Of a DNA stretch of 43,447 bases, positions 1 through 43,447 are shown one piece after another. The number at the start of each line of letters is the position of its first letter. Within the stretch, counting starts at the first letter, position 1. Source of the stretch: Nitrososphaerota archaeon (lineage in GTDB: Archaea > Thermoproteota > Nitrososphaeria > Nitrososphaerales > Nitrosopumilaceae); assembly GCA_028867615.1 (NCBI GenBank), contig JAGWGC010000002.1:1-43447 (forward strand). The letters run 5' to 3'. The position numbers were made by a program, and so were the translations under genes. The notes below the pieces were generated by a model. The model was not told the DNA's origin, did no database searches, and saw only the letters and a program-made list of their open reading frames with translations.

Positions 1-130
1 GCCATATTAGTTAATGAAAATTATATTAGGATAAAGTACAAATCAAGAGTAGCCTGAGGCAGCAGCTGTTCAATGTGGTGACAACAGATATGCAAATACG
101 AAAGATTTCGTATGGGAGTTTTCATTTTTC

Positions 131-1231
131 TCAAATCAATTCAGTAGCAATAATTTCTACATTTTTAGTTCCATTCTGAAATGGAATTGAAAATATTCTG
201 TACGTTGGAGTAGTATGAATTTCCTTGAAAATAGTTTCTTGCCCATCTGCCAACACGTAGAATTCACCACTGCCTCTATCGTTTTTCTTTATGTCAAGCA
301 ATGCTCTAGGTATGGATACAGTTAATGTTCCATTACTCGTTGTTTCTAATGATAAAATAAGAGATTTTGATTGTGCGTCCATTCTCGCGTCAAGAATTTT
401 TCCATTTCCTACAATGTTATAATTTATTGTAAAGTTAGTATTAGCAACCTTAATCGAACTCGGGACATTGGGAATATCTTGTTCAGTAACTGCTGGAACC
501 CACATTCCCCACCCATGTTCAACAAGCGTTTGTGCTGTTTGTTGTCTTACACAAGCCGGAGAACTATCTTCAAATTTGAATATTAACTCCAGTCCCTGTG
601 TACACGTCACATTCTTTGCTTGAATTCCTGATTTGAATTGTTTTAGAGGACTTTGAGGTGGCTCTCCTAATTTGCTTACAGAGGTTACAGTGATTGTATT
701 GTTAGAGTCAATAGTGAGTATTTTAGAAATTATTCCAGAATAACCAATAATGTTCATGTCTGGGGTGCCTGTGGATACCGCAGGACAAGCATATGCTGCA
801 GTAAAGAATTTGTTGTAGATTGCAGGACTGACTTCAGACTCGTCGAGTCCAACTACAAGTGGTGAAGTGCCACAGGAGAACAGGAATAAAGGATAAACAC
901 CTTTGGTATTACCTTTTGCGGTAATTGTATATGTTACATGCACATGATGCATGTTTTTGATAAATGAACTTGGCTGAGCATCAATAGTCAAGCCAGGCGG
1001 TTTTGTGCTAAAATCATCTAGGCTTGTCAGAATTTCTGGCTTGATGTCCCAACTCTGGTTGTTCAATACTGAGATTGCAAAGTTTGCGTATATCTTAGCA
1101 GTAGAATTTGATTTCATAAAATACGCCGGGCCGCTAATTCCTTGTGCTGCCGGCAGGTTTGTGTTGATGATTGTTATTGATAGAAGAGAAACAAAAATAA
1201 TTGAAAGATGTAGAGTTTTCATTTTCATCAT
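131..1231 (-). CDS. Secreted protein with N-terminal signal peptide, paralog of the upstream gene
   Basis: 366-aa ORF starting MMKMKTLHLSIIFVSLLSITIINTNLPAAQG (signal-peptide-like); shares PLKQFKxGI...C...L.L..K.ED.SPACV...GW with the 1228..2301 ORF. Confidence 0.8.
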   Translation of the reverse strand: MMKMKTLHLSIIFVSLLSITIINTNLPAAQGISGPAYFMKSNSTAKIYANFAISVLNNQSWDIKPEILTSLDDFSTKPPGLTIDAQPSSFIKNMHHVHVTYTITAKGNTKGVYPLFLFSCGTSPLVVGLDESEVSPAIYNKFFTAAYACPAVSTGTPDMNIIGYSGIISKILTIDSNNTITVTSVSKLGEPPQSPLKQFKSGIQAKNVTCTQGLELIFKFEDSSPACVRQQTAQTLVEHGWGMWVPAVTEQDIPNVPSSIKVANTNFTINYNIVGNGKILDARMDAQSKSLILSLETTSNGTLTVSIPRALLDIKKNDRGSGEFYVLADGQETIFKEIHTTPTYRIFSIPFQNGTKNVEIIATELI

Positions 1232-2301
1232 TCACCAAATCTAGGTCCAGAAAATGCAGTACCATTGTACAAATCATTTCCCACAGTTATTCCAACTGCA
1301 CTATGCCACCAGAAACTTAGAAAATAAGATTTACCGATTTGAGAGGTGGGTTTTGATATGATTTGGTAGGTTACTTTTACCACATGATCATTGAGATCTT
1401 CGACATTCACTAGTTTTACTTGAACATCTCCCGAGTCTCCCAATGGTGGAACATCAGTACGTATACTGGTCTTGTCTACCTCCAATATGTCAGGAGAACT
1501 TAGCAAATCTGATATGGAGATATCTGGTTTTGCAGGATTTGTATTTGCAATTACATCTTTTGATGTAACCTTGCAGCTAGCACCCGGATATGGATTAAAG
1601 TCATAGGCAAATACAATTTGTGCAGTAGAATTGGGCATGATTGCAAACTGGACACCCGTACCTGTAGACCCTGTCAAGTTCACACCATGATATGTAATGC
1701 CACTGTAAGGCAGTGTGTCTTTAACAAATCCGTTGGTCCCAACTATTGATGACATTGTTTCTGGTATTCCACAGGATTTATTGTCAAAATTTCTTTTGCC
1801 GGGGGTGTTTACTGCAGTATCTCCAACTTTGTCATTCCAAGCCCACCATCCTTGTCTTACAAATTTTCCAATGCCGGTATCCTTGACACATGCTGGAGAT
1901 CCATCTTCTGATTTTATTATTAATTGAAGATCTGATCTACATTGAACATAACTTGGTTTAATTCCCAACTTGAACTGTTTTAGTGGTGGCAATCCAGAAG
2001 GAAAGTTAAATGGCGGCGTATTTGAGCCGTGAAAATTTACCATTAATTGCATCGCAAAATTGCTTTCACCATTCGTAGCAAAAAGAGCCCATGCTCCACC
2101 AATCGCACGAGATGGTATACCAAGACTGGTGTTAAAGTGACCAGTGTTGTTACTCTTTACTTGAGTTGAGTTTTGTATATTGCCATGGTTATTTACTAAA
2201 AAGATGTTTATCGTTGAATTTGGTAACGCGTATCCATTAATTGGAATTATATCCCCATCGGTAAAGTTAGACTCGGACGTAGAAATTTGTGGGATTGCCA
2301 C
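1228..2301 (-). CDS. Secreted protein paralog; called start is an internal GTG and the signal-peptide-like segment lies upstream without a usable in-frame start
   Basis: 357-aa ORF with LPPLKQFKLGI..VQCRSDLQLIIKSEDGSPACVK..VRQGWWAW. The frame continues upstream as RFRISSLYLSIIVISLILIGTSNFSIAQSSNEIGG to a TGA. Confidence 0.7.
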   Translation of the reverse strand: MAIPQISTSESNFTDGDIIPINGYALPNSTINIFLVNNHGNIQNSTQVKSNNTGHFNTSLGIPSRAIGGAWALFATNGESNFAMQLMVNFHGSNTPPFNFPSGLPPLKQFKLGIKPSYVQCRSDLQLIIKSEDGSPACVKDTGIGKFVRQGWWAWNDKVGDTAVNTPGKRNFDNKSCGIPETMSSIVGTNGFVKDTLPYSGITYHGVNLTGSTGTGVQFAIMPNSTAQIVFAYDFNPYPGASCKVTSKDVIANTNPAKPDISISDLLSSPDILEVDKTSIRTDVPPLGDSGDVQVKLVNVEDLNDHVVKVTYQIISKPTSQIGKSYFLSFWWHSAVGITVGNDLYNGTAFSGPRFGE

Positions 2302-2372
2302 GCCACCTATTTCGTTTGAACTCTGAGCTATGCTAAAATTAGATGTACCAATAAGAATTAAAGAAATTACAA

Positions 2373-2525
2373 TTATTGATAGATATAAAGATGATATACG
2401 AAATCTTTTCTGTCATCGTAGATAATCTTTGTCCATGATTTGCCTGCGGGCCGATGAAAACTTGCCAAGATATCAAGTATCAAGGGCGTTGTAGAGAATG
2501 GCCCGAGTTTTTCACATGTAAGCAT
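2373..2525 (-). CDS. Possible 50-aa small ORF or gene remnant
   Basis: Manual translation: MLTCEKLGPFSTTPLILDILASFHRPAGKSWTKIIYDDRKDFVYHLYIYQ; below the size limit of the supplied track. Open frame extends upstream as KISPAGSKAGVSSIDIA. Confidence 0.25.
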   Translation of the reverse strand: MLTCEKLGPFSTTPLILDILASFHRPAGKSWTKIIYDDRKDFVYHLYIYQ

Positions 2526-2620
2526 AGCTATGTCAATGGATGACACACCAGCTTTGGATCCTGCGGGTGAAATCTTTTAGAAAATGATCAGGTTTTTGTC
2601 AATTACGCAAAAGGTTCATT

Positions 2621-3211
2621 CTAATCACCAAGTACTGAAGAAATTATCTCACACTCCCTTTCCTGGATGTCGTCAAGCCATGCTTCGAGTTTTTTAAAAT
2701 AAGCACCATATTTGTGAATTAATTTTTCATGTACTTTAGGATGAATGATTAGAGTTTTCTTGCTAGCCTTGTAACCAAACCCAGCAGTACGGATATTACT
2801 GCAAACTTGAGTCAACCTCTGTTTTGAATAATATTTTTTAAAAATTTCTTCAAAATAATATGTCGGATATACTCCTTTAGCGCCATTAGAATTGAATCGC
2901 TCCTGTACACAGCAAGCACAGGCAAGCAAACACAATTCTAAAAAAGGGATATCCAACTGATTAGAAATTGCAAACCAGATGCCAAGATCAGTCAAACCAT
3001 ACGTAGCCTCGGATGATTTAATCAGACCCCTACGTTTCAAGCAAGATAAGGCATACCGTGCATTTGTGCCAAATTCTTTTGTCAGATCAGAAAATGTCTT
3101 TTTATTTTCAGGATATAATGACTGGATGATTTTTGCTGCATATGATGAATCAGGTTGTCTTTTATTACAAGAAATTGCGGCTCGAAATTTTGGTCTTAAT
3201 CCTGAATTCAT
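2621..3211 (-). CDS. Winged-helix-like hypothetical protein
   Basis: 196-aa ORF with EFGTNARYALSCLKRRGLIKSSEATYGLTDLGIWFAI (wHTH-like); start overlaps the stop of the 3208..4236 ORF. Confidence 0.65.
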   Translation of the reverse strand: MNSGLRPKFRAAISCNKRQPDSSYAAKIIQSLYPENKKTFSDLTKEFGTNARYALSCLKRRGLIKSSEATYGLTDLGIWFAISNQLDIPFLELCLLACACCVQERFNSNGAKGVYPTYYFEEIFKKYYSKQRLTQVCSNIRTAGFGYKASKKTLIIHPKVHEKLIHKYGAYFKKLEAWLDDIQERECEIISSVLGD

Positions 3212-4236
3212 TTTGCGGTAATAATTACCATTTTAAAGGATGTATTTTGTTTCAGACTTTTAGCAAACTTTTCCAACTCCTTGGGACCATCCATGGCCAC
3301 TATTCTGAGAGGTTGCCCTTCCTCTGGCTCCAAAAATTTCAGATATTTCGGAGGCAGTGCAAACAAGGGTTGGCCATCCCCGTCCTCTAATTTCATTATG
3401 TCGTTTTCAGAGTCAAGTCTAACGTTGGAAACCTTGTGAGTTTTTGTATCAAGTAGCATGTCACGCCCACATTTGCAGTGAACAAGGCCGTTATACGGAG
3501 AGCCTCTAATCAGGTTCTCTGCCTCTTTTTTGTCTGGTTTGCCCCATTCTTCCCCAGGTCCAGTTTTGGGTTCAAATATGATCATGTCTTTTTCTTTGTT
3601 TCCTTGTATCAGGGAAGACAGGATTACTTCAAGTGCAGGAGGTGCAGGGAAGACAAATTTATTGCTCTTCAGATTGCGCATGGAATCAAGTATGACAACT
3701 GTTGCGTCAAGCTGCTCTTTCTCCGTAGAAAATTCAGTAATTTGTTCTATCACATGTATTGGGAGGTCTACGTTTGGATGTCTCACACAGGCTTCAATTA
3801 AAAATTCATCCCATGCAAGACGAACTTTTGGGTGCAGTGTTTTTTTGGCAAGTTCCACATATCGTTTATCAACTGAGGATGCCGCGTTATGTTTTTCAAG
3901 ATAATGTACTGCATCTGCCATCTTCAATGGGTTGATTGAGCCATGAATGTTAAGATCGAGATGCAGTTTGACAACATCGGCAATTGATTTTACTGTAACA
4001 AACCAGGCATTTAGAGAATCCTTCCCGGCATTTTCAAAAGATTTTACACGCAGATCGCCATTTGCTACATATTGTTCAGAACCAAGAACGGCGACTATGA
4101 TTGGTTCAATTTTATCAGGGTTTGATCTTGCCACCTGTGTAAGGTCTTTTAACATTTTTCCAGTATGTATTGTGACCTTTACAGGACACGGCTTGAGTTT
4201 GGAAATATTTGCCAGACCCTCTTCATATGTGGACAT
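3208..4236 (-). CDS. ParB/Srx-fold N-terminal domain-like protein
   Basis: 342-aa ORF; VANGDLRVKSFENAG...WFVTVKSIADVVKLHLDLNIHGSINPLKMADAV resembles the ParB nuclease-like region (G-x-x-R followed by a helical segment). Confidence 0.6.
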   Translation of the reverse strand: MSTYEEGLANISKLKPCPVKVTIHTGKMLKDLTQVARSNPDKIEPIIVAVLGSEQYVANGDLRVKSFENAGKDSLNAWFVTVKSIADVVKLHLDLNIHGSINPLKMADAVHYLEKHNAASSVDKRYVELAKKTLHPKVRLAWDEFLIEACVRHPNVDLPIHVIEQITEFSTEKEQLDATVVILDSMRNLKSNKFVFPAPPALEVILSSLIQGNKEKDMIIFEPKTGPGEEWGKPDKKEAENLIRGSPYNGLVHCKCGRDMLLDTKTHKVSNVRLDSENDIMKLEDGDGQPLFALPPKYLKFLEPEEGQPLRIVAMDGPKELEKFAKSLKQNTSFKMVIITAK

Positions 4237-5065
4237 TTAATGTAGCACCCTCCAATGCAAGATCCAAAGCACGTTGCGCTCTGGTGTTTTCCCTCAAGTC
4301 TGAGATGAATTGTAAATTGTCAATTGCCTTTCGTTCTATTTTTTGATAGAGCAAACCATCGCCGATTTTTTCGCGTAATTGTACAAGAAGGATTCGCATA
4401 TAGTAATTGCACTTGTCATAGGCACATACAATTCCAAGGCTTTCAGCAATAACTCTATTCAATGAATATGTCTTAAAAATAGTAAACGTGCGTTTCATTC
4501 CAAAATTCATCTTGATTGCCTCAATTATTTGTGCATCAGACCTTGGGAGGCCATACTTTCTACATGACAAATGCACTGCAAATGCTACAATATGCGCTTT
4601 AGTGCATCCCTTTGGCTTGGTTCTTTTCAGAATAGCAACACTCTCTTCTTTTTCCAGGCCTTTTGCTACCAGATCTAAGAGTTGTTTTAGTTTCTCAGCA
4701 TATGCCTTTTTTTCCTGCTGCTTGCGTTTTGAGAGTTTTTGATATACAATGTTAATGTCTTGTGCAGCATAGATTGGAAGATCTAGTTTTACACAGACAT
4801 TTGATATCTGGGATACATCAGATTTGTTTTCACGAATATGTCTTGCAAATTCAAGATTCACCTTTTTGCATCCCACTTCAGCAATCTGGTACAGGTTTAG
4901 TTTGGAGCTTGAAACTATCTCTTGTAATTGGTAATCATGCCCAAGTACAATTCCACATTTGTTGCAACAAATCTCATTATCCATGACACATAAACTGAGT
5001 TTGTTACATCTTGGACATTTGTTGTTCATCACATTGTAACTTGTTAGATCCTGTCTTTGGCTCAA
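4223..5065 (-). CDS. Divergent transcription initiation factor TFB (TFIIB-like)
   Basis: 280-aa ORF; N-terminal zinc ribbon CPRCNKLSLCVMDNEICCNKCGIVLG, then helical cyclin-like repeats (KAHIVAFAVHLSCRKYGLPRSDAQI). Confidence 0.75.
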   Translation of the reverse strand: MSQRQDLTSYNVMNNKCPRCNKLSLCVMDNEICCNKCGIVLGHDYQLQEIVSSSKLNLYQIAEVGCKKVNLEFARHIRENKSDVSQISNVCVKLDLPIYAAQDINIVYQKLSKRKQQEKKAYAEKLKQLLDLVAKGLEKEESVAILKRTKPKGCTKAHIVAFAVHLSCRKYGLPRSDAQIIEAIKMNFGMKRTFTIFKTYSLNRVIAESLGIVCAYDKCNYYMRILLVQLREKIGDGLLYQKIERKAIDNLQFISDLRENTRAQRALDLALEGATLNVHI

Positions 5066-5190
5066 TTTACAAGCCCTCCAAAGGATTTGACTTTAGATCT
5101 AGTACACAATTCCAAATTGACTGATTTACTGAGATCCTGCACCTTCGAACATTCTTGCTTGCTGGGTTTTCTAAAGTCAAATTGTAAACT

Positions 5191-5280
5191 TGTAAATAAC
5201 ATGTTTTTAACATGTATATGTTAATAATAAAGTTTACTCGTTAACAACTCTTTGTCTACGTGTTATTAACATGTAAAATA
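5191..5280. promoter_or_regulatory. Divergent promoter/operator candidate with clustered TAACA half-sites and a perfect inverted repeat
   Basis: TTAACAT-GTAT-ATGTTAA at 5207-5224; TAACATGT at 5197, 5208 and 5267; further TAACA half-sites at 5242 and 5261 (minus). Confidence 0.5.
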
Positions 5281-5670
5281 TATATTCTAGTAATATCATA
5301 CCATATCAAAGACATGTCGATGAAAGACAAGCAGAAACGCAATCCAACTGTTGCCATAGAAGAAGCAACATATCAAAAAGTAAAAAACAAGGCAAAAGAA
5401 AAGGGATTGACACTTGTAGATTATGTCAATGAAACTCTCTTGTTAAATGTGGAAAAAGATAATTTTTTGAAAAACTATGCACCATATATTGAAAAAATCA
5501 GTGTTGGGGAAACATTGGTACTCAGAGATCACAAGACAGGAAAGCTGGCAGAGGTTTATCTTAAAAATAACAAGATGTTTTGCAGCCAGGATGAAGCAGA
5601 TGATTGTATTCACATTCATTTTGCCCTTGCACTGCCAGAACTTGCGTTACTGAAAAAAAGAGCCAAGTGA
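5260..5670 (+). CDS. Small RHH-like DNA-binding protein (likely start ATG at ~5314)
   Basis: KQKRNPTVAIEEATYQKVKNKAKEKGLTLVDYVNETLL resembles a ribbon-helix-helix N-terminus. Confidence 0.6.
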   Translation: MLLTCKIYILVISYHIKDMSMKDKQKRNPTVAIEEATYQKVKNKAKEKGLTLVDYVNETLLLNVEKDNFLKNYAPYIEKISVGETLVLRDHKTGKLAEVYLKNNKMFCSQDEADDCIHIHFALALPELALLKKRAK

Positions 5671-6268
5671 ATGGTTTAATTCCATCAGGCAAATTACCAC
5701 CAGTCAACCTTCTGCAGACAGGACAGTAAATGGTCTTGGATCTTGACCAGAGTCTATACGAAGCATTACAATCTTTGTGTTGACATGTCACACTTTTTAC
5801 GGGTTTGACATTATTGTATGAAGTTAGTATTCTATCTTTGAGAACATTTGTATAATATTGAAGATGTTCATTGTTGTTTATCTCGTATTGTGCATAGTCA
5901 GTAATATACGGGATTGGAAATTTATGAAATTTATTAAATTCTTCAAAAACCCAGACCGGTTTTCTACATCCTGCTGCTACACCTACTTCAAAATTTACCC
6001 AATTATGTGTATACTGTTTGCTTTCTGCAGGAGGGTTTTCCAAGCTTTGTCCCAAAAGAACTATTATTGCATCAGTATTTTCCTGCACATCTGATCTGAT
6101 TATATCAGCTATTCTTGAACCAGCGTATTGGTTATCGATATTTTCCCATTCCATAAATGTCCCTTTCAATCCCGTGTTTGCCAATATTTTAGTAAAAAAT
6201 ATGATATTTTCAGAATCATGTTTGCTATGGGAAATGAAAACAGATGGAGGATTACCTAGGTTATACAA
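5561..6268 (-). CDS. TIR-domain protein with C-terminal zinc ribbon
   Basis: SVFISHSKHDSENIIFFTKIL...TDAIIVLLGQSL...HNWVNFEVGVAAGCRKPVWVF; C-terminal C-x4-C...C-x2-C (CQHKDCNASYRLWSRSKTIYCPVCRR). Confidence 0.75.
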   Translation of the reverse strand: MYNLGNPPSVFISHSKHDSENIIFFTKILANTGLKGTFMEWENIDNQYAGSRIADIIRSDVQENTDAIIVLLGQSLENPPAESKQYTHNWVNFEVGVAAGCRKPVWVFEEFNKFHKFPIPYITDYAQYEINNNEHLQYYTNVLKDRILTSYNNVKPVKSVTCQHKDCNASYRLWSRSKTIYCPVCRRLTGGNLPDGIKPFTWLFFSVTQVLAVQGQNECEYNHLLHPGCKTSCYF

Positions 6269-6338
6269 TTCAAAATTGTTTATGTATAGAAGTTAATAGA
6301 ATTTTGGAATTTTTATTATTCTTATCCATCATTCCTTT

Positions 6339-6803
6339 TTGGAACTACTAATACGGCTTTTAATATCAATCTACAACATGTATAAATTTCAGCATCAGTC
6401 TCACATACACAACATCAACATGAGCTTTCTAATGGGAGATGATGAAATCGTGGAATACCTATACAATAAATTAGAATCAGATCGATATTGGATAATAATT
6501 GGATTGCCTGATGATAAAAGAGTTGTTATGATGTTCACCAAAATTGAAGAGGAATTTTTCCCCCCACGAACATCACTGAATAAAGAATTCGAATTAGTAA
6601 CAGGGCCTAGATTTAACATTGGAATTTTTACAAAAAAACGCATTGGTGTAGATGATTTGAAATTTATCACGGGATATGAGATGACCGAGAAACAACCAAT
6701 GCTTTTACCTACCAATATCGAGAATGGTCCAAAAGTACAAAAACTTGGAGATTGGATAATGAATCACTTTAATAAAATAGCCCAAAAAAGAAACTCTTCA
6801 TAA
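6339..6803 (+). CDS. Hypothetical protein (likely start MSFLMGDDEIV at ~6421)
   Basis: 154-aa ORF; sequence just upstream of 6421 is poorly coding-like. Confidence 0.55.
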   Translation: MELLIRLLISIYNMYKFQHQSHIHNINMSFLMGDDEIVEYLYNKLESDRYWIIIGLPDDKRVVMMFTKIEEEFFPPRTSLNKEFELVTGPRFNIGIFTKKRIGVDDLKFITGYEMTEKQPMLLPTNIENGPKVQKLGDWIMNHFNKIAQKRNSS

Positions 6804-6868
6804 CAATTCCTCGCACTAGAATATTTTTGACATCAATAGAATTATGTTCAATCATATGACAATTATAA

Positions 6869-7585
6869 TTATATAGTATTCAATAATTGTTTTATCTTCT
6901 CATACAATTGAAGAAATTCTTTGGAGCGACTTATTTTTCTAAATTTAAGGTATTGTTTCAGGTAGGGATGGGATGCATAATTTTTGACATCTGAGATATC
7001 AACATCATACTTTAAAATAAAAATAATTGAATAGTAATCAAGCCATCCTAATGTTAGATAATAATATGCCAAGTCTTTCCTATCTTGTACATTTGAAAAA
7101 TAAATTGAAAGTGTAGACCAATCAGTTTTCCAATTCACATAAAAGCAGGCATTTTTTATTTCTCCTAATTTTGCATACATATCCTCTAAGATTTGTAATT
7201 GTTTAATTGCATGGGTACGAGATATGTTTGATTTTTTTATTCGTGGAAGGTTTTCAAATTCACCTTCTGCCATTTTTTCAATTTGTTGTTTCGAATCCTT
7301 TTGAATTTTAGTTAATTTTGCAATATGCATACCTCTTTTTGTAGTTATCTCAGACCAATCATTTGATTCTATTATTGCACCCTCTTTGATATGATCTAGA
7401 ATTATAGAAAGTTTGGTGGTTTCTTCTGTAGCAAGAATAGATAATGCCAGAGATTCATTAAATTGTGTAGCATCAAATAGAATCTGACTAGACTTTAAAA
7501 GATCATTTACTTTATGTTGACATTCATTAAATCCTTCATGAAGTTTTTCTTTAGGAATTGAAACAATTTTAGAAGTCTTTGTCAT
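6869..7585 (-). CDS. AbiV-family (HEPN-like) abortive-infection protein
   Basis: 238-aa helical protein; FNESLALSILATEETTKLSIILDH and YVNWKTDWSTLS resemble AbiV-family proteins. Confidence 0.55.
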   Translation of the reverse strand: MTKTSKIVSIPKEKLHEGFNECQHKVNDLLKSSQILFDATQFNESLALSILATEETTKLSIILDHIKEGAIIESNDWSEITTKRGMHIAKLTKIQKDSKQQIEKMAEGEFENLPRIKKSNISRTHAIKQLQILEDMYAKLGEIKNACFYVNWKTDWSTLSIYFSNVQDRKDLAYYYLTLGWLDYYSIIFILKYDVDISDVKNYASHPYLKQYLKFRKISRSKEFLQLYEKIKQLLNTI

Positions 7586-7907
7586 TCAAATTCCCTTATT
7601 AATTTCAAGAATAAAACAATGTTGCTTATCTATATGATTACAGATTATGTTGTGGATTTCATAATTTCATTTATCCTAGGATCGTTGCAAACTGGAGGAT
7701 TTCATAAAAACCACATTGTTGTTGTAGCAGTAGAATAGATTGTTTACAGTTTGCAAGGCCAATCCCAGTCATTCCTATGAATTCCATGACTCTAGTTTAT
7801 TAAAAAACGGATACTGGTTATCAAAGTTGAGAGTCATTGGTATCATATGTGATAATCAACGCAGTCCGTAATTACCAAGAGCAGGAAATCTATTCGGATG
7901 ATAGTAC

Positions 7908-8141
7908 ATGTACAAATTCAAAATGGTTACTAGTTGTAAACCATCCTTGGATGAAATGTGGGAATTTATAGACAACATTATGCGTCCTAATGAATTGGTT
8001 CCTGACAAAACAATTCTTACTTATGAACAAGTACATGCAATATATTCAAAGTTATCTGAAATTGATGAAATGTTCAAAGAGTTTGTACAGATTAACATTT
8101 TGAAAAAAGAACTGTATAAACTAGATAACAATTCGAAATAA
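7908..8141 (+). CDS. Small hypothetical protein
   Basis: 77-aa ORF, charged, no recognised domain. Confidence 0.4.
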   Translation: MYKFKMVTSCKPSLDEMWEFIDNIMRPNELVPDKTILTYEQVHAIYSKLSEIDEMFKEFVQINILKKELYKLDNNSK

Positions 8142-8160
8142 AAATTTGGACACTAGTCAG

Positions 8161-8399
8161 ATGAGATACGATTCATCACACATCAGTATTTTTTACAAGA
8201 TAGTGCATTATGTTGCAGGAGAGATCAATAAAATAAAACCTAGGCCCAAAATTGTTTTAATTACTGAAGCCCGACAGCAGAAGTTATAGTGGAATTAAAC
8301 AACCTTACCGTTGACGCGATAATTTGCAAATCAGTAGATATTGAAAAAGTGATTTCATTGATAAGAAAACTAACTTTCAGTCTAGTGCAAAGCACATAA
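8161..8399 (+). pseudogene. Degraded response-regulator C-terminal fragment
   Basis: Frame 1: MRYDSSHISIFYKIVHYVAGEINKIKPRPKIVLITEARQQKL*; shifted frame: VELNNLTVDAIICKSVDIEKVISLIRKLTFSLVQST*. Together these resemble a receiver domain from beta4 to alpha5. Confidence 0.45.
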
Positions 8400-8703
8400 A
8401 ATGACGCATGTCAATATGCAGCTCAAATAAATTCAGAACAAGAAACAAGTCGGACATGGAATTACAGGTTGAAAAAGAAAGCAAATGAAGATTGAGGAAT
8501 GTAACAAATGAAAAACTTGCAGAATAAAAAAATTAGTGGTACAGATCATGAGAGAAGAGACCAATGTGACAGCAACTGATTGCAAAAATCATCTGGAATA
8601 CATTCACGTACCGGAATCTAGCCAATAATGAGAACAGTACTCGATGACTTGAACTAATGTAACAGGTGTGTTACTTTATTACGTGTACCTGATGGAGGTA
8701 TGA

Positions 8704-8949
8704 TATGGCAGCCTGGAACTCCCACGGGCTCACACTGCCATCGGCAACCCATTTAGCCGTTTTAGATACCCAACCAGGCAATTGGTAGCATCACCAATAT
8801 TCATAGATTATAGTAATTCAGAATCCGTGATGGGATGTGACGAGTATCCTCCCCAGTCTTTGATTGCTGAGAGTATGTCACTTGAACTAGATTCTGGCGG
8901 TAACCCACTGACTCTCACTGTTGTACATTATTTTGTAAATGAGACGTGA
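8704..8949 (+). pseudogene. Truncated orphan coding remnant
   Basis: 81 open codons: YGSLELPRAHTAIGNPFSRFRYPTRQLVASPIFIDYSNSESVMGCDEYPPQSLIAESMSLELDSGGNPLTLTVVHYFVNET*; no ATG near the beginning and not in the supplied track. Confidence 0.35.
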
Positions 8950-9068
8950 TGGAATAATTGGTTTCAGCGTTATCACGCCAATTCCAGTATTACTTGTGAA
9001 AAAATCACATGAAAATCTTGTCAATAATTTGTGCCTAATTAGTTTAAACTACATTTTCGATAGACATA

Positions 9069-9530
9069 ATGGTAATTATACTAACACCTAGATGCCTATT
9101 TTTTGTTACTATTACATCAAACCAAAAACCAGTTTACAAAAACAATCAGGATTGTGTCTTAGCATTAATATGTCATGATTTCAATAACCAAACCATGTCT
9201 ACAAATGAAAATCAAGTAACATACTTAAAATACAAAGAGTATGGCGATCTGCTCAAAGTTATTTTATATTCCTCCCAGTCAGTTCTTGGCGCAGTTCCTT
9301 TGATTTACCATTTGAACCATAGTGGCCAGAACATTATTTTCATACAGACAGGAACTATAGGTGGGAATGTGATTCATTATCTTGCAACAAATGGTCCCCC
9401 CACAAAAAAATTCATCGAATTAAAGCGGCTAACAGGAGATTATAATTTTGTAGAAAAAATTGGAACTGATGGAATGTCACTTTATATCCCAATTTTAGAA
9501 TTAGAAAAATCAAATCTCCAATTCCCGTAA
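9069..9530 (+). CDS. Hypothetical protein (probable start at MSTNENQ, ~9195)
   Basis: 153-aa ORF; coding-like from MSTNENQVTYLKYKEYGDLLKVILYSSQ. Confidence 0.5.
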   Translation: MVIILTPRCLFFVTITSNQKPVYKNNQDCVLALICHDFNNQTMSTNENQVTYLKYKEYGDLLKVILYSSQSVLGAVPLIYHLNHSGQNIIFIQTGTIGGNVIHYLATNGPPTKKFIELKRLTGDYNFVEKIGTDGMSLYIPILELEKSNLQFP

Positions 9531-9547
9531 GCTGTTTTCAATTTCAT

Positions 9548-9859
9548 TTATTTGAACACAAACTGTGGTCTTTCATCATAGCTACATTTTTCCAGAATCA
9601 GATTTTGATCAGGTCTTGGATGATTTCCCAATAGGGAACCAAATACTCTAATATTTCCTTCAAACTCTGCAATACAAAAATATTTTCCGTTCTTACTTGA
9701 AACTTCAACAAGTTTTGCATCTTTTGACACTTGTTTCCATGTTACATCTCCAAGACATTTATTGCAAAACTCGCTTGTAGGCCATACAAAATGTTGGCAT
9801 TTCATACAATAACTGCATACAAAGTTGTTGTTTCTCAACTCATCTTCAAATCGGGTCAT
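9548..9859 (-). CDS. DUF35-type zinc-ribbon/OB-fold acyl-CoA-associated protein
   Basis: MTRFEDELRNNNFVCSYCMKCQHFVWPTSEFCNKCLGDVTWKQV; ATG overlaps the thiolase TGA (ATGA). The track ORF 9548..9973 begins further upstream. Confidence 0.75.
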   Translation of the reverse strand: MTRFEDELRNNNFVCSYCMKCQHFVWPTSEFCNKCLGDVTWKQVSKDAKLVEVSSKNGKYFCIAEFEGNIRVFGSLLGNHPRPDQNLILEKCSYDERPQFVFK

Positions 9860-10965
9860 GATTCTAACACCAATACAGTTGATGACGTGGAACCTGCAGA
9901 CATGTTGTGAACAAGTCCAGTTTGTGCACCGTCTACCTGTCTTTTCCCTGCCTTGCCACTTAGTTGTTGGCATATTTCTACAACTTGTGCTATTCCGGTT
10001 GCACCAAGTGGATGTCCTGCTCCAATCAGTCCTCCTCGCGGGTTTACTTTTTTGTTATTTGTATCATGTAAATCTCTGACAAGTTTTGATCCCTGTCCAT
10101 TTTGACAAAATCCCATGTCTTCCAGTTCTATGATCTCACAGATGCTAAACGCATCATGGAGTTCAACAACATCAATATCACCAGCAACCTTGTTGGACAT
10201 GCGGTAAGCGTCGCCAACCGCACTTTTTGTAGATTCCATGGATGTCAAGTCATTATTTTTTGTAAAACTTGCAGAAATGGTCTTCTGGCCAATACCAGAT
10301 ATCCAAATTGGCATATCTGTAAATTTTTTTGCTTTTTCTTCTGAGCAGATCACAACAGCTGCTGCACCATCACATGGCATCGAACAGTCAAGTAACCGTA
10401 GATTTTCAGTGAGGCGTTTAGAGTGCATTACATCGTCAATCGAAAATGGTTTCTCAAAATATGCATGTGGATTATCCAATGCATTTCTGTGATTTTTTAC
10501 AGATACGTATGCCAGATCTTCAAGGGTTGTACCATATTTTCTCATATGTGCACTTGTAAACATGGATGACCAAAAAATTGGATGCCTATATTCGCCACGT
10601 GATGTGTCCCAGTTTAGAACAAGGCCCGGATTGTCTGCTTTATCAGCTCCCACAACAAGTGCAACATCTGCAAGTCCAGAGGACACATATGCATATGCTG
10701 AAACCAAAGAGTTGGTACCTGAATTACATAGACTTTCAACAGAATGTGATATTTTTGGTTTAATTCCAGATAATTCTGATATGATGTTTGCAAGATAGTT
10801 GCGATTTGCGTTTGTAGATGTAAGTACAACATCAATATCATCCTGTTCCAGATTCTTGGCATTCTCAAAAATTGGTCTGATTGATGAGAGCATCATGGAT
10901 TCAAGTGGTTTTTCGCTCTTGTTGAACTTGGTTACGCCTACAGCAGTAATTGCCACTTTTTTCAT
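9856..10965 (-). CDS. SCP2/acetyl-CoA acetyltransferase-type thiolase
   Basis: ESLCNSGTNSL (catalytic Cys region), ELHDAFS, GGLIGAGHPLGATG motifs. Confidence 0.85.
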   Translation of the reverse strand: MKKVAITAVGVTKFNKSEKPLESMMLSSIRPIFENAKNLEQDDIDVVLTSTNANRNYLANIISELSGIKPKISHSVESLCNSGTNSLVSAYAYVSSGLADVALVVGADKADNPGLVLNWDTSRGEYRHPIFWSSMFTSAHMRKYGTTLEDLAYVSVKNHRNALDNPHAYFEKPFSIDDVMHSKRLTENLRLLDCSMPCDGAAAVVICSEEKAKKFTDMPIWISGIGQKTISASFTKNNDLTSMESTKSAVGDAYRMSNKVAGDIDVVELHDAFSICEIIELEDMGFCQNGQGSKLVRDLHDTNNKKVNPRGGLIGAGHPLGATGIAQVVEICQQLSGKAGKRQVDGAQTGLVHNMSAGSTSSTVLVLES

Positions 10966-11942
10966 TTCATATCACTTGCAAGAGTCTTGACAAGAAGTTC
11001 AAAAGATTTTTTTACATCTCCTACTGGGTTGAATTGAAGTATGGGTAAATCTATCCCTGTCTCAACAAACTGTAATATTTTTTGTCGTACATCTTCAGGT
11101 GCTCCACATACTGACAGAGAGTTTACCATGTCATCTGTTACAAATACGTGGTTTCCGCTGAGGCCATTTTTTGCATATTCTTCAAATATTTCATCTGTCT
11201 CTTTTTTGAACCCATTTGATGCTAGAAATTGGCGGTAAATTGTTCCAACTGAAACATAAAACGCAATGGTTTTCTTGGCACGAATAATTGATTTTTCAGA
11301 ATCGTCTGAAACACATGTTATTAATTGACATGCAACATCAATTTTTCTTTTGGATTGCATTTTTTTAATTGTTGTTTTTAATTCATGTAGTGGTCGCAGA
11401 TAAAAAATCACCCCGTCTGCAATCTCCCAAGTGAGTTCCACCATCTTTTGGTTTATTGCTGCAACATAAATTGGAATTTTTATTCTTCTAGGTTTGATCA
11501 AAAGACCAAAGTTTTTCAAGTGGAAAAATTTGCCATCATATGATACTCTTTCCCCCGACATAGCAAGACGTATCACATCAACACATTCCCGCATCCTATG
11601 CAGCGGATTCTCAAACTTGATGCCATGCCAATCCTCTACAATTTGTTTACTACTTGTACCAAGCCCTAACATGAACCGTCCATCTGATATAACATCAAGT
11701 GTAGCAGCCGACATGGCTATCAATGCTGGACTACGGGAATAGATATTGATGATAGACGAGCCTAACTTCGGCTTGTTTGCAATACCTGATACATGTGATA
11801 AAATAGAACAACAATCCATTCCCCATGTCTCTGGAACCCAGATGGAATCTACACTGTATCCGCTCAGTGTTTTTGCACAGTCAAAAATCTCTTCAACCGA
11901 CAAGAGAGAGCCCAGACTAAATCCAAGTCTCATGTTATTCAC
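10962..11942 (-). CDS. LLM-class (luciferase-like, F420-dependent) oxidoreductase
   Basis: 326-aa ORF; SIWVPETWGMDCCSILSHVSGIANKPKLGSSIINIYSRSPALIAMSAATLDVISDGRFMLGLGTSSK. Confidence 0.85.
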   Translation of the reverse strand: MNNMRLGFSLGSLLSVEEIFDCAKTLSGYSVDSIWVPETWGMDCCSILSHVSGIANKPKLGSSIINIYSRSPALIAMSAATLDVISDGRFMLGLGTSSKQIVEDWHGIKFENPLHRMRECVDVIRLAMSGERVSYDGKFFHLKNFGLLIKPRRIKIPIYVAAINQKMVELTWEIADGVIFYLRPLHELKTTIKKMQSKRKIDVACQLITCVSDDSEKSIIRAKKTIAFYVSVGTIYRQFLASNGFKKETDEIFEEYAKNGLSGNHVFVTDDMVNSLSVCGAPEDVRQKILQFVETGIDLPILQFNPVGDVKKSFELLVKTLASDMK

Positions 11943-12646
11943 TTGGAAAAAATGAATTTTTCATATTTGTTGGTTTTGATAAGTGACTCGCATTCTTCCA
12001 TATCCTTGTAGGAATCAACAGATTTCCAAAAAACCCGGTCATATTTTATTGCATGTAACATTCCAGATTGAGAAAGAAGTGGAAATGTAGTGCTTTCAAG
12101 ATTGCCATTTTTTGGCAGGTGCTTTAAAATATTCTTATTTAGATAATAGACACCCGCATTCATCCAATAATTAGACATCTCAGGTTTTTCTTCAAATCGC
12201 TCAACTTTTGTTCCGTCAAGATGAACAATTCCAAATGATGTCCTAAGTGGTATTACCGCAACAGAATTGGAATGAGTTTTTAGTTTGTTCAAATCAATAT
12301 CAGTTAAGATATCGCCATTTATAACAAAAAAATTCTCGGCATCAATATACTTGCTTGCTTTTTTTATTGCGCCTGCAGTACCAAGAGGTTCGGTCTCAAT
12401 CGAGTATTCTAGATGCACTCCGAGGTTTTTGCTTTCCAAGTATTTTATCACTTGATCTGCCTTGTAGCCTGCACAGACTATAATATCATTTATTCCAAAT
12501 TTCTTAAAATAACGTATTTGCCATTCAATAATCGGATAATTATAAATTGGTATCAAAGGTTTTGGCAAGTAATCCGTCAATGGCTTGAGTCGCTTGCCAA
12601 ATCCTCCGGAAAGAAGTATTGCTTTCATAGATAAAGAATTTTTCAA
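11939..12646 (-). CDS. NDP-sugar nucleotidyltransferase
   Basis: MKAILLSGGFGKRLKPLTDYLPKPLIPIYNYPIIEWQIRYFKKFGINDIIV; glucose-1-phosphate nucleotidyltransferase signature. Confidence 0.9.
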   Translation of the reverse strand: MKNSLSMKAILLSGGFGKRLKPLTDYLPKPLIPIYNYPIIEWQIRYFKKFGINDIIVCAGYKADQVIKYLESKNLGVHLEYSIETEPLGTAGAIKKASKYIDAENFFVINGDILTDIDLNKLKTHSNSVAVIPLRTSFGIVHLDGTKVERFEEKPEMSNYWMNAGVYYLNKNILKHLPKNGNLESTTFPLLSQSGMLHAIKYDRVFWKSVDSYKDMEECESLIKTNKYEKFIFSK

Positions 12647-12695
12647 TTTGAATTAAAAGATTTGGAAAAACCCCGCATTGGATATTCTGAAAAAT

Positions 12696-12836
12696 TCAAG
12701 GGTCATTAGCAGGTTTTTTCTCGGTGAGGTAATAGTGTAATTCAGTATAACATTCCACGCAATACTCTTGGTCACCAGTATGCTCACAATCATATATTTT
12801 ATTTACATCCTGACCGCATTTGGAACAATTTACCAC
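12696..12836 (-). CDS. 46-aa zinc-binding miniprotein (GTG start)
   Basis: Manual translation VVNCSKCGQDVNKIYDCEHTGDQEYCVECYTELHYYLTEKKPANDP*; two CxxC pairs; below the track size limit. Confidence 0.5.
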   Translation of the reverse strand: MVNCSKCGQDVNKIYDCEHTGDQEYCVECYTELHYYLTEKKPANDP

Positions 12837-12908
12837 ATAGTTAATTGCATGGTCTTGTCTTTGAATATTTCTTTGAATTGATATTTTGCCTAATGAACAC
12901 TAGGAAAT

Positions 12909-13286
12909 CTATGATTTTCGTATTTTGATTGCACCCAAGATGGCAATTATGATGCCTATGCCCAAAACGGCGCCCATCTCTCTGATGGCGCGGGTGTCTT
13001 GAGATTGGGCGCTCTGCATTGCAACAATTATTCCAGTACCGGCAAGTATCAGGGCACCTCCAATTATTATCAACATACCTAGTTTTTTAGATGGTTCCTT
13101 TCTAGTTATGAAAAAAGAGATTATCAGCATTGCCGATGGAATTATTCCAAAGACTGACCCTCTTACAGATACATCCATTGGAAGAAATCCTATTTTACTA
13201 CCATTAGCCGCAATTACATCTGCGCCATAGATGCAAAGCATTGCTATGGATATCAAAGACATTGCAATTGCAACCTTTAGTTTCAC
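12909..13286 (-). CDS. Small integral membrane protein (~4 TM)
   Basis: 125-aa ORF with four hydrophobic segments. Confidence 0.65.
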   Translation of the reverse strand: MKLKVAIAMSLISIAMLCIYGADVIAANGSKIGFLPMDVSVRGSVFGIIPSAMLIISFFITRKEPSKKLGMLIIIGGALILAGTGIIVAMQSAQSQDTRAIREMGAVLGIGIIIAILGAIKIRKS

Positions 13287-13353
13287 AACTAGGCGTTTTT
13301 TTTACAACTAATAAACCTTAGATTAGAAAACCCAAAGACGCTAAATGATAGCC

Positions 13354-14094
13354 TCAATGAAGTGTCTTGATAATGTTAATGATCATATCGCCATAAACAA
13401 GTTGGATGATAAATCCACCAAAAATATAGATCATGTATGGGATTCCAGGTGTAACCCATGTATCAGAAGAGGAGCAAAATTCTTCATTGTCGGCATTCTT
13501 TAATGCAAAGTCCAACTTGCGCGAGTCTCCTTCTCTTTTTTCAATGGAAAAACTAAATTTTGGGTTTTTTGAACGATGTCCTACAAACATGGCAATTATT
13601 TTGGTTTTTTTGGTATCATTTTCAAAGCCCTTGAAGATATCTTCATGTCTTAGTATTGATACAGTGTTTCTTGTTACGTTTATCATCACTGGAATTATCG
13701 AAAGCAATACAGTGTTAAACAAGGTAGTAAATGGATTCACCTGAGAAATAGAGAAGGTAGATTCTGGAGCAAGTGCTGCTAGAACAATCAGTGCAAAAGC
13801 ATCCGCACCTCCAAAAAAACCAATGCGCCAAACAAATATGGCAACAGGCGCTATGATTAGTGAAATTCCAATTGTGACAAGAGAATTAAACACGTTAGGC
13901 GTGAAAAATAAAAGTAACACTGCCAGTCCACCAAATATCATCCATATTCTATCATCTATCTCTCTCTTTTTGATGTCTGTGTATGATGCTATTCCTAACA
14001 TTAGTAGTGCCAAGGCAATTCTAATATCAATTACATCAAGAGGCATTACTAACGATGAGAGAGTTACATTCATCAATAAATTAAGATTTCTCAA
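13354..14094 (-). CDS. Type IV prepilin/archaellin peptidase (A24 family, FlaK/PibD-like)
   Basis: Polytopic; ASYTDIKKREIDDRIW and FFGGADAFALI carry the paired aspartate motifs (xxD, GxxD) of A24 peptidases. Confidence 0.8.
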   Translation of the reverse strand: MRNLNLLMNVTLSSLVMPLDVIDIRIALALLMLGIASYTDIKKREIDDRIWMIFGGLAVLLLFFTPNVFNSLVTIGISLIIAPVAIFVWRIGFFGGADAFALIVLAALAPESTFSISQVNPFTTLFNTVLLSIIPVMINVTRNTVSILRHEDIFKGFENDTKKTKIIAMFVGHRSKNPKFSFSIEKREGDSRKLDFALKNADNEEFCSSSDTWVTPGIPYMIYIFGGFIIQLVYGDMIINIIKTLH

Positions 14095-14384
14095 ATTTAT
14101 TTACTGATATGCCTAATTATTTGGAATCATTTTTCAGCGAGCATAACTCTCTACACATGGAATCAAATCTTTCACACTGATATAGTGTCACCAAATAATT
14201 TCACATACCACAAAATTATGTAAAATAATATCTTTGTATATTTGCACATCTCACAATGTTGTTCGAGATTAGATGCAAACATGGATTCAACAGCATGATA
14301 ACCTCATAAACTCCATGTAACTTTATGACATTTCCACAATATCTTATGCCTATTTCACATGTCCAAAGTTTTCAATTCAATAAC

Positions 14385-14435
14385 ATGCCATTATGAAACC
14401 ACTATGATTTCTCAGATGAAATCATTATGTGGCAT
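14385..14435. other. Intergenic interrupted inverted repeat
   Basis: ATGCCA (14385-14390) with TGGCAT (14430-14435), and ATGATTTC (14404-14411) with GAAATCAT (14418-14425). Confidence 0.45.
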
Positions 14436-14851
14436 AATAACAAAATGTCGTTAAAATGCAATAATTTGGAATTGCCCGTACCGTCTAAAATTTGATTTTT
14501 AACAAAAATATTCCCAAACAAGGCATAGCCCCTGTTTGCGTTTGTTTATTTTATACAAACAATTGCTCATATCACTGTACGATTCTACATCACTATGATG
14601 AATTCCCTCTCATTGACCACGAATGATAAAACAATTGTCAATGGCATTAGACAAAAAAGGAATGTCATGGGATCAATCTACTTATATACTTATAACAATA
14701 GAATCCGATCTACAATGTCCCCCTGTTCGGAATTCAAATCATGTCAAATTGTGGGCAGTTTCATGCTCAAAATAGATAAAATCGCATCATCGTCTTGTCT
14801 TTTGACACATTATTTAGATCATGAATTTTCTAGTTTTAGGAGTGTTTTGCT

Positions 14852-15664
14852 ATGAATACTGAAGAAGATCTATTTTCAACATTGAAGTACTTTGGTTTGG
14901 AAGGAGATGATGCCAAGATTTACTTGGGTTTACTCCGAACTGGAGAGGTCACGGTCGGAAGCCTTTCTGCAAAACTAGATGTGGACAGAGGTAAGGCATA
15001 CAGAGCACTTACAAAGTTACGGAACCTAGGGTTGATTACAACCACGTTATCAAATCCTACGATTTGTAAATCTGTAAACCCAGAAGAAGCATTCCGGGGA
15101 ATCATACAGAAAAAACAAGACGAGATTACAACGATGGAAAAACTATCAAAACAAGTTGTCGCAAACCTCGAAGAGCTAAAACGCCCAACTCCAGACAATT
15201 CCATGTCGTCATTTTCAATCATACAGGGTAGATCTAACATTTATGCAAGAATTGGAAAATTGGTAAACGAGGCAAGTGATGTTGTATATGTGGTCAGTAC
15301 TGTAGAAGACATAATGAGAATGTACCATACCGCAATACCTGAAAAGATAAAAGATTGTATCAAAAGAGGCGGAGAAGTTAGAATAATCACCGAAGTTGAA
15401 AACAAACAGGCGATCAGCTTGGTGCAAAAACTTGGTGCAACTGACACCCGAGTAGGCAAGCTGCCCTCCAAGGGAAGAATGGTTGCAGAAAAAGACAAAC
15501 AGATTGTAATGTCTGGGTCAATGAAAGGTACCATGGATCTAAATGATGATGCAGATTCCATAGTTCATACCAACTCTACAGAGATTGTAAACAACATCTT
15601 TAGTCTATGTGAGCATTTGTGGAAAAAATCAAAACCTATTGAAGTTGCATATCAATCAGCATAA
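14852..15664 (+). CDS. TrmB-family transcriptional regulator
   Basis: DDAKIYLGLLRTGEVTVGSLSAKLDVDRGKAYRALTKLRNLGLITTT wHTH followed by coiled coil and a TrmB-like C-terminal domain. Confidence 0.85.
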   Translation: MNTEEDLFSTLKYFGLEGDDAKIYLGLLRTGEVTVGSLSAKLDVDRGKAYRALTKLRNLGLITTTLSNPTICKSVNPEEAFRGIIQKKQDEITTMEKLSKQVVANLEELKRPTPDNSMSSFSIIQGRSNIYARIGKLVNEASDVVYVVSTVEDIMRMYHTAIPEKIKDCIKRGGEVRIITEVENKQAISLVQKLGATDTRVGKLPSKGRMVAEKDKQIVMSGSMKGTMDLNDDADSIVHTNSTEIVNNIFSLCEHLWKKSKPIEVAYQSA

Positions 15665-15757
15665 GGTTTTCCAGATTTATTAGTTTTAGAAGTTTAAATT
15701 TCGTTCAGATTAATCACACACCATCTTATATCATGTTTTAAGGTATTTTTCCTAGTA

Positions 15758-18178
15758 TTGAGGACCATACTTCTAATTCTAATTATAATTTTCAGTGTTG
15801 GAATCATGAAATCATATGCTGATAATGATTACAGTTTTGGAGTCAGGATAATGCCTGAGAAACTAATCGAGAATTCGGATGGAATATTGCAAGTTTATGC
15901 GTTACATGGTGGTCACATCTACCCACAAAAAATTGATAATATGGTATTTTCTTCGACAGATTCTTCAGTTGTTCAGGCATCTAAGATGGAAAACAGTAGT
16001 GATAGTTTTATCACAAACATCAAATTAAAGACGTTAGGACAAGGAAGTGCAAAGATCGAGTTGGGTGCACCGGGCTTTATCTCACAAGAAATTCCAATAA
16101 CAGTGTATGGAAACGAAAATTATCCTATCAAATTATTGGTACGATCTACACCATCAACTTTTTCAATCAATGGACCACGTGTAGGATATTTTACTGTTGA
16201 ACTTATAAACAACAATAATTCTCCTGCGATTGCAAAAGATGACATTCTTGTAAATGTGGAAACAGCAGATAATAGAATAATCACATTGACAAATACACAG
16301 ATTTTGATAAAAGCTGGAGAGTATTATGGAATAGGAAAATTTGAAGTAAAACAAATGGGAACCACACAAATATTCGCATCAACAAATTCGCTCCAGTCTG
16401 CAAGTACCACCATAATTGTCAGTCAGACTGATACGCCAACAATACACTTGTACGTATTTCCTCAAAAGATCAATAACTACCAGTCTTCCATATCCTATGC
16501 AGTTGCACAATTAACAGATGCTTCTGGAAATCCAACCCCGGCAAAAGAAGACATTGTGATTCCTGTGACAATAAATGATCCTAATGCAAATTTGACAAAT
16601 TCTAGTCCCATAATACAAAACATAGAATCAAATACGCCAATAATAATTAAAAAAGGATCCTATTGGGGATATACAAACATAGCTGTGAATGCAGCAGCAA
16701 ATGGAACATACAATGTTTTATCATCAGCACCAAATGGATATATCAATGCAGGACCGAGTCAAGTAACAGCTTTTACAACAAAGTTTTACGATGACAAGTC
16801 TGCCAGACTTGATATTTTGCCAATATTGGCAACTGGAAAAGATGAACTAATAGGGATTTTACATCTGGAGGACAAGAATGGTAATCCTATAATAGCAAGT
16901 CATGATATGCAGGTAGAAATTGATTCATCGGATGCAACCGCACTAGCAGTTGACAAAGTCATGCTAAACAAAGGATCAGGTGCAGCTCTAGTATTTGCCA
17001 AAGTCGGCACAAGCATACCAACTTCCATATCATTACATGTTGTTACATATGATGATCAAACAATTTCTCCGGTAATTTCATTACCGGTAAGCAATTCGTT
17101 TAAACTTATAGCGCAACCCTTGGTGCCAAACATATTGAGCAATACCAACTTTCCTGTTGCCATATACCAAGCAGATTCTTCAGGAATACCGGTTTACTTC
17201 TCAAATGACTCCATTCTCAAAGTTATAGATGATGGACATTTTTCAATCCAGCAAGTTGTAATTCACAAAGGCGACCCGCTAATCTTGGCAAATGCTAGTT
17301 CTTCAAAGACTGGTACTTCAACCATAAATCTAATTTCTGATAATTATCAGACTTCTATGACTCTACAGACAGTCAACAATTCGCCATCGCAGGTAGTATT
17401 GGATTATTTGAATCCAATTTTTATGAATATGAAAAATACTATGATAGCGCAGATTTTTGATTCCGGCTCAAATTCAGTATTTGCCCAAAAGGATATCACT
17501 CTAAAACTCATTTCAAGCAACAAAGATGTTTTAACACTTCCTGAAAATATTACAATTGCAAAAGGGCAATATTATGCAACACTTAACCTAACTCCAAACG
17601 CTGTAGGAACATCGCAGATATCGATACTTGCAGACGACATGCCACTTTCCACTTACCAAATTACAGTGAACAGTCTATCTCCCACATTGAGTATAGTATC
17701 TCCAAGATCTACCCTGCCTGGAGAATCATTAATTGCAAATGTTACGGTACAATATCACGGATACCCACTAAAGAATATGAAGATACAGTGGAAGACACAT
17801 GGTGCCATTATTCAGAATAGCGATACAGTGACAAATCAGAATGGAACCGCAAATATTGTCTTATTGGCAAATTCCAATAGTAGTACCATAAATCTAAATG
17901 TCAATGCAACGGGTTTAGGATATATCCCATCTCATGCAAGTGCAATGATAGATATCAACGGAACTGGCGGAGACATTCCAGGTACTAATGTAACTGCAGC
18001 GAAACTGTCATCACTTGGAAACATCCAGACAAATTTGAAAACATTCAAGGTTGGAGGAATTGACACGTTACCAATAATGGTACTTGGCACAATTGTAATA
18101 AGCGGCGTTTTAATCAAGAGAAAGAGTTTACCATCATTTAAGAAAATATCATCTCGTGCAAATATGCAATCAAAATAA
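15758..18178 (+). CDS. Large secreted, C-terminally anchored surface protein with Ig-like repeats (TTG start)
   Basis: 806 aa; signal peptide, repeated beta-rich modules, C-terminal TM GTIVISGVLIKRKSLPSFKK. Confidence 0.8.
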   Translation: MRTILLILIIIFSVGIMKSYADNDYSFGVRIMPEKLIENSDGILQVYALHGGHIYPQKIDNMVFSSTDSSVVQASKMENSSDSFITNIKLKTLGQGSAKIELGAPGFISQEIPITVYGNENYPIKLLVRSTPSTFSINGPRVGYFTVELINNNNSPAIAKDDILVNVETADNRIITLTNTQILIKAGEYYGIGKFEVKQMGTTQIFASTNSLQSASTTIIVSQTDTPTIHLYVFPQKINNYQSSISYAVAQLTDASGNPTPAKEDIVIPVTINDPNANLTNSSPIIQNIESNTPIIIKKGSYWGYTNIAVNAAANGTYNVLSSAPNGYINAGPSQVTAFTTKFYDDKSARLDILPILATGKDELIGILHLEDKNGNPIIASHDMQVEIDSSDATALAVDKVMLNKGSGAALVFAKVGTSIPTSISLHVVTYDDQTISPVISLPVSNSFKLIAQPLVPNILSNTNFPVAIYQADSSGIPVYFSNDSILKVIDDGHFSIQQVVIHKGDPLILANASSSKTGTSTINLISDNYQTSMTLQTVNNSPSQVVLDYLNPIFMNMKNTMIAQIFDSGSNSVFAQKDITLKLISSNKDVLTLPENITIAKGQYYATLNLTPNAVGTSQISILADDMPLSTYQITVNSLSPTLSIVSPRSTLPGESLIANVTVQYHGYPLKNMKIQWKTHGAIIQNSDTVTNQNGTANIVLLANSNSSTINLNVNATGLGYIPSHASAMIDINGTGGDIPGTNVTAAKLSSLGNIQTNLKTFKVGGIDTLPIMVLGTIVISGVLIKRKSLPSFKKISSRANMQSK

Positions 18179-18249
18179 GACCGGTCAAACACACGAGTGT
18201 TTAAATTTTCAAAAATAACGTGTTCCAATAATTAAATCAAACACAAGTC

Positions 18250-18264
18250 TGTTCAATGCGAACA
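18250..18264. promoter_or_regulatory. TGTTC-N5-GAACA inverted repeat upstream of the CBS-like gene
   Basis: TGTTCAATGCGAACA; matches the architecture of 27336-27350. Confidence 0.45.
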
Positions 18265-18353
18265 TACTAGAAAATATCATTTCAAAGTTTTAATTAAGAT
18301 TTATGAAGTCAGACATTCGTACAAGCAAACATTTCATCTCAGGAGCATTTTAG

Positions 18354-19241
18354 ATGATCAATGGATTTTTATCCGATTTACATGGTATGATATATAATAA
18401 AATAAAAAATCATGATAAAAAAGAATCAATACTTTTTTCTCCTTCCACGTTGGGCAAGGATCTCGATCATTGTACAATCGAGGAAATTTTACCACACTTG
18501 TTGGTATATTCATCAATGGCAACAATTGAAAGCAAGGAAAAAATCTGGGTGGCAACATCTATGCTGGTACGCTTTCTTGCAACACATACCAATAATTTGG
18601 TAGTAATGGAAGATGATACACCTGTTGGAATGGTCGGGAGTAGAGAAGTTTTACAAGGCTTGTATTCAAACTCTACTCATGCTTTTTTTTCAGAACAGGC
18701 AGTAAATAACATCATGAACAAAGATTTGGAAATGGTATCAGCAAAAATGCGAGTTTACGACTTGCTAAAAAGAATGAATGACACTAGAAGAGATTTTGCA
18801 TTAGTGCAAACAACAGATGGTGAGTTTTCAACAATATCCGCAAGACGACTACTAGAGGTTGGAATACTGTGCGATACGAAAATAAAAGTTGCTGACATAC
18901 CTTCAAAAAAAGTGGTTACTTTTCAAAAAGAAGATAGCATAGGTTTTCTCGTAGGCGAAATGTTAAGAAACAACACCGATGTTGTGATCTTGGAGAAGAC
19001 ACCACTGTTTGTTACTCCGCAGATAATATTTGAGAAAATATCTGAATTAAGTTATCTTGAGGATGTCAACGATTTTCTTGATTCCAAGGCAAGCATATTG
19101 AATTTGAAGAATGGTAGAATAATATCTGATAATATCACCGTACCTGAAATGTGTAAGATAATGCTAGGAATGAAAAATGCATTTGTAATGACACAGAATA
19201 ACGTGTTGACTCCCTGGGACTTGATTACGACATTAGCATAG
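18354..19241 (+). CDS. CBS-domain-like protein
   Basis: 295 aa; THTNNLVVMEDDTPVGMVGSREVLQGL, and similar repeated CBS-like units. Confidence 0.65.
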   Translation: MINGFLSDLHGMIYNKIKNHDKKESILFSPSTLGKDLDHCTIEEILPHLLVYSSMATIESKEKIWVATSMLVRFLATHTNNLVVMEDDTPVGMVGSREVLQGLYSNSTHAFFSEQAVNNIMNKDLEMVSAKMRVYDLLKRMNDTRRDFALVQTTDGEFSTISARRLLEVGILCDTKIKVADIPSKKVVTFQKEDSIGFLVGEMLRNNTDVVILEKTPLFVTPQIIFEKISELSYLEDVNDFLDSKASILNLKNGRIISDNITVPEMCKIMLGMKNAFVMTQNNVLTPWDLITTLA

Positions 19242-19255
19242 GAGAATGAACAAGC

Positions 19256-20248
19256 ATGACCCAAAGAATGCAAGCAAGAGAAAATTCCATAAAACAACTA
19301 CGTAGTCATCTTGAGCATTTAACAAATGAGCTTAACAAAACCACAGAGTATATCCAATTATTAGAATTGCAGGATGAAGTAAAATCAAAAAAAGATCACC
19401 TAGGTTTTGAACCCGAACAAGAAATCCACGAATTGCTTCAAAAACAAAACATGGTATCACATGAAATAATCCTAGTTAAAAAAAGAATTCAGAAGCTAAG
19501 TGCAAAAGCCATACTCAAGGTAGAATTGCTGATACTGCCCATCGTGGTAATCTTGCTGTTTTTTGTGGCAGCAAATTATGCAATTCCACCAGCAGGCACA
19601 GATTCACCAATAAAAACGCGGTATGTGACAGAAAATCTTCAAGGAGGTACACTAGATGGCTTCAAGTATTGGAACATCGGCAACCACACGCCATTGGTTG
19701 TAAATATAGAAAACAGTGCAAAGGTAAGTAACCAAAAGATTCAGGCAATTGAAAGAGCTGTAATGTCAACAGGGACCATCACAGTGGATGGTTCGCAGAT
19801 GTACCATTCAAACTCCGGAACCAACAAGTATTTCATAGGATGGCAAGGCGCACTACAGGTCACATCTGACACAAAACACAACATTCCAGAAAGATTCAAT
19901 ATCATTCAGTCTTCCAATGGGGAGGGCCAAATAGTCATAACACTTTCCACAATCAAGAACCATGACGGATATTATGGGATTACAAAAACAATAGTTAATG
20001 GTAACCACATACTAAAGGTGTTCATTACCATATATGATGCAAGCAATCTGACTGATACTCAAATAGGCTCAATGGTAAGACATGAGTTTGGGCATGCACT
20101 GGGTTTACCATCCACAAGCAATACTGAAGATCTCATGCGCGAGTCAATCTCGACAGATCATTCATACATATCAGAGTGTGATATTGACGCACTCCAGAAA
20201 TTATACAATGGTACAAAACTATCTGCTGATTTTTGCAATATTACATAA
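19256..20248 (+). CDS. Membrane-anchored matrixin-like metalloprotease
   Basis: 330 aa; N-terminal coiled coil, one TM, then VRHEFGHALGLPSTSNTEDLM (HExxHxxG plus a candidate Met-turn). Confidence 0.75.
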   Translation: MTQRMQARENSIKQLRSHLEHLTNELNKTTEYIQLLELQDEVKSKKDHLGFEPEQEIHELLQKQNMVSHEIILVKKRIQKLSAKAILKVELLILPIVVILLFFVAANYAIPPAGTDSPIKTRYVTENLQGGTLDGFKYWNIGNHTPLVVNIENSAKVSNQKIQAIERAVMSTGTITVDGSQMYHSNSGTNKYFIGWQGALQVTSDTKHNIPERFNIIQSSNGEGQIVITLSTIKNHDGYYGITKTIVNGNHILKVFITIYDASNLTDTQIGSMVRHEFGHALGLPSTSNTEDLMRESISTDHSYISECDIDALQKLYNGTKLSADFCNIT

Positions 20249-20288
20249 TAGTTTTCAAGGTATGACGTGATAACATGTACTAATAACT

Positions 20289-20807
20289 TTAGAATGTTCG
20301 TCCCTTTTGTAGCTGACATAATACATCAAAATATGCTTTAATCTGAGCATGAGATGGATTGAGTTCTTTAATTGCAGCTATGTCCACGTTTAGTTTTTCA
20401 AGTTTTTGATAAATCTCCTTGTCTTCCAGCGTATCTATCAGTGCTTGTAGATGAAATGGTTTTTTCATTATCTCTGTTATTTGCTTGAGACTCTTGACAG
20501 ATTCAAAAAAAGTCTCTTGAACAAAACCCGAGGCAAATATTATCCTCTGGTGCGAGTTCATTTCCAGAATTTCTTTTGCTGCTTCAAGTCCATTTTTTAG
20601 CGGCATTTGGTAATCCAAAATAACAGCATCAAATGGAGCGGGAAGATCATCAGATTTTTTATTATTTTCATACTCTATACGGTAAATTTTTACACATTCA
20701 TCTCCATTTCTGGAGATTGTCACCTTGTGACCTTTATCTTCCAGCATGTCTTTATATTGATCCAGGAGATCCTTTTCATCCTCTGCTATCAAAATATGCA
20801 TAGACAT
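20289..20807 (-). CDS. Response regulator receiver protein
   Basis: MHILIAEDEKDLLDQYKDMLEDKGHKV...DAVILDYQMPLKNGLEAAKEI...KKPF. Confidence 0.9.
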   Translation of the reverse strand: MSMHILIAEDEKDLLDQYKDMLEDKGHKVTISRNGDECVKIYRIEYENNKKSDDLPAPFDAVILDYQMPLKNGLEAAKEILEMNSHQRIIFASGFVQETFFESVKSLKQITEIMKKPFHLQALIDTLEDKEIYQKLEKLNVDIAAIKELNPSHAQIKAYFDVLCQLQKGRTF

Positions 20808-21043
20808 AACAAAAACATCTTACATATATCTAATTTACCGTAGCTCGTTTGTTTTAAACAGACATAAACTAATCTAAAGCTGTGGGTTAGACATATTAGA
20901 TCTGAGGACTGGCCTATCATCCCAATAGAAATGCCAGAGTTCTCAGTTCTTGCTTTTTTCTAGAACAGGCCAGATTGGAACCATTTTTGCAAACATTATT
21001 GCAGATTGTTATATGAGCCAGAAAAAGAATAAGACGGTAAGGT

Positions 21044-22645
21044 TTGGACAATCAAAAGTACATATTCATAATAAGCATCATCATAGCAAGTAGCCTCTCA
21101 GCTCATCTCGCATATGCAATGACCAGTATAGACATTGGCTGGGGAAGCAGAGGGATAGGAATCAATCCAACTACAAATAAAATATACATAACAGGCTCCG
21201 TCACAGGTGTTCTAGATACAATTGACGGCTTTACAAACACGGTTACAGGCCACATTCAACTCAATCAAGGATCAATACTTCCAGACACGGGAGCCGCACG
21301 TGTTGATGTAAATCCTACCACGAACACCATTTATGTGACAGATAGACTAGGAGGCAAGGTTATAGCCATAAACGGAAGCACTAACGAGGTAATCGCAAAT
21401 GTAGTAGTAGAAAATAATCCATGGGGAGTTACAGTGAATCCATCTACTAACCAGATTTATGTTACAAATTTACTTTCAAATTCAGTCTCCGTGATTGACG
21501 GTAAAACAAACAGTTTGGTTACAAACATCCCAGTACAAAGTGGTCCATGGGGAATTGTTGTAAATCCCACAACCAATCGCATTTATGTTGCAAATAGTCT
21601 CTCAAACTCGGTTTCAGTCATAGATGGTTCTAGCAATAGCGTAATTGACACAATACATGCCGATGGCGGTCCATGGGGAATTGCTGTCAATCCTGTGACT
21701 AATCTAGTATATGTGAGTCATTGGGGAGCAGGTTTAGTTTCAGTGATAAATGGAACTGACAATCATATGCTAGTAGACATACCAACCAATGCGGGCTCGT
21801 GGGGAATAGTAACGAATCCTCTAACAAACAAGATCTTCCAGACAAACGAACAGACGGGAGAAATTTTTGAAATAGATGGGAATACGAACACTGTCATAAA
21901 TAAATTCAATTCAGGTATTGCTGCTCAATACATAGCAATAAATCCGATAACAAACAAACTCTATGTGTCAAGCCTGTTTTCAAACAATCTTGAAGTAATC
22001 AATATTCCTACAGCAAACACCGACCAACCACCCTCATCAAACTATACGAGTCAATTGCCAAGCTATGAAAATATGACTAGTGCAGTAAAGATTACACCAA
22101 AACAGCTTGCCAATTTGATTGGCAACAATACTAATCTGAATATGACCCCCGAACAACTGTCAGAAATGATGGGCAATAGTACGAATCTGAACATGAGTCC
22201 AGAACAGTTGTCAAAGATTCTTGGAAACGACTCTGCGTTGTCAAAATACCTCAATAGTACAACACTACAAGACTCAATGAATATGACCCCCGAACAACTG
22301 TCAGAAATGATGGGCAATAGTACGAATCTGAACATGAGTCCAGAACAGTTGTCAAAGATTCTTGGGGATAATGCCACGCTTGATCTAACTCCCAATACAT
22401 TACAGGAATTTCTGAATAACAAGACAATGGGAAATTTTAATGCCAGTATCTCGTTTTCCCCTGCTGAATTGGCAAATCTGACAAAATCTTTGGGCAGCAT
22501 CAACGAAAATAGTTTCACAGGCATTAATCAGACGGGTTTTAACGATACACTTCTGCATGTAATATGTATTGTCAAGTCAGGCGAGTTGAGCAAGCTTTTT
22601 GATAGTATGTCAATACCACTATCAAGCTGTCAAATTAAAGAGTAG
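21044..22645 (+). CDS. Secreted YVTN-type beta-propeller protein with C-terminal tandem repeats (TTG start)
   Basis: Repeated (V)NPTTNxIYVxNxxSNSVSVIDGxxN units, then NLNMTPEQLSEMMGNST repeats. Confidence 0.85.
   Translation: MDNQKYIFIISIIIASSLSAHLAYAMTSIDIGWGSRGIGINPTTNKIYITGSVTGVLDTIDGFTNTVTGHIQLNQGSILPDTGAARVDVNPTTNTIYVTDRLGGKVIAINGSTNEVIANVVVENNPWGVTVNPSTNQIYVTNLLSNSVSVIDGKTNSLVTNIPVQSGPWGIVVNPTTNRIYVANSLSNSVSVIDGSSNSVIDTIHADGGPWGIAVNPVTNLVYVSHWGAGLVSVINGTDNHMLVDIPTNAGSWGIVTNPLTNKIFQTNEQTGEIFEIDGNTNTVINKFNSGIAAQYIAINPITNKLYVSSLFSNNLEVINIPTANTDQPPSSNYTSQLPSYENMTSAVKITPKQLANLIGNNTNLNMTPEQLSEMMGNSTNLNMSPEQLSKILGNDSALSKYLNSTTLQDSMNMTPEQLSEMMGNSTNLNMSPEQLSKILGDNATLDLTPNTLQEFLNNKTMGNFNASISFSPAELANLTKSLGSINENSFTGINQTGFNDTLLHVICIVKSGELSKLFDSMSIPLSSCQIKE
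22137..22224 (+). repeat. 88-bp perfect direct repeat, copy 1
   Basis: Base-for-base identical to 22278-22365 (offset 141). Confidence 0.95.
22278..22365 (+). repeat. 88-bp perfect direct repeat, copy 2
   Basis: Identical to 22137-22224. Confidence 0.95.
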
Positions 22646-22766
22646 ATTTACAAAATCAGTGAAATAGAAAGCTCATTACATCCAAACAATCACGTGTTTT
22701 TAAACTACTCTTGCATAGTTTCTGGATGGATGATAAATTTTGTAATCATTCATTGCGGATGATCAT

Positions 22767-24614
22767 ATGAGTCAGGATAATGAAAAAACACAAATTCAGT
22801 TGAATATGATGACTATGATACTGAAGAAGGAATTGTCTTCAGTGGGATTATTGACAGACTTTGATTTGGTCCAATCACAAACATCAACCAAGATTGAAAG
22901 GTGTCTACCAGAAATTACACTCTATGAACAAATTATAAAAAAATCTCTGCCCAAAGAGATAAAAAAACAATATGGGTTCGACAAAGTATTTTTTGGTCTT
23001 GTGAATTTTCACTATAACTTAAAAAAATACTCAAAAGCATTAGAACTTTTAGAGTTTATGCTGCTACTCATTCCTAGCAATTTCAAGATCCAGTATAGCA
23101 GAGGAATATTGTATGAATTTTTAGAGCAACCAGAAAAAGCACTAGAATGCTACGAGGCAGTATTGAAAATAAAACCAGACCATGTGTCTGCATTATACAA
23201 GAAGAGTCTACTCGATACGCGATTTAGAAAACAAGACGAGGCAGTGACATCATTAGATAGACTAATCAGATTGGATCCAAAAAACTCGACTGCACATTAC
23301 GACAAGGCAATCATCCTGCTTAAAAAGAATGATTTTGAAGAGGCAATAACATGTTTTGACAAGGTACTTGACACAAACCCAAGGCATGTTGAAGCATTAT
23401 ACCATAAAGGTATCACATTAGAGATTTTATCACAATATAGTGATTCACTAGAATGCTACGAGGCAGTATTGAAAATAAAACCAGACCATGTGTCTGCATT
23501 GCATAATGAAAAAATGCTCTGTGATAAGATGTGTCATAACAATTGTTCGGCTAAAGTGTTGGACAGAATAATTGAGATAAACCCAAGGCATGTGTTGGCC
23601 CAGTACAACAGGGGAATACTACATCTTAAAACAGAACGATGTACAGAGGCAATAACATGTTTTGACAAGGTACTTGACACAAACCCAAGACACTTGTCTG
23701 CATTGTACAACAAGGGTGTTGCCCTAGAAGCATTGTCAAGATTCGAGGAGGCGTCGAAGTGCTATGAAATAATACTGGAGACAAGACCGGATCATGTATC
23801 TGCATTATACAACAAGAGTGTGCTGGATGCAAGGACTGGAAGATATGACCAAGCTATAACATCGTTGGACAGACTAGTCATGATAAATCCAAGGCATGTT
23901 TTAGCATTGTTTGACAAGAGCGTATTATTACTTGAGGTGAATCAGTTCCAAGAGGCAATCACATACTTGAACAAGGTCTTAGAGATAAATCCAGTACACT
24001 TGTCTGCATTGTACAACAAGGGTGTTGCCCTAGAAGCATTGTCAAGATTCGAGGAGGCGTTGAAGTGCTACGAGTTGGTGGTAAATATCAAGCCAGATCA
24101 TGCATCTGCACTATCACACAGAAAATCATTATTTGATAAATTAGGATTATACAGTAAAGGCATGATGCTATTTGAAGTGGGTCAGTTTGAAGAAGCAATT
24201 GTGTGTTTTAACGGCGTATTGGATTCATATCCAAAATATATGCCAGCACTATACAGCAAGGGAATTGCGTCAGAATCATTGTCAGATTTTGATGAAGCCC
24301 TAACATGTTATCAATCAGTAATAAATCAAAATCCACAGTACAAAGAAGTAGTCTTGCAAGCAGGAAGAATTTTGGCCTCTTTAGAAAGACATGATGAGGC
24401 CATAAAACACTATGATTTGGTTTTAAAATTAAATCCCAATAACACTAGTGCACTATATTACAAATCCTTTAGTACACTCAAACAAGGAAAAGAGAAAGAA
24501 CTAATACCAATGATCAAGCATATAGTTTCGTTAGATTCAAGATATGTCACATTCTTTCAAAATGAAATAGATTTTGAGAAATACTTAAGGTGTAACAAAT
24601 TAGAATTGGTGTAA
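22767..24614 (+). CDS. TPR-repeat protein
   Basis: 615 aa; many 34-aa units such as ALYNKGVALEALSRFEEALKCYELVVNIKPDHASAL. Confidence 0.9.
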   Translation: MSQDNEKTQIQLNMMTMILKKELSSVGLLTDFDLVQSQTSTKIERCLPEITLYEQIIKKSLPKEIKKQYGFDKVFFGLVNFHYNLKKYSKALELLEFMLLLIPSNFKIQYSRGILYEFLEQPEKALECYEAVLKIKPDHVSALYKKSLLDTRFRKQDEAVTSLDRLIRLDPKNSTAHYDKAIILLKKNDFEEAITCFDKVLDTNPRHVEALYHKGITLEILSQYSDSLECYEAVLKIKPDHVSALHNEKMLCDKMCHNNCSAKVLDRIIEINPRHVLAQYNRGILHLKTERCTEAITCFDKVLDTNPRHLSALYNKGVALEALSRFEEASKCYEIILETRPDHVSALYNKSVLDARTGRYDQAITSLDRLVMINPRHVLALFDKSVLLLEVNQFQEAITYLNKVLEINPVHLSALYNKGVALEALSRFEEALKCYELVVNIKPDHASALSHRKSLFDKLGLYSKGMMLFEVGQFEEAIVCFNGVLDSYPKYMPALYSKGIASESLSDFDEALTCYQSVINQNPQYKEVVLQAGRILASLERHDEAIKHYDLVLKLNPNNTSALYYKSFSTLKQGKEKELIPMIKHIVSLDSRYVTFFQNEIDFEKYLRCNKLELV

Positions 24615-24685
24615 TACAATACAAACACCAAGTTGTGTAATTCAAACACACAAGTTTCTAAATAATTTAGGGTAGATAGAATCAC

Positions 24686-25165
24686 ATGACTCTTAGAATA
24701 TTGATAGCAGAAGACTACAAAGATTTGGCAGACTCGTATAAAATTGCACTAGAAGGAAGAGGTCACGAGGTAATCATGACAGGAAATGGCATAGAATGCC
24801 AAAGGACATACAAGCAATATACAAAACAAATAGACGGTCAAATAAAACCATATTTTGATGTGGTCATACTTGACCAAAACATGCCTGGAATGAATGGGAT
24901 TGAGACAGCAAAAGAAATTCAAAAAATAAATTCAAAGCAAAGGATACTTTTCATAACAGGCTATGGAATTGAAGTGATACAAAAACTCAAGCAATTGACA
25001 AACAATGCATCAGTTATGAATAAACCGTTTACAGTTGAAGCTTTGCTTGCAGAGGTTGAAGGATGGCCAGTTTCAAAATTACGTGAAATGCTAAAAAAAG
25101 GATTGAAGGAATGGGATGGACATACAGGGACATCAGTTCCAGTAGGTCCAAGCAGAGCAGGTTAG
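24686..25165 (+). CDS. Response regulator receiver protein with GTSVPVGPSRAG tail
   Basis: LRILIAEDYKDLADSYKIAL...DVVILDQNMPGMNGIETAKEI...MNKPF. Confidence 0.9.
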   Translation: MTLRILIAEDYKDLADSYKIALEGRGHEVIMTGNGIECQRTYKQYTKQIDGQIKPYFDVVILDQNMPGMNGIETAKEIQKINSKQRILFITGYGIEVIQKLKQLTNNASVMNKPFTVEALLAEVEGWPVSKLREMLKKGLKEWDGHTGTSVPVGPSRAG

Positions 25166-25230
25166 GAATTCAAAGGTATTTGATATTCTCAATTCGTTTA
25201 CTTTGAACATACAAGATACTAAATCATCTT

Positions 25231-25737
25231 GTGATATTGTTAAAATTATTGAAAGATTGGTCGTTGAGGATACTAGTTGCAGAAGATTACAAAGATTTGG
25301 CAGACTCGTATAAAATTGCACTAGAAGAAAGAGGACATTTAGTAATAACAACAAGAGATGGTATCGAATGCATACAGACATACAATGACTATGTAAAACA
25401 AGGCACTGATGGTGAAAAACCGTATTTCGACGTAGTCATACTTGACCAAAACATGCCTGGAATGGATGGAATTGATGTGGCAAAGGAGATACAGAAAATA
25501 AATTTCAAGCAAAGAATAATTTTCATAACAGGACATGGTAACAATCTGATAAAAAAACTCAAGCAGTTAAGTGAGACAGTGGAAGTTATGAACAAACCAT
25601 TTACACTACAAGCTTTAATTACACAAATTGAAGGATGGCCAATCTACTTATGGAGAGAAAAAGCCAAACAAGGATTCAAAGGATGGGACGGATATGAAGG
25701 CACTTCGGTCCCAGTGGGCCCAAGCAGAACAGGTTAA
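25231..25737 (+). CDS. Response regulator receiver protein, tandem paralog (probable TTG start ~25264)
   Basis: LRILVAEDYKDLADSYKIAL...DVVILDQNMPGMDGIDVAKEI...GTSVPVGPSRTG. Confidence 0.9.
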   Translation: MILLKLLKDWSLRILVAEDYKDLADSYKIALEERGHLVITTRDGIECIQTYNDYVKQGTDGEKPYFDVVILDQNMPGMDGIDVAKEIQKINFKQRIIFITGHGNNLIKKLKQLSETVEVMNKPFTLQALITQIEGWPIYLWREKAKQGFKGWDGYEGTSVPVGPSRTG

Positions 25738-25865
25738 AACAAAAATGAAAGTATTGATTGTTTGTCTGTTTGATACACATGAGGACATACAAATTGGTTT
25801 GTAAATATCAAACAGGTGATAGTCATTATGACATCAAAATACCGGGTTTTAGGAGATAGTTAATT

Positions 25866-27332
25866 TTGCAAGATCATAAGACAAGCACCAGTTTGAGAAT
25901 TGGAATATCTGTTGCAATGATAATAATGATGTTAGGTCTTGCATTAGCCCTTAATGCCTTTACAACATATGCTATTACAAATCAGATGAAGGTTTTATCA
26001 GACTTGAACATACCAGTGAGCCAGGAAATAACACGAATGTATGCAATACAACAGATGCAGCAACATAGCATTTCCGACATGGTGACATATCAAAAGATGT
26101 CTAGCAATACAAACTATGAAATTTCCAAAAGCCAATTCGAGTCATACAATCAGGAGTGGGATTACGAAATCAAGAAAATCAAAGATCTAATAGATACATT
26201 TCTAAATTATGGATTAGACTCTGGAACTGCAAGGAATCTTTCAATTCTGAGTACAAATCTAAATGAAATAGAGTCGGCACATTTGCAATATGTACAAAGA
26301 GCAGATCAAATCTTTGAGACATATTATGGCAATACAAATAACTTGAATTCTGTTGTAACAGGTTTGGAAGCCCAGCAGAACCAAATTATCTTGAAAACAA
26401 TCCTACTAAATGACGAGGCCCAGAAATTAACTGATAGCCTTAATGCTGGCGTTGATGAGAGTAAGCAGAAAGCATTTACGTGGCAGTTGATAATCATTAC
26501 TTCAGCTGGGATCATGTCCTTAGCCTTAGGATATTTCCTCAATTTGATAAACAAAGACTTGGTACGAGAGGTAATTAGAAAAACAAGGTCACTTCAAAAA
26601 GCAAACAAAAAACTAGAAAAGATGAATATTTTAAAAGATGATTTCATAAACATTGCATCACATGAGTTAAAGAGTCCACTTCATCCGATATATGGTTTTG
26701 TTGAACTTGCACAAAACGGAGACATTGGAGCAGACGAGGCTCTTGCAGGAATATCAAAACAAGCACGACAATTAGAAGAAATAGCCAACAGGATTCTAGA
26801 CATTAGCAGAATAGACAATGGATCATTGTATTTATCCTATGAAAAGTTTGATCTCAGTAACATGTTATTGGAGATAACTTCATCGCAGGGATTAAACCTA
26901 GATGGAAAAATAAAAATTGAAACCAGTCTTGAAAAAGGAATCAGTATAGAAGCAGACAGGGTGAGAATAGGCCAGGTGGTTCGTAATTTGCTAAATAACG
27001 CATTAAAGTTTACTGAAGAGGGAACCATACGAGTCATCGTACGGTATAATTTACAAAAAAACTTGGTCGAAGTCACCATAAGAGATTGTGGTCCTGGCAT
27101 ACATCCCGAGATACTACCAAAATTGTTCAACAAGTTCATAACAAAAGGACCCAAAACAGAATCTTGGAAAGGTAATGGACTTGGCCTATATCTTAGTAGA
27201 GAAATAATAAATGCTCACGGTGGACATATTTTTGCACACAACAACAAAGAAGCTGGTGCTACATTCAAGTTCACAATCCCAATCATGCGACACCTAAACG
27301 CCATAGAATTACATGAAAAAATAATGAATTAA
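25866..27332 (+). CDS. Membrane sensor histidine kinase
   Basis: Two TMs flanking a helical sensor; FINIASHELKSPLHPIYGF (H-box), NNALKF, GNGLGLYLSREI. Confidence 0.9.
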   Translation: MQDHKTSTSLRIGISVAMIIMMLGLALALNAFTTYAITNQMKVLSDLNIPVSQEITRMYAIQQMQQHSISDMVTYQKMSSNTNYEISKSQFESYNQEWDYEIKKIKDLIDTFLNYGLDSGTARNLSILSTNLNEIESAHLQYVQRADQIFETYYGNTNNLNSVVTGLEAQQNQIILKTILLNDEAQKLTDSLNAGVDESKQKAFTWQLIIITSAGIMSLALGYFLNLINKDLVREVIRKTRSLQKANKKLEKMNILKDDFINIASHELKSPLHPIYGFVELAQNGDIGADEALAGISKQARQLEEIANRILDISRIDNGSLYLSYEKFDLSNMLLEITSSQGLNLDGKIKIETSLEKGISIEADRVRIGQVVRNLLNNALKFTEEGTIRVIVRYNLQKNLVEVTIRDCGPGIHPEILPKLFNKFITKGPKTESWKGNGLGLYLSREIINAHGGHIFAHNNKEAGATFKFTIPIMRHLNAIELHEKIMN

Positions 27333-27335
27333 GTA

Positions 27336-27350
27336 TGTTCAGAGTGAACA
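27336..27350. promoter_or_regulatory. TGTTC-N5-GAACA inverted repeat upstream of a response regulator
   Basis: TGTTCAGAGTGAACA. Confidence 0.45.
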
Positions 27351-27396
27351 CACTAATCTTAATCAAACAAATCAGTCAAATTTAATAAGACATCAA

Positions 27397-27801
27397 ATGG
27401 GATTACATATCTTAGCAGCAGACGACAACGAGTTTGCAGGATTGCAGTATAAAAAAGTCTTTGAAAAACATCAACATGATATCACCATAGCAAAAGATGG
27501 AGAGGCATGTGTTGAGGCATACAAGAAAAAACTTTATGAGAATAGATCAGATGTGGATCCATTCAATGTAGTTTTACTGGATTTCGTAATGCCAAAGAAG
27601 AATGGAGTGCGAGTAGCAAAAGAAATCTTGGAATTGCGGCCTCATCAAAAGATAATTTTTGTCTCTGCCTTTGGAAATGGTATTCTAGATGATGCCTCGG
27701 TATTTCTAAAAGATGATGTAGAGATAATACAAAAGCCATTTTCTCTAGAGTTTTTGGTCAATAAGATAGAAAGCATCCATGCATTAAGAAACATACGCTA
27801 A
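27397..27801 (+). CDS. Response regulator receiver protein
   Basis: HILAADDNEFAGLQYKKVF...VVLLDFVMPKKNGVRVAKEI...QKPFSLE. Confidence 0.9.
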   Translation: MGLHILAADDNEFAGLQYKKVFEKHQHDITIAKDGEACVEAYKKKLYENRSDVDPFNVVLLDFVMPKKNGVRVAKEILELRPHQKIIFVSAFGNGILDDASVFLKDDVEIIQKPFSLEFLVNKIESIHALRNIR

Positions 27802-27885
27802 AACACATATTCTTCCATTTTGGACACAATTAATCAAAAGAATTGCAGAGTACCTTATCTATAAAAAATTAGTATTTACATGTGA

Positions 27886-28188
27886 TTGTCTGATACGTTA
27901 ACACTAGACCTTCCCCACGCCATGATCCAAGGTATTGAGAAGGTTTGTAAAAAAGAGGGGTGCACAAGCCAAGAATTTATCCGGACTGCAATATCAAAGA
28001 TGCTTTTTGAGCAGTTCAAGCCTGCACCTGAATCAAACATCCTTGTCACAAAAGAGATGAATTTGGGACACAGTAAGGGTTTAGACAATCCATGTTATGA
28101 TATCCCATTGGAGAGAATAATTGCTGTAAGATATACTCTTGACGATGGAAAAATAATACACATAATGCGTGGAAAAAAATCCTGCTGA
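27886..28188 (+). CDS. RHH-type DNA-binding protein (TTG start)
   Basis: TLTLDLPHAMIQGIEKVCKKEGCTSQEFIRTAISKML. Confidence 0.7.
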   Translation: MSDTLTLDLPHAMIQGIEKVCKKEGCTSQEFIRTAISKMLFEQFKPAPESNILVTKEMNLGHSKGLDNPCYDIPLERIIAVRYTLDDGKIIHIMRGKKSC

Positions 28189-28214
28189 GTTTTGCATGTG
28201 GATTTTTTGCCCGC

Positions 28215-29306
28215 CTAGGCAACATAATTATCATTCATGTGGTACTTGGGGGCTATGTTTTTTGGCAATCTCACTGTGAAAACAGTCGGGGGAGATTTTA
28301 CTGTCAATGTGCCACCGTGTTGTTCTACTATATTTTTACATATTGAAAGTCCAAGACCAGTACCGGTTTGTTTTGTAGTGAACAGTGGATCAAATATCTT
28401 GGACTGGATTTCAAGTGGAATTCCAGGACCAGTATCTTCAAATTCAATCTGTATGGTATAACCCAAATCCATCACTCGTATCTTTATTTCGCCCCTGTCA
28501 TCCATTGCCTGTACTGCATTACTTATCAAGTTAGAAAATACAGCTTCGAGTTTTCGTGGATCACAATTTATTGTTACATCGGTATGTGGTTTTAATATTA
28601 AAACTTCTGGAGGAAGCAACGTATTACCAATTGCGCCGTCAATCATTGAAAGTAATGATGTCTGTTGTAGCAAGAGTTCTGATCTTTTTACAAAGTTTAG
28701 AACATCATCTATCTGATGTGTTATTCTCTGAATGGCGCGATCAAACCTTCCAAAATGTGGCAATTTTTCTTCGATACGCATGTTCGGTTTTGCTCTCATT
28801 ATATCCATTGTATTTTTAACAACAGATAATGGATTTCTGAGGTCATGTGCAAGCCTTGCTGCTAATTCTCCTATTACTGTGAATTTTTCAGCTTTTATTA
28901 GATCTTGTGTCTTTTCATCCACTTGTTTTGCAAGAAAGTCCCGTTGCATAGATAATTCTTTTTCTTTTGATAGTACTGTATCTAATTTAGATTTTAAATC
29001 CCTAGTCATTTGATCATAATGGAATTTCTGTTTTTCAAGTTCTAGATTAGACCTAATCAATTCATCATTTTTCTTGTTCAAAGATGCGCTAATGTCAAGT
29101 AAAAACCCCACCTTGTCTTGCAAATCATGGTTAATGGTGGATAATTCTTTGATCTTCTCCATCGATTCGTTTGCAATATTTGTCAGACGTCGTTCTTTTT
29201 CTTGTAGTTCACACCTTGTTGCATCCAATTCTTTGAAGGCTTTACCGGTCAATGTGCTTAGATCTTCTAGAAGAGTTTTTTGTGGCTCAGGTTGAGGTTG
29301 TGACAA
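28215..29306 (-). CDS. Soluble coiled-coil sensor histidine kinase
   Basis: ELAARLAHDLRNPLSVVKNTMDIM (H-box), NLISNAVQAM, TGTGLGLSICKNIVEQHGG. Confidence 0.9.
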   Translation of the reverse strand: MSQPQPEPQKTLLEDLSTLTGKAFKELDATRCELQEKERRLTNIANESMEKIKELSTINHDLQDKVGFLLDISASLNKKNDELIRSNLELEKQKFHYDQMTRDLKSKLDTVLSKEKELSMQRDFLAKQVDEKTQDLIKAEKFTVIGELAARLAHDLRNPLSVVKNTMDIMRAKPNMRIEEKLPHFGRFDRAIQRITHQIDDVLNFVKRSELLLQQTSLLSMIDGAIGNTLLPPEVLILKPHTDVTINCDPRKLEAVFSNLISNAVQAMDDRGEIKIRVMDLGYTIQIEFEDTGPGIPLEIQSKIFDPLFTTKQTGTGLGLSICKNIVEQHGGTLTVKSPPTVFTVRLPKNIAPKYHMNDNYVA

Positions 29307-29512
29307 TCCAATTTTTAATCAAGTAGCAGATACATTAACTCTTATGGTTGTTTATTTCAAACAAACAGTGCTGTAATGAGCATCATTTTCAACACATATT
29401 TAACAAATAGTCAATTCTGAAAATGAATACGTAATCATACCATGTTTTTAACACAAACAAGCTAAGATATTTCCATACGTACTCGTTACCATGTGACAAT
29501 GCTGGTGAAATA

Positions 29513-29941
29513 GTGTTTAAACACATTTTTGTACCATATGACGGTTCCAATCATTCAAAGCATGCATTTCATGTAGCACTAGAGATTGCAACAAAATTTG
29601 GATCCAGGATTACACTTGTCACCTGTTTGTTTAGACCCCCTGAAGATGAATCATTTTACATTTTAGAACATGTAAAGAATGTGGATAGTCTAAGAAATAA
29701 TGCAATAATAGATCTAGGTAGGCTGCAGGAGATTGCAAAAATAAACAAGATTTCTGCAGAAGTGCATGTCATGTCATGCAATTCGGCGGTTGAGACACTG
29801 ACAACATTTGCCAATTCCAACAAAGTTGATCTCATAGTCATGGGAACTAGAGGAAATACAGGATTCAAACCCCTACTCTTAGGCAGTGTTTCAATAGGAG
29901 TGTCTCAACATGCCACATGTCCAATACTTCTTGTAAAGTAA
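29513..29941 (+). CDS. UspA-family universal stress protein (GTG start)
   Basis: FKHIFVPYDGSNHSKHAFHVALEIA...DLIVMGTRGNTGFKPLLLGSVSIGVSQHATCPILLVK. Confidence 0.9.
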   Translation: MFKHIFVPYDGSNHSKHAFHVALEIATKFGSRITLVTCLFRPPEDESFYILEHVKNVDSLRNNAIIDLGRLQEIAKINKISAEVHVMSCNSAVETLTTFANSNKVDLIVMGTRGNTGFKPLLLGSVSIGVSQHATCPILLVK

Positions 29942-29971
29942 AATTACAGAAAACACAATCAATAATGAAAA

Positions 29972-30595
29972 TTAGTTTATCAACAATATCTTTGGTGAAT
30001 TGTAAATTTTCCTATATAGAACTAGAAATCCAAGAAATTCAAATTGTTCCACAAGAAGTATTGTGTCCAAGTTAACCATCCACCCTCCCATCAGATCATT
30101 CATTATGGCATAAGTCATTGATATTATGTGATCTGCATAGTTGATATTAGATACATCAAACATGGTGTTTCCTTGTTTAATGCCCATGATTTTGTGAATA
30201 TCGATAGAACTCATTTTATTTGTATCATAATTTGAAAATAACATGCTTGATATCAAATGTTTTTCATCAGAGTATATGGTATTTCCTCGTTCAATCCACA
30301 CAAGAGTACTTGCAAAATACGCAATTAAAACAAGCGAGAATACAATTGCAATTTTGCCAGACTTTCCTTTTATTGTTTTTGTCATCTGATTCAAAAATAA
30401 ATCACCAAAACGTCCAAGTTTTTGTTTATGAGCCAGAAATATTAACACAAACATGAGCGAGGAAACAAGACCAAGGCTTCCAATCCAGTGAGCTGAAAAA
30501 TACGCATAAAAGACCATCCGTACTGGTAGAAAGATACCTGTAATTACCCCGAACACAATTAATTTCTCTTTAATGTCAGGCAGTTTGCCCCTCAA
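29972..30595 (-). CDS. Conserved-looking integral membrane protein
   Basis: 207 aa with several hydrophobic segments. Confidence 0.6.
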   Translation of the reverse strand: MRGKLPDIKEKLIVFGVITGIFLPVRMVFYAYFSAHWIGSLGLVSSLMFVLIFLAHKQKLGRFGDLFLNQMTKTIKGKSGKIAIVFSLVLIAYFASTLVWIERGNTIYSDEKHLISSMLFSNYDTNKMSSIDIHKIMGIKQGNTMFDVSNINYADHIISMTYAIMNDLMGGWMVNLDTILLVEQFEFLGFLVLYRKIYNSPKILLIN

Positions 30596-30668
30596 TGCCT
30601 ATCATTCCCAGAATAAATTTGACAAGGTCTGATATTTATCTATCTACAAAATGACTCTTAGGATCCTC

Positions 30669-30734
30669 AGATATTCATGGATTGTTGACAAAATCAGTGT
30701 CGATCACAGTTTCTATCAGTCAACATGAATATCT
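30669..30734. other. Long imperfect inverted repeat between cheD and the membrane protein gene
   Basis: AGATATTCAT[GGAT]TGTTGAC pairs with GTCAACATGAATATCT (16-bp arms, 4-nt bulge, ~29-nt loop). Confidence 0.6.
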
Positions 30735-30759
30735 TGAAATGATTTTTTCTAATATAGAA

Positions 30760-31257
30760 TTAGATTATTTTTTCGAATTTTTTAAGGTTTGATGTAATGA
30801 TCATGGTTCCAGAGTTCAGGTCAAATCTAACCCATCGTCCAAAATTTTCACCGGTGTCTTCAGAAACAAGTGGTATGTTATTTTCTTTTAAGATTTGTTT
30901 CAGAGATATGACATTTCTAGGTCCCACGTTAAACAAACCGGTCTCAGATTCATGTGCAAATATAGTAGCCCCCCCTGCCATCTTGGCTTGTATTCTTTTA
31001 GGATCTGCACCTTTTTGTATCATGTCGCATATCATGTATGAGAGCGCCTCATCAGCATATTTTCCAATGTCGTTTTTTATAGCAGATTGTTTGCCATCTG
31101 ATTTTCTTGGCAACATCACATGTGCCATGCCTGCAACGTGTGACACTAGATCAAAAAGACAGATGGCAACACACGAACCAACAAAAGTTTTCAGCTCTTC
31201 AGTTTCATTAGTTATTATTTCCAAACATCCCATTTTTATCTCAATTACATGTTTCAT
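30760..31257 (-). CDS. cheD: Chemoreceptor glutamine deamidase CheD
   Basis: FVGSCVAICLFDLVSHVAGMAHVMLP; KMAGGATIF; GRWVRFDLNSGTMII. Confidence 0.9.
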   Translation of the reverse strand: MKHVIEIKMGCLEIITNETEELKTFVGSCVAICLFDLVSHVAGMAHVMLPRKSDGKQSAIKNDIGKYADEALSYMICDMIQKGADPKRIQAKMAGGATIFAHESETGLFNVGPRNVISLKQILKENNIPLVSEDTGENFGRWVRFDLNSGTMIITSNLKKFEKII

Positions 31258-31272
31258 TAAAAGATCAAAATC

Positions 31273-31860
31273 CTACACCATAAGTTTTACTTCGGAAGGG
31301 TTTTGAATTAAAAGCATACGTATCACAATACCAGATTTGAGCCCATGGAATTCCACATGTGAGACAATTAGTTCACCTGATTCATTTCCAAAATCAGACA
31401 CTACTGCTTCCAGCAATGTTCTGAAAAATTCAACTGCATATCCCGGTACTGATGAACATATTTTGTAGCCAGTATCATCAGATATTGCATTGATGATTGA
31501 TGCAGTAAGTATGTTTCCAATTTCCGATATTGATGACGGTGTAATTTCTTCCAGTTCGTTTGAGATTGTCTTGCCAAGTAGTTTCGATACCAATGTTTTT
31601 GATTCGTTTTCTGGGAGATACAACAATGCACCCATGTGTAGATCCCCATCACATTTTATATACACTGCAGACATTACATTCATTTCTTCGAGATCTGAAA
31701 TTATCAAGTCTAGATTTGTAATGGACATTTCCTGTGTTTTTTTTATAGAATGCGTGATTATCTCTCCCAGCATAGTTCCTAGTGCTGGAATTGTTTTGTG
31801 CACAATGAAAGAGTCAAGAACAGAATTTAATTTTTGCAAGTCATTACAGTTAGTACTCAA
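31273..31860 (-). CDS. cheC: CheC-type CheY phosphatase (paralog 1)
   Basis: SSISEIGNILTASIINAISDDTGYKICSSVP fits the CheC active-site pattern S-x3-E-x2-N-x22-P. Confidence 0.85.
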   Translation of the reverse strand: MSTNCNDLQKLNSVLDSFIVHKTIPALGTMLGEIITHSIKKTQEMSITNLDLIISDLEEMNVMSAVYIKCDGDLHMGALLYLPENESKTLVSKLLGKTISNELEEITPSSISEIGNILTASIINAISDDTGYKICSSVPGYAVEFFRTLLEAVVSDFGNESGELIVSHVEFHGLKSGIVIRMLLIQNPSEVKLMV

Positions 31861-31922
31861 TTTCTACAACTCGTCATTTATCACATAATGAAAAAACACA
31901 TGTTGTGTATTGAAAACTATTC

Positions 31923-32322
31923 TCATCATGTTATTTCGACCTGATAACCTTGCTCATCACCATAGCTACGTTAGATCTATCAAATGGCTTTATCACATAG
32001 TCTCTTGCGCCTGATTTTATCGCATCCTGTACGATGTGCTTTTGCTCAACTGATGTAACCATGATTACCTTGGCTCTCGGATTAAATCGAATAATTGTCT
32101 TGAGGGCTTGTATTCCATCTGCCTTGGGCATGTTCACATCCATTGTTACTATGTCAGGCTTGAATTGCTTGTAGGCCTCAACTGCTGCAAGGCCATCACC
32201 TGCCTCATATATTTGAGATACCAATCCGTGTGATACTAGTATATCTTTCAGTACAACTCTCATAAATGATGCATCATCCACAATCAGTACTTTGACTGCA
32301 CTAGTTGTAGACATGTTATGTC
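31923..32322 (-). repeat. 400-bp perfect direct repeat, copy 1 (cheY plus flanks)
   Basis: Line-by-line comparison shows identity to 36665-37064 at offset 4742. Confidence 0.97.
31931..32314 (-). CDS. cheY: Chemotaxis response regulator CheY, copy 1
   Basis: MSTTSAVKVLIVDDASFMRVVLKDIL...DIVTMDVNMPKADG; identical to the 36673..37056 protein. The MWGHN extension in the track lies mostly outside the repeat and is probably spurious. Confidence 0.92.
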   Translation of the reverse strand: MSTTSAVKVLIVDDASFMRVVLKDILVSHGLVSQIYEAGDGLAAVEAYKQFKPDIVTMDVNMPKADGIQALKTIIRFNPRAKVIMVTSVEQKHIVQDAIKSGARDYVIKPFDRSNVAMVMSKVIRSK

Positions 32323-32500
32323 CCCACATGATTTGTAAATTTTGACAATGCTGTAGTTTTAATCATGACAAGTGTTTTTTCATGCAAAAATGTAAATGTC
32401 ATCAACCATATTTTTCATTCATGATTGTAATATCAGTACGCTTGTTCAATTCGATCATACAGAAGTAACAAATACACAAAATCAAAAAATCACATATCAT

Positions 32501-33349
32501 TCAATTATTGGGTTGCGAGATTTTTTTGTAAATTCGTTCCCTTGCCATTAAGGGGTCGAATAATTTTTGACATCGTTTCCCAAACAGGGTTTCATCCATG
32601 CCCAATACTAAATAACCAGAATCTCTCAAACCCTTGTAAAATTTTGTCAAGATTAACTCCTGTGCCTCTTTTTCATAATATATCAACACATTTCTACAAA
32701 AAACAACATCAAAAGATTGTATAGTATCAGAGAGAATGTCTCCTGATTTGAAGGTCACCATATCTTTTATAGACTGCACAACCTCATATTCTACATTATT
32801 TTGATCATCAGTTATTTTTCTGAAATTGTTTTCGATGATATTTAGTGGTAGGCTTTCAACACTTTTTGCTGGATATCTGCCACGCTCTGCAAATTGGATT
32901 GCCATCTTGTTAACATCATTTGCAACAACCTCTATATCCAGATTGGTCATTTTTCCAATCACTTGTTTGAACAACATGGCAATTGAATATGGCTCTTCAC
33001 CTGAAGCACAACCTGCACTCCACACTCGTATTTTTCTGCGCTCACCAATACCTGACAGTATTTGAGGAAGTATTGATAATTGAAATCTATCAAACACTGT
33101 AGAGTCCCTAAAAAAATTTGTAACATTAATTGATAGCGATAAGAACATCTCCTCGAATTCTTTGCGGTCATTTTTTAGAACAAGTGCGTATTGAGAATAC
33201 TCCGATATATCGAGTATCCTCATTCTCCTATCTAGTCTCCTTTTTATAAACGCAGGTTTGTATCTAACAAGGTCTAGGCCATAGCTTGCAAAAATCTTGT
33301 TAAACTCACCCATTACTTCTGCGTTTAGGGTCAAACCATTCAGACTCAA
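32501..33349 (-). CDS. cheR: Chemotaxis methyltransferase CheR
   Basis: SINVTNFFRDSTVFDRF; IRVWSAGCASGEEPYSIAM; FDVVFCRNVLIYY. Confidence 0.93.
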   Translation of the reverse strand: MSLNGLTLNAEVMGEFNKIFASYGLDLVRYKPAFIKRRLDRRMRILDISEYSQYALVLKNDRKEFEEMFLSLSINVTNFFRDSTVFDRFQLSILPQILSGIGERRKIRVWSAGCASGEEPYSIAMLFKQVIGKMTNLDIEVVANDVNKMAIQFAERGRYPAKSVESLPLNIIENNFRKITDDQNNVEYEVVQSIKDMVTFKSGDILSDTIQSFDVVFCRNVLIYYEKEAQELILTKFYKGLRDSGYLVLGMDETLFGKRCQKLFDPLMARERIYKKISQPNN

Positions 33350-33439
33350 TTTCTTCCACTCGGACCGTTTTTGTAGATCATACTACAGTTACCATTCCGG
33401 CTCCACGTAGAATCGCTGTTAAATGCAATCATTTCCACA

Positions 33440-34039
33440 TTACCTTTCAGGATTCAGTAGTTTCCTAGCATTATCATAATCTTGGATTATCAACATACGT
33501 AATAGCAGACCGCTGTCTTTGCCAGTGAATTCTACTTCTGTCACCATGTCACCAGTAGGACATACAAACTCCGATGCATGTGGCTCTAGCAATGCAGCAA
33601 GCGATGTCATTGCAAAATCAGGAGTGGATAGTTCGACTTTTAGCCCTGTGTGATCAGCCAGCGCATTAAAGAAGGAGCCAGACATGATGTTCCCCACCTC
33701 CGATATTGCAGATTTGGACATATCATCTAACGAGTCTATTTTATCAATGCACATTAGTTTTGCGGCAATTTCTTTTGCACTTTGTTCTGGCATAGTATAT
33801 AAAATTCCTAGACGAATGTCACCGCCACCATGTAAAAATACGGAACATGCAACTATTTCCTGGATAACGTTATCTACATGTCCAATTTTAGAAATTTCCA
33901 TATGTGTTTGTTTTACAACATGGTTGACAGATTCTCCAAGAAGTGACGATAAAGCAACAGATGTTTTTTGTGTAATATAAGAATCAAGAACACCTTCAAG
34001 AACATTCACTTCAACTTGGTCTAAGATATTAGTTGTCAT
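33440..34039 (-). CDS. cheC: CheC-type phosphatase (paralog 2)
   Basis: SAISEVGNIMSGSFFNALADHTGLKVELSTP fits S-x3-E-x2-N-x22-P. Confidence 0.85.
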   Translation of the reverse strand: MTTNILDQVEVNVLEGVLDSYITQKTSVALSSLLGESVNHVVKQTHMEISKIGHVDNVIQEIVACSVFLHGGGDIRLGILYTMPEQSAKEIAAKLMCIDKIDSLDDMSKSAISEVGNIMSGSFFNALADHTGLKVELSTPDFAMTSLAALLEPHASEFVCPTGDMVTEVEFTGKDSGLLLRMLIIQDYDNARKLLNPER

Positions 34040-34048
34040 TTTTATATC

Positions 34049-35611
34049 CTATACCAACAAAGACGGCTCTAGAATTAATGCAACTTTGCCATCAGGTAAT
34101 ATAGTGGCATCAGAAAATGTGTTTACTGAATTTGATAACCCGTTGAGACGTTTTATTACTACTTCTTGTTCTCGTTCAAGAGAATCCACAATCAAACCAT
34201 AGGATTTGCCATCCTTGTCTACTACCACAATATTTACCTGTGAATTTGTCTCATCAGGAGTAGAAACAAGGCCAAGTATTTCAGAAACACGAACTACTGG
34301 AACCACCTTGTCTCGGAGTGTTATCATTTCATGTCCATGGACATTTTTTATTTCATTTTTGTTCACGGTTATTGTAGTAGATATGCTTGAGAGCGGCAAT
34401 ACATATTTTTGATCAGATATGTTAACTAGAAGACCTCCAATTATAGCTAAACTCATAGGTATTGTCAACACTATTCTAGTGCCCCTTCCTTTTTCGGTCA
34501 GGATCTTTACCTGTCCTCCTACATTTTTCACTTGAGTCATGACTACATCCATTCCAACTCCCCTGCCAGAAATATCTGTGACAGTCTTTGCAGTTGAAAG
34601 CCCAGGAGTTCCAACCAGCCCTACGATCTCTTCATCAGACATGTGTGAAAGTTCTTCTACGGTTGTAATTTGTTTTTCTAGTGCTTTTGACTTGATAGCT
34701 TCAAGATCGATTCCATTTCCATCATCTTCTACTTGAATTTCCACCCGATCTCCCATCCTGTTTGCACTCAGCCGTATGATGCCAGTTTCTGGTTTTCCTT
34801 TCCCTTTCCTTTCAGAGGGAGTTTCAAGACCATGATCCACTGCATTTCGAAGCATATGGAGAAGTGGATCAGTTATTGCATCCAATACAGTACGATCAAG
34901 TTCAATGCCGGAATCGTTTACCTCAAGCTTTACTTCTTTACCAAGTGACGCAGATACATCTCGGATCATGCGTGAAAATCTATTGAAGATTTGATCAATT
35001 GGAACTAATCTTATCTTCATTGTTTGATATTGGATATCAGTTATCAACCTACCCAGAGTCATCAAGATCTCTCTGCCTTCATCAGAATCATGCGTGTGCA
35101 TTATCTGCTCTAGTCTCATTTTTGATATCATCATCTCACCTACAAGATTTACAAGTGCGTCAAGATCTTGCATCCTCACTCTAACTGTCGGAGATTTTGC
35201 TTGTAGTGCCAATACAGCATCAGATTCATCATTCTTTTGTTTTATTTCTGATGGGTTTTTTACATAGTTTAGAAATTCGCCAAGATCAATTTTTTTTGTT
35301 TCATCATGTATCAATTGTTTCAAAATATCTATTCCATAAAATATCACATTCCCAAGTTCTGTGGTCATTGTTTCTTCACCTCTTCTGAATTTATCAAAAA
35401 TTTCTTCTATTTTTTTACAAATTTCACGAATTTGATCATAACTCATGGTTGCAGCCATTCCTTTTAGTGTATGGGCAGATCGAAACAATACATCAACATG
35501 TTCTCGTACAGTAGGTTCTTCTTCAAATTTTAAGAGGTGCTGGTTTAGACTTTCAACATGTTCTAGCGCTTCCTGTACAAACATATCTCTGTATTTACTA
35601 TTCTCAGACAT
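34049..35611 (-). CDS. cheA: Chemotaxis histidine kinase CheA (short form)
   Basis: LFRSAHTLKGMAATM (P1), HMLRNAVDHGLE, GRGVGMDVV, C-terminal CheW-like domain; 520 aa. Confidence 0.95.
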   Translation of the reverse strand: MSENSKYRDMFVQEALEHVESLNQHLLKFEEEPTVREHVDVLFRSAHTLKGMAATMSYDQIREICKKIEEIFDKFRRGEETMTTELGNVIFYGIDILKQLIHDETKKIDLGEFLNYVKNPSEIKQKNDESDAVLALQAKSPTVRVRMQDLDALVNLVGEMMISKMRLEQIMHTHDSDEGREILMTLGRLITDIQYQTMKIRLVPIDQIFNRFSRMIRDVSASLGKEVKLEVNDSGIELDRTVLDAITDPLLHMLRNAVDHGLETPSERKGKGKPETGIIRLSANRMGDRVEIQVEDDGNGIDLEAIKSKALEKQITTVEELSHMSDEEIVGLVGTPGLSTAKTVTDISGRGVGMDVVMTQVKNVGGQVKILTEKGRGTRIVLTIPMSLAIIGGLLVNISDQKYVLPLSSISTTITVNKNEIKNVHGHEMITLRDKVVPVVRVSEILGLVSTPDETNSQVNIVVVDKDGKSYGLIVDSLEREQEVVIKRLNGLSNSVNTFSDATILPDGKVALILEPSLLV

Positions 35612-36671
35612 TTTGTCTTACCGCCTTGATAATTTCATGTGCCAGATCATCAGCATCAACCATTCTGTCAACAGCGTGCAGATCATTAGCAGCTTTTGCC
35701 ATGCCAAATACTACAGACGATGATTCGTTTTGAGCCAGTGTGAAACCACATCTCTTCTTTATCATCTTCATTCCAAAGGCACCATCTTGTCCCATTCCCG
35801 ACAACAATACTCCTACAGTACTTGCACCAAAAACCTCGGATGCGGAAACCATTGTTACATTTACTGCCGGTCTTACACCAAATCTTTTTGGTCCACGATC
35901 TAGTGTGATTTGCCTAGACGGAGAGACCATCATGTGTATATCCCCCGGAGCAAGTAGTACCGTTCCTTCCATTATTTTATCGCCCTCTGCAGCTTCTTTT
36001 ACCTGCAATTTGGAAATTGTGCCAAGTCTTTGAGCAAAAGTTGATATAAATTCTTTATTCATGTGCTGCACAATCAAGAAGCCAGCATGTATATCTCCAG
36101 GAATATCTTTTAGGATGCTGGATATTATGCGCGGTGCACCAGTTGATGCACCTATTACGACGACTGTTGAAGCCATACCTTCTGTTACAGTATTTGTATT
36201 TTTAGACGGTCTTATCTTTGAAATCGCTTTAGGAATCAGAATATCCCTATTAGAACGAGATGCGACCTCTATTTTGGATAATAATGTACCTTTAAGTTTT
36301 TCAACTACGTTTGATTCATCATGAGGTATTGAAATAAAATCAACTGCACCAAGTTCTAATGAATCTAGAATTAATTTGGCATTAGAGGGATTGTAATTAC
36401 TGACAACGATGATGCGCAAATTTTTTTCTGGCCAAAGATTTATGTTTTCAATAAAAGACAATCCATCCATATTTGGCATTTCCATGTCTAGAAGAATGAT
36501 ATCTGGCGAGGCATGTCGTAGTTTTCTTAATGCCTCAAGTCCGTCTCGAGCTGTTTCTATTATTTTGATATGTCGTTCAGAAGATAGAAGATCACTTAGA
36601 AGAGATATCATGTAAGAAGAGTCATTTACTATCATCACGCTTATCTGATTTTTCTCAGATGTGGTCATCAT
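35604..36671 (-). CDS. cheB: Chemotaxis methylesterase CheB
   Basis: Receiver domain plus VVVIGASTGAPRIISSIL, HAGFLIVQHM, GVLLSGMGQDGAFGM. Confidence 0.95.
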   Translation of the reverse strand: MMTTSEKNQISVMIVNDSSYMISLLSDLLSSERHIKIIETARDGLEALRKLRHASPDIILLDMEMPNMDGLSFIENINLWPEKNLRIIVVSNYNPSNAKLILDSLELGAVDFISIPHDESNVVEKLKGTLLSKIEVASRSNRDILIPKAISKIRPSKNTNTVTEGMASTVVVIGASTGAPRIISSILKDIPGDIHAGFLIVQHMNKEFISTFAQRLGTISKLQVKEAAEGDKIMEGTVLLAPGDIHMMVSPSRQITLDRGPKRFGVRPAVNVTMVSASEVFGASTVGVLLSGMGQDGAFGMKMIKKRCGFTLAQNESSSVVFGMAKAANDLHAVDRMVDADDLAHEIIKAVRQNV

Positions 36672-37064
36672 GTTATTTCGACCTGATAACCTTGCTCATC
36701 ACCATAGCTACGTTAGATCTATCAAATGGCTTTATCACATAGTCTCTTGCGCCTGATTTTATCGCATCCTGTACGATGTGCTTTTGCTCAACTGATGTAA
36801 CCATGATTACCTTGGCTCTCGGATTAAATCGAATAATTGTCTTGAGGGCTTGTATTCCATCTGCCTTGGGCATGTTCACATCCATTGTTACTATGTCAGG
36901 CTTGAATTGCTTGTAGGCCTCAACTGCTGCAAGGCCATCACCTGCCTCATATATTTGAGATACCAATCCGTGTGATACTAGTATATCTTTCAGTACAACT
37001 CTCATAAATGATGCATCATCCACAATCAGTACTTTGACTGCACTAGTTGTAGACATGTTATGTC
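36665..37064 (-). repeat. 400-bp perfect direct repeat, copy 2 (cheY plus flanks)
   Basis: Identical to 31923-32322. Confidence 0.97.
36673..37056 (-). CDS. cheY: Chemotaxis response regulator CheY, copy 2 (inside cheW-cheY-cheB)
   Basis: Identical to copy 1; one base separates its stop codon from the cheB ATG (TAA-C-ATG). Confidence 0.95.
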   Translation of the reverse strand: MSTTSAVKVLIVDDASFMRVVLKDILVSHGLVSQIYEAGDGLAAVEAYKQFKPDIVTMDVNMPKADGIQALKTIIRFNPRAKVIMVTSVEQKHIVQDAIKSGARDYVIKPFDRSNVAMVMSKVIRSK

Positions 37065-37540
37065 TCCGGTGCAGAGGATGTAGTACCTTCCAAGAGTTTT
37101 TCCATGTCCAAAATTACAACCAACCTACCTGAAATTTTAGCCACACCCTTGATGTATCCAAGAGATTCAAGATCACCAGAAAGACTAGTTTCAACTTCTT
37201 TTGACGTAATTCTCACAACTTGATCAACCTCATCAATCAAAAGACCTGTGAGATTTCCATTAACATCAGCTACGAGAACTCGTGATTTTTGACTGATAAT
37301 TCCATCACTTGAAAAGCCGAGTTTTTCTTTTACATCTATTACTGGAATAATCATCCCTCTCAAATTCATCACACCTCTGACATAGCTCTTGGCATTAGGT
37401 ATCTTTGTAATAGATTCCAACGGACGTATCTCTCTGACCTGTTCTATTAAAACTCCATATTCTTCTTTTTTGTGTAACTTGGAATCAAATAGACTGAATA
37501 CAATCATTTGTAAATTTCCTTCAATAATTGTTTCACTCAT
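37058..37540 (-). CDS. cheW: Chemotaxis coupling protein CheW
   Basis: EYGVLIEQVREIRPLESITKIPNAKSYVRGVMNLRGMIIPVIDVKEKLG. Confidence 0.93.
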   Translation of the reverse strand: MSETIIEGNLQMIVFSLFDSKLHKKEEYGVLIEQVREIRPLESITKIPNAKSYVRGVMNLRGMIIPVIDVKEKLGFSSDGIISQKSRVLVADVNGNLTGLLIDEVDQVVRITSKEVETSLSGDLESLGYIKGVAKISGRLVVILDMEKLLEGTTSSAPET

Positions 37541-38886
37541 TATGTCATTACTCCTTCATTGATTTCAACCATATTTCTTGTTTTAGAAGTTTGATCTTCT
37601 GGAAGTTTAAAACCGGCAGTAATCTTTGTTAGATCATCTGCCATACATGCCATTTTTTGCACTGATGCCGCAATTTCTTGAGTTCCAGCAGTTTGCTGCT
37701 CAGTAGCAGCAGAAGCTTCTTCAGTTGCAGAAGCATTTTGTTCAGAAACTGCAGCTATTTCAGAAGCAGCCTTTGACAACTGTTCAATAGCGCTAACTTG
37801 AACTTGTGTAACATTTGCTACATCCAGTACATTTACTGACACTTCGGTTACTTTGGAAGCTATTTCGTTGAGTGCCTTTAATGCCTTGTCTATTACAATT
37901 CTGCCCTCAAATACTTCCTTAGTACCACCCTCTATGCTCAGCACTGTAGCCTTTGCATCCTCCTGTATCTGTTTTATCAAGCCATCTATTTCTTCAGATG
38001 ATTTTGCAGAACCCTCCGCAAGTCTTTTTACTTCATCCGCCACTACTGCAAATCCCCTTCCCGCCTCGCCTGCCCGTGCAGCTTCTATGGCAGCATTAAG
38101 TGCAAGCAAATTAGTTTGGTCGGCAATTTTTCTTATCACATCTACAACTGCAGTAATCTCCCCACTTCGCGCTGCCAACTCTTTTATCTTTTTTGCAGAC
38201 TCGTTTGTAACGCTGATTATCTTCGACATTCTAAAGTCTGCCTCTGCTGCAGATTTTGAACCCGTTGCAGATATCAATCCTACCTCTTTTGTAAGATCTG
38301 CAGTCGTTCCTGCTTTTGAGGCTAGCTTTTTCATATCGTTGGTAAGATTAGCTACTACTTTGCTTGTTTCTTCTAGCTCTTGGGCTTGGATCTGTGAACC
38401 CTTTGATATTTGTTCTATTGTGGAAGATATTTGTTGTACCGATGAATTCATTTGTTCGGTTGAAGAGACCACCTGTTCAGAATTTGAAGCAACAAGAGAT
38501 GAGCCATTTCGTACTTGAGATACTAAATGACGCAAGCTAACAACCATGTCATTAAATGTATTAATTAGTTTTCCAAGCTCGTCATGTGATTTTGATTCGT
38601 ATAAATTCACTGTGAGATCACCCTGGCTGATTTTTTCTGCAATAGACGTCATTCTGAGTATTGGTCTTGCAATAGAACGCGCCATAAAATATGCGGATAC
38701 TCCTACAACGCCTTGCATTATGATGCCTGTTACAACATATCGTAAAGTATCATCACTGCCAGTAGTATGACCTGCAGCAGAATAGCTTGCAACGGAAATA
38801 GTTGCAATGGAAACAGCAGAGGCTACGTTGACCATGGCAATAATTTTTGTTTTAAGACTTTTTTTGAAAATGGAGTTAAAGTTCAT
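37540..38886 (-). CDS. Methyl-accepting chemotaxis transducer with minimal ectodomain
   Basis: Two TMs, [43 protein letters not shown] hairpin tip. Confidence 0.93.
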
Positions 38887-38996
38887 CCTAATGTCAGTTT
38901 ATCATATAGAACCATAATATGTGCACGTGTGTTTGAATTGATCATACATGTGAATGAGTATGTGGTTTTAGTGCAAAACTTTTGCATTAAAATAAT

Positions 38997-39296
38997 TTAA
39001 AATTCAGAATTGGAATTTTCAGTTTTCCTGTTTGCACCTACAAGTTTTTTTCTAAGTTCTTCTTCAACCTCTGTTGCCCGAAGTTTTGAGAAAACTATAT
39101 CATGCAACAACCCTACATCATGTCTTGCCAGTGCACGCTCTTCTAGTTTTAATAATTCCTTCTTGACATATCCGATGTGTGAGAGCCCCCAGCGATACCC
39201 ATCTGCTTTGCTCAAGGGTTCAAAATCTTGCATTCTTACAACATTCCAAATGTCATCAGACTGGTTATCGTTTGGTATATTATTCATGATTATCAA
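38997..39296 (-). CDS. Small hypothetical protein in the chemotaxis operon
   Basis: 99 aa; charged, helical: DIWNVVRMQDFEPLSKADGYRWGLSHIGYVKKELLKLEERALARHDVGLLHDIVFSKLRATEVEEELRKKL. Confidence 0.6.
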   Translation of the reverse strand: MIIMNNIPNDNQSDDIWNVVRMQDFEPLSKADGYRWGLSHIGYVKKELLKLEERALARHDVGLLHDIVFSKLRATEVEEELRKKLVGANRKTENSNSEF

Positions 39297-39417
39297 GTCA
39301 GACCTGAGGAATTAAAACAATTACGCATTCCATGGCTTTATTGCAGACCATTTTGGCATCCAATGTGATGGATCGTGTCCAGCAATACTCTATCTAGAAC
39401 TCAACCATGCACAAATT

Positions 39418-40536
39418 TTAGGCTTGTAGTTTTTGAATAATTACAGAGTGCCATCCCGAGGCATATGTCTCATAACCAGAGGAGAGAGCATGAGCAATAC
39501 AGCATTTTTCATTGCCAAAATCAGACATGGTAAAGCTTTTTTTCTCTTTGAAAAGTTCATTTTTACCCAAGAATTCTATCTTATTCTCAAGTATCATATC
39601 CTTTGAATCTGCAAGGAGAAGACCATTTTCATCAACTATGCAAATTCTTGTCTTATCTTTTTCCTCATCTGCAATGTGTACCCCTTTGACAATTTTTTGT
39701 GCAAACTCTTCCCATCTAAATACGACCCCCAGGACACCTATTGTGGTACCGTTTTGTTCCCCATGTTCTCGTACCGTACAAGAAAATACAAGGCTTAATT
39801 CGTTATTTACTACAGAGCATTTGCTAACAGTTTGGAAACCAAACTCTTTTCCGCTACCAGTTTTCATAGCATTTGCGAACCATTCAGTGTTTTTCACATT
39901 CATTCCAACAGACCGATAACTTTCAGGCCTACCATTTACCACAACGTTCCCATCAAGATCACATAATACCAGATCAAAATATACAGTATAAGAATTCAAT
40001 ATAATGCCAAGTCGTTTGGATACAAGATCGTAATTTTCCTTTGTCTTTTTGCACAGTGCATTTACAATTCCATCATCTGTGGCCCACCAACGTACATCAC
40101 ATGATCGTTCATACAAATTTCTGTCGATTAGATCAATGTTAGTTAGTGCAAGATCAGAAAGTCTTGTTCCACGTACAATTGTTGCCTGGTTTTTTATCAG
40201 AGTTCCCAATTCATCTATAGAGCCCCGACTTTCATTTCTCATCTTCTTACTAACTATGCCAATTTTGCCAGAGAGATCATTCATTTGCTCTGCCACTACA
40301 GAGAATGCTTTTCCTGCCATGCCTGCTCTGCTTGCCTCAATTCTTGCGTTAATTGCAATCATGTGTGTCTGTCCGTTTAGTCGTTCAATTTCATTTATTG
40401 CCGACTCTACTTTACTTGCAAGTATTTCCGATAGTTCTGCGACTCGCTCAAGTGTGAAATTACCACCTTTCTCTTTGGCATTTTGTTGACGCAAAGACGA
40501 GTTAGACTCTTCAGGTCTCAACAGCATATTACTCAT
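39418..40536 (-). CDS. Soluble transducer-like protein: N-terminal truncated MCP hairpin, C-terminal Cache-like sensor
   Basis: LNGQTHMIAINARIEASRAGMAGKAFSVVAEQMNDLSGKI at the N-terminus; WFANAMKTGSGKEFGFQTV...GVLGVVFRWEEFAQKIV...RICIVDENGLLLADSKD resembles a Cache domain; no TM. Confidence 0.75.
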   Translation of the reverse strand: MSNMLLRPEESNSSLRQQNAKEKGGNFTLERVAELSEILASKVESAINEIERLNGQTHMIAINARIEASRAGMAGKAFSVVAEQMNDLSGKIGIVSKKMRNESRGSIDELGTLIKNQATIVRGTRLSDLALTNIDLIDRNLYERSCDVRWWATDDGIVNALCKKTKENYDLVSKRLGIILNSYTVYFDLVLCDLDGNVVVNGRPESYRSVGMNVKNTEWFANAMKTGSGKEFGFQTVSKCSVVNNELSLVFSCTVREHGEQNGTTIGVLGVVFRWEEFAQKIVKGVHIADEEKDKTRICIVDENGLLLADSKDMILENKIEFLGKNELFKEKKSFTMSDFGNEKCCIAHALSSGYETYASGWHSVIIQKLQA

Positions 40537-40679
40537 TTAATTCACATCCAATAAAGAATAATTAATCAATTTACAATCAACAGGACAACTCATTTTTTTA
40601 TCACATTTTCATCCAATTTCCGCTTAATATGATAACGTATGCGTAGAACGAACATACAAGAGGTATCATAGGAGATTGC

Positions 40680-40700
40680 CAGATTGTAAGAAACAATCTG
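40680..40700. promoter_or_regulatory. Perfect palindrome next to the putative archaellin TATA box
   Basis: CAGATTGT-AAGAA-ACAATCTG followed by CTTTATAC (~40703-40710). Confidence 0.55.
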
Positions 40701-40742
40701 ATCTTTATACTGAGAATCTTTGTTTGTTCAATTCACACAGAC

Positions 40743-41480
40743 TTGTTGATAATACTACCTAACACAATCCCAAAAACAATGAACTTGGCAGTAAGAAGCA
40801 GAAAGACTCGTAGAGGAGTCATCGGTATAGAGTCTGCAATAGTTATGATAGCATTCGTAATCGTTGCTGCGGCTTTAGCCTTTGTCGTTCTCAACATGGG
40901 TTTTTCAACAACACAAAAGGCAAAGACAGCAATTACATCATCTGTCGTAGAAGCAAGTAGTGCACTTGAGATTTCAGGCAAAGTAACCGGATTTGGAGAT
41001 ATTGCACATTCTCAACTCAATGCCACCGTGATACCGCTCAAGGTAGCAGGGGGCGGAGACGCAGTAAGTCTTGATCCTGCTTTGACAGACATCAAGTATT
41101 ACAGCAATACTGTAAGATATGACAACATCTTTGGAGTAGGTTGTGCGTTAGGAAGTCGTGGAAATATCATCAACGCTTCCGGTGCAGTAGCAGCCGGCAT
41201 GATTGGAAAGGCATGCATAGACCATGATCCTCTTACCAATCTGGGAGACAATCAATATCCAAACAGTACCAAAGCAATGATCTATTGGGATGTCAATGCA
41301 AACAACAACAACATACTTGACCAGGGTGAACATGCAAACTTGGTAATTGTTTACAAGAATGGTGACCAACCAAAACAACTAGACAATGTCAAGGCCGAAG
41401 TCATAGTACCAACTGGTTCTGCATTGACTGTAGAAAGACAGGTGCCAGCAATTACAACAACAACTGTGGACCTAGGGTAG
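40743..41480 (+). CDS. arlB: Archaellin (start possibly ATG at 40782)
   Basis: SRKTRRG|VIGIESAIVMIAFVIVAAALAFVVLNMGF is a class III signal peptide followed by the archaellin hydrophobic helix. Confidence 0.85.
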   Translation: MLIILPNTIPKTMNLAVRSRKTRRGVIGIESAIVMIAFVIVAAALAFVVLNMGFSTTQKAKTAITSSVVEASSALEISGKVTGFGDIAHSQLNATVIPLKVAGGGDAVSLDPALTDIKYYSNTVRYDNIFGVGCALGSRGNIINASGAVAAGMIGKACIDHDPLTNLGDNQYPNSTKAMIYWDVNANNNNILDQGEHANLVIVYKNGDQPKQLDNVKAEVIVPTGSALTVERQVPAITTTTVDLG

Positions 41481-41492
41481 GTAGAATATGAT

Positions 41493-42701
41493 TTGAAGAT
41501 CATCATATCAAATCCACTCTTTTTGATAACAAGGTTATCTAGTAAAACACGAATATTTGCAACAATCAGCACAATGGCATGCTATGGCTTATTCCTCTAC
41601 GAACTTTTGCCAGAATATCTATTTAGTTTTCCCACATCAATATACTATTTTGTAATTCCAGTTGCGATAATTGCAATAATACTTGTAGGCATTCCAAAAT
41701 TTACTGCAAAGAAGATGCCCGATCAAGACTTGAACCAAGGAGTAGAACAAGCGGCATCTCCAATTGAAAGTGTTTCTTTTGAAGCGCCAAAACAAGAAAG
41801 TGGCATGATCATGACAAATAACATTCCTGGAGGGATAATGTCAGACATAATCATGCCTTCGCCTGCATCACCGGGTGAGACTATGATTTCTCCATCTATG
41901 ACAAATCCAGTAGTTGATGAAAATGTCTTAAATGACATGGTAACACGTGCTGTGGATCCATTTCAAAGAGAGTTAGTAAGAATGCAAGATACAGTAAGTG
42001 ATGTAAAAGCTGAAATCAACTCAATTCGAGGTACAATTCAAGATCTGACACTGACATTTGAAACATCATTGACTGATCTCAAGGCGTTTCAGACAGAGAT
42101 AGCAAACCCCCTCAATTTTATGCGTAAATATTTTGATTCCATCGATATCAAGGGGTTATCAGATCCAACACTTCCGCTTCATGCAGATCAGTCACCAATG
42201 CATATTGTAAACAATGCAGAAAATTCCATGCCAAATAATCCAGACCAACAATCAGAATCTAGTCAAACCGTGGTAACAAACAGCAGTTTACCTACAACAG
42301 CTACGAAACAAACAGAGGAAGTTCAACCAAAACAAGAGTTGCAAGAATCAATTCCATTCACCCAATTGTTCAACGGCAGTCTCACTCTTGGCAAACTCAT
42401 GACAACGACTACAATATTGGAAGAAATTCTTCAAACAGTAGACAGAAGCTCGATTGACATTTTAATAGAGCAATGCAAGTTGATGGGTCTCAGGCAAGAA
42501 GATGAGCGAGTCATATACAACATCATCAGTTTGATGGACCAATCAGGATTATCAGTCAAAGAGATACTCATAATGCTATACAAGTTTGGCAAAGTCATGG
42601 GCATAGCAGACAAGGAGGCAGATTTGACATATGCAAAACTTATGATGAATCAAGGCAAGCCACAGGGTTCGCTTGTTACAGTGGAATCAAAGGTGAAATA
42701 G
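41493..42701 (+). CDS. Membrane/coiled-coil protein in the arlX position of the archaellum operon
   Basis: 402 aa; two hydrophobic segments (~25-75), a low-complexity linker, coiled coil VRMQDTVSDVKAEINSIRGTIQDLTLTFETSLTDLK, C-terminal helical domain; between arlB and arlG. Confidence 0.7.
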   Translation: MKIIISNPLFLITRLSSKTRIFATISTMACYGLFLYELLPEYLFSFPTSIYYFVIPVAIIAIILVGIPKFTAKKMPDQDLNQGVEQAASPIESVSFEAPKQESGMIMTNNIPGGIMSDIIMPSPASPGETMISPSMTNPVVDENVLNDMVTRAVDPFQRELVRMQDTVSDVKAEINSIRGTIQDLTLTFETSLTDLKAFQTEIANPLNFMRKYFDSIDIKGLSDPTLPLHADQSPMHIVNNAENSMPNNPDQQSESSQTVVTNSSLPTTATKQTEEVQPKQELQESIPFTQLFNGSLTLGKLMTTTTILEEILQTVDRSSIDILIEQCKLMGLRQEDERVIYNIISLMDQSGLSVKEILIMLYKFGKVMGIADKEADLTYAKLMMNQGKPQGSLVTVESKVK

Positions 42702-43169
42702 ATGGGTTCAGCAGTATTTACAGAAGCAATTCTCATCGTAGCATCGGTTATCATAGCTGCTGGCCTTGCAGGGGTAGTTATGACAAAGGTAGGTACATTC
42801 CAATCCACTTTTACCCAGACAACTGAGAACCAGAAACAGACCATACTGACAAACATCAAAATCATTTATGCACAGAATTCAACATCTACAAGCGTAAGCG
42901 CATGGGTGAAAAATATTGGGACGTATTCAATTACTAATACACAGAACATTGATGTGTATTTTGGACAAACTGGTGCAATGCAGAGAATTCCATACAATGC
43001 AGGATCACCATCTTGGACATTTTCTAGTCCAGTAACTAGTTGGGACAAGGCAAATACCGTACAGATCAACCTTTCAAATTTATCAGCCATTCAATGTAGT
43101 AGTGTATACGAGTTACAAGTAACAACACCAAACGGCGTTAGCGATGAATACTTCGCTACATTCTGCTAG
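42702..43169 (+). CDS. arlG: Archaellum stator-type protein ArlG (FlaG)
   Basis: GSAVFTEAILIVASVIIAAGLAGVVMTKVG N-terminal helix; beta-rich C-terminal domain. Confidence 0.75.
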   Translation: MGSAVFTEAILIVASVIIAAGLAGVVMTKVGTFQSTFTQTTENQKQTILTNIKIIYAQNSTSTSVSAWVKNIGTYSITNTQNIDVYFGQTGAMQRIPYNAGSPSWTFSSPVTSWDKANTVQINLSNLSAIQCSSVYELQVTTPNGVSDEYFATFC

Positions 43170-43179
43170 GTGATATACT

Positions 43180-43447
43180 GTGGGATTAAGTATTGCAATC
43201 TCTGGCGGAATTGTCACCTTTGCCATAGTATATGCCATGATGTCATTTCCTGCAATACTTGATGATACTACAAAGGTGAGTGCATCTTCAACACAGATGT
43301 CAAGCACACTTAATTCAATTCTGCACACAAACATCAATCTTTCAAATTTACAAAATGTAAGCGGTAGCAGTACTGTTAATTTTTCAATAAATAATACTGG
43401 AAATACCATATTGTGGAATTACAACAAGTTTGACGCAATAGTTACAT
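43180..43447 (+). CDS. arlF: Archaellum protein ArlF (FlaF), truncated by the window end, GTG start
   Basis: Manual translation VGLSIAISGGIVTFAIVYAMMSFPAILDDTTKVSASSTQMSSTLNSILHTNINLSNLQNVSGSSTVNFSINNTGNTILWNYNKFDAIVT...; follows arlG. Confidence 0.7.
   Translation, partial: MGLSIAISGGIVTFAIVYAMMSFPAILDDTTKVSASSTQMSSTLNSILHTNINLSNLQNVSGSSTVNFSINNTGNTILWNYNKFDAIVT

Follow-up and report, generated by a model that had tools for sequence, protein, structure and literature searches.

The window, that is, the whole 43,447-nucleotide stretch of DNA analysed here, comes from a Nitrosotalea-type genome, whose named relatives include Candidatus Nitrosotalea devanaterra, and carries a run of archaellum (arl) genes on its forward strand. 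An archaellin gene, arlB (40743..41480, +; PF01917, 6.7e-22), is followed by the gene of interest, assigned below to the ring family (ArlCDE/ArlX superfamily; 41493..42701, +; 402 aa, TTG start), by arlG, a stator-type archaellin homologue that begins straight after the stop codon of the 402-aa gene (42702..43169, +; PF01917, 5.2e-12, and synteny), and by arlF (43180..43446, +), which is truncated at the contig end. The latter has no Pfam match of its own and was recognized by its position and by a start similar to that of arlF in G006, a complete genome of the same genus. The 402-aa reading frame is free of internal stops, and the minus strand over the same stretch is interrupted by them. Its TTG is supported as the start codon because the G006 homologue begins at the same residue with ATG (MKI) and at the same 12-base spacing after arlB. 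The assembly of the window's own genome reaches 77% completeness, with the contig stopping inside arlF, and the downstream order was taken from G006, where it reads arlB, the homologue of the 402-aa gene, arlG, arlF, arlH, arlI, arlJ; no arlCDE lies downstream of the gene in that complete genome. The other operons examined share the order arlB-[gene]-arlG-arlF-arlH, then arlI/arlJ. Open reading frame calls, the Pfam assignments of the flanks and G006 synteny agree on the placement proposed in the first-pass annotation, namely the arlX position within an arlB - gene - arlG - arlF order. Two further features of arl operons were recorded: G006 has tandem near-identical archaellin genes with a cupredoxin-like 331-aa gene in between (L033:1598-7021), and in G057 a 793-aa reading frame with an arlF-like N-terminus (L036:9623-12004, -) is found in the operon between arlF and arlH, reading in the opposite direction.

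The 402-aa protein comprises, in order, a membrane hairpin, a disordered linker, a coiled coil of ~62 residues, an NPLNFMRKYF segment, a second linker and a five-helix C-terminal domain. The predicted hairpin (residues 17-73; 41541..41711, +) is defined by hydropathy, with a strong transmembrane segment at ~49-69 and a weaker one at ~20-40, and by AlphaFold helices at 17-38 and 46-73; both of its ends are predicted to be cytoplasmic. The linkers, residues 74-142 and ~217-298, are disordered in the AlphaFold model, and between them stand the coiled coil (residues 143-204; 41919..42104, +), modelled as a helix with pLDDT ~79-94, and a short helix at residues 206-216. The C-terminal domain (residues 299-387; 42387..42653, +), when modelled by itself, is predicted well, with a pLDDT of 84.2 and a pTM of 0.73, whereas the full-length model has a pTM of 0.28, so that the mutual placement of the parts carries no meaning. 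The earlier description of a membrane anchor, linker, coiled coil and folded helical C-terminal domain is thus borne out by hydropathy and AlphaFold. Foldseek searches of the PDB with the full and C-terminal models, and of BFVD with the C-terminal model, gave no match with E < 0.5, and a sequence-profile search of the PDB returned weak matches of the coiled-coil type only. In two genomes one reading frame encodes the membrane hairpin and the next one the coiled-coil body (L040:3326-3745 and 3742-4803; L099:7123-7500 and 7502-8353); either the gene is genuinely split there or its linker contains a frameshift. The ring protein of G345 is without a membrane segment, and in that genome a 94-aa protein with two hydrophobic segments is encoded between arlB and the ring gene (L084:1136-1420) and is possibly a separate anchor.

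Homologues were found by protein search in 33 of 151 relatives, with E-values down to 2e-233 and identities of 25-90%, and a second collection contributed 33 loci in Nitrosotalea, Nitrosopumilus, Nitrosotenuis, Nitrosarchaeum, Nitrosocaldus, Nitrosothermus and Nitrososphaera-type genomes. In an alignment of 28 members the conserved core is the end of the coiled coil together with the NPLNFMRKYF...SDP segment, and the C-terminal domain also has conserved positions. The core motif, NPLNFMRKYFDSIDIKGLSDPTLPL (residues 205-229; 42105..42179, +), is invariant or nearly invariant at N205, P206, N208, F209, M210, R211, K212, Y213, S223, D224, P225 and L229.

The window protein falls under every curated Pfam and NCBIfam cut-off. 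With PF04659, the Arch_fla_DE family of ArlCDE-type proteins (cut-off 21 bits), it has no match at E<=10, and in none of 24 genomes searched did a match exceed the cut-off; together with the G006 operon this accords with the claim that canonical ArlCDE is lacking here. A genome search with PF05377 (FlaC) was discarded as too promiscuous, since it matched coiled coils in 35/35 genomes and in 13/14 controls, and TolA_bind_tri and similar Pfam matches were set aside as coiled-coil noise. The relationship emerges from profile comparisons with other Thermoproteota, which have two intermediate groups and one Arch_fla_DE group of such proteins, mostly encoded in the arlB-?-arlG slot or immediately before arlG, with the exception of G343, in which the ring-type gene precedes arlH. 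The Arch_fla_DE comparison group consists solely of Thermoproteota PF04659 proteins. Aligned by hhalign, the segment comprising the coiled coil and NP motif matches this group at 96.8% (reversed control 35.9%) and the two intermediate groups at 95.5% and 94.7%, and decoys cut from MCP and CheA score no higher than 11.8% with the window family profile. The C-terminal domain matches its nearest intermediates at 97.2%; to the Arch_fla_DE group it aligns directly at 12%, and at 81.5% with a pooled profile of the intermediates that was made post hoc, after the single-family comparison had yielded only 12% (helical decoys <=2.4%). In G101, a genome from the window's order but from another family, the gene before arlG encodes a soluble 212-aa protein with no membrane anchor, which matches both the window family (8.1e-7) and, below threshold, Arch_fla_DE.

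The type of ring protein follows the phylogeny of the motor ATPase. When 24 ArlI sequences are placed on a tree, every ring-protein type corresponds to a single clade, with four changes, the minimum possible, and none of 200 shuffles scored as low; ring protein and motor ATPase are thus inherited together. The ArlI of G101, on a long branch, clusters with the Arch_fla_DE type, though G101 shares the order of the window genome. These results leave very little room for the reading in which an unrelated accessory protein sits in the operon by chance. Such a reading would suit a protein below all curated cut-offs and without a fold match, but the slot is constant across divergent Thermoproteota, the motif is almost invariant, ring types match ArlI clades, and the profile links stand well above the decoys, so that this alternative is largely refuted and merits hardly any credence.

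The second ring protein with which the family invites comparison is crenarchaeal ArlX (PF24151), which assembles into a 30-nm ring and binds both ArlI and ArlH. The window protein scores 13.3 bits against the ArlX cut-off of 28.7 bits, and all members of the family fall below it; ArlX is nevertheless the Pfam family matched by most members (18/28 homologues at E<=1, best 1.5e-5). The coiled-coil segment aligns with ArlX at 67.3% (reversed 3.8%), a link that is modest in its direct form because MCP and CheA decoy slices reach 45.7% with the ArlX profile; over the same segment the intermediates align with ArlX at 91-94%. No such match extends to the C-terminal domain, which aligns with the ArlX C-terminus at 0.3%. 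Like ArlX, the window protein is encoded in the arlB-arlG slot, has an N-terminal membrane segment and a cytoplasmic coiled coil, and ends that coil with an NP/SP motif. Unlike ArlX, which has one membrane helix, it has two predicted ones, its C-terminal sequence is unrelated, and its family has much longer linkers and co-occurs with chemotaxis genes. It might still be argued, from the shared slot, the N-terminal membrane segment and the similarity of the coil to PF24151, that the gene is a direct orthologue of ArlX with an added C-terminal extension. That reading is disfavoured and we regard it as improbable: every member lies under the ArlX cut-off, the C-termini are unmatched, the coil is nearer the Arch_fla_DE group, and the ArlI proteins of the ArlX group and of the window family form separate clades. 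The comparison with ArlX and ArlC/D/E profiles that the first-pass annotation had proposed accordingly upholds a relationship of the ArlC/D/E type, leaving the link to ArlX weaker and confined to the coiled-coil segment.

Taken as a whole, the gene is probably best explained as a divergent, membrane-tethered thaumarchaeal member of the ArlCDE/ArlX ring superfamily, and we hold this with considerable confidence. Its claimed status as an archaellum ring-family component agrees with the profile comparisons, which put the protein with ArlC/D/E-type proteins and more weakly with ArlX. Judged from sequence, it joins an anchor resembling that of ArlX, one of the two known ring types, to a body related to the other (ArlCDE). 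With euryarchaeal-type ArlC/D/E (PF04659, PF05377) it shares the succession of coil, NP motif and helical C-terminal domain; it differs from them in that it is one polypeptide, equipped with a membrane anchor and a pair of long linkers, and scores under the Pfam cut-offs. ArlC/D/E are soluble and without a membrane segment, whereas the window protein has its strong hydrophobic segment at 49-69, and their known partner CheF is absent from the 24 genomes tested. The homology of ArlX and ArlCDE was left undecided in one review (PMC9087265); the window family and the intermediates lend support to a common ancestry of the two, at least for the part comprising the coiled coil and NP motif.

The assignment itself is not new. 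Makarova et al. 2016 (PMC4858521), in the portion on which we draw, describe a thaumarchaeal 'unknown gene' of the arl operon as a divergent FlaC/D/E counterpart by HHpred; it is likewise a single extra gene of the operon with the same superfamily assignment, and the window gene family is very probably the same. As late as 2022 a review (PMC8978795) counted the counterpart of ArlX/ArlCDE in thaumarchaea among the components awaiting identification. The claim that this component had gone unidentified thus holds as far as that review is concerned, and does not hold against the HHpred assignment in the 2016 text. That portion of Makarova et al. gives no domain architecture, membrane anchor, che link or CheF absence. 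New in this analysis are the arrangement of the domains, a membrane anchor attached to a body related to ArlCDE, the intermediates from Thermoproteota, and the lack of CheF. That ammonia-oxidising archaea have a ring/switch-type protein of their own bears on how archaeal swimming motors are assembled and steered.

A ring function has been described for ArlX (PMC8978795) and a switch function for ArlCDE (PMC9126983), and by position and homology a ring or scaffold role is likely for the window protein. The hydrophobic hairpin would tether the protein so that both ends lie on the cytoplasmic side of the membrane, and a flexible linker would lead to the coiled coil, through which the protein likely multimerises to surround ArlH and ArlI as a ring or cage. 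Contact with the motor core would most likely be made by the NPLNFMRKYF segment that ends the coil. The five-helix C-terminal domain, the putative counterpart of the ArlD/E domain, would be carried on the second flexible linker at the cytoplasmic face, and in che species without ArlCDE and CheF the CheY signal may reach the motor there.

Whether such a protein also takes part in switching turns on its relation to chemotaxis. In euryarchaea CheF connects CheY to ArlCDE, the docking site (PMC9126983). No CheF (PF04283) was detected in any of 24 genomes tested, 23 of them with the gene, so that in the chemotactic ammonia-oxidising archaea tested, which have neither CheF nor canonical ArlCDE, the route from CheY to the motor is a puzzle, and the window protein is the first place to look. 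A CheW domain occurs in 30 of 32 genomes with the gene and in 8 of 119 others (Fisher p 5e-22, kinship between genomes ignored); one of the eight, G064, in fact carries a divergent family member. This co-occurrence may only reflect joint loss of motility; since motility and chemotaxis genes are lost together and kinship is ignored, it argues but weakly for a specific link. CheW-domain matches are lacking in the genomes of the closest relatives of the C-terminal domain (G345, G295) and in those of the next intermediate group (G160, G222, G210, G279, G333, G346), and the domain is therefore not specific to chemotactic species, since che-less archaea share it. In two chemotactic Nitrosopumilus-type genomes, moreover, the C-terminal domain is degenerate; in these (L134:895-2274, -; L117:3522-4814, +), where che genes are present, the second linker holds long low-complexity repeats (VVQEP, APAQDA).

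These last observations favour a reading in which the protein is a scaffold only, an ArlX-like membrane-anchored ring with no switching part, with CheY acting at ArlH, ArlI or some adaptor; ArlX, too, functions without chemotaxis (PMC8978795). Against it stand the related ArlCDE of euryarchaea, which are the docking site (PMC9126983), and the fact that no alternative docking candidate was found in these genomes, from which CheF and canonical ArlCDE are absent. We regard the scaffold-only reading as a serious contender, a little short of an even chance. A switch-docking role for the window protein is plausible, whether CheY would bind it directly or by way of an adaptor in place of CheF, and the C-terminal domain would be the best single candidate site for the CheY signal in che species without ArlCDE and CheF. 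The fullest version of the proposal, that one membrane-tethered protein would be both motor ring and chemotaxis switch, receiving CheY-P without CheF, and that ArlX and ArlCDE would be one family in which anchor and C-terminal domain have been gained or lost, is offered tentatively and is on balance unlikely.

Two further observations concern other genes of the window. The 99-aa protein encoded at 38997-39296 (-) belongs to a conserved family with invariant P-S, DGY and WGL positions, which 12 of the 34 genomes tested encode; all 12 are of the Nitrosopumilaceae type (the window's GTDB family), and wherever its surroundings were seen che genes lay nearby. It had been put forward as a partner of the 402-aa protein, but is absent from Nitrosocaldaceae- and Nitrososphaeraceae-type genomes having both che and arl; this absence rules it out as a general CheY adaptor. 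Finally, a 400-bp exact DNA repeat lies in two CheY genes (31923-32322 and 36665-37064), whose proteins are identical over 127 aa; the repeat may have arisen by recent duplication or by gene conversion, or may be an assembly artefact.
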